Assembly: GCF_030504625.1 (NCBI RefSeq) | Contig: NZ_JAUKWH010000007.1 | Location: 1-64,000, forward strand | Reading direction: 5' to 3' | Source: Neisseria sp. MVDL19-042950 | GTDB lineage: Bacteria; Pseudomonadota; Gammaproteobacteria; Burkholderiales; Neisseriaceae | DNA: 64,000 nucleotides | Shown here: piece after piece, positions 1-64,000 of the stretch | How the letters are laid out: every line of letters begins with the position of its first letter | Numbering within the stretch: the first letter of the stretch is position 1 | Notes under the pieces: model-generated | Told to the model about the DNA's origin: nothing | The model's database searches: none | Seen by the model: the letters and a program-made list of their open reading frames with translations, nothing else | Translations under genes and position numbers: made by a program

Positions 1-1
1 G

Positions 2-46
2 AACATCAATACGGCGACGTTTGAGCGGGAGCAGATTAAGGATTAA
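2..46 (+). CDS. C-terminal end of an unidentified gene (cut by window start)
   Basis: An open frame enters from the left edge and ends in TAA at 44-46, giving a tail of about 14 residues ending in FEREQIKD. It is too short to identify. It converges on the minus-strand UDG-like gene that ends at 73. The frame is open across all visible codons, but so short that this could be chance. Confidence 0.3.
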   Translation, partial: NINTATFEREQIKD

Positions 47-72
47 ATATAACTATTTGTTTATTCTTGGAT

Positions 73-864
73 TTACTTTTGAATTGCTTTCCATAATTTT
101 TTTAACTCTACCCAAGCTTGTGCTTTTAATTGCGGTTGACGCAATAGGCGGGCAGGATGAGGAATGCTGAAATAAGGAAGTTCAAGGCATAACTCTGTAA
201 TGATATCGGCTGGCTCGGCTTGTTCAAAAAATTGTCCTAAAAACAAAACGGCTTTTGCTTGTGAGGCTGAAAGTTCCGCGTGAATTTGAGGAAGTTCGGT
301 TTGAATGTATTCAATCGGTGGATTGTAATCAAAGGTGGCATCTTTTATCCAACAGGTTTTATGGGTATCTGTCGGGTTTAAGCCAATTGTAATAAGCATA
401 TTGTCCAGCAGAGTTCCTACTTCTCCGCTGAAAAATTGCCCCGATATATTGTCTTCTAAAGAGGGACAAACACTAATAATCATAACCGTTGCAGGTTGGA
501 TTTTATCGATTAATGATTGTGTTGATGGGGTAATCTTATTTTTAGAAGGTAAAACAGTAATGCTTTTTGATTGAGGAGTAATTTTTTCAGACGGCCTATC
601 TGTTACGGGATAACCGTCTGAAGTTGTTTCGGAATTGCTCACAGATACTTTAGCGGCGGCGATGGCGGCTAAACGTGCCTGATTTGGTATTGCAGCAGAA
701 GATGGTACTTGTATAGCAGGCTTCTGCGGGAAAACTAATGGCTGTTCGGTATTCTCAGTAAGTTGTTGACTGGAAACGGCGGGCAGCACTTTTGCACCTT
801 GTTTCAGCCACATCGGGCCGAGGCCAAGTGCTTCATGCAGGTGCAGATAGCGGCTGCTTAACAT
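73..864 (-). CDS. Uracil-DNA glycosylase superfamily protein with degenerate motif 1
   Basis: 263 residues. The C-terminal half (about 125-263) follows the family 4/5 uracil-DNA glycosylase layout: a strand-loop with F(F)xGxVGxLLDNML and IGL, then a buried hydrophobic strand LFLG, then HPARLLRQP near the end, matching the usual HP(S/A)xLLRxP motif. The usual GEAPG loop that places the catalytic water is SVCPS here, so base-excision activity is doubtful. Residues about 20-120 look like a low-complexity Pro/Ser/Thr/Ala linker. It is the last gene of tsaB-rimI-UDG, its ATG overlapping the rimI stop by 7 bases. A role in DNA repair or DNA polymerase III association is inference only. Confidence 0.7.
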   Translation of the reverse strand: MLSSRYLHLHEALGLGPMWLKQGAKVLPAVSSQQLTENTEQPLVFPQKPAIQVPSSAAIPNQARLAAIAAAKVSVSNSETTSDGYPVTDRPSEKITPQSKSITVLPSKNKITPSTQSLIDKIQPATVMIISVCPSLEDNISGQFFSGEVGTLLDNMLITIGLNPTDTHKTCWIKDATFDYNPPIEYIQTELPQIHAELSASQAKAVLFLGQFFEQAEPADIITELCLELPYFSIPHPARLLRQPQLKAQAWVELKKLWKAIQK

Positions 865-1304
865 AATTTCTCCATTAAAACAGCATCTTCGCGCATATTT
901 TCAGATAAGGTGTAATATAATTTCCGGCGACCATATTCGCTAAAACCGAGTTTTCGGTAAAGCGACTGAGCGGCAATATTGCTTTCCCTCACTTCTAAAA
1001 ATAAGCGCTCTACTTTATGTTCTAAGGCTGATTGGAACCAGATAGACAACAAATGGGAAGCCAAACCGGTTCGTCGGTATTCAGGAGCAGTAGCAATCAG
1101 GTGTAATTCCGATTCTCCACAAATGGTTTGCCATACAGCGAAGGCACTCAGTTTTTTATCTTGTTCGATCACCAAAACAGTATTGAAACGATTATTTAAG
1201 GCCGTCTGAAACTGATTGGCAGACCATGGTGATGATGGATTGCATTGCGCATCCAATTCTGCCAAATGGAAGCAGTCTCGGGAAGTAGCCGGGCGTATCA
1301 ACAT
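858..1304 (-). CDS. rimI: Ribosomal protein S18-alanine N-acetyltransferase RimI
   Basis: 148 residues, a single GNAT domain. The acetyl-CoA binding loop reads YRRTGLASHLL (about residues 75-85) and the C-terminal part has the family's EVRxSNxxAQxLYRKLGF block. RimI acetylates the N-terminal Ala of ribosomal protein S18 in the cytoplasm. It lies in a tight operon: its ATG overlaps the tsaB stop by 7 bases, and its own stop overlaps the next ATG by 7 bases, so translation is probably coupled. The tsaB-rimI pairing is widely conserved and supports the call over other GNAT acetyltransferases. Confidence 0.9.
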   Translation of the reverse strand: MLIRPATSRDCFHLAELDAQCNPSSPWSANQFQTALNNRFNTVLVIEQDKKLSAFAVWQTICGESELHLIATAPEYRRTGLASHLLSIWFQSALEHKVERLFLEVRESNIAAQSLYRKLGFSEYGRRKLYYTLSENMREDAVLMEKLC

Positions 1305-1978
1305 GAAGTTGCCTTCCGTTCTGCCTGCTCTTTAGCGGTTAAGGCAATTTTATTGCGAACATACAGCAATTCGGCATGTGCGGCATCAGTAGCAGGGTAA
1401 TGGCCTGTTAGTGCCAGATTGAGATAATCTACGGCTGTGGGCATTTTTTCTGTGCCTTCGAACGGCGGTTTATCAACCAGAGCAAAGGCATTGCCGATGC
1501 CTATCGGGTTTTTGGCATATTCAGGTGGTGTGATTTCAACAGCTTTTCCAACCGAATAATTGCTTAGATACCGGTGGTTTTTAGTGTCCAACCAAGCGTA
1601 GAACACTTCACCCATGCGTGCATCCGTTGCTGCCAGCACGCATGGTAAATCAGGCAATTGGTAGGCTACCGCATCTAAGCAGGGTATGCCGACAAGCGGT
1701 GTGGCAAACGGCGCAGCCAAACCTTGGGCTACGCCTATGCCTATGCGAAGGCCGGTAAATGCTCCCGGCCCTTGCGCATAGACGATTATTCCTAAATCTG
1801 CTGCTCGGATATTACATTCATCAAATAATTCAGTAATTTGAGGGAGAATTAAATCGGATTGCTTATTGCCTGCCTCTGCATGGCGGCTGACGGTTTTGTC
1901 TCCTACACGCAATGCCAGCGACAGAAACGATGTGCTGGTATCAATGGCGAGAGCAGGACGGGAAAAGTCGGCTTGCAT
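1298..1978 (-). CDS. tsaB: tRNA threonylcarbamoyladenosine biosynthesis protein TsaB
   Basis: 226 residues, the ASKHA-fold TsaB. N-terminal LAIDTSTSFLSLAL strand, the QGPGAFTGLRIGIGVAQGLA segment (about 67-86) and the CLDAVA motif are typical. TsaB acts with TsaD and TsaE to make t6A at position 37 of ANN-decoding tRNAs. First gene of a three-gene minus-strand operon with rimI and the UDG-like gene. Start ATG at 1976-1978; the divergent gene ychF begins 180 bp away, so the promoter should lie in 1979-2157. Confidence 0.92.
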   Translation of the reverse strand: MQADFSRPALAIDTSTSFLSLALRVGDKTVSRHAEAGNKQSDLILPQITELFDECNIRAADLGIIVYAQGPGAFTGLRIGIGVAQGLAAPFATPLVGIPCLDAVAYQLPDLPCVLAATDARMGEVFYAWLDTKNHRYLSNYSVGKAVEITPPEYAKNPIGIGNAFALVDKPPFEGTEKMPTAVDYLNLALTGHYPATDAAHAELLYVRNKIALTAKEQAERKATSC

Positions 1979-2073
1979 AAATCAAAGTAAACTTATTTTC
2001 AGGCGCACATTATACCCTACAACGGCGAGTGATTACCGGTTTATTGTCTTTGCGAGCGTGTTTGGCTTTGCTT

Positions 2074-2111
2074 TTTCAGACGGCCTTCCGTAAGCCAAAG
2101 GCCGTCTGAAA
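2074..2111. repeat. Inverted pair of DNA uptake sequences
   Basis: TTTCAGACGGCC at 2074 and GGCCGTCTGAAA at 2100 form an inverted pair with a 14-base loop. It lies between divergent genes (tsaB and ychF), so it can serve DNA uptake but is not placed as a normal terminator. Confidence 0.85.
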
Positions 2112-2113
2112 TA

Positions 2114-2122
2114 TGCTACAAT
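2114..2122 (+). promoter_or_regulatory. Extended -10 promoter candidate for ychF
   Basis: TGCTACAAT is an extended -10 element (TGN-TACAAT) 36 bp before the ychF ATG. No good -35 hexamer is visible, as is usual for extended -10 promoters. Confidence 0.45.
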
Positions 2123-2157
2123 TTCACGTTAATTTTTACTGAATTTCAGGAACAAAC

Positions 2158-3249
2158 ATGAGCTTAAAATGCGGCATCGTCGGCCTGCCCAACGTCGGCA
2201 AATCCACCTTGTTCAACGCCTTAACCCAATCCGGTATTGAGGCGGCCAACTACCCCTTCTGTACGATTGAACCCAACGTTGGCATCGTCGAAGTGCCCGA
2301 TCCGCGCATGGCCGAGCTGGCTAAAATCGTTAACCCGCAAAAAATGCAGCCCGCCATTGTCGAATTTGTCGACATCGCAGGCTTGGTAGCAGGCGCGAGC
2401 AAAGGCGAAGGCTTGGGCAACCAGTTTCTCGCCAACATCCGCGAAACCGATGCCATCGTGAACGTTGTACGCTGTTTCGACGACGACAATATCGTGCACG
2501 TTTCCGGCAAAGTCGATCCGATTGCCGACATCGAAACTATCGGCACCGAGCTGGCATTGGCCGACCTTGCCAGCGTAGAAAAAGCCATTATTCGTGAAGG
2601 TAAGCGCGCCAAATCAGGCGATAAAGACGCGCAAAAACTCGTTGCCTTGTGCGAAAAACTGCTGCCCCATCTCAACGAAGGCAAACCCGTGCGCTCATTC
2701 GGCCTTGATGCAGAAGAACTCGCCATGCTGCGCCCCCTGTTTCTGCTCACCGCCAAACCCGCCATGTATGTGGGCAACGTAGCGGAAGACGGTTTTGAAA
2801 ACAACCCGCACTTAGACCGCCTGAAAGAATTGGCTGCCAAAGAAAACGCGCCCGTAGTCGCCGTGTGCGCCGCATTGGAAAGCGAAATCGCCGAACTCGA
2901 AGACGAAGAAAAAGCCGAATTCCTCGCCGAAATGGGCTTGGAAGAACCCGGTCTCAACCGCCTGATCCGCGCCGGCTACGATCTGCTCGGCCTGCAAACC
3001 TACTTTACCGCCGGCGTAAAAGAAGTCCGCGCTTGGACCATTCACAAAGGCGACACCGCCCCGCAAGCCGCCGGCGTGATTCACACCGATTTCGAACGCG
3101 GCTTCATCCGCGCCCAAGTCATTGCTTACGACGATTTCGTTACCTTAGGCGGCGAAGCCAAAGCTAAAGAAGCCGGCAAAATGCGTGCAGAAGGCAAGGA
3201 ATATGTGGTGCAGGACGGGGATGTGATTCATTTCTTGTTTAATGTGTAA
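2158..3249 (+). CDS. ychF: Redox-regulated ATPase YchF (OLA1 family)
   Basis: 363 residues, the usual length. N-terminal P-loop GLPNVGKST (about 9-17), then the G3-like DIAGLV, a central coiled-coil helical insert and the C-terminal TGS domain with [14 protein letters not shown]. YchF binds ATP rather than GTP and associates with ribosomes; reported to dampen oxidative stress responses in E. coli. The start is preceded by TTCAGGAAC. Single-gene unit: its own hairpin terminator follows at 3272. Codon use is typical of the host core, in sharp contrast with the A+T-rich genes that follow. Confidence 0.97.
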
Positions 3250-3271
3250 GTAAGGCCGTCTGAAAATAAGA

Positions 3272-3308
3272 AAATGGTTGAGTTATAAACTCAACCATTT
3301 AAATTTTT
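3272..3308 (+). terminator. Rho-independent terminator after ychF
   Basis: A 13-bp perfect stem (3272-3284 with 3288-3300, arms AAATGGTTGAGTT / AACTCAACCATTT) with a 3-base loop, followed by AAATTTTTAA. A single DUS at 3254 lies between the stop codon and the stem and is not part of it. Confidence 0.75.
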
Positions 3309-3332
3309 AATCAAATAATTTTAGATTAAAGT

Positions 3333-3773
3333 ATGTGCTTCGATTTTGAAAAAAAACATGAATTTCTTACAGGAAGTCATGGAAAAGACACATGGGTAAT
3401 AATGTATGAATCAGATTATAAAAGTAATAAATATCATTATGGAATGTATAGTGCTTTAGCTGATTTAGAAACTTGTGAGAAATCATTAAATAGTGCTAGC
3501 TGGGATCTTCTTGCGTCAGGAGGGTTACCATCATTTGTAGAACATTTAGATGAAAATGGAGAATGGATTAGAAATTATGTTGGCTATGATAACACTGACT
3601 TTGAAAGACTTATTTATCTAAGGGATTTTAAAAATATTGTAGAAGGTTATGTTGAAGTGTCAGAAGAATTTCGCTTATTTCATAATCTTTACTATGATAG
3701 TGTGAATAATAGATATTTAGATTTTGATGATTGTGGTGATTTTATTGAAGTAATAAAAATAACAAAAAAGTAG
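3333..3773 (+). CDS. Unknown protein, N-terminal fragment of a probably split gene
   Basis: 146 residues, no recognised domain. It is rich in aromatic and acidic residues; a stretch near residues 105-125 contains EEFRLFHNLYYD. Very A+T-rich codon use, unlike ychF and tyrS on either side. It ends at a TAG directly after a run of six A (3764-3769). Shifting frame there reads on as VEIR, then a TGA, then KYLMEYLSAK, straight into the next ORF. The simplest reading is one gene of about 520 residues broken by a frameshift plus one stop. Start codon is uncertain: no clear ribosome binding site. Confidence 0.55.
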   Translation: MCFDFEKKHEFLTGSHGKDTWVIMYESDYKSNKYHYGMYSALADLETCEKSLNSASWDLLASGGLPSFVEHLDENGEWIRNYVGYDNTDFERLIYLRDFKNIVEGYVEVSEEFRLFHNLYYDSVNNRYLDFDDCGDFIEVIKITKK

Positions 3774-3793
3774 AGATACGCTGAAAATATTTA

Positions 3794-4912
3794 ATGGAAT
3801 ATCTATCTGCTAAATGTAAAAATCTTATTTTATATTGGGATGTAACACTTTTTCATGAAAATCAAAAAGAATTTCATATCCACCCTTACATTAAAAATGA
3901 AGAATTAGTTTGTATTTTTAATAAAAACCATCCTAAAATATTTGATGACTCGTATTGTTCGGTATTCTATGGTAAGAAAATAATTTTTCAAGAAAAAATT
4001 CAATCTGATCCTAAAAAACATGAAAGTTTCTGTATTGCTGGAAATGATGAAAATCCCCATTTTTATTCCTGCGATAATTCAAAGTTAGCAGATAATTTTG
4101 GGCATAATCCAAATAATCCTTACTATTTGACTCCTGTTTTCTTTAAAAAAGAAGTCATGCAAAAATATTACGAGTCCGATAAATATGAGGTTCAGGATGG
4201 TTCTCTAAGGTGTCAAGGGTTATGGAGCATTCATATTGATAATGGGTTACCTAATCATGTCTCTGTATTTTTGGGTGATTTAGGTAGAGATATGCCTTAT
4301 AAAGAACAGCAGTATTGGAAGTTATTCAATGTTCCACCTGAGTCTCTTAAAATTAGCGAGGGAAGTTTTAGACGCAGTTTTTTAGGAGAGTTTGCTGATT
4401 CTAGCAGCCCGGAATTTCGATTTAAATCTGAATTTGAACAATTGAATAATAAATGGAAAGAACATTTTGGTTGGAATCTTTTTCTTCCATTATCTCAAGA
4501 AGATCAACATTTTTTTGAAAATATTAGAACACTCATTGCAGACAGCCAAAGAGAATTTGATAACGTAATTTTTGCACTGGCTAAAAGCACTATCGATTCA
4601 TTAAATGTTAAAGATATGCGGACTTTTTTGGGCAAGGATTGCAATGATGAAAGTAAATCATTACAACTTTTCGAAGAAATTTTAATTAAGCTGCATGTTT
4701 TAAATGCACTAGACAAAGTGAATTTTTTGCGCAATATTCAAAATTTACGCTCTTCAAGTTCTGCTCACAGGAAAGGCAAGCAGTTTGAAAAGTTAAAAAG
4801 TCAAACAGTTTTGTTACAAAACAAGCAATATCAAAATTATGTTGAATCTGTTTTAAATACATTTGCTGAATTATGCAAGGAACTCATAAAGCATTTAAGT
4901 TTCGAAACTTAA
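3794..4912 (+). CDS. Unknown protein, C-terminal part of a probably split gene
   Basis: 372 residues, no signal peptide or membrane segment. Residues 220-370 look all-helical, with the segment NLRSSSSAHRKG near residue 320. I do not recognise a family with certainty; large A+T-rich soluble proteins carried alone between core genes are often accessory or defence cargo, but that is only context. The annotated ATG has no convincing Shine-Dalgarno sequence, which fits an internal Met of a longer ancestral protein (see 3333-3773). Ends 53 bp before tyrS with no clear terminator. Confidence 0.6.
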   Translation: MEYLSAKCKNLILYWDVTLFHENQKEFHIHPYIKNEELVCIFNKNHPKIFDDSYCSVFYGKKIIFQEKIQSDPKKHESFCIAGNDENPHFYSCDNSKLADNFGHNPNNPYYLTPVFFKKEVMQKYYESDKYEVQDGSLRCQGLWSIHIDNGLPNHVSVFLGDLGRDMPYKEQQYWKLFNVPPESLKISEGSFRRSFLGEFADSSSPEFRFKSEFEQLNNKWKEHFGWNLFLPLSQEDQHFFENIRTLIADSQREFDNVIFALAKSTIDSLNVKDMRTFLGKDCNDESKSLQLFEEILIKLHVLNALDKVNFLRNIQNLRSSSSAHRKGKQFEKLKSQTVLLQNKQYQNYVESVLNTFAELCKELIKHLSFET

Positions 4913-4965
4913 AATACTCAATTTAAAAAATAATTTTAAAAATCAAAATAAGGATTTATTTAGAA

Positions 4966-6261
4966 ATGAGTGTAATCCAAGACCTCCAATCCCGCGGCTT
5001 AATCGCGCAAACCACTGATGCCGAAGCCTTAGACGCTTTATTAAACGAACAAAAAATCGCTTTATATTGCGGTTTCGACCCTACTGCCGACAGTCTGCAT
5101 ATCGGCCATTTGCTGCCTGTGCTGGCTTTGCGCCGTTTCCAATTGGCTGGGCATACGCCGGTGGCTTTGGTGGGCGGTGCAACGGGCATGATCGGCGATC
5201 CGAGTTTCAAGGCGGTTGAGCGCAGTTTGAATACGGCGGAAACCGTGGCGGGCTGGGTGGAAAAAATCCGCAACCAGCTCAAGCCTTTTTTGAGTTTTGA
5301 GGGCGACAATGCCGCGATTATGGCGAACAACTACGATTGGTTCGGCGGCATGAACTGCTTGGATTTCCTGCGCGACATCGGCAAGCATTTTTCTGTGAAT
5401 GCGATGTTGAACAAAGAATCGGTGAAGCAGCGTATCGAGCGCGACGACGTGGGTATTTCGTTTACCGAATTTGCTTACGCGCTGCTGCAAGGCTATGACT
5501 TTGCCGAATTGAACAAACGCTACGGCACGGTGTTGCAAATCGGCGGATCCGACCAATGGGGCAACATCACCGGCGGTATTGATTTGTGCCGCCGCTTAAA
5601 CAAAGTAACGGCTTACGGCCTGACTTTGCCGCTGGTAACAAAATCAGACGGCACGAAATTCGGCAAAACCGAAGGCGGCGCAGTGTGGTTGGATGCGCAA
5701 AAAACTTCGCCTTACCAGTTTTACCAATTCTGGCTGAAAGTAGCTGATGCAGATGTGTATAAATTCCTGAAATACTTCACGTTCTTGTCGGTTGAAGAAA
5801 TTGATGCCATAGAAGCGAAAGACAAAGCCAGCGGCGTAAAACCGGAGGCGCAGCGTATTTTAGCGGAAGAAATGACCCGCCTGATTCACGGCGAAGAGGC
5901 TTTGGAAGCGGCGCAACGCATTTCCGCCAGTCTGTTTTCCGGCGACGAAAGCAGCCTCACCGAAAGCGACTATGCACAGCTTGCTTTAGACGGCTTGCCG
6001 GCGTTTGAGGTATCAGGCCGTCTGAATGTGGTGGAAGCCTTGATTACTGCGGGTTTGGCCAAGTCAAACAAAGAAGCGCGCGAGTTTGTGAAGAACAAAG
6101 CGGTTTTGCTCAACGGTGAAACAGCCGTGTTCAACAATCCCGAACACACCGCCGAAAAGCCCGATGATGCCTACCTGATTACCGACGAACACAAACGCTT
6201 CGGCAAATACACGATTATCCGCCGCGGCAAGCGCAATCATGCGTTGCTGGTTTGGAAATAA
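4966..6261 (+). CDS. tyrS: Tyrosine--tRNA ligase
   Basis: 431 residues, class Ic aminoacyl-tRNA synthetase of the TyrRS type. The HIGH signature is in [11 protein letters not shown] (about 44-51) and the KMSKS-like signature is KFGKT (about 231-235). GGSDQWGN marks the tyrosine pocket. An S4 RNA-binding domain follows after about residue 350 ([26 protein letters not shown]). Charges tRNA-Tyr in the cytoplasm. Start ATG preceded by AAGGATTTATTTAGAA. A DUS pair after the stop ends transcription between tyrS and the convergent prmB. Confidence 0.98.
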
Positions 6262-6277
6262 GCAGTTGAAATATTTG

Positions 6278-6306
6278 AGGCCGTCTGAAAAGTTTTCAGA
6301 CGGCCT
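6278..6306. terminator. Bidirectional DUS-pair terminator between tyrS and prmB
   Basis: AGGCCGTCTGAAAA and its reverse complement almost abut, giving a 14-bp stem with a 1-base centre between two convergent genes; T run follows on the plus strand. Confidence 0.8.
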
Positions 6307-6326
6307 TTTGGTATGGAACGGCAGGT

Positions 6327-7226
6327 TTATTCTTCGCCCAGCAATTGTTCGCGTGTCAGCAGGAATACGAAGCCGTCGCCGCCGCTGGTTTCCAGCCAAG
6401 TGACAGGGAGTTCGGGGTAGGCGGCTTCGAGCACGTCGCGGTTATGGCCGATTTCCACCAGCAGTACGCCTTTGGGGTTGAGGAACTTCGCTGCCTGCAA
6501 GATGATTTCGCGGGTGGCATCGAGGCCGTCCGAACCGCTGCCGAGGGCGAGCTCCGGCTCGTGCAAATATTCGGGCGGCAGTTCGTCAACCGATTCGGCA
6601 TCCACATAGGGCGGGTTGGAAACGATTAAATCGTACGTGCCTTCCAAGCCTTCAAACAAATCGGTGTGTATCAGGTTGATGCGGTCTTGCAGGCCGTAGT
6701 CTTCAACGTTGATGGCGGCCACTTCCAATGCGTCCAAACTTAAATCGACGGCATCGATTTCGGCGGCGGGGTAGTGGTGTGCCATCTGAATCGCCAAACA
6801 GCCGCTGCCGGTGCATAAATCCAAAGCGCGGTGAACCAGTTCTTCGTGTTCTATCCACGGTTGCAGCGGTTCGCCCAGCAGCTCGTAAATAAACGAACGC
6901 GGCACAATCACGCGCTCGTCGACGTAAAAGTCGAAATCGCCCTGCCAAGCCTGATTGGTAAGGTAGGCAACCGGCACGCGGTCGGTAACGCGCCGTTCGA
7001 TTAATTCCAACACTTCTACGATTTCGCTTTGCAGTAATTTGGCATCGAGATACGGGTCGAGAATGTCGAGCGGCAGATTGAGGGTGTGCAGAATCAGGTA
7101 GGCGGCTTCGTCGTGGGCGTTGTCGCTGCCGTGGCCGAAATGCAGCCCGGCATCGTTAAAGCGGCTGACGGCAAAGCGCAAAAGGTCGCGCACAGTGGAA
7201 AGTTGTTTGGCGGCTTCGGCGAACAT
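6327..7226 (-). CDS. prmB: Ribosomal protein L3 glutamine methyltransferase PrmB
   Basis: 299 residues. N-terminal helical domain, then a Rossmann SAM-binding domain: DLCTGSGCLAIQMA (about 137-150) is the SAM loop and NPPYVDAE (about 205-212) the NPPY catalytic motif that holds the glutamine amide. The sequence downstream of NPPY (PPEYLHEPELAL) is the PrmB form rather than PrmC. It methylates a glutamine in ribosomal protein L3. Single minus-strand gene; its start is 94 bp from the plus-strand -10 element driving ubiD. Confidence 0.93.
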   Translation of the reverse strand: MFAEAAKQLSTVRDLLRFAVSRFNDAGLHFGHGSDNAHDEAAYLILHTLNLPLDILDPYLDAKLLQSEIVEVLELIERRVTDRVPVAYLTNQAWQGDFDFYVDERVIVPRSFIYELLGEPLQPWIEHEELVHRALDLCTGSGCLAIQMAHHYPAAEIDAVDLSLDALEVAAINVEDYGLQDRINLIHTDLFEGLEGTYDLIVSNPPYVDAESVDELPPEYLHEPELALGSGSDGLDATREIILQAAKFLNPKGVLLVEIGHNRDVLEAAYPELPVTWLETSGGDGFVFLLTREQLLGEE

Positions 7227-7299
7227 GGGGTTTCCGTTCGTAAGGTAAAAACGTGATTATAGCGGAGGAACGGTTGCAAGAGTATTTCAGACGGCCTCC

Positions 7300-7328
7300 T
7301 GAATAATGAAGTGGCCTTCTGCTATAAT
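7300..7328 (+). promoter_or_regulatory. Promoter candidate for ubiD
   Basis: TGCTATAAT (7320-7328) is a perfect extended -10; a weak -35 (TGAATA) lies 17 bases upstream. The predicted transcript has a leader of about 65 bases that contains an inverted DUS pair. Confidence 0.6.
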
Positions 7329-7356
7329 CCGCCGTTCTTATCTGTTTCTTATCAAC

Positions 7357-7388
7357 AGGCCGTCTGAAAACGGCTTTTCAGACGGCCT
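7357..7388. repeat. Inverted DUS pair in the ubiD leader
   Basis: AGGCCGTCTGAAAA, a 4-base loop, and TTTTCAGACGGCCT. It ends 13 bases before the ubiD ATG and downstream of the predicted promoter, so a stable hairpin would form in the 5' leader near the ribosome binding site. Confidence 0.8.
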
Positions 7389-7401
7389 CGAAAGTAATCT
7401 G

Positions 7402-8880
7402 ATGAAATACAACGATCTGCGTGATTTTATCCAAAAACTTGAGCAGGAAAACAAACTCAAGCGCATCGGTTTGCCGGTTTCTCCCCATTTGGAAATGACC
7501 GAAATTGCCGACCGCGTGTTGCGTGTCGGCGGGCCGGCGCTGTTGTTTGAAAATCCGGTGCGGCAAGACGGTTCGCGTTACGATTTTCCCGTGCTGGCCA
7601 ATCTGTTCGGCACGCCCGAGCGGGTGGCGATGGGCATGGGGGCGGACAGTGTGGACAAGCTGCGCGAAATCGGCAAAACGCTGGCCTATCTGAAAGAACC
7701 GGAGCCGCCCAAAGGCATTAAAGACGCGTTTTCCAAACTGCCGCTGCTGAAAGACATCTGGAGCATGGCACCGAATGTGGTGAAAAAAGCGCCGTGCCAA
7801 GAAATCGTGATTGAAGGCGACGACGTCGATTTAAGCAAACTTCCGATTCAGCATTGTTGGCCGGAAGACATTGCACCGCTGGTAACATGGGGGCTTACCG
7901 TTACCCGCGGCCCGCATAAAAAACGCCAGAATTTAGGCATTTACCGCCAACAGCTTATCGGCAAAAACAAGCTGATTATGCGCTGGCTGGCACACCGCGG
8001 CGGCGCGTTGGATTTTCAGGCGCATAAAAAAGCCCACCCCGGTGTGCCGTACCCCGTGGCGGTGGTATTGGGCTGTGATCCGGCTACTATTTTGGGCGCG
8101 GTAACGCCGGTGCCTGATACCTTGAGCGAATATCAGTTTGCCGGTTTGCTGCGCGGTTCGCGTACCGAATTGGTGAAATGTATCGGCAGCGATTTGCAAG
8201 TGCCCGCGCGTGCCGAAATCGTGCTCGAAGGCGTTATCCACCCCGATGAAACCGCGCTGGAAGGGCCTTACGGCGACCACACCGGCTATTACAACGAGCA
8301 GGATTGGTTTCCCGTGTTTACGGTGGAACGCATCACTATGCGCGAAAATCCGATTTACCACAGCACTTATACCGGCAAACCGCCCGACGAACCTGCCGTG
8401 CTGGGCGTGGCATTGAACGAAGTGTTCGTGCCGCTGTTGCAAAAGCAGTTTCCCGAAATCGTCGATTTCTACCTGCCGCCCGAAGGCTGTTCGTACCGCA
8501 TGGCCGTGGTCAGCATCAAAAAGCAATACGCGGGGCACGCCAAGCGGGTGATGATGGGCTGCTGGAGTTTTCTGCGCCAGTTTATGTACACCAAATTCAT
8601 TGTGGTGGTGGACGACGATGTGGACTGCCGCGACTGGAAAGAAGTGATTTGGGCGATTACCACCCGCATGGACCCCGTGCGAGATACGGTGTTGGTAGAA
8701 AACACGCCGATCGACTACCTCGACTTTGCCAGCCCCGTTTCAGGCTTGGGCGGCAAAATGGGCTTGGATGCCACCAACAAATGGCCGGGCGAAACCGACC
8801 GCGAATGGGGGCGCGTGATTGAGCGCGACAAAGCCACCGTGGCGAAAGTGGATGCGATGTGGAGCGAGCTGGGGTTGTAA
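7402..8880 (+). CDS. ubiD: 3-octaprenyl-4-hydroxybenzoate carboxy-lyase UbiD
   Basis: 492 residues from ATG 7402 ([10 protein letters not shown]), chosen because the longer frame from 7306 runs through the promoter and a DUS hairpin. UbiD-family decarboxylase using prenylated [10 protein letters not shown] and HRGGALDFQ motifs in the N-terminal half, EIVLEG...PYGDHTGYY about residues 272-294 (the catalytic E/R/E region), and [14 protein letters not shown] near residue 400. Acts in ubiquinone synthesis with UbiX (not in window). Single-gene transcription unit. Confidence 0.96.
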
Positions 8881-8952
8881 TGAATTGTGAGATTTAATTA
8901 TTTAGACAACACTTAACATAAGCCTTATATAATCTTGTATAATAATAAAATT

Positions 8953-9180
8953 AAGGTTGTATAGGCAGCGTAATCCTAGCGGCCAATGAAATATTATTAA
9001 TATTCTCTATTGCCATTTTTCTTTTATTGTCAATAAATCAATTTTTATCTTTATCATCTATAAAAGAAAGGAATAGCGTTATGGAATTATTACTTAATAT
9101 TATTTTCAATGCAATTAGTGTCTTAGGTGCTATTTTTAGTTATTTGAGTAATTCATTGGTAACTCTGCCTATACAATCTT
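8953..9180. repeat. Inverted repeat flanking a tiny ORF
   Basis: Arms AAGGTTGTATAGGCAG (8953-8968) and CTGCCTATACAATCTT (9165-9180) are complementary at 15 of 16 positions and enclose about 196 bp of A+T-rich DNA. The right arm overlaps the end of the small ORF 9081-9182. Looks like a small inserted unit or MITE-like piece; no clear target duplication was seen. Confidence 0.5.
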
Positions 9181-9182
9181 AA
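9081..9182 (+). CDS. Putative 33-residue hydrophobic peptide
   Basis: Too short for ordinary gene calling. It starts with ATG 9081 behind AGAAAGGAATAGCGTT, a good Shine-Dalgarno sequence, and encodes a mostly hydrophobic peptide (one membrane-length stretch, LLLNIIFNAISVLGAIF) ending LPIQS. The shape resembles type I toxin or small membrane peptides, but there is no matching antisense RNA that I can prove. It sits inside the inverted repeat 8953-9180. Confidence 0.35.
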   Translation: MELLLNIIFNAISVLGAIFSYLSNSLVTLPIQS

Positions 9183-9199
9183 AAATGTATGTGATGTAT

Positions 9200-9275
9200 G
9201 TGAGTAGCTTGGTGCGATGTGCTGGGCGAGAGAGCAAAATGCTAGGTTTTGTTGGGTTCGAATCCCAATACTCAC
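9200..9275 (+). other. tRNA-like sequence (probable tRNA pseudogene)
   Basis: The ends GTGAGTA and TACTCAC pair perfectly as a 7-bp acceptor stem, and TTGGG-TTCGAAT-CCCAA just before the 3' arm is a perfect T-arm with a 7-base loop. The D and anticodon arms do not fold convincingly and no CCA follows. Total span is 76 bases. It is therefore a decayed or foreign tRNA, or a tRNA mimic. It lies between the small inverted-repeat unit and a true tRNA gene. Confidence 0.45.
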
Positions 9276-9288
9276 TTCAAAAATAACA

Positions 9289-9321
9289 AGGCCGTCTGAA
9301 AACATCTTTTCAGACGGCCTT
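9289..9321. terminator. DUS-pair hairpin
   Basis: AAGGCCGTCTGAAAA and its inverse around a 4-base loop, followed by a short T-rich stretch; separates the tRNA-like region from the promoter of the real tRNA. Confidence 0.65.
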
Positions 9322-9347
9322 GTTTCGGCAGTAAAGTGTGGTACAAT
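9320..9347 (+). promoter_or_regulatory. Promoter for the CAU tRNA
   Basis: TTGTTT (-35, 9320-9325), 16-base spacer, TACAAT (-10, 9342-9347) with TGG directly in front giving an extended -10. The tRNA begins 19 bp after the -10. Confidence 0.65.
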
Positions 9348-9365
9348 AGCGGCCTTTCATAACCC

Positions 9366-9441
<76 letters not shown>

Positions 9442-9501
9442 AAATACCCAACCGCATGAAGCAGCCGTTTCATGCGGTTTTGTTTTTTTATCCGCAAGAC
9501 A

Positions 9502-10422
9502 ATGAATTCAAAAATGATGTACACCGGACGTTTCGCGCCCAGCCCCACGGGTTTGCTGCATATCGGTTCGCTGCTTACCGCCGTGGCTTCTTACGCCGAT
9601 GCCAAAGCGCACGGCGGCAGATGGCTGGTGCGGATGGAAGACCTCGACCCGCCGCGTGAAATGGCGGGGGCGGCAGACGATATTTTGCGTACGCTCGAAG
9701 CATTCGGTTTTGAGTGGGACGGCAAAGTGGCGTATCAAAGCCGCCGTTATGCACTTTATGAAGACGCTTTAGGCCGTCTGAAAAACAAAGGGCTGGTGTA
9801 TCCCTGCTATTGCAGCCGTAAAGACTGGCAGGCGGCAGCGCGGTTGGGGGCGGACGGTTTCGTGTATAACGGCAAGTGCGGCAAGCCCGATTACAGGCCG
9901 TCTGAAAACGATTCGGCTAAAACGCCGGCATGGCGGCTGCGCGTGCCCGACGAAGTGGTGGGCTTCGACGACGAAATCGTCGGGCATTATGAGCAGAATC
10001 TCGCCCGCGACATCGGCGACTTCGTGCTGCTTCGGGCGGACGGTTTTTGGGCGTATCAGCTTGCGGTGGTGGCGGATGATGCCGATCAGGGCATCACGCA
10101 TATCGTGCGCGGGCAGGATTTGCTGGTGTCCACTCCGCGCCAGATTTGGCTGCAACGCTGTTTGGGCTATGCCGTGCCGCACTATGCGCACCTGCCGTTG
10201 CTGGTTAATGTGCAAGGGCAGAAATGGTCGAAACAGACGCTGGCTCCGGCATTGGATTTAAACGCGCGGGAACGGCTGCTGCGGCAGATAACGACATACC
10301 TGAATCTGCCCGATGCGCCGGAAGTGGACAAACCGCAAGAACTGCTGGCATGGGCTGCGGCGCATTGGGACATGCGGAACGTGCCGCGCGAAGCAATCTG
10401 TACGGAAGGTACGGATAGGTAG
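9502..10422 (+). CDS. gluQ: Glutamyl-Q tRNA(Asp) synthetase GluQRS
   Basis: 306 residues from ATG 9502. A glutamyl-tRNA synthetase paralogue lacking the anticodon-binding domain: [16 protein letters not shown] carries the HIGH motif at the N terminus; the zinc site CYCSRK...CGKPDYR and KWSKQ (KMSKS-like, about 240) follow. It attaches Glu to queuosine 34 of tRNA-Asp. ATG codons at 9514 and 9517 are also possible starts. It contains an internal DUS near 9896. A DUS-pair terminator ends the gene. Confidence 0.93.
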
Positions 10423-10442
10423 ATTTATCAAATCACAAAGGC

Positions 10443-10488
10443 AAAGGCCGTCTGAAAGCTCATAAGGTTCGCTTTCAGACGGCCTTTT
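10443..10488. terminator. Bidirectional DUS-pair terminator between gluQ and coaD
   Basis: AAAGGCCGTCTGAAAGC and GCTTTCAGACGGCCTTTTT form a 17-bp stem with T run, between convergent genes. Confidence 0.8.
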
Positions 10489-10505
10489 TCTAACTTCGGG
10501 GCGCG

Positions 10506-11018
10506 TTAATCCGAGTTTTCGTGGTCTTTCAGAATTTTTTGATACACCGCTTCGGGCAGGTAGCGGCGAATCATCTCGCGCCATCCTTCGGGGCCGACCA
10601 TGCCTTTGACCATAGTGGACGACACTTCGGCGAATTCGCGCGGCGGCATCAGGATAACGGTGGTGATGTCGGGCTGCAAATCGCTGTTGATGTAGCGCAT
10701 CGAGCGTTCGTATTCGTAGTCGGAGGCGGTGCGGATGCCGCGAACCACGAAACGCGCGCCGATGCTGTAAGCGTAGTCCACCAAAAAGCGGTTGCCGAAG
10801 ATGGTTACTTTCACGTTGGGGAATTCCTGCGTAATCGCTTCCAGCATTTCGCGGCGTTCTTCGGCGGTGTAGGTGCTGTGTTTTTCAGGGTTGACACCGA
10901 TGGCGATAATCAGTTCGTCGAACATGGCCTGTGCGCGGCTGATCATCCATAAATGGCCGTTGGTGGGCGGATCGAAACTGCCTGCATAAACGGCACGGCG
11001 CAGAGTGGGAGTGCTCAT
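10506..11018 (-). CDS. coaD: Phosphopantetheine adenylyltransferase
   Basis: 170 residues from ATG 11018 ([23 protein letters not shown]); the longer frame upstream is a DUS-containing artefact. Nucleotidyltransferase fold with the TNGHL (T/HxGH) motif near residue 17 and the C-terminal ISSTMVK-like block ([10 protein letters not shown]). Catalyses the fourth step of coenzyme A synthesis, dephospho-CoA from 4'-phosphopantetheine and ATP. Length equals the family norm. Confidence 0.97.
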
Positions 11019-11089
11019 GTGGAAAATCGGAAAGATTGAATAAACGGCTGGCAGGATAATGCTTGGGAAAATGAATGTCAAAACAAAAA

Positions 11090-11128
11090 AGCCGTCTGAA
11101 AAGAACAACTTGTTTTTCAGACGGCCTG
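11090..11128. terminator. DUS-pair terminator after hemW
   Basis: A GCCGTCTGAAAA arm and its inverse around a 14-base loop, 8 bp after the hemW stop on the minus strand, with A/T-rich tail toward coaD. Confidence 0.7.
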
Positions 11129-11135
11129 GCGGTTT

Positions 11136-12347
11136 TTATCCATATGTTTTATTTGGGCTTATTGTAAGCCTCATAAAAAAACATTGCAGCAAGTCGTTGA
11201 GAAACCGCCGCCCCAGTTCGGTCGGTCTGAAAAATTGCGGATCGGTATCCAGCAGCCCTTGCTGTTGCGCGGTACGGATTTGCGCTGCGATGTGCGCGGG
11301 CGAGATGCCGGTGCGCTCTTGCAGCCATGCGGCGGGCACGCCGTCGGTCAGGCGCAGCGCGTTCATCATGAATTCGAACGGCAAATCTTCGGCCGCCACG
11401 GGTTTGCGTTCGATGGCATCGGCAGGATGGCTGTGCATGGCGGCAAGATAATCGTTGGGATGGCGCTTGCGGGTGGTGCGTTCGATGCGGGTAGGGTAGG
11501 AAATCTTGCCGTGCGCACCCGCACCGATGCCGATGTAGTCGCCGAACTGCCAATAATTGAGGTTGTGGCGGCATTGATGGTTGTGGCGGGCGAAGGCGGA
11601 AGTTTCGTAATGCTCGAAACCTGCGCTTAAAAGCTCGGCGTGAACGGCATCTTCGATATCTTGCGCCGTTTCGTCTTGCGGCAGGCCTTTCGGCGGCGTG
11701 TGTCCGAAAGGCGTGTTCGGCTCCATCGTCAAATGGTAGGCGCTGATGTGGCTTGCGCCGGTAGCGATGGTGGTTTGGATGTCGGATAAGGCCGTCTGAA
11801 CGGTTTGGTTCGGCAGCGCATACATGATATCGACGTTCACTTTTTCAAACAGGCCGAGGGCGGTTTCGATGGCATTCAGGGCTTCGCTGCGGTTGTGGAT
11901 GCGCCCCAATGCGCTGAGTGCGGCATCGTTGAAACTCTGCACGCCGATGGATAGCCGCGTGATGCCTGCGTCTTTAAACCCCTGAAATTTCTCTTTTTCA
12001 AACGTGCCCGGATTGGCCTCGAGCGTGATTTCGGCTTGCGGTTGCAGTTTGACAAGCGAACGGATGCCGCTGAGCAGACAGTCTATCGAGGCCGCCTGAA
12101 ACAGGCTGGGAGTGCCGCCGCCGATAAAAATCGTTTCGACGGGCCGCCCCCACACGTTGGGCAGTTCGGTTTGCAGGTCGGCCAGCAGCGCATCAACATA
12201 GGCTTGTTCGGCCAAGTCGCTTTTGGCTTGATGCGAGTTGAAGTCGCAATACGGGCATTTGCGCACGCACCACGGTATGTGGATGTAGAGCGATAAGGGG
12301 GGCAGGGCGGTAAGGTGGCCTGCGCGGGTGAAGCTGAGTTCGGTCAT
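11136..12347 (-). CDS. hemW: HemW, radical SAM heme chaperone (coproporphyrinogen III oxidase-like)
   Basis: 403 residues. The radical SAM cluster motif is CVRKCPYC (CxxxCxxC, about residues 27-34), followed by GGGTPSL (about 76) and the HemN C-terminal domain with GAGAHGK. It has only the HemW-type single cluster motif and lacks the extra N-terminal HemN cysteine, so it is the heme-insertion chaperone rather than the anaerobic oxidase. ATG 12347 is preceded by a region holding a DUS pair. Downstream of rdgB on the same strand with about 250 bp between. Confidence 0.93.
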   Translation of the reverse strand: MTELSFTRAGHLTALPPLSLYIHIPWCVRKCPYCDFNSHQAKSDLAEQAYVDALLADLQTELPNVWGRPVETIFIGGGTPSLFQAASIDCLLSGIRSLVKLQPQAEITLEANPGTFEKEKFQGFKDAGITRLSIGVQSFNDAALSALGRIHNRSEALNAIETALGLFEKVNVDIMYALPNQTVQTALSDIQTTIATGASHISAYHLTMEPNTPFGHTPPKGLPQDETAQDIEDAVHAELLSAGFEHYETSAFARHNHQCRHNLNYWQFGDYIGIGAGAHGKISYPTRIERTTRKRHPNDYLAAMHSHPADAIERKPVAAEDLPFEFMMNALRLTDGVPAAWLQERTGISPAHIAAQIRTAQQQGLLDTDPQFFRPTELGRRFLNDLLQCFFMRLTISPNKTYG

Positions 12348-12370
12348 GGTCGGGTATAAGGCGGTAGGCG

Positions 12371-12424
12371 TTTTCAGACGGCCTCAAAGGAGAGCGAAAG
12401 GGTCAAGGAGAGGCCGTCTGAAAG
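12371..12424. repeat. Widely spaced inverted DUS pair upstream of hemW
   Basis: TTTTCAGACGGCCTC and GAGGCCGTCTGAAA with a 24-base gap. The rest of 12425-12603 holds one further DUS at 12581 next to the rdgB stop and no gene that I can support. Confidence 0.75.
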
Positions 12425-12603
12425 TTTGCGGCAAATAAACTTTGTTTCTGCTGCGGTGCTTTAGCTCGAAGAGAATGATGTTGCAGACCGCCGCAAGTGG
12501 CCAGAATCGGTTCTGTGCTCTTTGCACCGGCTGCGGCTTGCCGCTTGGTATCAAAAATAAGTTTATCGGCTATACGATGGTTTTCAGACGGCCTATGCGG
12601 GTT

Positions 12604-13206
12604 TTATTGCGGATACAGCAAATCGATTTTCTTTTTCAATTCAACCAATGCCGATCCGCGGTGGCTGATGCGGTTTTTGGTATCGGGGTCAAGTTCGGCG
12701 GCGGTGCAGCCTAATTCAGGCAGATAAAAATGCGGGTCGTAGCCGAAGCCGTTTTCCCCCGCCGCCTGCTGCTGCCAAACGCCGCGCCAGATGCCTTCGG
12801 CGATGATCGGCTGCGGATCGTTTTCATGGCGCACCAAAACCAGCACGCAAACGTAATAGCAGCTTTGATCGGCCTTGCCGGCGAGTTCGGCGGATAGTTT
12901 GGCATTGTTGGCGGCATCGGATTTCGGGTTTTCGCCGGCGAAGCGTGCCGAATAAACGCCAGGCGCACCGCCCAAAGCGGGCACGCAGATACCGCTGTCG
13001 TCGGCCAGTGCCGGTTTGCCGCTGTGTTTGCTGGCATGGCGGGCTTTGGCGATGGCGTTTTCGATAAAAGTAACGTGCGGTTCGGGGCATTCGGGTACGT
13101 TGAATGCGGATTGCGGCAGCACTTCGATATGGCGGCCTGCAAACCAGCGGGTGAATTCTTTGAGTTTGCCGGCATTGCCGCTGGCCAAGACGATTTGTTT
13201 AAACAT
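12604..13206 (-). CDS. rdgB: dITP/XTP pyrophosphatase (non-canonical purine NTP pyrophosphatase)
   Basis: 200 residues from ATG 13206 (MFKQIVLASGNAGKLKEF). Family landmarks: ASGNAGK at the N terminus, DDSGICVPALGGAPGVYSAR (about 73-92) and GYDPHF near residue 155. It removes pyrophosphate from dITP, dXTP and similar nucleotides to keep them out of DNA. Its ATG overlaps the stop of the small membrane protein upstream by 8 bases, so the two are a translationally coupled pair. Confidence 0.96.
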   Translation of the reverse strand: MFKQIVLASGNAGKLKEFTRWFAGRHIEVLPQSAFNVPECPEPHVTFIENAIAKARHASKHSGKPALADDSGICVPALGGAPGVYSARFAGENPKSDAANNAKLSAELAGKADQSCYYVCVLVLVRHENDPQPIIAEGIWRGVWQQQAAGENGFGYDPHFYLPELGCTAAELDPDTKNRISHRGSALVELKKKIDLLYPQ

Positions 13207-13450
13207 GTTTGTTTTCCTGTTGTTCCGCCTGCATGCGCGCGGCTTGGATGGCTTTATTCCGCGCCACTTGGCGGATATAGAGGGCGAGACAGGCAATCTG
13301 GCCGAACACGGCGGCAAAGGCGAATAAAAAGCCGGCGACGGCAAATTGTTTGCTTCCGATAGAAAGCAGCCAACTTCCGAGCAATACTAAAGCCATGAAT
13401 AAAAGCGTAAAAAAGGCGATGCCGAGCAGATAAGTTTTGCGGGCGTTCAT
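13199..13450 (-). CDS. Small two-TM membrane protein of unknown function
   Basis: 83 residues from ATG 13450 (MNARKTYLLG). Two clear membrane segments (about 8-30 and 38-62) and a charged, Gln-rich C-terminal tail (ARMQAEQQENKHV), which should be cytoplasmic. No family recognised. It is the first gene of a pair with rdgB, with overlapping stop and start. The longer open frame from 13522 lacks a ribosome binding site. Confidence 0.7.
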   Translation of the reverse strand: MNARKTYLLGIAFFTLLFMALVLLGSWLLSIGSKQFAVAGFLFAFAAVFGQIACLALYIRQVARNKAIQAARMQAEQQENKHV

Positions 13451-13561
13451 AAGCGGCGGAAATGTGCGTGAAAAGAATGCATTATAGCGGAAGAAGCGGA
13501 TAATTCTAAGCCGCGGCACCAAAATCGGGCTTGGCTTCCAAGCCGTTTGCCGCGATATGCC

Positions 13562-13593
13562 GAGGCCGTCTGAAAAGGTTTTTCAGACGGCCT
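13562..13593. repeat. Inverted DUS pair upstream of rnhA
   Basis: GAGGCCGTCTGAAAA and TTTTTCAGACGGCCT nearly abut. A TATGAT -10-like hexamer follows at 13597, 35 bp before the rnhA ATG. Confidence 0.75.
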
Positions 13594-13631
13594 GTGATAT
13601 GATGCGCCCGTGACGAATCAAGCAGATTGAT

Positions 13632-14069
13632 ATGGAAAAAACCGTTTACCTATACACCGACGGCGCGTGCAAAGGCAACCCCGGCGCAGGCGGCTGGGGT
13701 GTGCTGATGCGCTACGGCACGCACGAAAAAGAATTGTTCGGCGGCGAGGCCGAAACCACCAACAACCGTATGGAACTGACCGCCGTTATCGAAGGGTTGA
13801 AAGCATTGAAACGCCGTTGCAGCGTGCAAATCTGCACCGATTCGCAATATGTGAAAAACGGCATGGAAAGCTGGATACACGGCTGGAAGAAAAACGGCTG
13901 GAAAACCGCGTCGAAGCAGCCGGTAAAAAATGAAGACTTATGGCGCGAACTGGATACGCTGGTGAGGAAACACGACGTAACATGGGCTTGGGTGAAAGGC
14001 CATGCGGGGCATGCCGAAAACGAACGTGCCGATGCGTTGGCAAACAAAGGCGCGGCGGCGTTTTCTTAA
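13632..14069 (+). CDS. rnhA: Ribonuclease HI
   Basis: 145 residues, the usual length of bacterial RNase HI. Catalytic carboxylates are in [11 protein letters not shown] (Asp 10), [13 protein letters not shown] (Glu 48), CTDSQYV (Asp 70) and ENERADALA (Asp 134). It also has the basic substrate-handle region HGWKKNGWK. It cuts the RNA strand of RNA-DNA hybrids such as Okazaki primers and R-loops. Followed by a classic GC stem and T-run terminator at 14110. Confidence 0.98.
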
Positions 14070-14109
14070 AGCAAAGGTGTTTTCAGACGGTCGGAAACCT
14101 TGCCTCGAT

Positions 14110-14134
14110 GCCGGATAAGGTTCCGGCTTTTTTT
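14110..14134 (+). terminator. Rho-independent terminator after rnhA
   Basis: GCCGGA / TCCGGC stem with a 6-base loop followed by seven T. Confidence 0.85.
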
Positions 14135-14186
14135 AATCTCGCTCAATACAATGGCAGTATGCTTTCTTCGCAGATTTGCGGTGTTG

Positions 14187-14192
14187 TATAAT
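14187..14192 (+). promoter_or_regulatory. -10 hexamer candidate for the ETF-QO gene
   Basis: TATAAT, 94 bp before the ETF-QO ATG. No good -35 is seen at 17 bp. The leader holds an imperfect inverted DUS pair (14220-14256). Confidence 0.45.
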
Positions 14193-14285
14193 TACATGTT
14201 TGATTGCAAGCCGAATATACAGGCCGTCTGAAAACACATTTCCAACCGGACGGCCGTTAAACAAAACAGCACAGGAACTCCAACC

Positions 14286-15947
14286 ATGACCGAAACCATT
14301 GAACGCGACAGCATGCAATACGATGTTGTGATTGTCGGCGCAGGCCCGGCGGGATTATCCGCCGCCATCCGGCTCAAACAGCTTGCGGAACAGGCGGGCC
14401 GCGAAACCAGCATCTGCGTGGTGGAAAAAGGTTCGGAAGTGGGTGCGCATATTTTGTCCGGCGCGGTGATCGACCCGTTGGTGTTGGACGAACTGCTGCC
14501 CGATTGGAAAGAATTGGACGCACCGCTTACCCGCAGCGTGACCGCCGACAAAGTGCTGTTCCTCACCAAAAACAAAGCCATTAAGCTGCCCGTTACCCCC
14601 AATTTCAATAACCACGGCAACTACGTCATCAGCCTCGGCGCGTTGTGCCGCTGGCTGGCGGAGCAGGCGGAAAACCTCGGCGTGGAAATCTATCCGGGCT
14701 TTGCCGCATCGGAAGTGCTGTACCATCCCGACGGCTCGGTAAAAGGCATCGCTACCGGCAATATGGGCGTGGGCAAAGACGGCGAACCGACCGACAATTT
14801 CCAGCCCGGCATGGAATTGTGGGCGCAGCAAACCATTTTCGCCGAAGGCTGCCGCGGCTCGCTTACCCGACAACTCATCCAAAAATACGCGCTCGACCGC
14901 GATTGCCAGCCGCAAACCTACGGCATCGGCATCAAAGAAATCTGGGAAGTGCCCGAAGGCCGTTGCCAACCCGGATTGGTGGTGCACAGCACGGGTTGGC
15001 CGTTGGATAGCAAAACCTACGGCGGTTCGTTTATCTACCATCTCGACAATAATCAGGTGGCCGTCGGCTTCGTGGTCGGTTTGGATTATCAAAACCCCTA
15101 TCTTTCACCATTTGAAGAATTCCAACGTTTCAAAACCCACCCCGAAATCCGCAAAACTTTTGAAGGCGGCCGCCGCATCGCTTACGGCGCGCGTGCGCTT
15201 AACGAGGGCGGTCTGCAAAGCCTGCCCAAGCTCTCGTTTAAAGGCGGCGTGCTGGTGGGGGATGCGGCGGGCTTCTTGAACGTGCCACGCATCAAAGGCA
15301 TCCACACCGCCATTAAATCGGCCATGTTGGCCGCCGAGGCTGTATTCCCGATTTTGGAAAATTTAGAAGAGGTCGAATCGTTTGAACACGGCAAAGAAGC
15401 CGTTGCTTATGAAGATTTGTTCAAACAAAGCTGGGCCTACCGTGAGCTTTACGCCGCACGCAATATCCGCCCGTCGTTTAAATGGGGCTTGTTCCCCGCG
15501 ATGGCTTATACAGGTTTGGAACAATATGTCTTCAAGGGCAGAACACCGTGGACGATCAAACACCACGGCACCGACCACGGTTCGCTGAAAAAAGCCGCGG
15601 CCTGCCGTCCAATCGATTATCCGAAACCTGATAACAAACTGACGTTCGACCGCCTCAGCAGCGTGTTTTTAGCCAACATCAGCCATGAAGAAAACCAGCC
15701 GTCGCACCTCACGCTGAAAAATCCGCAAACCATACTCGACGTGAATTTGCAGGAATACGCGGCCCCCGAAACCCGCTATTGCCCGGCGGGTGTGTATGAA
15801 ATCGTGGAAGAGGGCGGCAAACCGCAACTGCAAATCAACGCCCAAAACTGCGTGCATTGCAAAACCTGTGATATCAAAGACCCGACCCAGAATATCATCT
15901 GGATTTGCCCCGAAGGGGCAAGCGGGCCGAATTACGGCGCGATGTAG
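14286..15947 (+). CDS. Electron transfer flavoprotein-ubiquinone oxidoreductase
   Basis: 553 residues. N-terminal FAD site VGAGPAGLSAAIRL (about 17-30); FAD/ubiquinone regions GDAAGFLNVPRIKGIHTAIKS (split across 320-340); C-terminal 4Fe-4S site with cysteines in CPAGVYE, NCVHCKTCDIKDP and WICPEG. It moves electrons from reduced ETF to ubiquinone at the inner membrane during fatty and amino acid oxidation. The ETF alpha and beta genes are not in the window. A DUS pair terminates it. Confidence 0.96.
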   Translation: MTETIERDSMQYDVVIVGAGPAGLSAAIRLKQLAEQAGRETSICVVEKGSEVGAHILSGAVIDPLVLDELLPDWKELDAPLTRSVTADKVLFLTKNKAIKLPVTPNFNNHGNYVISLGALCRWLAEQAENLGVEIYPGFAASEVLYHPDGSVKGIATGNMGVGKDGEPTDNFQPGMELWAQQTIFAEGCRGSLTRQLIQKYALDRDCQPQTYGIGIKEIWEVPEGRCQPGLVVHSTGWPLDSKTYGGSFIYHLDNNQVAVGFVVGLDYQNPYLSPFEEFQRFKTHPEIRKTFEGGRRIAYGARALNEGGLQSLPKLSFKGGVLVGDAAGFLNVPRIKGIHTAIKSAMLAAEAVFPILENLEEVESFEHGKEAVAYEDLFKQSWAYRELYAARNIRPSFKWGLFPAMAYTGLEQYVFKGRTPWTIKHHGTDHGSLKKAAACRPIDYPKPDNKLTFDRLSSVFLANISHEENQPSHLTLKNPQTILDVNLQEYAAPETRYCPAGVYEIVEEGGKPQLQINAQNCVHCKTCDIKDPTQNIIWICPEGASGPNYGAM

Positions 15948-15960
15948 CAATCGGCAGGCG

Positions 15961-15992
15961 AGAGGCCGTCTGAAAAGTTTCAGACGGCCTCT
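15961..15992 (+). terminator. DUS-pair terminator after ETF-QO
   Basis: AGAGGCCGTCTGAAA and TTTCAGACGGCCTCT, a 15-bp stem with a 2-base centre, 14 bp after the stop codon. Confidence 0.8.
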
Positions 15993-16071
15993 TGCTGTTT
16001 TCGTGATTTGCAAGCCGCCGGAAATCATAAGACAATACCGCATCTGAAACCCGACGCTCAAGGAAGCCGAA

Positions 16072-17595
16072 ATGACTACGTTCCCCATCGCCCGTTCAGG
16101 CGGCAACACGCTGGAAATCCAAGGCAAAATGGCCAACCGCCACGGCCTGATCGCCGGAGCGACCGGTACGGGCAAAACCGTTACCCTGCGCCGCATGGCC
16201 GAAGCCTTCAGCGAAGCGGGCATTCCCGTGTTTCTGGCCGACGTGAAAGGCGATTTGTCGGGCATTGTGAACGCAGGCAGCGACAGCGGCAAAGTGGCCG
16301 AGCGCATTGCCGAATTCGGTTTGGGCAGCGGCTGGCTGCAAGGCTTTCCCGTGCGCTTTTGGGATGTGTTCGGCGAAACCGGCGTGCCCGTGCGCGTAAC
16401 CATTTCCGAAATGGGGCCGATGCTGCTGGCGCGGCTGATGAACCTGAACGACACGCAGGAAGGCTTGCTCAATCTGGTGTTCCGTGTGGCCGACGACAAC
16501 GGCTGGCATCTGATCGATTTGAAAGACTTGCGCGGAATGCTCAAACACGTTGCCGATAATGCCGCCGAATACCGCAGCCAATACGGTAACGTATCGCCCG
16601 CCAGCGTCGGCGCGGTGCAGCGGCAATTGCTGACGCTCGAAAACGAAGGGGCGGCAAACCTGTTCGGCGAGCCTGCGCTGAATCTGGAAGACTGGATGCA
16701 GACCGAAGGCAGCAAAGGCGTGATCAATATTCTGAATTCCGAAAAACTGATGCGTTCGCCGCGCATGTATAGCGCGTTTTTGCTGTGGATGTTGGCGGAA
16801 CTGTTTGAAACCCTGCCGGAAGTGGGTGATTTGGATAAGCCCAAATTCGTGATGTTTTTTGACGAAGCGCATCTGCTGTTCGACAACGCCCCCGCCGCGC
16901 TGGTGGAGCAAATCGAACAAGTGGTGCGCCTGATCCGCTCGAAAGGCGTGGGCGTGTATTTCGTTACCCAAAACCCGCTCGACCTGCCCGACACGATTTT
17001 GGGGCAGCTCGGCAACCGCGTGCAGCACGCTTTGCGGGCGTTCACGCCGCGCGACCAAAAAGCCGTGAAAGCCGCCGCCGAAACTTTCCGCACCAATCCG
17101 AATGTAAACGTGGTGGAAGCGATTGCCGAACTCGGCGTAGGCGAGGCGCTGGTGTCGTTTTTGGATGAAAAAGGCATGCCGATGCCGGTGGAGCGTGCGT
17201 TGGTGTTGCCGCCGCAATCCAACCTGACCCCGCTGGCCGCCGCCGAACGCGACGAGAAGTTCCAAAAAGATATTCTCTACCGCCACTACAAAGACATGGT
17301 CGACAACTATTCGGCCTACGAAGCATTGGCGGAATTGGAGCAGCAGCAAGCCGAAGCGAAGCAGGCCGAAGCCGCGGCGAAAGAGCAGGCCAAAGCGGAG
17401 AAAGCAGCCGCCGCACAGCCGCAGAAAGACGGCGTAGTCGGCGGCTTCTTGGGCGGTTTGTTCGGCAGCCGCAAAAAAGCCAATCAAGGCGTGGCGTATG
17501 ATTTGGCCGACAGCGTGGGCGACCAGATCAACAAGCAAGTTACCCGTGCCATTTCACGCAGCGTGATGGGCGTAATTAAGAATATGCTGAAATAA
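16072..17595 (+). CDS. HerA-like DUF853 ATPase (YjgR type)
   Basis: 507 residues. Walker A GATGTGKT (about 29-36) and Walker B FVMFFDEAHLLF (about 260-271) of the HerA/FtsK-type NTPases; TQNPLDLPD follows as sensor region. The C-terminal 100 residues contain an Ala/Glu/Lys-rich helix (QQQAEAKQAEAAAKEQ) and a Gly-rich hinge GGFLGGLFGSRKK. Function in bacteria is not established; a DNA or protein translocase role is inferred from the fold. Start ATG has AAGGAAG upstream. Single-gene unit between two DUS-pair hairpins. Confidence 0.9.
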   Translation: MTTFPIARSGGNTLEIQGKMANRHGLIAGATGTGKTVTLRRMAEAFSEAGIPVFLADVKGDLSGIVNAGSDSGKVAERIAEFGLGSGWLQGFPVRFWDVFGETGVPVRVTISEMGPMLLARLMNLNDTQEGLLNLVFRVADDNGWHLIDLKDLRGMLKHVADNAAEYRSQYGNVSPASVGAVQRQLLTLENEGAANLFGEPALNLEDWMQTEGSKGVINILNSEKLMRSPRMYSAFLLWMLAELFETLPEVGDLDKPKFVMFFDEAHLLFDNAPAALVEQIEQVVRLIRSKGVGVYFVTQNPLDLPDTILGQLGNRVQHALRAFTPRDQKAVKAAAETFRTNPNVNVVEAIAELGVGEALVSFLDEKGMPMPVERALVLPPQSNLTPLAAAERDEKFQKDILYRHYKDMVDNYSAYEALAELEQQQAEAKQAEAAAKEQAKAEKAAAAQPQKDGVVGGFLGGLFGSRKKANQGVAYDLADSVGDQINKQVTRAISRSVMGVIKNMLK

Positions 17596-17607
17596 GCTAT
17601 TTCGATA

Positions 17608-17655
17608 AAGAGGCCGTCTGAAAACACCAGAGTTGGTTTTCAGACGGCCTCTTTT
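17608..17655. terminator. Bidirectional DUS-pair terminator
   Basis: AAAGAGGCCGTCTGAAAAC and GTTTTCAGACGGCCTCTTTTT form a stem of about 19 bp between the convergent HerA-like gene and the phospholipase-D family gene. Confidence 0.82.
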
Positions 17656-17665
17656 TATCCGCTGT

Positions 17666-19198
17666 TTAAAGCAGCCCTTCAATCGGCAATATCGACAGTA
17701 TTTTTACCGTTATCCGTTTCCAGAAGCCCGCTTCCGGCTCTTTGGGGTGGATAAGGCGGTCTTCCGGGTCTTGCCATTGCAGTTTGTTGTGTCGGTTTAA
17801 GGTTACTTTATAGGCGTAAGAAGGCGTGGTGTTGACCAGTGTACGCTGCATGTTTTGAGCCAATTCGGGACTTTCGATGACCACGCCCATTTCGGTGTTC
17901 AGGCGGGCGGAGCGGGGGTCGAGGTTGAACGAACCGATAAACACGCGTTGTTGGTCGATGATGAAAGTTTTGGCATGCAGGCTGGTGGCCGAGCTACCGG
18001 TTAAGCCGCGGTCCTTGCTTTTCGGCACGGCATGGCTGGGTTTCAGTTCGTAAAGCTCCACCCCCGATTTCAGCAGCGGCTTGCGGTATTTGGCGTAGCC
18101 GGAATGCACGGCCGCCACATCGGTTGCCTGAAGGGAATTGGTCAGCACGGTAACGCCGACCCCTTGTTTGATCAGTTCGGAAATGGCGCGGCTGCCGGCT
18201 TTGGTCGGCACGAAATAGGGTGATACCAGATAAATTTCTTTTTCGGGCGAACCTAAGGCTTCATCCAATTTTTCGCTGATGAGCGGTTTGCTGCGGTTGC
18301 GGTTGAGCCCTTTGGAAGGATCGTCGCTAATCAATTTGGTTTTGGCGTGCCGCCATGCGATTTGGTTGTTTTTAATCGCTTCAAACAGACGAGAGTTTTC
18401 CAAATCGCGGTGGTAGCCGACAAGAATATTGTTTTTGTCGCTGTCGCTGTGGGCAAGCTCGCGGAAGCCTTCGGCGGCATCGGCGCGGGTAATGATGCGT
18501 TCGAGCGGATAAGAAGAGTTGCTCGCCCAATAGCGGTCGAAATCTTCGGAAACTTCGGTAACTACGCGGCCGGTGGCGAGAATGTCCAAATCGGCAAATA
18601 CGGTGTCGTTGCTGACGTTGAAATATTCGTCGCCGATATTACGGCCGCCCACGATGGTGGCATGGTTGTCGGCGGTAAGCGATTTGTTGTGCATGCGGCG
18701 GTTGAGGCGGGGGAAATCAGTGAGGTAGCCGAGCGCGCGCCATTTGCGGGAAAGGAAAGGGTTGAACAGACGGATTTCGATGTTCGGATGGCTGTTGAGC
18801 GCGGTTAATACGTTGTCCAAACCGTTGGTGTTGTTGTCGTCGAGCAGCAGACGCACACGCACGCCGCGCTCGGCCGCACGGTGTAGCATATTGAACAGCA
18901 GCTTGCCCGAAACGTCGTTGTGCCAGATGTAGTATTGGATATCGAGCGTATGGTCGGCCGATTCGATCAATGTCGCACGGGCGACGAACGCGTCGTGGGC
19001 ATCATCCAAAATGTAGATGCCGGAAGTGTCGGCTCCGACATCAGTATCTTCCCCTTGGGTGGGCTTCAAGGCGGATTTCAGGCGCGGAGAAGGCGGCACG
19101 TCGAGATATTGCGTAACGGTGCGGTTCTCCAATGTGGGCAGACTCATGCAGCCGGAAAGGAGGGCAGATATCATTAGGCAGGTAAGTTTAAATTTCAT
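17666..19198 (-). CDS. Phospholipase D family lipoprotein, cardiolipin synthase C-like
   Basis: 510 residues from ATG 19198. Signal peptide with lipobox ALLSGC (Cys 16-17) predicts a lipoprotein. Two HKD motifs: HNKSLTADNHATIVGG (first half) and HAKTFIIDQQRVFIGSFN (second half), each followed by the Gly/Ser-Asn/Arg-N pattern. Members make cardiolipin from phosphatidylglycerol, or hydrolyse phospholipids; ClsC of E. coli is the closest well-known type, but I infer this only from the layout. The much longer frame starting at 19594 overlaps the MFS gene and is not used. Confidence 0.85.
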   Translation of the reverse strand: MKFKLTCLMISALLSGCMSLPTLENRTVTQYLDVPPSPRLKSALKPTQGEDTDVGADTSGIYILDDAHDAFVARATLIESADHTLDIQYYIWHNDVSGKLLFNMLHRAAERGVRVRLLLDDNNTNGLDNVLTALNSHPNIEIRLFNPFLSRKWRALGYLTDFPRLNRRMHNKSLTADNHATIVGGRNIGDEYFNVSNDTVFADLDILATGRVVTEVSEDFDRYWASNSSYPLERIITRADAAEGFRELAHSDSDKNNILVGYHRDLENSRLFEAIKNNQIAWRHAKTKLISDDPSKGLNRNRSKPLISEKLDEALGSPEKEIYLVSPYFVPTKAGSRAISELIKQGVGVTVLTNSLQATDVAAVHSGYAKYRKPLLKSGVELYELKPSHAVPKSKDRGLTGSSATSLHAKTFIIDQQRVFIGSFNLDPRSARLNTEMGVVIESPELAQNMQRTLVNTTPSYAYKVTLNRHNKLQWQDPEDRLIHPKEPEAGFWKRITVKILSILPIEGLL

Positions 19199-19254
19199 CT
19201 GTTTAAAAAGGTGTTTCAGACGGCCTCTGAAACAGGTTGCAAACACCGTGTATT

Positions 19255-20655
19255 TTACCCTTTTTTGACACTTGTCAGGCTGCTGCCGTCCGAGCGGTGC
19301 AAACGGGTAAATATCAGGCTGGATAACAGCGTAATGGTGCCGGTGCCGATAAAGGTGCAGCGGAAGGCAGTGTGCAGGTTTGGCCCGATAAGGCCGCTTT
19401 GGCTCCACCATTGCAGCATCAATGCGCCTAAGGCAATGCCGAAACTCATGGCGAGCTGTTGGTTGACCGCCATCAGGCTGTTGCCGCTGCCCGTTTGATA
19501 AGGGCGTAAATCGGCAATGGTCAGAGTATTCATGGCGGAAAACTGGATGGAGTTGCACACCCCCATCGCCAGCAGCAATACAACCCATAGCCACAAAGGT
19601 GTTTCTGCAACCGGCAGAGCAACCGCCATAATCAGTAAACCGAGTATGCGGGTGTTGGCCACCAATACGTTACGGTAGCCGAAACGGGTCATGATCGGTT
19701 TGATCAGCGGTTTGACCAGCAGCGATGCCAACGCAACCGGAGCAACCAGCCAACCCGACAAGCTGGCACTGAAGCCGAAGGCCACCTGAAAAAGGAGCGG
19801 CAGCAGAAACGGTATGGAGCTGATCCCCAAGCGGCTGGCCAAATTCCCGATAAGGCCGAGCCGGAACGTGCGCACCTGAAATAAATGTGCGGCATACAGC
19901 GGATCTTCATCATGTTTGGCATGCTCGCGGTAGAGCCACAAAGCCGCTATGCCGATGATGGCCGTTAAAGCGGAAAACAATAAAGCATTGGGATGCGTAA
20001 CCAATTCTACCGACAAACTCAAAAAGCAGGCTGCCACGGCAAATAGCAGAAAGCCGAGCATATCGAAACGGCCTCTTTCGCCTTTGATGTTCGGCATGAT
20101 TTTCATAGACATCCAAATACCCAATGCGCCGATGGGCAGGTTCAGCAGGAAAATCCAATGCCAGCTTGCGTATTCCACCAAATAACCGCCTACCAGTGGC
20201 CCGACCACCGGTCCGATGAGGGCGGGCATCACCGCATAATTAATCGCATTTAAGAGCTGTGATTTGTCGTACACCTTCATTAAAGTGAGGCGGGGCACGG
20301 GGGCCAGCATCGAACCCCCTAAACCTTGCACGATACGGGCAATAACCAGCATGGTCAGATTGGGCGCGGCGGCACACAGCAGCGAGCCGGTCATAAACAA
20401 CCCCATTGCCGCCACAAACACATTGCGCGTGCCGAAACGGTCAACCAAATAGCCGCTCAATGGAATCAGCAAAGCCAATGTCAGCACATAAGCAATAATC
20501 GCAGACTGCATGTTTAACGGCGATTCATTCAGATCAACCGCCATTTTAGGCAGGGCGGTATTCAGTATCGTGGCATCAAGCATTTGCATGAAAATAGCAA
20601 TCGCCAGCAACATTGGCAGCCACCGCGACGGAGTGGGCATAGGTATATTATCCAT
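19255..20655 (-). CDS. MFS multidrug exporter, DHA2 (EmrB/MdtD) type
   Basis: 466 residues, about 14 membrane segments. QMLDATILNTALP in the first segment and DRFGTRNVF in the first cytoplasmic loop, with RIVQGLGGSMLAPVPR as motif C region, are the DHA2 drug:H+ antiporter pattern (E. coli MdtD is the nearest layout). No partner membrane-fusion protein lies next to it, so it may act alone. Ends 56 bp before the lipoprotein gene on the same strand; a single DUS lies between them. Substrate unknown. Confidence 0.88.
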   Translation of the reverse strand: MDNIPMPTPSRWLPMLLAIAIFMQMLDATILNTALPKMAVDLNESPLNMQSAIIAYVLTLALLIPLSGYLVDRFGTRNVFVAAMGLFMTGSLLCAAAPNLTMLVIARIVQGLGGSMLAPVPRLTLMKVYDKSQLLNAINYAVMPALIGPVVGPLVGGYLVEYASWHWIFLLNLPIGALGIWMSMKIMPNIKGERGRFDMLGFLLFAVAACFLSLSVELVTHPNALLFSALTAIIGIAALWLYREHAKHDEDPLYAAHLFQVRTFRLGLIGNLASRLGISSIPFLLPLLFQVAFGFSASLSGWLVAPVALASLLVKPLIKPIMTRFGYRNVLVANTRILGLLIMAVALPVAETPLWLWVVLLLAMGVCNSIQFSAMNTLTIADLRPYQTGSGNSLMAVNQQLAMSFGIALGALMLQWWSQSGLIGPNLHTAFRCTFIGTGTITLLSSLIFTRLHRSDGSSLTSVKKG

Positions 20656-20661
20656 AGGCTG

Positions 20662-20712
20662 GGAGGCCGTCTGAAAAGTTCAATTATTCGGAGGTTGTTT
20701 TCAGACGGCCTT
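20662..20712. repeat. Inverted DUS pair upstream of the MFS gene
   Basis: GGAGGCCGTCTGAAAA and TTTTCAGACGGCC with a loop of about 23 bases. The following 20,713-20,985 holds no gene I can support; short open frames there have neither start signals nor recognisable products. Confidence 0.7.
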
Positions 20713-20987
20713 TGGGGATTAAGGTACCGGTAAGAGATTATCGTATTGTATATCGGCAGAAATTGTTATCAAGATTTGGAGGTATTTACATTGCGGACTG
20801 CATAGCCGATGAAACGGGGGCAGGTTGGAAAGGAATGCAGCTATGCCGAGGTTTTCATTCTTCAACTAAAAGAAGATTTTGCTTGGAAGCAGATGGCAAT
20901 TCGCTTTATCCCAAAGTTGAATTTTTCTGATTTTGAAAGCAGCGGCGAGAATAAGAAGATAAAGAGATGTTTGATTTCCGTACATAG

Positions 20988-21019
20988 AAAAAAGCCTGAA
21001 CAATTTGTTCAGGCTTTTA
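20988..21019 (-). terminator. Original terminator of the tRNA-Asn gene, now left of attL
   Basis: AAAAGCCTGAACAA / TTGTTCAGGCTTTT stem whose U tract lies on the minus-strand side. It sits in the same relation to attL as the hairpin at 33201 does to the intact tRNA, so it is the pre-insertion terminator of that tRNA. Confidence 0.65.
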
Positions 21020-21023
21020 AATC

Positions 21024-21068
21024 TGGCTCCCCGACCTGGGCTCGAACCAGGGACCTGCGGATTAACAG
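21024..21068. repeat. attL: 45-bp direct repeat of the tRNA-Asn 3' part
   Basis: Identical over 45 bp to 33234-33278, covering the CCA end, T-arm, variable loop and anticodon arm up to the GTT anticodon of tRNA-Asn. After 21068 the sequence departs from the tRNA. This is the left boundary of the island. Confidence 0.9.
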
Positions 21069-21266
21069 ACCAAAGATAAAAATATAACTAATTGATAATG
21101 CTAAGTAGTGATGTTTGCACATTCAGTCATGTACAGCACTTATCAGCTTATTTTAGGTACAAATAAGACGCACCCAATGAACGAAAATTTAAGCATCTTT
21201 TTTTATATGTTGGATGTTTAAATTTTCGTTTTTTTCTTTCCATAATCGTTGTGAAAGGAGCATCAT

Positions 21267-21818
21267 TTGAAAAAAATTCTGCTGGTACTGCTGCTGGCGC
21301 TGACCTCCTCAAAAGCCACTGCGGCAGGTATCTACCCTGAATACCAAGTGCTGATTGAAAAACACGTAACATTGCAGGGTTTAGATAAAAACCTTGTCTG
21401 GGCGGTGATATATGCGAAAAGTCGAAGCAATCGTAATGCTACATCTCATAAAAATGCCCGTGGATTGATGCAGGTGATTCCGCCGACAGTAGCACGAATG
21501 GGTGTGAATCCGAAGCATCTATACGACCCTGAGCAAAACATCATTGCAGGTACACGTTACTTGTGCTTCTTGAATGATCGTTTTAACAGCAATTTTGACC
21601 ATATTGTTGCTGCATACAACGTCGGTGAAGGCGCAGTTGATAAGTACCACGGCATTCTGCCGTATCGCGAGACATGCAAGTATGTTGTGTAAGTGCGCAA
21701 CCGTTATGCGCGGTTGAGCGGAAACGCCTTTTTTGCCACAACACCGATAAAAGCAGTTGCCAAGGCTGCCGATAAAGGCAATGAATATCTGCTGTTGTGC
21801 GGGTTGAAGAGCCGCTAA
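21267..21818 (+). pseudogene. Conjugation-type lytic transglycosylase (VirB1/TrbN-like), inactivated
   Basis: TTG start behind GAAAGGAG, signal peptide (MKKILLVLLLALTSS...ATAAG), then an SLT domain: LVWAVIYAKSRSNRNATS, NARGLMQVIP, NIIAGTRYL and VAAYNVGEGAV. In the family the segment reads AESxxNP; here the catalytic Glu is Lys (AAA for GAA) and Pro is Arg. The frame stops at a TAA at 21690-21692 in the middle of the conserved YVxxVRNRYARLSG block and continues open behind it to a second TAA at 21816. Such enzymes open peptidoglycan for type IV secretion. Both the substitution and the stop indicate loss of function. Confidence 0.75.
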
Positions 21819-21961
21819 AAGTTTACGCTTCTTGGGATGTATTTGAAGAATTTTAGTTTTGCCTTCGTGCAATGTCTTCCGGTTTGATGCCGGTTTTTTT
21901 ATGTCTGCCGCGATTGTGCGGCTTTTCTTTTTGGAGATTAGCATGATTTTAATTAGCCCGA

Positions 21962-22186
21962 ATGCCCGTCAATGGTGCAAAGCCGTTGCGCTCGGCTCAA
22001 TTTACAATGGCTGCTAACGGTTTGAGTGATCTTGAAAGTGGATTGAGAGATTTCTTTACTAGTTTCTATGGCGTCTATACGATTATTGCTTATTTTATAA
22101 TTTTGTTTATGATAGTTCACATCTTTTTTGATCTTATTTATAGATATTTAAAATTATTTTTATCAAAGGAAAAAGCATGCCGCTGA
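21962..22186 (+). CDS. Small membrane protein next to the relaxase, possibly frameshifted
   Basis: 74 residues with one long membrane segment (VYTIIAYFIILFMIVHIFFDLI). It overlaps the relaxase start by 10 bases (KEKACR against ATGCCGCTG). The N-terminal part reads poorly; an ATG at 21943 with a good ribosome site (TTGGAGATTAGC) opens another frame (ARQWCKAVALG) that looks like a signal peptide start and would join this frame near 22000 after a 1-base shift. It may be the remnant of a pilin-like or mobilization protein. Function not recognised. Confidence 0.4.
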   Translation: MPVNGAKPLRSAQFTMAANGLSDLESGLRDFFTSFYGVYTIIAYFIILFMIVHIFFDLIYRYLKLFLSKEKACR

Positions 22187-23221
22187 ACTGCAATATCGAC
22201 GATTGGTTTTTAGGCTATAAAACCCGCACCGTAAAAGGCAGAGACACCGGGTTGTCATTCAGCAATGGTTGCAACAAACCTATTAAGCCGCTCAAGCCCG
22301 GCAGCGGCTTGGCCAACCTGCAGGCGGCGCTCAAACACTCGGAAGTAATGGTCAAAATACCGAAGCGGCTCAGTAATCACTCAAAAGGTATGCGCAGGGT
22401 ACGTAACCATTTAGATTACGTCTCCTGCAACGGCGAAATCACACTGGAAACTCAAGACGGCGAAAAGCTCAACGGTAAAAAAGCTATAAACGACCTAACC
22501 CGAGACCGGCATAAGCTCAATATTCCCGAAGAAAGAAAATATCGTGAAGCGTTCAATATCATCCTGTCCATGCCTGGACACATTGACCCTGACGCAGTAT
22601 TGAATGCCGCCCGAAAATTTGCCGCCAAACAGTTCGACGGCCACCAATACGCTTTCGGGCTCCATCACGAAGCCCTCTGCCCCGGCGAGCCGAAGCATCC
22701 GCATGTGCACTTGTGTGTATTGATGCGTGACGAGTTTGGCTAACGGCTCAATCCGCATAAAAATGACTTATTTGAATGGCGCGCCCACTTTGCCTAAAGG
22801 CTGCGTGAAGAAGGAGTTCAATGTGCAGCCACTAGGCGACAACACCGTGGTCAAACACAAAAGCTTGAAAACAGCCTGCTGAGAGCCATGAGCCAACGTG
22901 GTGTATTGGACAGTGTGCATAAACAGTAAGCCATTGAGCTGATTAAAGAGGTTAAAAACAGCGATCGCCCAAAGCATCCTTTTTTGAACTATGCAGACGT
23001 GTGGCATCATTGTGTCGGAATACGAGGCCATCGCCAAAGAGTTGTACAAAATGGGGCACAAATCGGAAGCCAAAATTATCAGCGGCTTGGCCAAAGAAGT
23101 TGCCGGGCAGGGTTTTGATACTAAGGCGCAAATGCAATTTGATCAAACTATCGGAAAGAATCATGCTATGAGTGCGCTGATACAAGAGAGTGGAATAGAT
23201 GGAGCAGCAAGAGAGCATTGA
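22177..23221 (+). pseudogene. Relaxase/mobilization nuclease, broken by stops and a frameshift
   Basis: The open N-terminal 188 residues end with the histidine triad region of mobilization relaxases (FGLHHEALC...HPHVHLCVLM). A TAA interrupts at 22741 just after DEFG, a second in-frame TAA at 22795; similar coding sense continues in shifted frames (SLLRAMSQRGVLDSVHK with another stop, then YEAIAKELYKMGHKSEAKII up to 23221). Relaxases nick oriT and pilot DNA in conjugation; this one lacks a continuous C-terminal part. The region 23,222-23,335 after it is very A+T-rich and holds no gene. Confidence 0.75.
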
Positions 23222-23335
23222 AAAAATAGCTAAACAAAGAATATAATAATCCATATAATTTAAAAAAATTAATATTATTTTACGTAAAATACCTTGCAAA
23301 GATTTAAATAGATGCTATTATCAAACAGCATTGAT

Positions 23336-23354
23336 ATTAATGATAATTATTATT
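23336..23354 (+). promoter_or_regulatory. Fur-box-like sequence upstream of the RiPP precursor
   Basis: ATTAATGATAATTATTATT agrees with the 19-bp Fur consensus (GATAATGATAATCATTATC) at 15 positions and overlaps a possible promoter (TTGATA at 23331, TATTAA about 17 bases later). It lies about 100 bp before the precursor ATG. Because the whole stretch is A+T-rich, a chance match is possible. Confidence 0.35.
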
Positions 23355-23456
23355 ATTAATATTATTATTATTTAATATAATTTTAAAAAATTATCGTTAT
23401 ATGAAATGCAATATTTGTTTGATTAAACTTTAATCTATTGAAAGGTAGGTCATATC

Positions 23457-23567
23457 ATGAAATACGGTAAAGTTCTCTCTAAAAGCATTAAAGCCCTGAA
23501 AACTCTGCAAGCTAATCAGTCACGAGGCAATTGCGCTTCTTGTAACAACTCTTCTATTAACGCTTAG
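23457..23567 (+). CDS. Azole-RiPP (TOMM) precursor peptide, 36 residues
   Basis: ATG 23457 follows GAAAGGTAGGTCATATC. The peptide has a basic amphipathic leader (MKYGKVLSKSIKALKTLQ) and a short tail rich in heterocyclizable and polar residues, NCASCNNSSINA: two Cys (26, 29) and three Ser (28, 32, 33). The leader resembles that of microcin B17 (G-x-V-L-S...A-L-K pattern). It is directly followed by a hairpin and then by McbB-, McbC- and McbD-like genes, which fixes its role. The expected product has Cys, and perhaps Ser, turned into thiazole or oxazole rings and the leader removed by a protease encoded elsewhere (TldD/E in the microcin B17 case). Extent of modification and cleavage site cannot be read from sequence. 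Confidence 0.85.
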   Translation: MKYGKVLSKSIKALKTLQANQSRGNCASCNNSSINA

Positions 23568-23573
23568 CTAATC

Positions 23574-23607
23574 AATCCCCCTAATGCGCTTTCGTATTAG
23601 GGGGATT
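23574..23607 (+). terminator. Attenuator hairpin between precursor and modification genes
   Basis: A 12-bp perfect stem (AATCCCCCTAAT / ATTAGGGGGATT) extended by three more pairs around a CTTT loop, starting 7 bp after the precursor stop. The following ATTATTTATC is only moderately T-rich, so partial read-through is expected. This would give more precursor mRNA than enzyme mRNA, as between sagA and sagB in streptolysin S operons. Confidence 0.75.
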
Positions 23608-23651
23608 ATTTATCAAAATTATTGTTCAACTAAGGATATGGGCGACAATTT

Positions 23652-24476
23652 ATGTACTGCATACCAAACTTCGGCTTATCACGATTCGATGGTGGGTTGT
23701 TAATACAGACTCCGAAAGGCTTTTTTGAAATAACCAACAGTAGAGTATGTGAAATTATTTTGTCTTTGCCCCGTAGCGGTGGACTAATAGAGGATGTTGA
23801 AGTTATTCAACTTTTGGAAAGGGGTGAAGAAAATGATAGTCAAGAAGTTATGTCTTATTTGGTAGAGACATTAGGTATCATAGCTAAAACCAACATATCA
23901 AATAAATCTTCTTTAGTAATGACAACTTCTTCAATATGGGCTGATGTTGCCCGTTATTTGGATTTTGATGTCATAGAAAAGATGGAGGTTCAGCCTGGAA
24001 AAATTAATGTAATGATTTTTGAAGGTGCTCCTGAGGAAAGAATTATTGATGCGGCTATACAAGAATTATCTGAGAATGATCAATTAATCATTGGTTTTTG
24101 TGCTCGAAGTAATTTCGTAATAAGCTCCACATGGTTCCGTAATTCGGGATTACCATGTCCTCTTTGCACTGTTGATTTTTCTTTAGATAGAGTTTTTTTT
24201 GATCCGCATGATGCAGGAATGGGACTTTCGGATGTGTATGATTTTGTGAGGAGCTTAAATGTAAAAGAGCCAAGCATTTCTCTTCGAAAAACAGATATAG
24301 CTTTCTTATTGCGGTATGTTAAACAGTATATAGAGTCCTTATCAGGAATCGGTTTCGGTGCTTTCTCTCCTTTTGATCCTTTATTTACATCAGTGATTGA
24401 TTTGGCAGAATTAAATCGTCAATTGGTACGTATTCCTCTTTCACCTCTTTGTAATTGTATTAAACATCAAATTTAA
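23652..24476 (+). CDS. McbB-like E1-superfamily zinc protein of the TOMM synthetase
   Basis: 274 residues. The first 85 residues have the strand-and-winged-helix look of a RiPP recognition element (IQTPKGFFEITNS, then helices to LVETLGIIAKT). The C-terminal part carries paired cysteines CPLC (169 and 172) and CNC (267 and 269), the pattern of the structural zinc site in McbB/ocin-ThiF-type partner proteins. Such proteins bind the leader peptide and hand the core to the YcaO protein; they do not themselves use ATP. First gene after the hairpin; next gene starts 29 bp later. Shine-Dalgarno is weak. Identification rests on position and the Cys pattern as much as on sequence. Confidence 0.75.
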   Translation: MYCIPNFGLSRFDGGLLIQTPKGFFEITNSRVCEIILSLPRSGGLIEDVEVIQLLERGEENDSQEVMSYLVETLGIIAKTNISNKSSLVMTTSSIWADVARYLDFDVIEKMEVQPGKINVMIFEGAPEERIIDAAIQELSENDQLIIGFCARSNFVISSTWFRNSGLPCPLCTVDFSLDRVFFDPHDAGMGLSDVYDFVRSLNVKEPSISLRKTDIAFLLRYVKQYIESLSGIGFGAFSPFDPLFTSVIDLAELNRQLVRIPLSPLCNCIKHQI

Positions 24477-24505
24477 AGTTTAAATAGTAAATAAGGTAAA
24501 GAATA

Positions 24506-25291
24506 ATGCATGAGCTTGAATTAAATTTGGCTGCTGATTATATCGATCAATCAATCTTCAAAGATAATTATATTTTCCATTCTCGTAGCCATAATCGTGA
24601 AAATAAATATTTGGCTGTTGTACCTCGGCCTATGACTTATCTAGGTGTTGAACATCTCAAACTTTTAGAGTTTCCGGAACATTATTTTGGTGGGCAAATA
24701 TTAGAAAGAAATGTAACTGATTTTTCTCCATTAATTGAAAGAAAGCCTTCAGCAACGTTCTTTAGAAATGATCAGAAAATGACTTATAAGCAATTGATGA
24801 CTCTTTTGTCACAAGCATTTGGAGAATCTAATTCTGATCTTCATACGCGGCCTTACCCTAGCGGAGGAGGTATGTATAGTGGGCAAGTAATTTTATATGC
24901 AAAAGCTATAGATGGATTAGATAAGGGTAGTTATCATTTCTTACCTAAATCTCATAAACTAGAGCGATTGAATGCGAAATCAGAAGAAGTGATAGAAAAG
25001 CATTTATTCCTTGGGGCAAATGAAAAATTTCTAGATTATTCTTTCTTTATTCTATATTCAATAATGCCAGTATTTACAATAGCAAAATATGGAATGAGAG
25101 GATATCGCTTATCTTGTATTGAAATAGGCTCAATGTATCAGGCGCTAATTATGAAGTCTGAAAAAATGGGGTTGAGATCTAGAGTATGGGGTGGCTTCAA
25201 TGATGAACAATTATCACTCACTTTAGGGGTTGATCCTCGTGTGGTGTGGCCGGTTGTATGCCACTTGGTTGGTTGGGAGAATAAAGAATGA
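24506..25291 (+). CDS. SagB/McbC-type FMN-dependent azoline dehydrogenase
   Basis: 261 residues, nitroreductase fold. FMN-binding RPYPSGGGMYSGQ (115-127), then AKYGMRGYRLSCIEIGSMYQA (split; 193-213) with the Lys-Tyr pair (194-195) reported as important in TOMM dehydrogenases, and a C-terminal GGFNDEQLSLTLGVDP (FxDxxlxxxLGlDp pattern). It oxidises azolines to aromatic azoles, which implies that the product contains thiazoles or oxazoles rather than only azolines. Start preceded by TAAGGTAAAGAATA. Its stop overlaps the YcaO ATG (ATGA), so the two proteins are translationally coupled. Confidence 0.88.
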   Translation: MHELELNLAADYIDQSIFKDNYIFHSRSHNRENKYLAVVPRPMTYLGVEHLKLLEFPEHYFGGQILERNVTDFSPLIERKPSATFFRNDQKMTYKQLMTLLSQAFGESNSDLHTRPYPSGGGMYSGQVILYAKAIDGLDKGSYHFLPKSHKLERLNAKSEEVIEKHLFLGANEKFLDYSFFILYSIMPVFTIAKYGMRGYRLSCIEIGSMYQALIMKSEKMGLRSRVWGGFNDEQLSLTLGVDPRVVWPVVCHLVGWENKE

Positions 25292-26442
25292 TAGGTTCTT
25301 ATTTTCCGCGTTTTTATATAGTGAACTCTGCAAATCTTGATCTACCTTCGATTATAATCGGCCGCATGGGGGAGACAAAGGGAAGTACTGCAACAGGTTA
25401 TGATAGAAAAACAATTATTAGATCTGCGGGTGAGGCTTTAGAGCGGCAAGTTGGTTTTAGCCAACTGCCAATGAGTGGAATATGTAGGAAATTAAATCAG
25501 TTGGAATACCCTCTGCAGCAATGGTTTAAAACTCTTTTTGGTAGGCAAAATAAGCCAGGCACTGATGAGCATGAATTTTCTTGTGTTGAAGCCTTCCGAT
25601 TAAATGACAATAAAAAATTTATAGTACCATCTATCCCATTTACTTTATCACCACATCAAGACAATCATTTTATGCCACATCGGGACAGTTCTGGCTGCGC
25701 CATTCATAGTAACAGTGATTTGGCTCTGGAAAGTGCTGTTGCGGAATTAATAGAACGGCAAGGGTTAACTTTATTTTGGTACTTTGGCCATCTTAATCAT
25801 AGTGTGGATTTGAGTGAAGGATTTCTTAAAAAAGAGGAGTACTATGAAATATTGCCATTATTAAATTGGTATAGGTCTAATGTGAGGGCAAAAATATACC
25901 TATTTGATATATCAGTATTGCTACCATATAGAAGTATATTGGCTATATATGTAGATGAAAGTGGCCCTATCCATTTTGCTGCTGGTGGAGCGGCTAGTAA
26001 AAATGTAACTCAGGCAGTTAAAAAAGCATTAATTGAGTTATATCAAGCTTATACTTTAACTTATCAGAATGTTATTACAAAAAAAACGGAGCTTGATATA
26101 TCAGAAACTCAAGATAATCTAACAAAAGGTTATTTGCAATTTAATAACACTAAAAATGCAACTTATTTTATTAATTTAGCTATAGAAAATAATGTAACTC
26201 TAAACACCTTCTACTCTCCTCCAGAAAATGTTAAAAATATTAATGCAGTAGATGTTTTTGTACATAAGCAGGAAGTTTCTTTTGGCAAATATCTAGATTC
26301 TCTAACTTATATATCTACCTTTTGTATTCCAGGATTTCCTTGTATGACTATTGAAGGGAGTGCATCAAGGACGGAGTTGGAAGCAGCTATTTTTTTTGGG
26401 TATAACACACAGATCAATTTTGGCCCAGTCCCATTTGCATAG
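25288..26442 (+). CDS. YcaO-domain cyclodehydratase (McbD-like)
   Basis: 384 residues. The two ATP/Mg segments of YcaO proteins are present: EALER (49-53) after a Gly/Ser/Thr-rich strand, and SSGCAIHSNS...AELIERQ with ExxER at 153-157. The C terminus ends FGPVPFA, a short Pro-rich tail like the PxPxP ends that reach the active site in azole cyclodehydratases. YcaO phosphorylates the peptide amide oxygen with ATP so that Cys or Ser side chains close into azolines. It overlaps the dehydrogenase by 4 bases. The A+T-rich codon use matches its neighbours. Confidence 0.9.
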   Translation: MIGSYFPRFYIVNSANLDLPSIIIGRMGETKGSTATGYDRKTIIRSAGEALERQVGFSQLPMSGICRKLNQLEYPLQQWFKTLFGRQNKPGTDEHEFSCVEAFRLNDNKKFIVPSIPFTLSPHQDNHFMPHRDSSGCAIHSNSDLALESAVAELIERQGLTLFWYFGHLNHSVDLSEGFLKKEEYYEILPLLNWYRSNVRAKIYLFDISVLLPYRSILAIYVDESGPIHFAAGGAASKNVTQAVKKALIELYQAYTLTYQNVITKKTELDISETQDNLTKGYLQFNNTKNATYFINLAIENNVTLNTFYSPPENVKNINAVDVFVHKQEVSFGKYLDSLTYISTFCIPGFPCMTIEGSASRTELEAAIFFGYNTQINFGPVPFA

Positions 26443-26465
26443 TGAATAGCGTAAAAGGTATAAAC

Positions 26466-28097
26466 ATGAAAAACGCTCTATTTGTACTAAAGCAAGTCAT
26501 TACTTTGTTGAGTAAGAATTCTAGATTTCTTTTCTATATATCTTTTGTGCTCTTTCTGTTGGTTACAACTTTTCGTATTGTAACGCCATTGGCATTTGCG
26601 TTGATAGTGGTAGAACATAATAATATTGCTTCCGGATTATTATGGGGAGCAATTATCTATGCATCTCTATTTTTTATAACGCGATTTTTGGAAGAATTAC
26701 GATTCTCTTTTTATGTTTCTTTTGAGCAGGAAGTGCAAAAACTACTCTTGCTGAGAACGATAGATATATTCTTTAGAGTTCCATTGTCTATGCCTCAAAG
26801 TCAGTCACCAAGTGAGAATGCTATCTCTGTAGATAGAGGGGTTGGTGGGCTAAGAGATGTTTTATATAGCTTTATCTTTACACTTGCCCCCGTTGGGATT
26901 GAAGCTTTTATTATGGTTGTAATTATCGGATTTCGTATAGATTTGATTATGGCTATTTGGGCATCTTCTATTCTAATAGGTTTTATTTGGATTACTACCA
27001 AACTATCTGAGCGTACTCGTGCATTGCAAGAAGAATGGTTTTCGATGGCGTCAGTAAATTATAAGATTCTCTCAGAGAGCCTACGTTCTTATGAAACAAT
27101 CCGCTCATTTGAACAAAGTAAATGGGTTCGAGACAGATATGGAATTGCAATGGACTCTTTTGTAAAGAGAGTAATTGCATCTTTAAGGCCAGGCATCATT
27201 CTCGGATTTATACAGGGAATTCTTTTAACTATATTAATGGGAAGTACAATTAGTTTTGTGCTTACTTCAGATTTACAGATAAATGAAAAAATCGCAAGCA
27301 TTATATTAATTAATGGGCTTCTATTACAGATGGTATCACCCCTTCTGCAGTTTTCTGGTGCGTATAGGGTTTTTACATTAGGGCTTTCTAGTGCGCGTCA
27401 GCTTGTAGAGCTTATCAATACTCTCCCCGCACAGGCAAAAATTGCACATATAGAATATGAAGGTGAAGAGGAATTCAAAATATCAAATCTTATTGTTAAG
27501 CATAATGAAAAAATCATTCTTAATATAGATAAGCTATTGATTCCCAGGTTAAAATTTATTACTATAAGTGGCGCATCTGGTTCAGGTAAATCTACACTAG
27601 CAAGATGCCTTGCGGGCTTGAATGAGTATGAAGGTCGAATATATTCGAAACAAAAAACGGATCGTATTTTTTTTATGACACAGGAAGTTCATGTATTTGA
27701 TACAACAGTTGAAGAAAATATTTCAATGGGGTTGCCTGTCGAAAACAGTAAATTTTTTTGGGCTCTAGTGCATGCAGGAATTAGTGAAGAGGAATATAAA
27801 TCATTAGAAAGCCGGGGGGTTGGTGAAGGCGGCATTAATGTGTCAGGGGGGCAGCGGCAGCGTATAGGCATAGCTCGAATGTTATATCATGAAGCTGAAG
27901 TTATGATATTTGATGAGCCTACTTCAGCTCTTGATGAAGTCTCTGCTTATAAGGTAATCGATACTTTATTAGAGCTTTCAAAAGAAAGAACATGTATTGT
28001 TGTTACACATGATTCTCGATGCGTACAGGTATCTGACATTAATTTTCAAATAAAAAATGGGGTTGTTGTAAACCAACTTAACATGACTTCAGGATAA
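26466..28097 (+). CDS. ABC half-transporter (permease plus ATPase) for export of the modified peptide
   Basis: 543 residues from ATG 26466, which has AAAAGG 7-8 bases upstream; a GTG at 26442 is in frame but overlaps the YcaO stop. Six membrane segments over about 20-310, then an ATPase: Walker A GASGSGKST, signature VSGGQRQRIGIARM, Walker B VMIFDEPTSALDE and the switch His in VVTHDS. No peptidase C39 domain, so it does not cut the leader. As a half-transporter it should work as a homodimer. It replaces the separate McbE and McbF of microcin B17 and probably also provides producer immunity, since no McbG-like gene is seen. Confidence 0.88.
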   Translation: MKNALFVLKQVITLLSKNSRFLFYISFVLFLLVTTFRIVTPLAFALIVVEHNNIASGLLWGAIIYASLFFITRFLEELRFSFYVSFEQEVQKLLLLRTIDIFFRVPLSMPQSQSPSENAISVDRGVGGLRDVLYSFIFTLAPVGIEAFIMVVIIGFRIDLIMAIWASSILIGFIWITTKLSERTRALQEEWFSMASVNYKILSESLRSYETIRSFEQSKWVRDRYGIAMDSFVKRVIASLRPGIILGFIQGILLTILMGSTISFVLTSDLQINEKIASIILINGLLLQMVSPLLQFSGAYRVFTLGLSSARQLVELINTLPAQAKIAHIEYEGEEEFKISNLIVKHNEKIILNIDKLLIPRLKFITISGASGSGKSTLARCLAGLNEYEGRIYSKQKTDRIFFMTQEVHVFDTTVEENISMGLPVENSKFFWALVHAGISEEEYKSLESRGVGEGGINVSGGQRQRIGIARMLYHEAEVMIFDEPTSALDEVSAYKVIDTLLELSKERTCIVVTHDSRCVQVSDINFQIKNGVVVNQLNMTSG

Positions 28098-28107
28098 GCC
28101 AGCATTC

Positions 28108-28632
28108 CTATCCCATAGCGGACAAGCTGGCGACATTGATTTTTACCCCCAGCTTAAACGGCATCAAGCAATACGCAACCAAGTCCGAAATCAAATTCAG
28201 CAAGAAATCTGTATAAGAACGGTGCCGCGTATGCTCTATTTGGCAAAGGTTTTTCAACTCACCAAATACCGATTCGATCACACTGCGCTTTTGCAGTAAC
28301 CCTAGCTCAAACGGCGTTTTATCCTTTTGTTTCATATTCTTTTTCTTCCCCGTTACCAAACGAATGCCATATTCGCTTTGCAGCCATTGAGTCAGCTCCT
28401 TACCTAAATAGCCCTTATCGCCAACAACAATGCCACAATATCTTTCAAAGCATGGCGGTCATTGACATTACCCGGGGTTAACCAGATATCGACAAGTGCT
28501 TCTTGATGGTTGATAAGAGCATGAATTTTGAAGCCACAGAGCCAAGCCATACTACTTTTACCGCGCCGGGTGCTGCCTGCAAAAACACGAAGGCCTTACC
28601 GGTGTCAGTGTGGTAATTATTGCATCGGAAGT
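28108..28632 (-). pseudogene. IS982-family transposase remnant
   Basis: Minus-strand coding sense in three frames. The C-terminal 83 residues are open and hold the family block KRSVIESVFGELKNLCQIEH and TRHRSYTDFLLNL. Upstream, after a frameshift near 28430, follow VGDKGYLGKELTQW and, in another frame, FAGSTRRGKSSMAWLCGFKI and LTPGNVNDRHAL. Beyond 28560 only a degenerate LPMQ/CHN segment with stops remains, and the N-terminal third is missing. It begins 11 bp after the ABC gene. Not capable of transposition. Confidence 0.8.
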
Positions 28633-28658
28633 TTACTCGTCCTGCCCGCCTGCAGACC

Positions 28659-28857
28659 AATAGCAAAGCAGAACGCGTTATCTGTACGCTGCTGGAAATG
28701 AGGCATGAAAAGACAGCCTTTACTGACAGTGGACACAGAAAAAAGGAGTTGTGCCGCTTTATTAATTACTATAATACTGTTTAAGCCTCATTCAGGACTA
28801 CAAGATGATACACCTTTTGAGGTCTTACAGGCTTATTTTTCTCAACCTGTTGTGTAA
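28659..28857 (+). pseudogene. IS481-type transposase, C-terminal scrap
   Basis: About 66 residues of plus-strand coding sense: NSKAERVICTLLEM, HRKKELCRFINYYNTV, then after a 1-base shift at 28783 KPHSGLQDDTPFEVLQAYFSQ and a stop. This is the end of an rve-type (IS481) transposase. The rest of the element is absent. It adjoins the IS982 remnant. Confidence 0.7.
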
Positions 28858-28965
28858 ACAACGCGGTTATTTTCTACATATAAGATTATGGCAGCATGTC
28901 ACAAAATACCTTTTAACAGATAAAATATGCTTAATTTCAATTGCTAAGAAATTAACAGAGGAATT

Positions 28966-29207
28966 ATGTGTACTCTTGCGGAAAAAGATGCCTTGATCGA
29001 GCGCATAGCATCTGTTCAAGCGCTTATTGCCCGTAAAACACCGCGTACTGGTGTGAACATACTCCTGACCAAAAACGGATTGTAGCGTTACGCTGCCACC
29101 TTTATGCTTCATTGTCTGAAGATATTAGCTTTGAGGACGTGAAAGATGAATGTAATGCACTGCATCAAAGATATTCTACCATGCCTAAGCAGAAGATGTG
29201 TGCATAA
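28966..29207 (+). pseudogene. Antitoxin of the epsilon/zeta-like pair, frameshifted
   Basis: Reads MCTLAEKDALIERIASVQAL... in the first frame to a stop at 29085, but coding sense clearly continues in the next frame from about 29055 (HTPDQKRIVALRCHLYASL ... NALHQRYSTMPKQK) to TAA at 29205, whose last base is the first base of the zeta ATG. The all-helical, roughly 80-residue protein directly before a zeta toxin gene fits the epsilon antitoxin position. A single-base change near 29050 disrupts it. Confidence 0.65.
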
Positions 29208-30120
29208 TGACATCAAGGCAGGAGCAAGCATCATTTGAAGCGATTTGGGACGAATTGACGGTGGAGTTGGAAGTTCGTCCTTCTGCATTTCCGAAAGGGT
29301 TTGTTCTGGGCGGCCAGCCTGAGGCGGGTAAATCACGTCTGGTGCCTTGCATTAACACAGAAATGAACGGTAATCTGATGATTATCAATGGCGACGAATT
29401 CCGCCGTTATTATCCCGACTTTGACGCTATACAGGCACAATACGGCAAAGATGCTCCTAAACACACTGCAGAGTTTTCCGCAAAAATGACCGAGCTCGTG
29501 CTTTGCACGAACAATATAACGCGTCAATCGAAGTCACTTTCCGTACTACTGATGTACCGATGGACACGCTGGACAAAATGCACGAACACGATTATCAAAC
29601 CGCCGTGCACATCCAAACAGTACCGGCTGAAGTCAGCTGGCAAAGCATCCTAGAACGTTACGACAACATGCTTAAAATCGGTGAAACGCCGAGATACACC
29701 GACAAAGCCCATCACGATTTGGTTGTAGATTTATTGTCGGATAATGCAGATGTGGTGTTTGCATCCAGCAAAGTTGATTCATTCAAAGTGTATTCGCGTG
29801 AAGGTTTGATTTTTGATGACCGTATTCACCCAAACAGTAAGCCCAATACGGCCATAGATGCAGAACTATACCGCAACAGTCGGCAGCTAGAAGTCTTGGA
29901 GACAAACTACCGGGAAAGCTACCATCTGTTTTCTGATATGCAGAAACTTGTCGTGAAAGAATCTGAAAAAATCATCAATGATTTGCCACTGGCCGAGCAG
30001 GTGCAGGCTAAAATCTATTTATATTCCGGCCAGCTTACCCAATTGCAGCACACCCAATTATCTCAACAAAGACCGTCTGAACAATCTACCGAATCCCTTG
30101 ATGTAGAAATCGAGTGCTGA
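29207..30120 (+). pseudogene. Zeta-type toxin (UDP-GlcNAc kinase family), frameshifted
   Basis: The first frame (29207-29506) has the zeta P-loop GGQPEAGKS and the NGDEFRRYYPDFD segment; it then loses frame near 29500. The second frame (open from 29503 to 30120) continues with LHEQYNASIEVTFRTTD, PAEVSWQSILERYDNM and a Gln-rich tail. A one-base loss in GAGCTCGTGCTTTG explains it. Intact zeta toxins phosphorylate UDP-N-acetylglucosamine and block wall synthesis; gonococcal plasmids carry such systems. Here neither toxin nor antitoxin is intact. The tail contains a one-mismatch DUS. Confidence 0.78.
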
Positions 30121-30183
30121 CCGCTCACACTGCCATTCCTGACTACAACAACCAACCTGATTAAAAAATCCCGCCAGAGGGAG

Positions 30184-30259
30184 CAAGATAAAAACGGGCG
30201 TTGTGGTTCACAGGCTGCCGCAGGCACCGGAGAAGTCACATAAGTCTGGTTTTATCTTG
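30184..30259. other. Possible oriT region: inverted repeat near plasmid-type genes
   Basis: CAAGATAAAA (30184-30193) and TTTTATCTTG (30250-30259) are perfect inverted arms around 56 bases containing smaller G+C-rich repeats. The segment 30,121-30,530 has no open frame and differs in composition from both sides. Relaxase nick regions often show such arms, but no known nic consensus is recognised. Confidence 0.3.
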
Positions 30260-30536
30260 GAGGCGTGGGGGGCGTTTCGGTCGAGCTTAGTGAGACTGGA
30301 ACGGGGTTGCGGCGGGATGGTTTTCACTATTTTTTGAATATGGCCCGCCCGTTGACGGCCGTCTTTGCCCCTTAAAATCAAAATTTACTCACAATAATTT
30401 ACACTTCTCATGAAGATACAGCGTATAAAATATATTGTTTTTAAGCAACAATAAGGCAAAATTGACTATCTTCCAGGCGGTTCAGTGGCAATGGATACCA
30501 TTTTCACACGGTCATATTTGTGGTGTGATAGTTCTA

Positions 30537-30564
30537 TTCAGACGGCCTGAAGGCCGTCTGAAAA
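30537..30564. repeat. Inverted DUS pair inside the island
   Basis: TTCAGACGGCCTGAAGGCCGTCTGAA is palindromic. It is the leftmost consensus DUS within the island; all of the element to its left lacks one. Confidence 0.8.
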
Positions 30565-30717
30565 TCAAAAGACAATCTTGTTTTCTCGGCAATATGTACT
30601 AATCACTGCATCCAAATCACGCAACGTAGTAACGGCCTTACTGTTGATACTTATAGTAGTTGCATATCGCGTTAATCTGATACGTCACTTCTCAAAACGA
30701 CCAGCGTGTGCCGATGA

Positions 30718-31089
30718 ATGGTGGTCAAGCATTGGATGATTGCCTTGCCGGTTTGGCGCAAACGCTGCGAGCAATCTGTAGTGTGGCTGAACGGCCATAA
30801 AGGTGAGGTGAAAAATGGTAATAAATCTTTTCAAGACTTCAAAATTTACAAAGACAGCCAACAGCAAATTATCGGTATTGTGCATATTCCCAATCGGAAT
30901 CCGGATACATTCGGCAAGGATATTCAACGCATGACTGAACTGAATCTGACATTTACCGAAGTCGACGCATTATCCGAATTCACACTGATGCCCCACCAAC
31001 GCCTACGCACAGTAAGACGCGATATTTACGAACAACTGAACAATATCACCTTCTTGGCTACCGTCAAGGTATCCCATGAGCAGGCATGA
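30718..31089 (+). CDS. Unknown plasmid-type protein, probably frameshifted at its N terminus
   Basis: 123 residues as opened from ATG 30718. Residues 30-123 read like a real soluble protein (KSFQDFKIYKDSQQQIIGIV, then KDIQRMTELNLTFTEVDAL, HQRLRTVRRDIYEQLN), but the first 25 residues do not. An ATG at 30714 in another frame gives a more natural start (MNGGQALDDCLAGLAQTL) that stops after 28 codons, so a frameshift near 30790 is likely. Family not recognised. Its end overlaps the next gene's ATG (31076), typical of mobilization operons. Confidence 0.4.
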   Translation: MVVKHWMIALPVWRKRCEQSVVWLNGHKGEVKNGNKSFQDFKIYKDSQQQIIGIVHIPNRNPDTFGKDIQRMTELNLTFTEVDALSEFTLMPHQRLRTVRRDIYEQLNNITFLATVKVSHEQA

Positions 31090-31457
31090 TGTAGAAGGCA
31101 TAATTGGCGAAGTCTTCGCCGTAACCGGCGTAAAACTGACTGCTGATGCAGCAGCAATCTGTTCCGACGGTCTTACAGTCGTTTGAGAAACGCCAGGACG
31201 AAGCACGGGAAGTTTTTCTGCATCAGTTGGTCATTTATGAACAGAACATCACCGCTACTGCTGAGCTGCTGCAGAAAACGGATTTGCAGCAGGCTGAAAT
31301 CGAAGAGAAGCTGTTTGGCAGCATCAGCCAACGGATGAATAAAGACACCGAGCAGCGGAATCATGCATTTTTAGGCCGTCTGAAAGGCTATCTGATAGCC
31401 GCCTACGTGGCTTGGGCGGTGACTGGGTTGCTGATGGCGGCTGCGGTTAAATTGTAG
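31076..31457 (+). pseudogene. Small membrane-anchored mobilization-type protein, frameshifted
   Basis: ATG 31076 opens MSRHDVEGIIGEVFAVTGVK and runs to a TGA at 31184; coding sense continues in the next frame (SFEKRQDEAREVFLHQL, a coiled-coil region, then a C-terminal membrane segment GYLIAAYVAWAVTGLLMAAA) to 31457. Together about 125 residues, in the style of small accessory proteins of mobilizable plasmids. A consensus DUS lies inside the coding sequence at 31374. Family not recognised. Confidence 0.45.
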
Positions 31458-31466
31458 GAGCTTGAT

Positions 31467-31547
31467 ATGGCCAATTTGAAAAATGACAGTCGGTTTGAGC
31501 AAAAGATGCTTTGGGGCGGCTATGAACAGCTGATAGCCAAGCCTTGA
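31467..31547 (+). CDS. Very small ORF, 26 residues
   Basis: ATG 31467 with TAGGAGCTTGAT in front. Encodes MANLKNDSRFEQKMLWGGYE and six more residues. Perhaps the surviving start of a truncated plasmid gene, since the ribosome site is good but the product is tiny. No function proposed. Confidence 0.3.
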   Translation: MANLKNDSRFEQKMLWGGYEQLIAKP

Positions 31548-31705
31548 GTATTGGCCGTTAAGCAAAGTCATTTGCTTCAAAAATGCAGTGTGTGCGGTCA
31601 ATTCAGCTTATAAACGAGCGAGCACCAGATGGAGTCGGCGTATGATTCTGCATTTTTTAAGCAGGGCTAGATTGGTGATTGAATTTTATCAGAAGGAGGG
31701 CAGAC

Positions 31706-31909
31706 ATGCTGATTGACAACACAACGGTACGGGTGAACCCATCATTTAGACCGTCTGAAGATAAGCTACCCGCATTACAGAATAATTCCGATGCAGACCG
31801 AAGCAGGCAAATATCATTGCCTGCTTCGGTCTGCATTAGCAAACACAAGTATCTGATGCTGGAGCCGCGTCTGAAACGTTACCAAATCGTCAAGCGGCTG
31901 GTGGAATGA
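31706..31909 (+). CDS. Unknown 67-residue ORF containing a perfect palindrome
   Basis: ATG 31706 behind AGAAGGAGGGCAGAC, an excellent ribosome binding site. The start (MLIDNTTVRVNPSFRPSEDK) and end (LMLEPRLKRYQIVKRLVE) look protein-like, but the middle is encoded by a 20-bp perfect inverted repeat (31791-31836), suggesting that a fold-back sequence was inserted. Lies just before the excisionase remnant. No family recognised. Confidence 0.35.
   Translation: MLIDNTTVRVNPSFRPSEDKLPALQNNSDADRSRQISLPASVCISKHKYLMLEPRLKRYQIVKRLVE
31791..31836. repeat. Perfect 20-bp inverted repeat with 6-base loop
   Basis: ATGCAGACCGAAGCAGGCAA, loop ATATCA, and the exact reverse complement. No T run follows on the plus strand, so it is not an ordinary terminator. 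It is unrelated to the DUS. Confidence 0.85.
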
Positions 31910-31952
31910 CTGGAAATAGCACCATTTACGGTGTTTGAAGAGGAGGCCGGAT

Positions 31953-32158
31953 ATGAAAACCTATAACGTTGAAGAAGTTGTCGAATACTGCAAATACCAC
32001 GCATAAACAATAAGAGAGTATATCTGCGCGGGTAAGCTGATAGCGAGCAAGCCGAGGCGCGGATACTGTATCAGACAGTCTGCCCTTGACGTATTTTTGA
32101 ATCAACTCGAAAATGAGCAGGTGCAGGCATTACTCGAAAGCAGGAGTGAAAAATTATG
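31953..32158 (+). pseudogene. Excisionase-like HTH protein with an internal stop
   Basis: ATG 31953 after GAGGAGGCCGG. Reads MKTYNVEEVVEYCKYHA, a TAA at 32004, then TIREYICAGKLIASKPRRGY, IRQSALDVFLNQLE and on into the integrase start. This is the helix-turn-helix domain of excisionase/DNA-binding proteins (HTH_17 type). The normal stop also seems lost, since the frame runs on over the integrase. Located right before the integrase, as in many tRNA-integrating elements. Confidence 0.65.
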
Positions 32159-33200
32159 CCTAGAAACAACGATGGATTATACCAACGCAACGGTAGATTC
32201 TATATTGACATCTGGTCGCCAAGCGGCGAGCGCATTAGACGCTCTGCCGGCACCAAAGACTGCAAGCAAGCGCAACAGCTCCGCGATAAAATAGCGCATG
32301 AGCTGTGGCAACAGGAGCATATCGGTATTAAGCCGAAACGGATGTGGGACGAAGCAGCAGTAAAGTGGCTTCAAGACATGAACGGCAAAAAAAGCATTGA
32401 TACTGATATTAGCCGATTAAGACACTTAACCGGATTGAGAGGACTGTTTTTAGACGCCTTGACGCGGGAAGTGATTATGAGTGTGGTTGATGCTTTGCCA
32501 TGCGGCAACGGCACCCAAAATAGATATATCGCACTGATACGTGCCATTCTGTACAAAGCCCGTGATGAATGGGAATAGATAGATAAAGCGCCGACATTGA
32601 AACAGTTGAAGGAAAACACGCAGCGTATCCGCTGGCTGAAGCCTCAAGAAGCCTCACGGCTGCTTGAGCATTGTCTGACAACCATTGGCGGGAAATGGCT
32701 GCATTCAGCCTCTATACGGAGTTACGGCAAAGCAATGTGTTTGGACTGAAGTAGGTGCAAATCGACCTGTTGCGAAAAATTGAATGGATTTATCCCGATG
32801 AAGCCAAAGCAGATAAAGTAATCGGCATCTCGCTGAACGATTCTGCTATCAGCATTTTACTCAACAGGCAGGGTAATCACGACGAGTATGTATTTATCAA
32901 TATTCATAACCGCGTGATAACTGGCCTGAACAGTAAAGTATGGAGGCAGGCACTTCAGAAAGCGGGTATTCAGAATTTCCGCTGGCATGACCTGTGCCAC
33001 ACGTGGGCAAGCTGGCTGGTTCAATGTAGCGTTCCCTTGGTTGATTTGAAGGAAATGGGTGGCTGGGAGAAGCTGGACATGGTGATGCTCTATGCCCACT
33101 TGGTCACAGAGCATCTGTTGCCGCACGCAGGCTTGTTAGATCAGGTTGGTAACTTTGGACATAAAACGGATACAAGAGCCGGCAAGGTGACCAGAGAAAA

Positions 33201-33226
33201 AAAGCCTAAACGCTTGTTTAGGCTTT
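33201..33226 (-). terminator. Element-borne terminator of tRNA-Asn
   Basis: AAAGCCTAAAC / GTTTAGGCTTT stem with GCTT loop, followed on the minus strand by a T run. It lies 8 bp from the tRNA 3' end, replacing the displaced original at 20988. Confidence 0.75.
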
Positions 33227-33233
33227 GGAAAGA

Positions 33234-33278
33234 TGGCTCCCCGACCTGGGCTCGAACCAGGGACCTGCGGATTAACAG
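33234..33278. repeat. attR: 45-bp direct repeat inside intact tRNA-Asn
   Basis: Identical to attL at 21024-21068; marks the right end of the island. The crossover lies within the tRNA 3' half and restores a complete gene. Confidence 0.9.
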
Positions 33279-33309
33279 TCCGTCGCTCTACCGACTGAGC
33301 TATCGGGGA
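33234..33309 (-). tRNA. tRNA-Asn (GTT)
   Basis: 76 nt including CCA. Acceptor TCCCCGA / TCGGGGA, D-arm AGCTCAGTCGGTAGAGC, anticodon GTT in ACTGTTAATC, T-arm CCTGG-TTCGAGC-CCAGG. It is the integration target of the island; the intact gene is regenerated at attR. Confidence 0.97.
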
Positions 33310-33319
33310 AGAAGCGTGC

Positions 33320-33347
33320 ATTATAGCGTTGTTTGAAAATGTGTCAA
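33320..33347 (-). promoter_or_regulatory. Sigma-70 promoter for tRNA-Asn
   Basis: On the minus strand TTGACA (33342-33347), 16-base spacer, TATAAT (33320-33325), both perfect, ending 10 bp before the tRNA. It lies outside the island, so it is the native promoter. The stretch 33,348-33,690 beyond it is A+T-rich and shows no gene. Confidence 0.9.
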
Positions 33348-33690
33348 CGGTTATTTGGGAAAGGAAAGTGAATAAATTAGTAATATTTTGAATTATAAAT
33401 TAATTTATTTTGAAATGTGAGCGAAGTTAGTCGTGCTATGGTACTGACAGCCCGATTGGTAAATCTGTCGAACTGCTAGGTATAGGCAATTTAACTCATT
33501 GCAGATACAAAAATCATCTATCACTAAGTAAGCAGGCGGCACAATGCGGAGACATACTGCCAATGAAAATTTGGCAAAGCTCGCAAATAATCGGATGTTA
33601 CGGTTGTTGCAATAAAAAGGAAAAATCGGGTGGAAAACGCTTGGTCGAAGTGCCGGCAGATTAATGGCGAAAGCGTTTGAGGCCGTCTGA

Positions 33691-33727
33691 AAAAAGCCCT
33701 CTGCGAAAATGCAGAGGGCTTTTTTTC
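33691..33727. terminator. Bidirectional terminator after yjiX
   Basis: AAAAAAGCCCTCTGC / GCAGAGGGCTTTTTT, a 15-bp stem with 6-base loop and T run on both strands. A single DUS precedes it. Confidence 0.85.
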
Positions 33728-33738
33728 AGGATAGGTAT

Positions 33739-33945
33739 CTAACAGCAGCGTCCGCCATTACTGCCACTGCGGCGTTTGCTACAGTAATCCTGAAACTGCA
33801 ACTTCGTCATCACCGGCGCATTCGGATTATGTTTACGTTGGCGTGCAACGTAATTTTCATAATCGGGCACTCCCACCATCAGATTGGCAGTTAAGCGTGC
33901 TGTTTTCCATACGCGTTTGATGCGGTGCAGAATCTTATAACTCAT
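33739..33945 (-). CDS. YbdD/YjiX family small protein, partner of CstA
   Basis: 68 residues from ATG 33945. Family landmarks are LMVGVPDYENYVARQRKHNP and the C-terminal Cys pair. Such proteins are nearly always encoded right after CstA/BtsT transporters; their role is not defined. Its ATG overlaps the end of cstA by 11 bases. The frame can be extended upstream to 34002, but the MSYKILHRI start matches the family length. Confidence 0.9.
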   Translation of the reverse strand: MSYKILHRIKRVWKTARLTANLMVGVPDYENYVARQRKHNPNAPVMTKLQFQDYCSKRRSGSNGGRCC

Positions 33946-36007
33946 TCTGTTGAACCTCGTTACGGTAAACTGCCGGAACTTCTTTTGCAGTCGACCATGC
34001 AACTTTACGGGCTTTCAGGGCAACACGCAAGCCGTATACGGCAACGATAACCACGATTGAGAGGAATAGTACGGTTAGGCTGGAGTTAACGTAGTCGTTG
34101 AATACAATGCGTCCCATTTGCTCTAAGTCTTTTGCCGGAGCCAAGATTTCTCCGCGTGCCGCCGCATCATTAAATTTGGCGGCATGTGCCAAGAAGCTGA
34201 TTCTCGGATCGCTGTGGAACAATTTTTGCAAACCGGCATAACAGGTTACGAACAGAACCAATACGGAAGGTACCAACGGAACCCATACATAGCGTTCGCG
34301 CTTCATCTTCACGAGTACGACCGAGCACATGATGAGAGCGACACCCGCCAGCATTTGGTTGGCGATACCAAACAAAGGCCAGAGTGAGTTAATACCACCC
34401 AGTGGGTCGGTTACCCCTGTGTAGAGGAAATAACCCCAGAAAGTAACGGCTAAGAAGGTGGCAAACAGGTTGGCCGGAAGCGAATCGGTATTGCCGAAAG
34501 GTTTGTAGAACACGCTGCCTAAATCTTGGATCATGAAGCGGGCAACACGGGTACCTGCATCAACGGCAGTCAAAATGAAGAGTGCTTCAAACAAGAGTGC
34601 GAAGTGATACCAGAAAGCCATCATGGCTTCACCCGGGATCAACTTACTCATGATGTGCGCCATACCTACGGCCAAAGTCGGTGCACCGCCGGCGCGCGAC
34701 AGAATGGTGTTTTCACCCACTTCTTTAGCCGTGTGCAATAAAGTGTCGGCAGTAACGGGGAAGCCCAATTGGTTGGTAATTACTTGTGCGGCTTGAGCAG
34801 CGTCGGTACCGATAAGAGCGGTAGGGCTGTTCATGGCAAAGTAAACACCCGGGTCAAGTGATGCGGCCGCAGCCAAAGCCATGATGGCGACAAAACTTTC
34901 CATCAGCATGCCGCCGTAGCCAATCATGCGTACGTGGGTTTCGTTTTCCACCATTTTCGGTGTGGTACCTGAAGAAATCAGGGCATGGAAGCCTGAAACC
35001 GCACCACAGGCAATGGTAATAAACAGGAAGGGGAACAAACTGCCCGAGAATACGGGGCCGGTGCCGTCGATAAATTTGGTAACGGCAGGCATTTGCAAGG
35101 CAGGGCTTACAATCATGATACCGATGGCCAAAGCGATGATGGTACCGATTTTCAGGAAAGTAGAAAGATAGTCACGCGGGGTCAGCAGCAACCATACGGG
35201 CAATACCGCAGCCACGAAACCGTAAATCATAATCGCCCAAGTCAGTTGGATACCGTCTAAGTCGAAGAAGTGGCCGTAAGAACTGTGGGCGACATCTTCG
35301 CCATAAACAATTGCCAACATCAGTAGAATGAAACCGACAATGGAAATTTCGCCGATTTTGCCCGGGCGGATGTAACGGGTATAAATACCCATAAACAGCG
35401 CAATCGGCATAGTGGCGGCGATGGTGAACGTACCCCACGGGCTGTGTACCAGTGCTTTAACTACGATCAATGCCAATACGGCCATAATGATGACCATGAT
35501 CATCAAAATACCGATAGAGGCGATGATGCCGGAAGTGGTACCGAGCTCTTGTTTTACGATGTCACCCAGCGATTTGCCGTCACGACGCATTGAAACAAAC
35601 AGTACCATCATATCTTGTACCGCACCGGCGAAAACCACGCCGAAGATAATCCACAGCGTGCCCGGCAGGTAGCCCATTTGAGCGGCCAAAACGGGGCCGA
35701 CCAACGGGCCTGCACCTGCAATGGCTGCAAAGTGGTGGCCGAACAATACACCTTTGTGTGTGGGTACATAGTCCAATCCGTCATTGTGGCGTTCGGCCGG
35801 GGTTAGGCGGTTAGGGTCAAGCGCCATTACCTGTTTGGCAATATACAGGCTGTAAAAGCGATAGGCTATGCAATAAACGGAAACGGCAGCGATTACCATC
35901 CATACCGCACTGACCTGCTCACCCCTATGGATAGCGAGTGTAGTAAAGGAGGCTAAACCGACCAATACCACAATGCCCCAGATCAGAAACGTTTTAAGTT
36001 GTTTCAT
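33935..36007 (-). CDS. cstA: Carbon starvation protein CstA / BtsT family transporter
   Basis: 690 residues with about 16-18 membrane segments. HFAAIAGAGPLVGPVLAAQMG near residue 90, and FHALISSGTTPKMV near 340 are characteristic CstA sequences. E. coli relatives import pyruvate (BtsT) or are tied to peptide use on starvation (CstA). With sdaA/sdaC and ppsA nearby it fits growth on amino acids and small acids. Start ATG 36007, preceded on the minus strand by AAGGAC. Operon with yjiX. Confidence 0.95.
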   Translation of the reverse strand: MKQLKTFLIWGIVVLVGLASFTTLAIHRGEQVSAVWMVIAAVSVYCIAYRFYSLYIAKQVMALDPNRLTPAERHNDGLDYVPTHKGVLFGHHFAAIAGAGPLVGPVLAAQMGYLPGTLWIIFGVVFAGAVQDMMVLFVSMRRDGKSLGDIVKQELGTTSGIIASIGILMIMVIIMAVLALIVVKALVHSPWGTFTIAATMPIALFMGIYTRYIRPGKIGEISIVGFILLMLAIVYGEDVAHSSYGHFFDLDGIQLTWAIMIYGFVAAVLPVWLLLTPRDYLSTFLKIGTIIALAIGIMIVSPALQMPAVTKFIDGTGPVFSGSLFPFLFITIACGAVSGFHALISSGTTPKMVENETHVRMIGYGGMLMESFVAIMALAAAASLDPGVYFAMNSPTALIGTDAAQAAQVITNQLGFPVTADTLLHTAKEVGENTILSRAGGAPTLAVGMAHIMSKLIPGEAMMAFWYHFALLFEALFILTAVDAGTRVARFMIQDLGSVFYKPFGNTDSLPANLFATFLAVTFWGYFLYTGVTDPLGGINSLWPLFGIANQMLAGVALIMCSVVLVKMKRERYVWVPLVPSVLVLFVTCYAGLQKLFHSDPRISFLAHAAKFNDAAARGEILAPAKDLEQMGRIVFNDYVNSSLTVLFLSIVVIVAVYGLRVALKARKVAWSTAKEVPAVYRNEVQQNEL

Positions 36008-36544
36008 GACAAAGTCCTTAGGAAGTTGTTGAGAGTGAAATGGATCATCATGCTACGTTTTGCCGTGCAAACATTATGTAATAATTTGTAGCATGCTTGA
36101 CCTGTGCAAGATTAACATATTTATAAAAAGACGAATATCTCATCAACTGGAAAATAACGGGCAACTTGAGTCATGTCAAAAATATGCAAAAGGCCGTCTG
36201 AAAATGCATATAGGGCAAAAGCGGGGAGGGGCGGAGAGTGTAAAACCAAGCGGAGAAGCCGGTAATCGTAGGTGTTGAAATGGGCTTGGAAAGCGGGTGC
36301 TTTACGAATGTTTACTTTGCAGAATAGCTTTGTTTTATAAAATGTAAAAAATAAAACACATTTGGAAAAGTTAGGGCTAAATTTTTCAGACGGCATCGGG
36401 TTGATTATTTAGGCCGGCCTATGCTCGATGTATTTGATGTGAAGGGCCTATGAGCGATTTTCCGGAGGAAAGTGTTTTTCATCTGTATATCAAAAGGCTT
36501 TATAATGCCGCCCTTCGATATCCGATACAGCAATGCTTTGATTT
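36008..36544. promoter_or_regulatory. Divergent intergenic region cstA/dusA
   Basis: 537 bp without a gene. It holds two DUS-like sequences (36191 consensus, 36386 one mismatch), and TATAAT at 36501-36506, 39 bp before dusA, as its likely -10 element. No clear activator site for cstA was found. Confidence 0.4.
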
Positions 36545-37549
36545 ATGAATAATAAAATTCTGCCTCCGCGCCGGCTTTCCACGGCTCCCATGCTTGATTG
36601 GTCTGATAGGCACTATCGTTACATGGCACGCCAGATTAGCCGTTATACTTGGCTTTACAGTGAGATGATTAATGCAGGAGCCATTATTTACGGAGACAAA
36701 GACCGTTTTCTGATGTGCAACGAATGTGAAAATCCGGTGGCGTTGCAGTTGGGAGGCAGCGAACCTTCCGATTTGGCCCGCGCGGCTAAAGCTGCGGAAG
36801 AGTATGGTTACGACGAAGTTAATTTGAATTGCGGTTGCCCCAGTCCGCGGGTGCAGAAAGGAGCGTTCGGAGCGTGTTTGATGAACGAGGTTGGGCTGGT
36901 TGCCGATTGTTTGAAAGCCATGCAGGATGCGGTGCAAATCGACGTAACCGTTAAGCACCGTATCGGAGTGGACCGTCAAACCGAATATGGTGTCGTGCAA
37001 GATTTTGTCGGTACGCTGGCGGCAAAAACTTCTTGTAAAACTTTTATCGTCCATGCCCGGAATGCTTGGCTGGACGGGCTTTCACCTAAAGAAAACCGTG
37101 AAGTGCCGCCGTTGAAATACGATTATGTTTATCGACTCAAACAGGATTTTCCCGAATTGGAAATCATCATTAACGGTGGTATTACCCGTAACGATGAAAT
37201 CGCAGTGCATTTGGAGTATGTGGACGGCGTAATGGTGGGCAGGGAGGCGTATCATAATCCGATGGTAATGCGGGAATGGGACAGGCTGTTTTATGGCGGT
37301 ATGGAAAATCCCATTGAATATGCTGATTTGGTGGAGCGTTTGTTTCATTACAGCAAGCAACAGATTCAGGCAGGGCGGGGTACGATTCTACGGCATATGG
37401 TTCGCCACTATTTGGGGTTGATGCACGGACTGAAAGGGGCGCGTACATGGCGGCGTATGCTTTCGGATGCCGTGTTATTAAAAGATAACAACGGCGAGCT
37501 GATATTGGATGCGTGGGATAAGGTCAAGAAAGCAAATGATTGGGTGTAG
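36545..37549 (+). CDS. dusA: tRNA-dihydrouridine(20/20a) synthase DusA
   Basis: 334 residues, FMN-binding TIM barrel. APMLDWSDRHYR at the N terminus and SEMINAGAIIYGD (about 40-52) are DusA-specific; NLNCGCPSPRVQKGAFGACLM holds the catalytic Cys; INGGI and GVMVGREAYHNP bind FMN phosphate. It reduces U20/U20a in the D-loop of tRNAs with NADPH. Single-gene unit ended by hairpins at 37591-37669. Confidence 0.95.
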   Translation: MNNKILPPRRLSTAPMLDWSDRHYRYMARQISRYTWLYSEMINAGAIIYGDKDRFLMCNECENPVALQLGGSEPSDLARAAKAAEEYGYDEVNLNCGCPSPRVQKGAFGACLMNEVGLVADCLKAMQDAVQIDVTVKHRIGVDRQTEYGVVQDFVGTLAAKTSCKTFIVHARNAWLDGLSPKENREVPPLKYDYVYRLKQDFPELEIIINGGITRNDEIAVHLEYVDGVMVGREAYHNPMVMREWDRLFYGGMENPIEYADLVERLFHYSKQQIQAGRGTILRHMVRHYLGLMHGLKGARTWRRMLSDAVLLKDNNGELILDAWDKVKKANDWV

Positions 37550-37590
37550 TTTAAAAATATGAGCCCAACCTAACCGTAATATTTTGTTGA

Positions 37591-37669
37591 CAGGCCGTCT
37601 GAAAATAGAAAAAAACCGCTGTGTAAGTAACAGCAGTTTTTGTTTAGGCAAATCTTTTCAGACGGCCTG
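37591..37669. terminator. Convergent terminator region dusA/ppsA
   Basis: CAGGCCGTCTGAAAA at the left and TTTTCAGACGGCCTG at the right enclose a second hairpin (AAAACCGCTG / CAGCAGTTTT, one mismatch, with T run). Confidence 0.75.
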
Positions 37670-37672
37670 CTT

Positions 37673-40066
37673 TTATTTGTTTAACTCTTTAGCCAGATAC
37701 AGCCACGTTTCAATTACGGTATCAGGGTTAAGCGATACGGACTCGATACCTTCTTGTACCAGCCATTTGGCAAAATCGGGATGGTCGGAAGGGCCTTGTC
37801 CGCAGATACCGATATATTTGTTGTGTTTGCGGCAGGCGGAAATCGCCAGATGCAGCATCACTTTCACGGCAGGGTTGCGTTCGTCGAACGTGCTGGCAAT
37901 CGGGCCGCCGCTGTCGCGGTCTACACCCAGAGTAAGCTGGGTCATATCGTTCGAGCCGATTGAGAAGCCGTCGAAGTATTGCAGGAACTGCTCGGCCAAG
38001 AGGGCGTTGCTCGGCACTTCGCACATCATAATCAGGCGCAAACCGTTTTTGCCGCGCTCCAAACCGTTTTCTTTCAGAGCTTTAATAACCGCTTCGGCTT
38101 CGTTGAGCGTGCGCACGAAAGGAATCATGATTTCTACGTTGGTCAAACCCATTTCGTCGCGAACGCGTTTCAAGGCCTGACATTCCAAAGCAAAGCAATC
38201 TTTGAAATCATCTGAAACATAGCGGGCCGCACCGCGGAAGCCCAGCATCGGGTTTTCTTCGTGGGGTTCGTACAAATTACCGCCGATCAGGTTGGCATAC
38301 TCGTTGGATTTGAAATCGGACATACGCACAATAACTTTGCGCGGGTAAACCGAAGCGGCAAGCGTGGCCACGCCTTCGGCGATTTTGTCAACATAGAACG
38401 ATACCGGAGAAGCGTAGCCTGCGATGCGGTCGCTGATTTCCGCTTTCAATTCGGGGTTTAGCGTGTCGAATTCGAGCAGGGCTTGGGGGTGGATGCCGAT
38501 TTGACGGTTGATGATGAACTCCATACGTGCCAAACCGATACCTTCGTTGGGCAGACCGGAAAAGCTGAAGGCCAGCTCGGGATTGCCGACGTTCATCATG
38601 ATTTTTACCGGCGACTTGGGCATGTTGTCCAAAGCGACATCGGTAACTTCCACATTCAGCAAACCGTCGTAAATCAAGCCTGTGTCGCCTTCCGCACAAG
38701 AAACGGTAACTTCTTGGCCGTCTGAAAGTACGCCGGTGGCATCGCCGCAGCCTACTACGGCAGGAATGCCCAGTTCGCGGGCAATAATGGCCGCGTGGCA
38801 GGTACGTCCGCCGCGGTTGGTTACGATGGCGGATGCACGTTTCATTACCGGTTCCCAATCAGGGTCGGTCATATCGGTTACCAGCACGTCGCCGGCTTGC
38901 ACGGAATCCATTTGCGAAGCGTCTTTAACCAAACGCACTTTGCCTTGGCCTACTTTTTGGCCGATGGCGCGGCCTTCGCACAATACGGTGGATTTGCCGG
39001 CAATATTGTAGCGGCGCAGGCTGCGTCTGCCTTTTTCTTTTTCTTGCGATTTCACGGTTTCAGGGCGGGCTTGCAGAATGTAGAGCTTGCCGTCCACACC
39101 GTCGCGGCCCCATTCGATATCCATCGGGCGGCCGTAGTGTTGTTCGATAATTAAGGCGTATTGCGCCAATTCGGTGATTTCTTCGTCGGAAATCGAGAAT
39201 TTTTTACGGTCGGCATCGGCTACATCTACCACCTGCACTGATTTACCTGCTTGGGCTTGCTCGGTAAAGATCATTTTGATGAGTTTCGAGCCCATGGTTT
39301 TACGCAGAATGGCGGGTTTGCCTGCTTTCAATGTCGGTTTGTGTACATAAAATTCATCAGGGTTTACCGCGCCTTGAACAACGGTTTCGCCCAAGCCGTA
39401 AGAAGAAGTAACGAATACAACGTCTTCAAAGCCCGATTCGGTATCGATCGAAAACATCACGCCGGCCGCACCGCTGTCAGAACGAACCATGCGTTGAACG
39501 CCTGCCGATAAAGCGACGACATCGTGGGCGAAGCCTTTGTGCACGCGGTAAGAGATGGCGCGGTCGTTGTATAAAGAAGCGAATACGTGATGCATGGCCT
39601 CTTTTACGTTTTCCAAGCCGTTGATATTCAAGAAAGTTTCTTGTTGGCCGGCAAAAGATGCGTCAGGCAGGTCTTCTGCGGTGGCTGATGAACGTACTGC
39701 TACGGAAATGTTTTCGGTGCCTGCATCGGCAACCATTTTTTCCCATGCGGCTTTGATTTCGGCATCAAGTTGCTCGGGGAACGGGGTATCTAAAATCCAT
39801 TGGCGTATTTCTTTGCCCACCCGTGCCAATTCGGTAACGTCTTCCACATCCAGAGCAGCAAGGGCTGCGGAAATACGTTCGCTCAGGCCGTTGTGCGCTA
39901 AAAAGGCGCGATAGGCATCTGCGGTCGTGGCGAAACCGCCGGGAACGCGGACACCTTTCTCGGTAAGCTGACTGATCATTTCGCCCAATGAGGCGTTTTT
40001 ACCGCCCACGCTTTCCACATCGGTCATGCGCAGGTTTTCAAACCAAATAACGTAATTTGCAGCCAT
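37673..40066 (-). CDS. ppsA: Phosphoenolpyruvate synthase
   Basis: 797 residues from ATG 40066 ([17 protein letters not shown]). ATP-grasp N-terminal domain ([11 protein letters not shown]), phospho-carrier His in [21 protein letters not shown] (about 415-435; split here), and C-terminal PEP-binding TIM barrel with [20 protein letters not shown] and CGQGPSDHP. Converts pyruvate plus ATP to PEP, AMP and phosphate for gluconeogenesis. Its divergent neighbour ppsR encodes the enzyme that switches it off and on by Thr phosphorylation. Confidence 0.97.
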
Positions 40067-40521
40067 GTTTTTAGTCCAGTGTAAACAGGTTAAAAAAAAG
40101 AAATAAATTTTCGCGGGTATTCTAACCACTCAAACGGGTAGTGTCATGTATTTTTAATAAGTGTCGGTTTGTGGGGCCGTCTGAAAAATTGCGGCAAAAT
40201 GAACTTGTAATCAGATGAAACCGGCGATGAAAAATTCCCGACTTTTTGTTATCCCTTGTTAAATATGGGTTTTGAAATACATCAATAATCTTCAGGTAGA
40301 TTATGCGGGATGAAATTTAAGCAATTATATTCTAAAAAGATAAAAAATACATGATAAAAATGTGTATTTTTTATTTAATGGATTTGCTTGTAGCTTGTTG
40401 TAGTTTGACGTGCGGAGGCTTTATTTGCCGTTAGGCAATTGGTATGATACGCCTTTAAATTTAAGGCCGTCTGAATGTTTCAGACGGCATCCTACAATTG
40501 GTTATTTTGAGAGACTTTAAT
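40067..40521. promoter_or_regulatory. Divergent control region ppsA/ppsR
   Basis: 455 bp without a gene. Contents: single DUS near 40173; an A+T hairpin AAAAAATACAT...ATGTGTATTTTTT (40343-40373); an extended -10 TGGTATGAT at 40440-40448 for ppsR; and an inverted DUS pair (40464-40491) in the ppsR leader. Confidence 0.5.
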
Positions 40522-41340
40522 ATGGCGCGCCGTACCGCATTTTTTATTTCAGACCGCACCGGGTTAACTTCCGAAAGCATGGGTGAAGCCCTGCTGGATC
40601 AATTTGAAGGTGTGAATTTCAAACGGGCTACTTATCCTTTTGTCGATACCGCCGAAAAAGCCCGTGCTATGGTGCAGATTATTAATGCGGCAGCGAAGGA
40701 AAGCGGTCTGCGCCCTTTGGTGTTTACCAGTATCATTAATCAGGAAATCCGCCAAATTATTAAAAACTGCGACGGCCTGCATTTGAGTTTTTTCGATGCT
40801 TTTCTGGGTACCATCGAACGGGAACTCGGATTGAGTGCGCGGCATTCGGTAGGGCGTACGCACGGCATCGGCGATACCGAACGCTATGATGCACGTATGG
40901 AAGCGGTGAATTTTTCGTTGAATCATGATGACGGTATCAGCGGTAAAGATTTGAAAGATGCCGACGTTATTCTGATGGGCGTATCGCGTTCCGGCAAAAC
41001 GCCGACTTGCCTGTATTTGGCCCTTCAATACGGTATTCGCGCCGCCAACTATCCGCTGACTCCCGACGATTTGGAAAGCACCGAGCTGCCGCGTATGGTG
41101 CGTCCTTACAAAAACAAATTGTTCGGTTTAACGATTCTGCCGGAGCGTTTGCAAGCTATCCGCCAAGAGCGCCGTCCCGACTCTAATTATTCAAATTTGA
41201 ATACTTGCCGTCGAGAAGTATCTGATGCACAAGCCATGTTCCGGCAGCATGGTATCCCCTTTACCAATACGACCGATAAATCGGTGGAAGAGTTGGCGGT
41301 AAGTATTATGCAGTCATGTCATTTGAAGCGTCGTTTTTAA
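40522..41340 (+). CDS. ppsR: PEP synthase regulatory protein (bifunctional kinase/pyrophosphorylase)
   Basis: 272 residues from ATG 40522 ([16 protein letters not shown]). DUF299 family: the P-loop-like [15 protein letters not shown] lies at about 151-165. Members use ADP to phosphorylate a Thr next to the catalytic His of PEP synthase and use phosphate to reverse it. Genetic linkage to ppsA settles the target (PPDK regulators are the alternative). The weak ribosome site and leader hairpin suggest low expression. Confidence 0.95.
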
Positions 41341-41516
41341 AGAGGATGCGGCAAAAGAGTTTGGTTATATTGGATTTTGGTTGAGGAGAATAACAATCGT
41401 TAGTGAATTGGCATTTTGATAAGAAACGTTTGCTTTTGTTTTTTAAGATAAATAAATTGCAAATTCACTGACGGCGGTCGGTTGGTAGCTTGCAGTTCAG
41501 GCGGCCTTGTGGCAAT

Positions 41517-41558
41517 TTGATTCCAGTCAATGCGTGCCGGGCAGTTAAAGCGTAGCAT
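41517..41558 (+). promoter_or_regulatory. FNR-type promoter candidate for the iron alcohol dehydrogenase
   Basis: TTGATTCCAGTCAA (41517-41530) matches the FNR half-sites TTGAT-N4-ATCAA at 9 of 10 positions. TAGCAT at 41553-41558 is placed as a -10 such that the palindrome centre is 41.5 bp before the implied start, the classic class II position. Confidence 0.55.
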
Positions 41559-41610
41559 TGACTCATTAATCTTTTAATAAACCGTATTATAAAAAAGGAG
41601 GGACACAACC

Positions 41611-42756
41611 ATGGCAACTCAATTCTTTATGCCCGTACAAAACATTTTAGGGGCGGATGCCTTGAAAGAGGCGATGGATGCTATCGTCGCATTCGGTTTT
41701 AAGAAAGCACTGATTGTTACCGATGCCGGTTTGAGCAAGCTCGGTGTAGCAGAGCAAGTCGGTAAGCAGTTGAAAGAAAAAGGCATCGATTATGCCGTAT
41801 TTGATCAGGTTCAGCCCAATCCTACCGTCGGCAATGTCAATGCGGGATTGGCGGAGCTGAAATCTTCGGGTGCGGATTTTATCGTTTCATTGGGCGGCGG
41901 TTCGTCGCACGACTGTGCCAAAGGTATTGCCGTTGTGGCAACCAACGGCGGAAAAATCGAAGATTATGAAGGGGTAAACAAGTCGAAAAAACCTCAATTG
42001 CCGCTGATTGCCATCAACACCACCGCAGGCACGGCATCTGAAATGACCCGCTTTACCATTATTACCGACGAAACCCGTCATGTGAAAATGGCGATTGTCG
42101 ATAAAAACGTTACGCCGATTCTTTCGGTAAACGATCCTTTATTGATGGAGAATATGCCCGCGCCTCTGACGGCTGCCACCGGTATGGATGCGTTAACGCA
42201 TGCGGTTGAGGCTTATGTTTCTACTGCTGCCGACCCGATTACCGATACTTGTGCCGTTAAAGCTATTGAGTTGATTGCACGTTACCTGCCGACCGCCGTT
42301 CACGAACCGAAAAATAAAGAGGCCCGTGAAAAAATGGCTTATGCGCAATTCTTGGCCGGTATGGCATTCAATAACGCTTCTTTGGGTTATGTGCATGCAA
42401 TGGCCCATCAATTGGGCGGCTTCTACGATCTGCCGCACGGTGTTTGCAATGCTTTGCTGCTGCCGCATGTCGAGCGTTTCAACCAACAGGTTGCAAAAGG
42501 GCGCTTGGATGAGATCGGCGCAATTTTGAGTAAAAACAACCCTGATTTGGCCGGTTTGGAAGTGATCGATGCCATTACCAAATTGGCGCGTATTGTCGGC
42601 ATTCCGAAATCTCTGAAAGAATTGGGCGTGAAAGAAGAAGATTTCGGCGTGTTGGCAGATAATGCGCTGAAAGACGTATGCGGTTTAACCAACCCGATTC
42701 AAGCGAATAAAGAGCAGATCATCGGTATTTTCAAAGCAGCTTTTGATCCCGCTTAA
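41611..42756 (+). CDS. Iron-containing alcohol dehydrogenase
   Basis: 381 residues, group III Fe-ADH (YiaY/AdhB/FucO type). NAD-binding [13 protein letters not shown] (about 95-107); metal ligands fall in the [12 protein letters not shown] and [20 protein letters not shown] segments. Interconverts alcohols and aldehydes with NAD, for example ethanol and acetaldehyde; exact substrate unknown. AAGGAGGGACACAACC gives a very strong ribosome site. Own promoter with an FNR-like site; adhE elsewhere in the window has the same arrangement, suggesting anaerobic use. Confidence 0.93.
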
Positions 42757-42776
42757 TCGTTTTTACTGATTGAGAT

Positions 42777-42806
42777 AAGGCCGTCTGAAAAATTTCAGAC
42801 GGCCTA
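42777..42806. terminator. Bidirectional DUS-pair terminator
   Basis: AAGGCCGTCTGAAA and TTTCAGACGGCCTA arms with a 1-3 base centre, between the convergent Fe-ADH and rhodanese genes. Confidence 0.8.
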
Positions 42807-42811
42807 TTTTG

Positions 42812-43174
42812 TTAATGCAAGAATTGCTTCCGTAAGTCTTGATAGCTTCCGTGGTTGACCACATTGGTATAACCGAGCTTTTTCAAGGCTTGCAGGGCGG
42901 ATTCGGCACGTCGGCCGCTGCGGCAGTAAAGGTTCACTTGTTGGGTTTTGTCGGTGCTGATCGAACGGATTTTTTCGACGATTTGGTCGTGGGGAATATT
43001 AACCGCACCTTTCAGATGGCCTGTGTTGAATTCTTCCAATGTGCGGACATCGATCCAAATGCTTTGGGATTTTTGAGCGGTTTGCCCGGCGGCGGGCTGT
43101 GCCGCCGCAGCATAAAGCGGGGAAATGGAAACAAGGGCGGCGCTGATAAACAGGATTTGAAACAGTTTGGACAT
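42812..43174 (-). CDS. Periplasmic rhodanese-like protein (PspE type)
   Basis: 120 residues from ATG 43174 (MSKLFQILFISAAL). N-terminal signal peptide ending near AAAA, then one rhodanese domain: WIDVRTLEEFNTGHLKGAVNIPH and the active loop CRSGRR with its catalytic Cys, then GYTNVVNHG. Probable role: sulfur transfer or persulfide handling in the periplasm. Single gene. Confidence 0.9.
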   Translation of the reverse strand: MSKLFQILFISAALVSISPLYAAAAQPAAGQTAQKSQSIWIDVRTLEEFNTGHLKGAVNIPHDQIVEKIRSISTDKTQQVNLYCRSGRRAESALQALKKLGYTNVVNHGSYQDLRKQFLH

Positions 43175-43313
43175 AGGTATCTCGGTATTTTTTAAATATA
43201 TAACAATCAAAGGGCTTTTTAATTTAAGACGGCCGTCTGAAAGTGCGGTTTAAACGAAAAACCGTCGAAGGCTAAGCCGCAACGGTTTCGTTTATTAAAA
43301 ACAGGTGGCAATG

Positions 43314-44681
43314 TTAATTGCAGACAATCTTAATTGCCAAGCCGCCTTGTGAGGTTTCGCGGTATTTGGCGTTCATGTCTTTACCGGTTTCATACATGGT
43401 ATCGATCACTTTATCCAAGTCGACACGCGGCGTACTGGCGCGGCGCAGGGCCATGCGTGCGGCATTGATGGCTTTTACCGAGCCGATGGCGTTGCGCTCG
43501 ATGCAGGGAACCTGCACTTGGCCGCCTACCGGATCGCAAGTGAGGCCGAGGTTGTGTTCCATGGCGATTTCCGCCGCGCTGCAAACGCGTTCGGGGGTGC
43601 CGCCTAAAATTTCCGCCAATCCCGCCGCAGCCATTGAGCAAGCCACGCCGACTTCGCCTTGGCAACCCACTTCGGCTCCTGAAATGGAAGCATTCATTTT
43701 ATAGAGCGAACCGATAATGCCCGCAGTGAGTAGATAGCGGTCGATGATTTCGGGAGTGAGCGGTTCGACGAATTTGTCGTAATACATCAAAACGGCAGGC
43801 ACGATACCGCATGCACCGTTGGTCGGGGCGGTTACCACGCGGCCGCCGGCAGCATTTTCTTCGTTTACCGCCAGCGCATACATATTTACCCAGTCGATAA
43901 TCTGCATGGGGTCGTTGTTGAGGTTTTTATTGGCGGAAAGCCAGCGGTAAAGCCCTACGGCGCGGCGGACGACTTTTAACGGGCCGGGCAGCACGCCTTC
44001 GGTGGCCAAGCCGCGCTTCATACAGTCGGACATGGTTTGCCAGATATATTGCAGATATTCTTCAACTGCTTCTTTTCCATGCAGCGCCACTTCGTTTTGA
44101 TACATCAGATTGGAGATGGACAAACCGTTGTCGTTGCAGTGTTTGATAATGTCTTTGGCGTTTTTATAAGGAAAGGGGACTTCGACGGCTTGTTTTTCTT
44201 CTACGCCGAAATGCGCTTCATCAACGATAAAGCCGCCGCCGATAGAATAGTAAGTTTGGCGGTAGACTTCTTTTTCGTCGCTATCGAAGGCCGTGATGGT
44301 CATCCCGTTTTCATGCAAAGGCAAAAAATCGTTATGGAACAACATATCTTCGGCATATTGGAAGCGTACTTCGTGTTCGTTCAACGCCACAGCCAGCCTG
44401 CCGCTTGCTTTAACGTTTTCGACAAAAGCCGGAATCAAATCGATATCGACGTTATGCGGCAAGTAACCTGCCAAACCCATGATGATGGCGGTATCCGTTC
44501 CGTGACCCAAGCCGGTCATGGATAACGAACCGTATACATCGACACGGATATGCTCAACCTGTTTCAGTTTGCCTTGGGAGCATAAGTCGTCAATGAATTG
44601 TTTGCCTGCCTTCATCGGGCCGACGGTGTGGGAGCTGGAAGGGCCGACACCCACTTTGAAAATATCGAATACGCTGATCAT
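43314..44681 (-). CDS. sdaA: L-serine ammonia-lyase, iron-sulfur dependent
   Basis: 455 residues from ATG 44681 ([19 protein letters not shown]); an upstream in-frame GTG at 44693 is less likely. Single-chain enzyme with fused beta and alpha parts. [11 protein letters not shown] near the N terminus, and cysteines for the 4Fe-4S cluster in [24 protein letters not shown] and LTCDPVGG. Converts L-serine to pyruvate and ammonia. Encoded after the serine transporter gene sdaC (same strand), with a DUS pair in the 144 bp between. Confidence 0.97.
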
Positions 44682-44737
44682 GGTACTGCTCACTTATCTT
44701 GGTACCGGCTTTTAAAACCGGAATGGTATCTGTCTGA

Positions 44738-44808
44738 GAGGCCGTCTGAAAAACCGTTTTGGTTTGCATGGTGCAAAACATTCGAACAGATGGTTTTCAG
44801 ACGGCCTG
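44738..44808. repeat. Widely spaced inverted DUS pair between sdaC and sdaA
   Basis: GAGGCCGTCTGAAAAACC and GGTTTTCAGACGGCCTG arms with a loop of about 38 bases. It may attenuate sdaC transcripts before sdaA. Confidence 0.7.
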
Positions 44809-44825
44809 AATAAGGTTTCAGCTTA

Positions 44826-46103
44826 TTAAGCAATTAAGTTGTAGATAATATTGGATATTGCGATCAAGCCCATTACCACCACGAAGACATTGCTGAATTT
44901 GCCTTGGAACCGTTTCATTGCCGGTACTTTTCTGACGGCGTACATCGGCATAATGAACAGGATCATAGCAATAATGGGGCCGCCCAGCGATTCAATCAAG
45001 CCCAAGATGCTCGGATTGATGATGGCAACAACCCATAAAGTGATCAGGAAGAACAGGGCAGAGTAGAGGTTCAGTTTTTTATGGTTGATGGCAGTATCCG
45101 AACCGGCATCGCGTTTGAGTTTGATAAACAAGCCTTCCAAACCTTCGCGCGCACCCATGTAGTGGCCGAAGAAAGAGCTGGTAATGGCCAAAAATGCAAC
45201 AAACGGGCCTAAATAGGAAATGTAGGGATTGTCGAATTTATTGGCGAGGAACGACAGAATCGAAATATTTTGTTCTTTTGCCAAAGCCAGTTCGGACGGG
45301 GTTAAAGTCAATACACAACTGAATACGAACAGCATCACGAAAACCAATAAGACGGTGGCGGTGCTGCGCAGAGTGCGGCTGGCGTGCCGGTCTGTTAATT
45401 CGGCATCTTGGTATTCGCGTTGTTGGGACAAAACGAAAGAAGAGATGGCCGGTGAATGGTTGAAAGAGAAAACCAACACGGGGATGGTAATCCATAAGGT
45501 GGTTAAAAACGCGCCTGCGCTCGGAATGTTGGTAAGCGAAGAGGTGTTCCACTCGGGAATCAGGTATACCGATAAGATAAACAGAATAAATACCAGCGGA
45601 TATACCAGCCATTCGGTTACTTTCAATACGATACGTTCGCCCAACAGCAATACACCGATTAACGAAGCAATCAAAATAAACGACAACAAGGCCCGCGGAG
45701 GAGAAGCCATGCCGAGCTGGTTGACGAGAAAGGAGTCTATGGTATTGGTGATGCCGTTACCGTAAATCAGCAAAATGGGGAAAATGGCAAAGAAGTAGAG
45801 CAGCGTAATCAATTTGCCGGCGGTTTTGCCGAAGTGCTCTTCTACTACTTCTGTAATATCGCTGCCCGGTTTGGCGGAGGAAAGTACGAAACGTGCCAAA
45901 CCCCGATGGGCGAAATAAGTCATCGGGCCGACGATAATGGCCATGGCGACAAGCGGCCAGAATCCGTTCATGCCAGCATTGATCGGAAGGAACAGCACGC
46001 CGGCTCCCACGGCGGTTCCGAATAGGTTTAGTGTCCAAACCAAGTTAAATTTATTCAATTTTGAAGAGGCCGTTTGCGGGTGGTTTGAATGTTGTGATTT
46101 CAT
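44826..46103 (-). CDS. sdaC: Serine/H+ symporter, HAAAP family (SdaC-like)
   Basis: 425 residues from ATG 46103 ([12 protein letters not shown]). About 11 membrane segments; [18 protein letters not shown] in the first and [13 protein letters not shown] in the middle are the HAAAP signature. Linked to sdaA, so serine uptake followed by deamination to pyruvate is the natural pathway. The longer frame from 46178 lacks a ribosome site. The upstream 46,104-46,452 is A+T-rich with no gene. Confidence 0.93.
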
Positions 46104-46452
46104 TTTAAAAACCTCTAATAAATAAATGTTTTGTTTATGTGATGGTTGAAAGCAAATGTTATTGGATGTAATTTTCAATCAATGCAGCTTTGTTCTGATT
46201 TTTAATCGGATATAGTAAAAATAATATTTTTTAAGCCATAACGTTTTGACTTGGATAAAAGATTTGCTAATAAGTTTTAAAATAAATAAAAAGTTTGGGA
46301 GCATGTTCTTTATGTTGAATGAAAATAATATGTAATTGAATAACATGGGCGAAAGGTCTGACGGTTTTACCTTGTTGTAATCGGTTGTTAAGCGTTGCGG
46401 TATTGTCGAACTTTGGGTTTGATTTTGCCAAATTTTCCATAACATGAAATTT

Positions 46453-46505
46453 CAAAGCCGAGAGGCCGTCTGAAAAGTTTTCAGACGGCCTCTCGGCTTT
46501 GAAAC
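46453..46505. terminator. Very long perfect palindrome built around a DUS pair, after spoT
   Basis: TTTCAAAGCCGAGAGGCCGT... reads as its own reverse complement for about 26 bp on each side with a single-base centre. The DUS pair is in the middle; the outer arms (TTTCAAAGCCGAG / CTCGGCTTTGAAA) extend it. It follows the spoT stop on the minus strand. Confidence 0.85.
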
Positions 46506-46511
46506 ATGCTT

Positions 46512-48668
46512 CTAGTTGCGCACAACGCGGCGGACATGCGGAATAGCGTGGAGGGCGCGGATGATTTCGTCCAATTGAGCCGTATCCTTAACTTTGATAA
46601 AGAATTTGAATTCGATAAAGCCTTCTGTGCCAGCTTGTTTTTGCGACGGTGTTTCCACCGATTCGATGTCGGCGTTTGCGCCTGAAATTGCTTGAGCCAT
46701 AGCGGCAAGCAGGCCGTGCGTGTCGCGGGAACCGACGGTGAGCGAGGTGCGGAAACTACGGTCGTGTATGCTGTCCCAGTTCGCGTCAAGTTGTTGTTCC
46801 GGATCAGCCTTCAACACATTCGGACAAGTATCGCGGTGAATTACCATGCCTTGGTCTTTAATCAATACAGCGCGGATGTTGTCGCCCGGAATGGGGTTGC
46901 AGCATTGTGCCAAATGTACGCGGCCGGTTTCGTTGCCGTTGATTTTAATCGGGCTGAGGCGGACTTCGTCGCCGAAATGTTCGCCCGCCAGTTCGGCGAT
47001 GTGCATGGCAACGGATACCGGCAGAGTATGCCCCATACCGACGCTGTACAACACATCTTCAAAGGTGGTTTGCTTGTTGTTGAGGTCGGCGAGATATTTC
47101 TCTTTGAGGCCGTCTGAAAGCAATACATTTTGCGGCAATAAGCTGGATAGGGCTTTTTGCAGCAGGTTTTCGCCGAGCGTAACCGCATCTTGGCGGTTCA
47201 TGTTTTTAATATAATTACGGATGGCGCTGCGGGCACGGCTGGATACGGCAAAGCTCAACCAAGCAGGGTTGGGCTTGGCTTGTTCGGAAGTGATGATTTC
47301 AACCGAGTCGCCCGTTTTCAACTTGGTGCGCAACGGCATCATGGTGTTGTTGACACGGGCGGCAACGGTGCGGTGGCCGATATCGGTATGTACGGCATAG
47401 GCAAAGTCAATAGGGGTGGCACCTTCGGGCAAGGCTAGAATTTTTCCTCTGGGTGTAAGGATATAGACTTCGTTGGGAAATAAATCGACTTTAACGGCTT
47501 CGAGAAACTCAATCGCATTCGAGCTGCCGGCTTGGAGGTCGAGAATGTTTTTCAACCATTGGTTGGTGTGCAGGGTAGCTTGGTCAACGGTATTTTCGCC
47601 GGATTTGTAAATCCAATGTCCGGCCACGCCGCCTTCCGCTACGGCATCCATTTCACGGGTGCGTATCTGCACTTCGATCGGCAAACCGTAGGGCCCTACC
47701 AGAGTGGTATGCAGGCTTTGGTAGCCGTTACTTTTGGGAATGGCGATATAGTCTTTGAAACGGCCGGGTTTCGGTTGGTACAGGCCGTGCAGTGCACCGA
47801 GAGCGGCATAGCATGCGGGAACGCTGTTGACGATAACGCGGAAGCCGTAGATATCCATCACATCGGCAAAGCGCAGGTTTTTCGCCTGCATTTTCTGATG
47901 GATACTGTATAGGTTTTTTTCCCGCCCTTTGATTTGGGCTTCGATATTGGCTCCGACCAGACGTTGGCTGAATGCACGAAGCACTTTGCCTACTACGTCG
48001 CGGCGGTTGCGACGGCTGGCTTTCATGGCCTTTTGCAACGTTTCATAGCGGCGCGGGTGCAGGTTTTGGAAGGATAAGTCCTGCAGTTCCTGATATGCGT
48101 TGTTTAAGCCGATGCGGTTGGCAATTTGCGCATAAATTTCAAGAGTTTCTTGGGCGATACGGCGGCGTTTTTCGGGGCGCATCGAACCGAGGGTGCGCAT
48201 ATTGTGCAGCCTGTCGGCCAATTTGACCACGATCACGCGCACGTCTTTGGTCATCGCCAGAATCAGTTTGCGAAAACTTTCGGCTTGATGCTCGGCCTGA
48301 CTGTCGTATTCGAGCTTTTCGAGTTTGGAGAGGCCGTCTACCATCTCGGAAATGGTTTCACCGAACTCGGCTGCCATTTCGACTTTGGTTACGCCGGTGT
48401 CTTCCAATACATCGTGCATGACACCCGCACACAGACCTTGTATGTCCATATGCCAGATAGACAACTGGGTGGCGACGGCAAGCGGATGGGTAATATAAGG
48501 TTCGCCGCTTTTACGGGTTTGGCCGTCATGGGCGTGAAAAGCGAAGGCGCAGGCTTTTTCAAGTAACACCTTTTCTTCGCTGTTCAGGTAAGAGGCGGTG
48601 CGGAAAAGTAATTCGCGGGCCTCTGCTGTGAGCGGATCATAAGGGGCGGTAGGCTGGGGGGCAAGCAT
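46512..48668 (-). CDS. spoT: Bifunctional (p)ppGpp synthase/hydrolase SpoT
   Basis: 718 residues. Hydrolase HD domain with HAHDGQTRKSGEPYITHP and MHDVLEDTG (His-Asp retained, so hydrolase active); synthetase domain with DIYGFRVIV, DYIAIPKSNGYQSLHT and EVQIRT; TGS domain (ILTPRGKILALPEGATPIDFAY); C-terminal ACT domain. Makes and destroys the stringent alarmone. Third gene of gmk-rpoZ-spoT. Contains an internal DUS at 47107. Confidence 0.96.
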   Translation of the reverse strand: MLAPQPTAPYDPLTAEARELLFRTASYLNSEEKVLLEKACAFAFHAHDGQTRKSGEPYITHPLAVATQLSIWHMDIQGLCAGVMHDVLEDTGVTKVEMAAEFGETISEMVDGLSKLEKLEYDSQAEHQAESFRKLILAMTKDVRVIVVKLADRLHNMRTLGSMRPEKRRRIAQETLEIYAQIANRIGLNNAYQELQDLSFQNLHPRRYETLQKAMKASRRNRRDVVGKVLRAFSQRLVGANIEAQIKGREKNLYSIHQKMQAKNLRFADVMDIYGFRVIVNSVPACYAALGALHGLYQPKPGRFKDYIAIPKSNGYQSLHTTLVGPYGLPIEVQIRTREMDAVAEGGVAGHWIYKSGENTVDQATLHTNQWLKNILDLQAGSSNAIEFLEAVKVDLFPNEVYILTPRGKILALPEGATPIDFAYAVHTDIGHRTVAARVNNTMMPLRTKLKTGDSVEIITSEQAKPNPAWLSFAVSSRARSAIRNYIKNMNRQDAVTLGENLLQKALSSLLPQNVLLSDGLKEKYLADLNNKQTTFEDVLYSVGMGHTLPVSVAMHIAELAGEHFGDEVRLSPIKINGNETGRVHLAQCCNPIPGDNIRAVLIKDQGMVIHRDTCPNVLKADPEQQLDANWDSIHDRSFRTSLTVGSRDTHGLLAAMAQAISGANADIESVETPSQKQAGTEGFIEFKFFIKVKDTAQLDEIIRALHAIPHVRRVVRN

Positions 48669-48699
48669 TCAGACGGCCTTAGTGCTTGTTTTGTCGTAT

Positions 48700-48906
48700 T
48701 TATTTGCCGCGTTTGAGCAATTCCACGCCGATTTCGCCGGCAGCGATTTCGCGCAGGGCGGTAACGGTGGGTTTGTTGTTGCGGATGTCGTCAACCAGCG
48801 GTGTGTTGCCGTTTTCGAGCTGGCGTGCGCGGCGTGCCGCGGTCAAGGTCAGGTCGAAATGGTTGGGGATTTTGGTAATGCAGTCTTCTACGGTAATACG
48901 GGCCAT
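48700..48906 (-). CDS. rpoZ: RNA polymerase omega subunit
   Basis: 68 residues, [19 protein letters not shown] with the RARQLENG segment. Omega helps assemble beta' into RNA polymerase and, in many bacteria, forms part of a ppGpp site. Placed between gmk and spoT, 31 bp before spoT and 44 bp after gmk, the widely conserved order. Confidence 0.97.
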
Positions 48907-48950
48907 TTTGGTAGTGCTTTCTTGAATAAAAATACTATTGTCGCTGTTTT

Positions 48951-49568
48951 TTAAGATTTTTCCAACAGGTTTTCGATAAATACTTGTTGGGAAGGCAGCT
49001 TCAGGCGGTATGATTTGATGATGTGCAGCAGATCCGCTTCGGCAGTAACTACATCATGGTTGACGATAACATAATCAAACAGGAAAGCTTGTTCGATTTC
49101 ATTGCGTGCTTTGCTTAGGCGTTTGGCAATCACTTCGGGGCTGTCCGTGCCGCGCCCTTTCAGGCGGTCGGCGAGCTCTTGGAATGACGGGGGAAGGATG
49201 AATATACTGCATGCGTCGGGCAATACGCGGCGCACTTGCTCCGCGCCTTGGATGTCGATTTCGAGAATAACGTCATAGCCTTGTTCGCGTAAGATGTTTA
49301 CACCCTCTACGCTGGTGCCGTAATAGTTGTCGAAAACTTTGGCGTGTTCCAGAAAAGCGCTTTCGCCGATTAAGGCTTTGAATTTTTCAACATCGACGAA
49401 GTAGTAGTGCTTGCCGTGTTCTTCGCCGGGTCGGGGCGGGCGGGTGGTGTGGGATACGGAAACACGGATATCGTCGTGATGTTTGATCAGGCGTGAAACC
49501 AGTGTGGTTTTTCCGGTGCCCGAGGCGGCAGATACGATAAAAATATTGCCTTTTTTGGATGCTTGCAT
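48951..49568 (-). CDS. gmk: Guanylate kinase
   Basis: 205 residues from ATG 49568 ([22 protein letters not shown]). P-loop SGTGKTT (about 15-21), GMP-binding [19 protein letters not shown] (about 41-59). Phosphorylates GMP to GDP with ATP, upstream of both DNA/RNA synthesis and ppGpp. First gene of gmk-rpoZ-spoT. The longer frame from 49631 has no ribosome site. Confidence 0.97.
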
Positions 49569-49794
49569 GATGTTCTGATAATGAGGGGAAAATCGTCGTT
49601 TATTATGCCACACTGTGCGATACAGCGACAATGTACATCAGGCTTCGGGCAGAGAAACCGCAAAAGGGAAAGGCAGTATTTTTTGAGGCCGCTTGATGTA
49701 CTCATCGGTTTTTTTTGTTATACAATTACATGTTTGAGTTTTCGATGTGCGGAGCGACCGCAATTGTTTCGATTAAAGGTGAAAAGGAATCTTT

Positions 49795-50364
49795 ATGTTG
49801 ATTCACCCTGATGTGATGGGCGTGGCAGCGTTGGCCGAGAAAATTCGGAAAATACCCAATTGGCCGAAAAAAGGTATTTTATTTCATGATATTACGCCGA
49901 TTTTGCAAAGCCCCGAGTATTTCCGTTTGTTGGTTGACTTATTGGTGTACCGCTATATGGGCCAGAAAATCGACGTTGTGGCGGGGTTGGATGCACGCGG
50001 ATTTATTATCGGTGCGGCGTTGGCGTATCAGTTGAATGTGGGTTTCGTACCCATTCGTAAAAAGGGTAAGCTGCCGTTTGATACGGTGTCGCAAAGCTAT
50101 GCTTTGGAATATGGCGAGGCAACGGTGGAAATTCATACGGATGCCATTTGCAAAGGTGCACGGGTTTTGCTGGTGGACGACTTGGTGGCAACCGGCGGTA
50201 CGATGCAGGCAGGCATTGGACTTATCCGCAAACTCGGCGGAGAGGTAATCGAAGCAACGGCCATTTTGGAGTTTACCGATTTGCCCGGAGGTAAAAATAT
50301 CCGTGAGCACGGTGTGCCGCTGTTCACTCTGTGTCAGAATGAAGGTTCTATGCCGGAGCATTAA
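49795..50364 (+). CDS. apt: Adenine phosphoribosyltransferase
   Basis: 189 residues. PRPP-binding motif [17 protein letters not shown] (about 122-138) and the flap region [11 protein letters not shown] (about 83-93). Converts adenine and PRPP to AMP. ATG 49795 follows GAAAAGGAATCTTT. The last 22 bases of the coding end, including the stop, are duplicated in tandem just downstream. Divergent from gmk; a DUS pair terminates it. Confidence 0.96.
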
Positions 50365-50388
50365 TAGTTCTATGCCGGAGCATTAATA
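50345..50388. repeat. Perfect 22-bp tandem duplication over the apt stop codon
   Basis: Two head-to-tail copies of a 22-bp unit beginning GTTCTATGCCGG (50345-50366 and 50367-50388). The first contains the end of apt; the second is non-coding. Confidence 0.95.
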
Positions 50389-50407
50389 ATATTACTGGAG
50401 CAAGCCT

Positions 50408-50447
50408 TAAGAGGCCGTCTGAAAAAAGTTTTCAGACGGCCTCTTTT
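50408..50447 (+). terminator. DUS-pair terminator after apt
   Basis: TTAAGAGGCCGTCTGAAAA and TTTTCAGACGGCCTCTTTTAA arms, about 18 bp, 4-base centre. The remaining 50,448-50,543 holds no gene. Confidence 0.82.
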
Positions 50448-50543
50448 AAATATATGGAAACTTTACGATGCCTTTTTCTACATTGAATGCCGTTACACCT
50501 TGAATGGTGTTCGCATGCGGGAGAATGGAGATTCCGTACCGGC

Positions 50544-51482
50544 TTATTCTTTGCGTAAGGCTTTGGGCAATACGAACACGATGCTTTCTTCCACGCCTTC
50601 GCCTTCGCGCACGGTATCGTGTCCCCACTCTTGAATGGTGGCGATCACTTCCTGCACCAATACTTCGGGAGCGGATGCGCCGGCGGTTACGCCGACTTTG
50701 TTTTTGCCTTCAAACCATTCGCGTTTCAGGTAGCTTGCGTTATCCACCATATAAGCGTCGACACCGCGCAGGGCGGCCACTTCGCGCAGGCGGTTGCTGT
50801 TGGAAGAGTTGGGGGAGCCGACTACGATAACGATATCGCATTGCGCAGCCAGCTGTTTGACTGCTTCTTGGCGGTTGGTGGTGGCGTAGCAGATGTCTTC
50901 TTTATGCGGGCTGCGGATATGCGGGAAGCGTTTTTGCAGAGCTTCGATGATGTCTTTGGTTTCGTCTACCGATAAGGTGGTTTGGCTGACATGTGCCAGT
51001 TTTTCGGTATCGCGCACTTCCAGCTTGGCAACGTCTTCCACCGTTTCAACCAGCAACATGCTGCCTTCGGGCAATTGCCCCATCGTGCCTTCCACTTCGG
51101 GGTGGCCTGCGTGCCCGATCATAATGATTTGATAACCTTGTCCGTCCAAGCGGGCAACTTCTTTATGAACTTTGGTAACCAGCGGGCAAGTGGCATCGAA
51201 TACTTGAAAGCCGCGTTCGACGGCTTCGTCCTGCACCGCTTTCGATACGCCGTGCGCCGAGTAGATTAAGGTTGCTCCTTCCGGCACATCGGCCAAATCT
51301 TCGATAAAAATGGCACCTTTTTTACGCAGGTTGTCGACGACGAATTTATTGTGTACCACCTCGTGGCGCACATAAATCGGTGCTCCGAATTCTTCCAGCG
51401 CACGCTCTACGATGCTGATGGCTCTGTCTACACCGGCACAAAAGCCGCGCGGGTTAGCTAATAAAATGGTTTTTTTTGTCAT
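50544..51482 (-). CDS. ispH: 4-hydroxy-3-methylbut-2-enyl diphosphate reductase
   Basis: 312 residues. The three cluster cysteines are in [25 protein letters not shown] and [10 protein letters not shown]; substrate-binding HEVVHN and [10 protein letters not shown] are present. Last step of the MEP isoprenoid pathway, giving IPP and DMAPP with a 4Fe-4S cluster. Follows lspA on the minus strand after 26 bp, the usual lspA-ispH operon. Confidence 0.97.
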
Positions 51483-51508
51483 GGTTTGAAGTTTGGGTAG
51501 GTATGTTT

Positions 51509-52006
51509 TCAGACGGCCTGTTTGTCGTCTTTTTTATGTTTGAATCCGTCGATAATCAGCATTACCGCGCCGACACAAATAAAGCTGTCGGCGATATTAA
51601 ATGCCGGATAGTGCCAGTTTTGCCAGTAAAACAACAGAAAATCAACTACATGGCCGTGAATCAGGCGGTCGATTACATTGCCGAACGCACCGCCGATAAC
51701 CATTGCCGCGCCGAGCTTGCCCCATGCGCCGAAATCGTCTTTTACAATCGCACGGGCCAGATAAAAGCTGATAACCACAGCCAGACCGAGGAAGAAATAT
51801 TTTTGCCAACCGCCTGCATCCGCCAAAAAGCTGAACGCGGCACCGGTGTTGTAAACCAATGTCAGGTCAAAGAAATTCGGGATGATGTTAAGCCGCTCGG
51901 TATATTCGAAGCGGTTGAGTATGGCGGTTTTGCTGATTTGGTCGAGGATAACGGCAACGATGGCCAGCAGCCAGTATTTCGTTTTGGAAGTTTTTTTGAT
52001 AGTCAT
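51509..52006 (-). CDS. lspA: Lipoprotein signal peptidase
   Basis: 165 residues, four membrane segments. The catalytic aspartates are in [19 protein letters not shown] and [11 protein letters not shown]. Removes signal peptides of prolipoproteins at the inner membrane (the phospholipase-D family protein at 17666 is a predicted substrate). First gene of the pair with ispH. Confidence 0.97.
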
Positions 52007-52224
52007 GTGTGGGGCGGCAATAAATGAAAGTGCTGCATTTTACCTGAATCATGTGGTGCTGGGGTAAATTGAATCAAGACGCCGGAATCTTGGCGGAGTG
52101 CCGTCTTAGGCATATTCTGCGTTGCGCACGGCTCGACCGTTTGCCTGACTTGATGTTGTGTCAGAGTTTGTCTGATTATTGCGTTTGGAACTGCGTCTAT
52201 ACCATCCGATAGCTTTTTGAAGTT

Positions 52225-52266
52225 AGAGGCCGTCTGAAAAGAATAGGGTGTTTTCAGACGGCCTCT
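52225..52266. terminator. DUS-pair hairpin after the PfkB kinase gene
   Basis: GAGGCCGTCTGAAAA and TTTTCAGACGGCCTC with a loop of about 11 bases, 19 bp past the kinase stop. The rest of 52,007-52,224 holds nothing recognisable. Confidence 0.78.
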
Positions 52267-52284
52267 GGTCGAAACGGCCAGACA

Positions 52285-53166
52285 TCAAACAGGATTAATA
52301 AAGTTTTCGATTTCCCGCCGGCTGATTTCAGGCGTTGCGCCGCGACAAGCGGCGACCATCGCACCCAGAGCGCAGGCAAAAGTCAGGGTTTCACGGGGGT
52401 GTGCACGGTTGAGCAGTTGGTAGGTTAAACCTGCCAGAAAGCTGTCGCCCGAGCCGACGGTATCGGCCACTTTAACGCGGAAACCGCTGTGGTGGTAGAT
52501 TTCGCCGTCGTCGAAATAAACGGCACCGTGGCTGCCAAGTGTTACGCAGATTCGCGATACGCCGCACAGTTCGGCAAGATAGCGGATGTTTTGTTCGACG
52601 GAATGTTGTTTTGAACCGTATGCCCGAGCCAGTTCGTATAATTCGTCGTCGTTCATTTTGACCAAATCGGCCTGTTTCATCATAGAAAGCAGGCGGTCGG
52701 TGTCGTAGTGGGGCGGGCGCAGGTTGACATCAAATATTTTGAATTTGGCCTGTTCCAATAATCGTTCGAGCGTGTTGCGCGAAACTTCGTCGCGGGTCGA
52801 CAGGCTGCCGTAGATAAAAGCATCGGATTCCGCTACGCGTTTGAGCGCAGTTTCTTCAAATCGGATTTTGTCCCAAGCGCAAGGGTAAACGATGTCGTAA
52901 GACGCGCAGCCCGATGAATCGAGCGTTACTTTTACCAAACCGGTGGCTTGTTCGTCGGAAACTTGCAGCAAATCGGTAGCGATGTTTTTGCTTTCAATCA
53001 GGCGCAACAGTTCTTCGCCGTCCGCATCGTTGCCGCGGCAACTAATAATGCTGCAATCGGCACCGAGGGAACACAGGCGCACCAATACGTTGAGCGGCGC
53101 ACCGCCCAGCACTTTGCCGCTCGGAAGGTCGTCCCATAACACTTCGCCGAAGCTGGTTACTTTCAT
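52285..53166 (-). CDS. PfkB family sugar kinase, probable fructokinase
   Basis: 293 residues. Starts MKVTSFGEVLWDDLPSG, with GGAPLNVLVRLCSLGADC as sugar site and the C-terminal anion-hole motif DTVGSGDSFLAGL (catalytic Asp near 245). Overlaps the sugar transporter gene by 4 bases (ATGA), so the transported sugar is almost certainly its substrate; fructose is likely from sequence type, other hexoses possible. Confidence 0.88.
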   Translation of the reverse strand: MKVTSFGEVLWDDLPSGKVLGGAPLNVLVRLCSLGADCSIISCRGNDADGEELLRLIESKNIATDLLQVSDEQATGLVKVTLDSSGCASYDIVYPCAWDKIRFEETALKRVAESDAFIYGSLSTRDEVSRNTLERLLEQAKFKIFDVNLRPPHYDTDRLLSMMKQADLVKMNDDELYELARAYGSKQHSVEQNIRYLAELCGVSRICVTLGSHGAVYFDDGEIYHHSGFRVKVADTVGSGDSFLAGLTYQLLNRAHPRETLTFACALGAMVAACRGATPEISRREIENFINPV

Positions 53167-54494
53167 GATACGTTTTCCTTAATCAGTGATTGAGAGAGTT
53201 CTTCCAACGGCACACCTTTGGTTTCGGGCATCATAAATATCACGAATACCAGTTGCAGCACCATCATAACGGTAAAGCCTACGAACACCCATGCCGCACC
53301 AATGCTGCCGAATAAAAACGGAATCATAGCGGGAATGGCCGCAGCAAGTACCCAGTGGGTGGAGCTGCCGAGGGATTGGCCTTGAGCACGCAGATGGCTG
53401 GGGAAAATCTCGGAAATAAATACCCAGATTACCGTACCTTGGCCGATGGCGTGTGCAGCGATAAACAGGAAGAAAAACAAGGGTACGGCAATGCCCTTCC
53501 ATTGCAGAAAAAATGCCAGCGATACCAAACCCAATGAGATGATATAGCCGAAAGAGCCGATATACATCAATTGGCGGCGGCCGAACTTGTCGATTAATGC
53601 CAAACCGACGAAGGTAAAAATCAGGTTGACCAAACCGATGCCTACGCTGCTTAACATGGCTGCACTTTTTTCCAAACCGGCGATTTCAAAAATACGCGGC
53701 GCATAGTATAGAAAAGCATTGATGCCCGACATTTGATTAAAAAAAGCAATCAGAAAAGCCAGCAATACCGGCAGCCGGTATTTTTTCAGCCACAGGCTTT
53801 CCTTTCTATACCCACTGTCGGCTTTGGCAGCCGCCATCAGCTCATTGATATCCGCATGGGGGTTTACCTGTTGCAATACCGAGCGTGCTTCGTCATAACG
53901 CCCTTGCATCATCAACCAGCGTGGCGACATCGGGATGGTGAATACCATCAGTGTATAGATTACGGAAGGAACAACTTGTACACCCAACATCCAACGCCAA
54001 GTGTTTGCACCGAGTTCCAAGCTGCTGAATAAAAAATTGGAAAGATAGGCTATCAAAATGCCGAATACGATATTAAATTGATACATGGCGACCAAGCGGC
54101 CGCGTTTTTCCGGCGGGGCGATTTCAGACACATAAGCCGGGGCCGCAATCGTGGATGCTCCCACCCCCAAACCACCGATAAAACGGAAAAATGCAAACTG
54201 CCACGGGTTGGAAACCAGCGCCGAACCGAGCGAACCGATGATATACAAGAAGCCGATGAAAATCAGGGTTTTTTTCCGGCCGAGTTTGTCGGTGGGGATG
54301 CTGCCGAAGAGGGCACCGATAACCGTACCCCATAAAGCTGACGACATGACAACGATTCCGTGAAACCAATCGGGGCTGTTCCACAGTTTTTGAAGGGCTT
54401 GATCCGCACCTGAAATCACTACGGTATCGAAGCCGAATAGAAAACCTGCCAAAGCCACCGTAATCGACCAGAAAAGAAGTTTTGACTGGTTCAT
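53163..54494 (-). CDS. MFS sugar porter family transporter
   Basis: 443 residues from ATG 54494 (MNQSKLLFWSITVAL). Twelve membrane segments with sugar-porter signatures: GFLFGFDTVVISG in TM1, DKLGRKKTL and DKFGRRQLM in the two repeat loops, RFIGGLGVGAS and PAYVSEIAPPEKRGRL, and PETKGVPLEEL at the end. A proton-linked hexose or pentose importer. Coupled to the PfkB kinase. The 54,495-54,864 upstream region has two DUS and one doubtful ORF only. Confidence 0.92.
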   Translation of the reverse strand: MNQSKLLFWSITVALAGFLFGFDTVVISGADQALQKLWNSPDWFHGIVVMSSALWGTVIGALFGSIPTDKLGRKKTLIFIGFLYIIGSLGSALVSNPWQFAFFRFIGGLGVGASTIAAPAYVSEIAPPEKRGRLVAMYQFNIVFGILIAYLSNFLFSSLELGANTWRWMLGVQVVPSVIYTLMVFTIPMSPRWLMMQGRYDEARSVLQQVNPHADINELMAAAKADSGYRKESLWLKKYRLPVLLAFLIAFFNQMSGINAFLYYAPRIFEIAGLEKSAAMLSSVGIGLVNLIFTFVGLALIDKFGRRQLMYIGSFGYIISLGLVSLAFFLQWKGIAVPLFFFLFIAAHAIGQGTVIWVFISEIFPSHLRAQGQSLGSSTHWVLAAAIPAMIPFLFGSIGAAWVFVGFTVMMVLQLVFVIFMMPETKGVPLEELSQSLIKENVS

Positions 54495-54864
54495 AAAGTA
54501 TCCTCGCTTTGTTGAGTTGAAAATAAAAACTTTTTGAATGCAAATATTGTGAAGCACGACATAGGCCGTGCAAAGGAAACTTCGGGTTTCTCGGTAAGCG
54601 GAAGAAGGCTTTTCAGACGGCCTGTGGGATGGCTATCGGTAAATCAGGCGGCCGTCAGCTTTAAAAAATGTTAGAGCGAAGCCGCATTTTAATGCATAAC
54701 TTTGACAAGGAATGAATATAGAAGTTTGATAGGGAAGGATATTTATTTAGTGTGCCGTAGGAGGTTATGAATGCAGATTTTCATGCACAAGGCAAAGATA
54801 AAACTACAAACATTTGCTTTCTGTTTTCAGACGGCCTCAGATGCTTGCTCGAATCCGGTAATAC

Positions 54865-54899
54865 AAAAACGGCCTGTTGATTAAACAGGCCGTTTTTAT
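54865..54899 (-). terminator. Rho-independent terminator after proQ
   Basis: AAAACGGCCTGTT / AACAGGCCGTTTT stem of 13-14 bp with T run on either strand, 18 bp past the proQ stop. Confidence 0.85.
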
Positions 54900-54916
54900 A
54901 TAAGCAGAAGAGTGCT

Positions 54917-55369
54917 TTATCCTTCGGTTCCGCTGGCAGTTTGGGTTTCCGGAGGGGAAACTTCGCCGGTAGGTTGCGGCGCTGTTTCATTCCGGGTTGC
55001 TTTACGTTCGGCTTGGGCGGCCAAAGCCTGCTGTACTGCCGGATGCTGTTGGGCGATGGCTTGTTCTTCGGCGCTTACTTCGCCTTTGAAACGGTTGTTC
55101 AGGTCGAAGCGTTTGCCGCCGCGGGCCAATGCTTTCAGGTAGCGCGGGCGGCGGCAGTGGTTGGCCAGCACGCGGGCGATCAAAGCGGGGTCGAATTGGG
55201 GCAGGGCGGTAGCGAGGTCTTGGTCGATACCGACGGCCAGCGGCTTGAAACGTTTGAACACATCGTATTTATTGTAGATGTGGTCGGCAATCATATCGGT
55301 TTGTTTCTTTTTGCTCATGGTTTGTACTGCGGATTTCAGTGCAGCACCCAAAGCGGTTTCTTTTGTCAT
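54917..55369 (-). CDS. proQ: ProQ/FinO-family RNA chaperone (minimal ProQ)
   Basis: 150 residues. The FinO domain covers about residues 5-110 (KPLAVGIDQDLATALP, then RVLANHCRRPRYLKALARGG and RFDLNNRFKGEVS), followed by a low-complexity tail rich in Ala, Pro and Thr. It lacks the Tudor-like C-terminal domain of E. coli ProQ, as the meningococcal protein does. Binds structured small RNAs and mRNA 3' ends. Single gene. Confidence 0.93.
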   Translation of the reverse strand: MTKETALGAALKSAVQTMSKKKQTDMIADHIYNKYDVFKRFKPLAVGIDQDLATALPQFDPALIARVLANHCRRPRYLKALARGGKRFDLNNRFKGEVSAEEQAIAQQHPAVQQALAAQAERKATRNETAPQPTGEVSPPETQTASGTEG

Positions 55370-55550
55370 GTCTGTGTTCCTGTGAATAAACCCGTTGCCC
55401 TGTGCGGAGGGCTGAAAATTGGAGGCATTTTAGTATAAAGTGAGTGTTTTGGCTAAGGTTTTATCGGCAAATACTTGAATTTTTCTGCCGTTTCGCCGCA
55501 TTTCAGGCTGTTGCCCGATTGCCTGCCTGTTGCAACACCGCAGAGGTTGA

Positions 55551-55584
55551 AAAGGCCGTCTGAAAAGTTTTCAGACGGCCTTAC
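55551..55584. terminator. DUS-pair terminator after aroC
   Basis: AAAGGCCGTCTGAAAA and TTTTCAGACGGCCTTA nearly abut, just past the aroC stop on the minus strand. Confidence 0.8.
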
Positions 55585-55595
55585 TCGGTTTGAGT

Positions 55596-56690
55596 TCAAC
55601 GGCGTGCGATATCGGGTGTGTCCACGCGCACATCGGCATTCTGGGCGCGGTGGCGCAGGGCATGGTCGATCAGCACCAGTGCGAGCATGGCCTCGGCAAT
55701 CGGGGCGGCGCGCAGACCGACGCAGGGGTCGTGGCGGCCGTGGGTGGCGAGTTCGACGGGATTGCCTTCGATGTCGATTGAGCGGCGCGGGGTGGCAATG
55801 CTGCTGGTGGGCTTGACGGCGATGTTGACGGCGATATCTTGGCCGGTGCTGATGCCGCCCAAGATGCCGCCGGCGTGGTTGGACAAGAAGCCTTCGGGGG
55901 TCAGCTCGTCGCCGTGTTCGCTGCCGCGTTGGGTGATGCAGCCGAAACCTGCGCCAATTTCCACGCCTTTGACGGCGTTAATCGACATCATAGCGTGGGC
56001 GATGTCGGCATCGAGCCGGTCGAATACGGGTTCGCCCAAACCGACGGGTACGTTGCGGGCTTCGACGGCGAGTTTGGCTCCGACGGAATCCAGCGATTTG
56101 CGCACGCTGTCCATATAGTGTTCCAACTCGGCTATTTGGCTTTGGTTGGCGGCGAAGAAGGGATTGTTGCCGATGTGTTCGTAGCCTTCGAAGGCGATGG
56201 TTTTTTCGCCCACTTGGGTAACGTAGGCGGTGATTTCGGTGCCGAACTTTTCTTTCAGCCATTTTTTGGCAATCGCTCCTGCGGCAACGCGGGCGGCGGT
56301 TTCGCGGGCGGAGCTGCGGCCGCCGCCGCGATAGTCGCGGATGCTGTATTTGTGCCGATAGGTGTAGTCGGCGTGGCCGGGGCGGAATTGTCGGGCGATG
56401 TTGCCGTAGTCTTTGCTGCGTTGGTCGGTATTGCGGATGAGCAGGGCAATCGGTGTGCCGGTGGTTCGGCATTCAAATACGCCGGAAAGGATTTCCACTT
56501 CGTCGGCCTCGCGCCGTTGGGTAACGTGGCGGCTGGTGCCGGGTTTGCGGCGGTCGAGGTCGGTTTGGATGTCGGCGGCGCTTAATGAAAGCCCGGGCGG
56601 GCAGCCGTCGATGATGCAGCCTAATGCGGGGCCGTGGCTTTCGCCGAAAGTGGTTACGGTGAAGAGTTGTCCGAAAGAGTTGCCTGCCAT
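55596..56690 (-). CDS. aroC: Chorismate synthase
   Basis: 364 residues. FMN/EPSP-binding signatures [14 protein letters not shown] (about 16-29), [16 protein letters not shown] (about 126-141) and the C-terminal [17 protein letters not shown]. Converts EPSP to chorismate with reduced FMN. Starts 83 bp after the TTG/ATG-side end of the same-strand acyltransferase gene region; single transcription unit by the hairpin behind it. Confidence 0.97.
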
Positions 56691-56772
56691 GATTTTTTAT
56701 GTGGGAAAGTGGATACAGGCGGCAAGTGTAGCATAAAAGGCCGTCTGAAACGGAACGTCTGCCGACTTCGGA

Positions 56773-57537
56773 CTATTTGTCTTCCCGTACTTTTTGGCGT
56801 ACGAATGTTTCGGCAATGTCTTTCAGGGTAAAGCGGTCGGTTTCGGGGCATTCGTCGGGGTAAACCGGCTTGGAAAAATCGACGCGGATATGCAGTTCGG
56901 GCATGGAAATCACACGCCAGATGGAATGCAGCAGGCTCACGTCGGCATAGGAAGGTTCGGTGGTGCGGTTGCCCAAATGGTCGTAATAGCGCAAAGCCAT
57001 AACCTGAATCGGTGCGTTGCTGTCGATGGCGGATTGAAACAACGCGGCTTTAAACGGCAGCACGTCGGTGCCCGAAGAGGTTTTTGCTTCGGGGAAAAAG
57101 CTGACGTTTTGGCCGGATTTTAAAGCGGCGGCAATGGCTTGGTTGATGGGTTCGACATCTTTGCGCGAATTGCGGTTGATGAAAACCGTGCCGGCGTTAC
57201 GCCCCATTTTGCCGAGCACGGGCCAGTTGCTGATTTCTTGCTTGGCGATAAAACTGCTGGGATAAAGTGCGCTCATGGCGAAAATATCCAGCCATGAAAC
57301 ATGGTTTGCCACCACCAGATTGCCGTGAGTATGGAAATGTTCGGGCGGGGTGGAAACATCCAACTTGATGCCCAGCGCCTGCAAAGCGGTGGAGCCCAGC
57401 GTGATGATGGCTTGGTTGCGCTGCTCGGGGTCGTCGCCGTCTATCCGGTTCAGGTTGCGGCCTGTTTTAAACAGCCATACCGCCAGCTTGAACAGGCGGG
57501 CGAAGCGGAGGGTGAGAGGGGCTTTTTGTGCAGACAT
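56773..57537 (-). CDS. 1-acyl-sn-glycerol-3-phosphate acyltransferase (PlsC family)
   Basis: 254 residues from ATG 57537 ([15 protein letters not shown]). The catalytic NHVSWLD (H-x4-D) is near residue 88, INRNSRKD is motif II, and [10 protein letters not shown] is motif III with Ala where Gly is common. One hydrophobic anchor near the N terminus. Transfers an acyl chain to lysophosphatidic acid at the inner membrane. Neisseria have more than one such enzyme (NlaA, NlaB), and I cannot tell which this is. TTG 57558 is an alternative start. Confidence 0.87.
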
Positions 57538-57614
57538 CAGGGAAGTGTTCTTTATCAAAAGTGCAGGGCGTGGATTATATTACAAGTGTTTGCTTTGCTG
57601 CGAATCGGAAAGCG

Positions 57615-57664
57615 GTTTTCAGACGGCCTGTTGGCACAAGCCTCGGCAACAGGCCGTCTGAAAA
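57615..57664. terminator. DUS-pair terminator after mutM
   Basis: GTTTTCAGACGGCCTGTTG and CAACAGGCCGTCTGAAAAC arms of about 19 bp with a 12-base loop, directly after the mutM stop. Confidence 0.82.
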
Positions 57665-58492
57665 CTATTTCTGGCAGTGGCTGCAATAGAATGTGCCGCG
57701 CTGCCCAAGGGTTTCTTTCTGAATCGGTTTGCCGCATTGTATGCACGGTTCGTTGTGTCGGCCGTATACGGTGTATTCCTGCTGGAAATAACCGCTTTGG
57801 CCGTTGCTGTCGACAAAGTCGCGCAGGGTGCTGCCGCCGGTGGCAATGGCGCGGTTTAAGACGGCCTGTATCGTTTCCACCAACTTTACGCATTCTTGCT
57901 TGGTGATTTTGTTGGCGGGGCGTTTGGGGGAAATGCCGGCTTTGAACAGGCTTTCGTTAGCGTAAATATTGCCGATGCCGACCACCACGGCATTGTCCAT
58001 CAAAGCGAGTTTGACGGCACGTTTCTGCGTGTGCAGTTTCGAGTATAGATAAGCCGCATCGAATTGCGATTCGAACGGCTCCGGACCGAGAGCGGCAAGC
58101 AGCGGGTGGTGTTCGGCCGCTCCGGCAAACCATAAAACCATCCCGAAGCGGCGCGGATCGTGATAGCGCAGCACGGTGCCGTTATCAAAAACAATATCGA
58201 CGTGGTCGTGTTTGCCGATTTCGTCAATGGCGGGGTTGCCGGCGGTAAGGATACGCAGGCTGCCCGACATTCCCAAGTGGATCAGCAGCACGCCTGTGTC
58301 GAAACGGATCAGCAGGTATTTGGCGCGGCGGGAGCAGCTCAAAACCTTTTGTTTGTGGAGTATTCCGTTTAAATCGGGCGTAACGGGAAAGCGCAGTTTG
58401 GGTTGGCGCACAACCGCACGGTTGACGGTTTGGCCGCTGATGTGCGGGCTGATGCCGCGCAGTACGGTTTCGACTTCAGGTAGTTCGGGCAT
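57665..58492 (-). CDS. mutM: Formamidopyrimidine-DNA glycosylase MutM
   Basis: 275 residues. N-terminal PELPEVET with catalytic Pro 2/Glu 3 (after Met removal P1/E2), Lys in RAKYLLI near 58, helix-two-turn-helix ([14 protein letters not shown]), and a C-terminal zinc finger with cysteines CIQCG and YCSHC. Removes 8-oxoguanine and formamidopyrimidines. Single gene, divergent from rpsO. Confidence 0.97.
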
Positions 58493-58625
58493 GACATTCT
58501 CGCAGACAGAAAATAAAAATATGGCGGGTAAATTATGGTTTCAGACGGCCCGGTCAGGCTAGGGAAACAGTTTACAACAACTGTTTGCCGGTTTCCGATA
58601 AAACCGTGCAAACTTCGATAAGCTG

Positions 58626-58634
58626 TGGCATAAT
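58626..58634 (+). promoter_or_regulatory. Extended -10 candidate for rpsO
   Basis: TGG-CATAAT about 104 bp before the rpsO ATG, leaving a long leader in which S15 autoregulation could act; no known S15 leader fold was confirmed. Confidence 0.35.
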
Positions 58635-58737
58635 TCGGCACTCGTTGTAAAACGAATTCAGGAGTTTGCGCGGGTTACGGCTCGGCAAACTTGTCCGAAC
58701 CGCAAGGTTCATTTTATTTATTTGGAGTTTATGCATT

Positions 58738-59007
58738 ATGGCATTGACCGTAGAACAAAAAGCACAAATTGTTAAAGATTTCCAACGCAAAGAAGGCGAT
58801 ACCGGTTCTTCTGAAGTGCAAGTTGCTTTGTTGACTTTCCGTATCAACGACCTGACCCCCCACTTCAAAGTAAACCCTAAAGACCACCACAGCCGTCGCG
58901 GTTTGCTGAAAATGGTAAGCCAACGCCGCCGCCTGCTGGGTTACTTGCGCCGCACCAAACCGGATACTTACCGCGAGTTGATTACCCGTTTGGGCTTGCG
59001 TAAATAA
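58738..59007 (+). CDS. rpsO: 30S ribosomal protein S15
   Basis: 89 residues, [20 protein letters not shown] with [14 protein letters not shown] and [19 protein letters not shown]. Binds 16S rRNA helices 20-22. ATG 58738 follows TTTGGAGTTTATGCATT. Followed by a GC terminator, so polynucleotide phosphorylase is not cotranscribed here. Confidence 0.99.
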
Positions 59008-59019
59008 TCTGATCATCTT

Positions 59020-59047
59020 AAACGCCGTTCGCCGAGAGCGGCGTTTT
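59020..59047 (+). terminator. Rho-independent terminator after rpsO
   Basis: AAACGCCG / CGGCGTTTTT stem with an inner loop TTCGCCGAGAG and T run. Confidence 0.8.
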
Positions 59048-59100
59048 TCTTTGGCATGAGGCCGTCTGAAAAAATACGGTAAGCAGTAACAGGAAAGAAG

Positions 59101-59634
59101 ATGAACCTTTACGATTTCAACGTGAAAGATGCACAAGGTGGTGTTACGGCGTTGTCGGACTATCGGGGCAAAGTGCTGCTGATTGTGAATACGGCCACCC
59201 GCTGCGGGCTGACACCGCAATATGAGGCTTTGCAGCAACTTTACGGCCGCTATTCGGAGCGGGGATTGGAAATTCTCGATTTCCCGTGCAACCAGTTTCG
59301 GAATCAGGCACCGGAAAGCGGCGGGGAAATTGTGCAAATATGCCGGACCAAGTTCGGCACGCAGTTTAAGACTTTCGACAAAATAGAAGTAAACGGGGCA
59401 AACGCCCATCCGCTTTATGTCTATTTGAAGTCGCAACAGCCGAACGACCGAAGCGGACACAAGATAAAGGATTGGCTGTTGAAGCTGGCGGCTGCCGGTA
59501 TGGGGCATGAGGATGCCGATATCAAATGGAATTTCACAAAATTCTTGGTAAATCGCGAGGGTGCGGTAGTGGGGCGGTTTGCTCCCACCGTAACACCGTT
59601 GGAGATTGAAAAAGAAATTCTGGCTTTGTTATAA
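59101..59634 (+). CDS. gpxA: Glutathione peroxidase family (thiol peroxidase type)
   Basis: 177 residues. VNTATRCGLTPQYEALQQLY carries the peroxidatic Cys in place of selenocysteine; DFPCNQFRNQAP and the WNFTKFLVNREG motif complete the Gln/Trp/Asn triad. Reduces hydroperoxides, in bacteria usually with thioredoxin. ATG 59101 after AGGAAAGAAG. Confidence 0.94.
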   Translation: MNLYDFNVKDAQGGVTALSDYRGKVLLIVNTATRCGLTPQYEALQQLYGRYSERGLEILDFPCNQFRNQAPESGGEIVQICRTKFGTQFKTFDKIEVNGANAHPLYVYLKSQQPNDRSGHKIKDWLLKLAAAGMGHEDADIKWNFTKFLVNREGAVVGRFAPTVTPLEIEKEILALL

Positions 59635-59648
59635 GCATTTTGCGGAAG

Positions 59649-59707
59649 CATCAGGCCGTCTGAAAAGATTATTTGGGTGTTCCCTATCTTTTCAGACGGC
59701 CTGATGT
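59649..59707 (+). terminator. DUS-pair terminator after gpx
   Basis: CATCAGGCCGTCTGAAAAGAT and its inverse form a stem of about 21 bp with a loop of about 16 bases. Confidence 0.8.
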
Positions 59708-59918
59708 TTTTATAGATTTGTAATTTTTTTACCAGATATGTACGGATATGAAGGAGAAGTAGGTATGTTGAAATTAAATAACCGGTTAGGCGGCAATGAG
59801 GAAAACCGACGGTTTTATATTTTTATGTTTTTGATTAACACATTGTCTTTTCAAAGTTTATAGATTAATTTGCAGGCGGGTAAATGTTGTCGAAAACAGT
59901 TTGGCGAAGCAAGGCTTT

Positions 59919-59960
59919 ATGATTTAGGTCAATATGTTTTGTAGTAATATTACTTATACT
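59919..59960 (+). promoter_or_regulatory. FNR-type promoter candidate for adhE
   Basis: ATGATTTAGGTCAA (59919-59932) matches the FNR palindrome TTGAT-N4-ATCAA at 8 of 10 positions. TATACT at 59955-59960 is a good -10, and the implied start near 59967 puts the palindrome centre at -41.5, the class II activation position. Confidence 0.55.
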
Positions 59961-60011
59961 GTCAGGTAAGTAAGATTTTTTTATTTTGTACCCACTATCA
60001 GGAGACACCAC

Positions 60012-62627
60012 ATGAACGCATCTGCCGATACCGCCGTAAGCCCAGCAGTGGCCGAGGTAAACAGCTTGGTTGAAAGAGGTTTGGTTGCGCTGGAGGCTTT
60101 CCGTCAGTTAAATCAAGAACAAATCGATTATATCGTTGCCAAAGCGTCGATTGCGGCGCTGGCCAAACACGGTGAGCTTGCCATGCATGCGGTGGAAGAA
60201 ACCGGCCGCGGAATATTTGAAGACAAAGCCACTAAAAACCTGTTTGCCTGCGAAAACGTAGTGCGCCGCCTGCGCGATCTCAAAACCGTGGGCGTGGTTA
60301 GTGAAAACGATGTAACCGGCATTACCGAAATCGCCGATCCGGTGGGTGTGGTGTGCGGTATCGTGCCGACCACCAATCCTACTTCCACCACTATTTTCAA
60401 GGCCTTGATTGCGTTGAAAACCCGTAATCCGGTCGTATTCTCTTTCCACCCTTCCGCCCAACAATGTTCAGCACATGCGGCGCAAATCGTGCGTGATGCG
60501 GCTGTGGCGGCGGGTGCGCCTGAAAACTGTATCCAATGGATTGAAAAACCGTCGATGGAAGGCACCAGCGCCTTGATGAAGCACCCCGGCATCGCCACCA
60601 TTTTGGCCACCGGCGGCAATGCGATGGTGGAAGCTGCTTATTCGTGCGGCAAGCCTGCGCTCGGTGTGGGAGCGGGCAACGTGCCGGCTTATGTGGAAAA
60701 ATCCGCCGATATCAAGCAGGCGGCGCACGATATCGTGATGTCGAAAGCGTTTGATAACGGTATGATTTGTGCCAGCGAACAGGCGGTAATCGCCGATAAG
60801 GAAATTTACGACGAGCTGGTTGCCGAGATGAAGTCTTACGGCGTTTATGTTGTCAACAAAAAAGAAAAAGCGCTGTTGGAAGACTTTATTTTCGGTGTGA
60901 AAGCCGACAGTAAAAATTGCAGCTTGGCCAAATTGAACTCCGCCGTGGTGGGCAAATCCGCTGCATGGATTGCTGAGCAAGCCGGTTTCAGCGTGCCTGA
61001 AAAAACCAATATCCTGATGGCGGAATGCCGCGAAGTGGGCCCTAAAGAACCGCTCACCCGCGAAAAACTTTCTCCCGTGCTGGCTCTTTTGAAAGCAACC
61101 AGTACCGAAGAAGGCTTGAAACTTTCCGAGCAAATGGTGGAATTCGACGGTTTGGGCCACTCTGCCGCCATTCACACGGCCGACAGGGATTTGGTTAAAG
61201 AATTCGGCGCGCGTGTGAAAGCCATCCGCGTTATTTGGAATTCTCCTTCGACTTTCGGCGGCATCGGCGACGTGTACAACGCTTTCCTGCCTTCTTTGAC
61301 GCTCGGTTGCGGCTCTTACGGCAAAAACTCGGTCGGCAACAACGTCAGCGCCGTCAATCTGTTGAACATCAAAAAAATAGGCCGTCGGAGAAACAACATG
61401 CAATGGTTTAAAGTGCCCGCCAAAATTTATTTTGAACGCGACTCCATCCAATATCTGCAAGATATGAAAGAGTGCGAAAAAGTGATGATCGTTACCGACC
61501 GCTCTATGGTGGATTTGGGCTTTGTCGATAAAGTAACCCATCAATTGCACTTGCGTAAAAACAAAGTAACCGTACAGTTGTTTACCGATGTCGAGCCCGA
61601 TCCCAGCGTGCAAACCGTATACAAAGGCACCGATCTGATGCGCAGCTTCCAGCCCGATACCATTATCGCACTGGGCGGCGGTTCGGCTATGGACGCGGCC
61701 AAAGCCATGTGGCTGTTTTACGAGCAGCCCCAAGTCGAATTTGAAGATTTGGTGCAAAAATTCATGGACATCCGCAAACGTGCCTTCCGCTTCCCCGAAT
61801 TGGGCCGTAAAGCCAAATTCATCGGTATTCCGACAACTTCGGGCACCGGTTCGGAAGTTACTCCGTTTACCGTAATCAGCGACGGCGACAAAAAATACCC
61901 GATTGCCGACTACTCGCTCACTCCGACCATTGCGATCGTAGACCCCGCATTTACCATGACCGTGCCCGCGCACGTTACCGCCGACACTGGTTTGGACGTA
62001 TTGACCCACGCCGTAGAAGCCTATGTTTCCGTGTTGGCCAACGACTTTACCGACGGTTTGGCATTGCAGGCCATCAAGCTGGTGTTCGAATTCTTGGAGC
62101 GTTCGTACAAATACGGTGCCAAAGACCCCGAAGCCCGCGAGCGCATGCACAATGCCTCGACCATTGCGGGTATGGCTTTTGCCAACGCGTTCTTGGGGAT
62201 GAACCACTCGCTGGCGCACAAAGTCGGCGGCAAATTCCACACGCCGCACGGTCGTACCAACGCGATTCTGATGCCGCACGTGATCCGTTACAACGGTACG
62301 CGTCCGCAAAAAACCGCCACTTGGCCGAAATACAACCACTACAAAGCCGACGTGAAATACCAAGAAATCGCCCGTACCCTCGGCTTGCCTTGCAGCACTC
62401 CGGCCGAAGGCGTGGAATCTTTCGCTAAAGCCTGCGACGAGTTGGCACGCAAAGTGGGCATCAATATGTCGTTTAAAGAACAAGGTATTGATGAGAAAGC
62501 CTTTATGGCTGCCCGCAAAGAGTTGGCGATGATGGCTTACGAAGACCAATGCTCTCCGGCCAACCCGCGCCTGCCGATGGTGGCCGATATGGAAGAAATC
62601 TTGACTAAGGCTTATTACGGGGAATAA
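60012..62627 (+). CDS. adhE: Bifunctional acetaldehyde-CoA/alcohol dehydrogenase AdhE
   Basis: 871 residues. N-terminal aldehyde dehydrogenase half (to about 450) with catalytic Cys in NGMICASEQAVI; linker GRRRNNMQWFKVP; C-terminal iron alcohol dehydrogenase half with NAD motif GGGSAMDAAKAMW and metal-ligand segments [12 protein letters not shown] and NHSLAHKVGGKFHTPHGRTNA. Turns acetyl-CoA into ethanol with two NADH; normally forms spirosomes. AGGAGACACC precedes ATG 60012. The upstream FNR-like site suggests induction without oxygen. Confidence 0.97.
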   Translation: MNASADTAVSPAVAEVNSLVERGLVALEAFRQLNQEQIDYIVAKASIAALAKHGELAMHAVEETGRGIFEDKATKNLFACENVVRRLRDLKTVGVVSENDVTGITEIADPVGVVCGIVPTTNPTSTTIFKALIALKTRNPVVFSFHPSAQQCSAHAAQIVRDAAVAAGAPENCIQWIEKPSMEGTSALMKHPGIATILATGGNAMVEAAYSCGKPALGVGAGNVPAYVEKSADIKQAAHDIVMSKAFDNGMICASEQAVIADKEIYDELVAEMKSYGVYVVNKKEKALLEDFIFGVKADSKNCSLAKLNSAVVGKSAAWIAEQAGFSVPEKTNILMAECREVGPKEPLTREKLSPVLALLKATSTEEGLKLSEQMVEFDGLGHSAAIHTADRDLVKEFGARVKAIRVIWNSPSTFGGIGDVYNAFLPSLTLGCGSYGKNSVGNNVSAVNLLNIKKIGRRRNNMQWFKVPAKIYFERDSIQYLQDMKECEKVMIVTDRSMVDLGFVDKVTHQLHLRKNKVTVQLFTDVEPDPSVQTVYKGTDLMRSFQPDTIIALGGGSAMDAAKAMWLFYEQPQVEFEDLVQKFMDIRKRAFRFPELGRKAKFIGIPTTSGTGSEVTPFTVISDGDKKYPIADYSLTPTIAIVDPAFTMTVPAHVTADTGLDVLTHAVEAYVSVLANDFTDGLALQAIKLVFEFLERSYKYGAKDPEARERMHNASTIAGMAFANAFLGMNHSLAHKVGGKFHTPHGRTNAILMPHVIRYNGTRPQKTATWPKYNHYKADVKYQEIARTLGLPCSTPAEGVESFAKACDELARKVGINMSFKEQGIDEKAFMAARKELAMMAYEDQCSPANPRLPMVADMEEILTKAYYGE

Positions 62628-62657
62628 GCCGCACCGGGTAAGTTGTTGGGAGGAGAA

Positions 62658-62696
62658 GAGGCCGTCTGAAAATATTTTCAGACGGCTTTTTTTTTG
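62658..62696 (+). terminator. DUS-pair terminator after adhE
   Basis: GAGGCCGTCTGAAAATATTTTCAGACGGC followed by nine or more T; a strong rho-independent terminator. Confidence 0.88.
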
Positions 62697-62928
62697 TGTG
62701 TCGGAGATAGGGTGGGATTCCCGTAACCGATACGAGGGAGTCGATATTGCAGGGAATGCCAATGCACGCTGCTGCGGCTGCGTTGCCGTATGCCGGTATC
62801 GGATACGTGCCGCAAATACGGAACCTTCGGTAAAAGTAACGGTCGTTACCGGATGGATCTGTGTTCGGGTGGCTTCGGTTTTTCAATGCCTGAACCGTTC
62901 TGCTTTTATTTTTCAAAAAGGATGCTTA

Positions 62929-63087
62929 ATGAAAAAAGGATACTATCTCAAACTTTCCATCGCTTTCTTGGTGCTTTCGGTGGTGAATTTTCTGTTGTCT
63001 CCCAAGCAGGATGGCATTCCCTTTATCAGCATTTTCTTCATTATCGCGGCGGTAGTGGCTTTCTTTATCCACCGCAAAAAAGGCTGA
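62929..63087 (+). CDS. Small two-TM membrane protein of unknown function
   Basis: 52 residues from ATG 62929, with AAAAAGGATGCTTA in front. Two hydrophobic segments (about 8-23 and 31-46) joined by a short polar loop SPKQDGIP and ending HRKKG. No family recognised. Longer frames from 62698 lack start signals. Stands alone between adhE and rbsK; 62,697-62,928 shows no other gene. Confidence 0.65.
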   Translation: MKKGYYLKLSIAFLVLSVVNFLLSPKQDGIPFISIFFIIAAVVAFFIHRKKG

Positions 63088-63093
63088 TTGGCA

Positions 63094-63126
63094 AAAGGCC
63101 GTCTGAAAAGTTTCAGACGGCCTTCT
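63094..63126. terminator. Bidirectional DUS-pair terminator
   Basis: AAAAGGCCGTCTGAAA and TTTCAGACGGCCTTC around a 2-base centre, between the small membrane protein and convergent rbsK. Confidence 0.8.
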
Positions 63127-63146
63127 TAACAATGGCAAAGGCAGGA

Positions 63147-64000
63147 TTATTCCTGTTGCGCCAAAAACGCTTCCAATTCCGCCAAAGTGGGCATGCCGCC
63201 TTGTGCACCGGCTTTGGTTACCGACAAGGCTGCGGCGGCGCAGGCTTTGCGCACGGCGGTTGCCATTCCTTCATGGATGAAGACGGCAAATGCACCGTTA
63301 AAGGTATCGCCTGCACCGGTGGTGTCGACGGGGGTAACTTTAAAGCTCGGTTGTCTGTGCAACGTGCCGTTATCGTCGTTGTAGACCACGCCTTCGCTGC
63401 CGCGCGTCATCAGCACGGGGCGGCCCGCCTGTCGGATTAAGGTTTCGACCGGCGTGTCTTCCGGCAGCCCCAAGCTGATGGCGAGTTCGTAGGCGTTGGG
63501 AGTGAGCAGCGTAACCAATTCGAGCAGTCCGGCGGGCAGTTTTTGGGCGGGGGCGGGGTTGAGCACGAACGGCTTGCCGTGTTTGCGGGCGAGCTTGGCG
63601 GCGGTAATCACGCACTCCATCGGAATTTCAAGCTGGCTCAAAACTACATCGGATTCGGCAATGCGGGCTTCGCAGGCTTCGATGTCGGCAGGCGTGATGC
63701 CGAAGTTCGCGCCGGAAACCACGATGATGTGGTTGTCGCCCTCGGCCACGGTAATGTTGGCCATGCCGGTGGGCAGGTGGGGCAGGGTTTTGACGTGTGC
63801 GGTATCAACGCCTTCCTGCTTGAGATGGGCGAGCAGTTCGCTGCCGAAGCCGTCGTTGCCGACTGCGCCTATCATGCACACGTCCGCCCCCAAACGCGCG
63901 GCGGCCACGGCTTGGTTGGCCCCTTTGCCGCCCATGAAGCGGTTGAACGACGTGCCCAAAAGCGTTTCGCCCTGTTTGGGGAAGCGGGGCGAGCCGGTAA
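63147..64000 (-). CDS. rbsK: Ribokinase (5' end beyond window)
   Basis: The C-terminal 284 residues or so of a PfkB-family ribokinase; the N terminus lies right of 64,000. [18 protein letters not shown] is the sugar site, and DTTGAGDTFNGAFAVF holds the anion hole and catalytic Asp. The frame is open to the edge (TGSPRFPKQGETLLG precedes the first Met). Phosphorylates D-ribose to ribose 5-phosphate. No ribose transporter is visible. Confidence 0.93.
   Translation of the reverse strand, partial: TGSPRFPKQGETLLGTSFNRFMGGKGANQAVAAARLGADVCMIGAVGNDGFGSELLAHLKQEGVDTAHVKTLPHLPTGMANITVAEGDNHIIVVSGANFGITPADIEACEARIAESDVVLSQLEIPMECVITAAKLARKHGKPFVLNPAPAQKLPAGLLELVTLLTPNAYELAISLGLPEDTPVETLIRQAGRPVLMTRGSEGVVYNDDNGTLHRQPSFKVTPVDTTGAGDTFNGAFAVFIHEGMATAVRKACAAAALSVTKAGAQGGMPTLAELEAFLAQQE

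Follow-up and report, generated by a model that had tools for sequence, protein, structure and literature searches.

A putative klebsazolicin/phazolicin-type azole-peptide gene cluster in a genomic island of Neisseria

Introduction

Klebsazolicin, from Klebsiella pneumoniae subsp. ozaenae, is the product of the klpACBDE cluster, which is described as encoding three enzymes for azole formation together with a pump (PMC6783444). Ser1 and Gln2 of the peptide form an amidine reported to be needed for activity (PMC7136475), and the motif given as required for this ring is X-X-(S/T)P (PMC6783444). Contacts with 23S rRNA are reported for thiazoles 7 and 10 and for residues S1 and S9 (PMC8183687). Streptamidine builds its amidine from His1 and Leu2, and Ser3 has been proposed to take a direct part (PMC8442711). 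Klebsazolicin and microcin B17 (MccB17) are reported to be matured by TldD/E, encoded outside both clusters (PMC10885120), and to require SbmA for uptake by E. coli (PMC10128002). The PhzE pump is reported to raise resistance to phazolicin more than 100-fold (PMC6783444). Few linear azole peptides that block the ribosome have a solved binding mode; those in the literature examined are klebsazolicin and phazolicin.

Several clusters homologous to that of klebsazolicin are credited to Metelev et al. 2017 (PMC6783444), and the Neisseria and Pseudovibrio clusters described below may be among them. PMC4603692, PMC8442711 and PMC9576775 mention neither genus in their main texts. Parts of PMC11278768 name azole-peptide cluster families in lung bacteria and draw no link to Neisseria there, and the titles and opening lines of abstracts in the literature searched report no azole peptide of this kind from Neisseria. 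Described here is a cluster on the klebsazolicin/phazolicin side in a Neisseria, with an unusual core. The reading preferred, at a probability of roughly 0.55, is that it encodes a klebsazolicin/phazolicin-type linear azole peptide with the ribosome as its target.

Results

The window, a 64-kb stretch of the 2.44-Mb genome of Neisseria sp. MVDL19-042950, carries five open genes in a row on the plus strand. The first encodes a 36-residue precursor peptide, MKYGKVLSKSIKALKTLQANQSRGNCASCNNSSINA (23457..23567). It is followed by genes for a McbB-type E1-like partner of 274 aa with an RRE-like N-terminus (KlpC-type, 23652..24476), a SagB/McbC-type FMN-dependent azoline dehydrogenase of 261 aa (KlpB-type, 24506..25291) and a YcaO/McbD-type cyclodehydratase of 384 aa (KlpD-type, 25288..26442). 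The last gene encodes an ABC half-exporter, a single fused protein of 543 aa if read from the ATG at 26466 (26466..28097) or of 551 aa if read from the GTG at 26442. The families were confirmed and the catalytic motifs are intact, in agreement with the first-pass annotation, which had described a genomic island of Neisseria with an intact cluster of the azole-peptide (LAP/TOMM) kind; the cluster is very probably one for azole-peptide biosynthesis. Kinship of the 274-aa protein with McbB, which that annotation had treated as decisive, is borne out by fold, the sequence score lying below the family cut-off. No further YcaO gene was found in the host genome. A reading of the locus as a defence system was rejected: the three enzymes have no PADLOC family, and the exporter's 8 matches resemble general ATPase matches.

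The precursor can be divided into a putative leader of residues 1-19 (23457..23513, plus strand), in which YGKVL is the putative recognition motif, and a putative core of residues 20-36 (23514..23564, plus strand), NQSRGNCASCNNSSINA. The cleavage site between them is tentatively placed by the register with klebsazolicin. The candidate azole residues are C26, C29 and S32, corresponding to core positions 7, 10 and 13. The [FY]G of the leader motif is also found in related precursors: among 31 of the 80 loci from the dehydrogenase scan described below, a tally by eye gave 19 with a small Cys/Ser/Gly-rich frame and an FG leader, 8 with an LFD-type leader, all from Legionella, and 4 with no clear candidate.

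A dehydrogenase-alignment scan of 84,980 species, each represented by one genome, confirmed 125 of 160 stretches. Among the best 80 of these 125 loci, one stood out, with the dehydrogenase of Pseudovibrio denitrificans JCM 12308 (NZ_BAZK01000047.1, locus L010), which is 52% identical over 256 residues. The five genes of L010 are in the same order as in the window, the E1-like proteins being 45%, the dehydrogenases 52%, the YcaO proteins 46% and the exporters 51% identical. Its precursor, starting at the ATG after AAAGGGGAG, is MSNKFGNTIAKKMHSIKTRYSNQSQNNCASCNNSVGCQNNS (L010:3562-3684), so that a syntenic cluster does have a conserved peptide of precursor size, the second point on which the annotation had rested its case. 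Aligned by the NQS register, the two cores agree at 11 of their first 13 positions, a value equalled by none of 20,000 shuffles, and the codons differ at 6 of the 11 shared residues. The two cores have NQSxxNCASCNNS in common; position 4 is R in the window and Q in Pseudovibrio, and the C-terminal part also varies. The leaders share at most five identities without gaps, although both have [FY]G near the N-terminus.

A hairpin with a 15-pair stem lies between the precursor and synthetase genes (23574..23607, plus strand; z -4.73) and is possibly an attenuator or mRNA-stability element. L010 has a hairpin at the corresponding site, but it is weaker and not significant (z -1.70; 12 of 200 shuffles fold equally well). 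The terminator scan accepted no T run after the window's hairpin, and promoter-like sites were fewer than in shuffles. Iron regulation was considered on account of a Fur-box-like stretch at 23336 (15/19) and rejected: 41 of 2,000 Markov null sequences score as high, and in DNA so rich in A+T the resemblance is too weak.

The genome collections searched contained one genome per species. Syntenic copies in other Neisseria, which the first-pass annotation had suggested seeking, did not appear: among 82 Neisseriaceae genomes, the only one with a YcaO match was the window's own, and the same was true for McbB. Matching genomes numbered 1 of 399 at the order level and 3 of 369 at the class level, the two besides the window being weak. 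A YcaO profile search of the phylum matched 6 of 398, the other five weak and partial. With the Pseudovibrio YcaO as query, 9 of 87 genomes of its family matched, namely itself and eight with weak partial matches. A YcaO-only scan of genome contigs confirmed none of 53 pattern stretches. Plasmids gave no match to the McbB-like protein; YcaO matched 140 of 72,556 plasmid records, all below 60% identity, and the two examined both carry MccB17-type clusters. A phage or viral origin was rejected, as YcaO and the dehydrogenase had no relatives in viral_contigs (single-protein queries, detecting close relatives) and the Pseudovibrio YcaO had none in the phages collection.

Other loci from the scan had features of their own. 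Eight from Legionella (L019, L023, L025, L027, L028 and L030-L032) have McbB- and McbC-type and mostly also McbD-type genes, with short precursor-like frames that contain runs of 4-5 Cys (e.g. SLSSCCCCCTAA) after an LFD-type leader. L007/L018, from a gammaproteobacterial MAG, has McbB- and McbC-like genes, a frame judged by eye to be TfuA-like, and two ABC transporters; McbD had no match there. Loci L021, L033, L037, L038 and L043 (Cupriavidus, Comamonadaceae, Ramlibacter, Achromobacter) encode very Gly/Ser/Cys-rich precursors with GGSGSGSGGCGG repeats and an FG leader, and form a separate group adjoining MccB17 in the tree.

The tree of the McbB-type (B), dehydrogenase (C) and YcaO (D) proteins comprised 31 clusters: 28 of the 80 loci, two plasmid clusters and the window. 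The loci were hand-picked, with B, C and D all present, and some near-duplicates were dropped. With B+C+D combined, UFBoot support is 100 for a group that unites the window and Pseudovibrio with the Rhizobium and Phyllobacterium clusters of phazolicin type; the MccB17 clade lies elsewhere. The grouping with the phazolicin-type clusters recurs with C alone and with D alone (UFBoot 100 each) and is absent with B alone. On the klebsazolicin side this comparison consists of phazolicin-type relatives, the Klp enzymes lying outside it. Rhizobium sp. PDO1-076, cited as a phazolicin homologue (PMC6783444), corresponds to locus L024, a short contig on which no D gene was found and which is therefore absent from the tree; the tree does include Rhizobium herbae (L034), which has a similar precursor.

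The cluster lies in an island (20988-33281) whose edges are an 84-nt direct repeat, 83% identical between copies and partly of tRNA-Asn sequence. The left copy (20988..21071) contains partial tRNA-Asn sequence and the right copy (33198..33281) overlaps the tRNA-Asn gene (33234-33309, minus strand); Rfam matched tRNA alone over 20900-33500. As the first-pass annotation had noted, the cluster is A+T-rich, with a G+C content of 0.353 compared with 0.505 beyond the island. AGGCCGTCTGAA, a Neisseria uptake sequence, occurs 66 times across the window, with three copies inside the island and none in the cluster. Besides the cluster, the island carries a lytic-transglycosylase gene, a short relaxase match, a partial integrase match and a zeta-toxin gene (29198-30120) broken over two frames, each corresponding to a separate part of the Pfam model. 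A DDE transposase (PF13612) lies in two pieces directly 3' of the exporter gene (28108-28550); the cluster may have arrived together with an insertion element. The low G+C content, the absence of uptake sequences from the cluster and the broken mobility genes suggest import of the cluster, followed by decay of the mobility genes of the island but not of the five cluster genes, which are still intact. The fragmented toxin and transposase genes, together with the short relaxase and partial integrase matches, would also suit a silent or decaying cluster that makes no product, but its five open genes and intact motifs speak against this, and we give it very little weight.

Elsewhere in the window, a second small A+T-rich insertion (3333-4912; G+C about 0.32) has frames of 146 and 372 aa and is flanked by genes for a YchF-like GTPase and a tyrosyl-tRNA synthetase (named by eye).

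Discussion

The enzyme set suggests how the peptide would be made. The McbB-like protein would bind the leader through YGKVL, the YcaO enzyme would cyclodehydrate C26, C29 and probably S32, and the dehydrogenase would oxidise the rings to two thiazoles and one oxazole. Since the host genome contains two TldD/TldE family genes and this protease has a known role for MccB17 and klebsazolicin, housekeeping TldD/E would be expected to cut off the leader at or close to residues 19/20, after which the ABC half-exporter would secrete the peptide of about 17 residues and confer self-protection. SbmA had no match in the host genome (0/1), for which reason the producer may additionally be shielded by poor uptake. 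The most likely product is a 17-mer that would plug the ribosomal exit tunnel, a target suggested by the core and the tree. Carried on a mobile island by a member of a mucosal genus, the cluster would be a candidate competition factor.

The locus had been called microcin B17-like, and part of that description holds: homologues of McbB, McbC and McbD, 22-33% identical, stand in the A-B-C-D order of mcbABCDEFG behind a precursor with a [FY]GxVL-like leader motif. The order was correctly read as that of mcbA-B-C-D, but it is equally that of klpACBDE and does not discriminate between them. These features would also fit a microcin B17-like gyrase poison. However, the MccB17 precursor is Gly-rich and has 69 residues, and the window core has no Gly-rich stretch; the MccB17 clusters examined have separate McbE and ATPase genes rather than one fused exporter; and the pentapeptide-repeat immunity protein McbG has no counterpart among the frames of 23457-28097. 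With the separate position in the tree, these differences rule out identity with microcin B17 and make a gyrase poison improbable. As the core, the exporter, the missing McbG and the dehydrogenase and YcaO trees point to the klebsazolicin/phazolicin side, whose characterised members target the ribosome and not gyrase, the label microcin B17-like was too specific.

The phazolicin-type clusters (phzEACBD) also have a fused ABC half-exporter next to the cluster and, as far as the sources describe them, lack a Pro-containing amidine motif, as does the window. Their precursors are longer and positively charged, unlike the window's. In the phazolicin-type loci examined the exporter gene is upstream on the opposite strand, whereas in the window it is the last of five on the same strand, and the exporters are 23-25% identical, a level that any ABC exporters might reach. 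The Pseudovibrio cluster, itself apparently uncharacterised, differs from the window in its leader, its genomic setting and its core, which has three additional residues and, at position 16, a third Cys.

The likeness to klebsazolicin extends from the order of precursor, E1-like protein, dehydrogenase, YcaO and pump, with one discrete E1-like partner, to Q2, S3, C7, S9 and C10 of the core in the register set by NQS/SQS. Compared with the presumed full sequence of the klebsazolicin core, 10 of 14 residues are identical, and the best 13-residue match was reached by one of 20,000 shuffles; klebsazolicin itself had no match among solved structures or plasmids. The differences are N1 in place of S1, R4 in place of P4, and a core of 17 residues against 23, the nine-residue C-terminal tail of klebsazolicin, thought to serve uptake, having no counterpart here. 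Neither N-Q-S-R of the window nor N-Q-S-Q of Pseudovibrio conforms to the X-X-(S/T)P amidine motif. An amidine would still be conceivable, given the streptamidine precedent and the conservation of N-Q-S in both clusters, but the missing Pro4 is the chief doubt about the ribosome as target. Its absence from both clusters, the reported failure of amidine-less klebsazolicin to inhibit translation (PMC7136475) and the diversity of LAP targets described in PMC6783444 would all suit an azole peptide with a non-ribosomal target or a non-antibiotic role, such as a signal, metal or cell-surface function. Conservation, however, falls mainly on core positions used by klebsazolicin, and the nearest characterised relatives in the dehydrogenase and YcaO trees are phazolicin-type; we regard such a role as a serious but minority possibility.

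Within the preferred klebsazolicin/phazolicin-type reading, a more speculative proposal, which we hold only tentatively, is a 'minimal klebsazolicin' lineage of Neisseria and marine Pseudovibrio. Its peptides of 17-20 residues would retain the ribosome-binding part with azoles at 7, 10 and 13, would have an N-Q-S ring made without proline or be active without a ring, and would enter cells independently of a tail. A near-minimal core that shares 11 of 13 positions between very distant hosts but varies at position 4 and in its C-terminal part makes it directly testable which features of klebsazolicin serve ribosome binding and which serve uptake.
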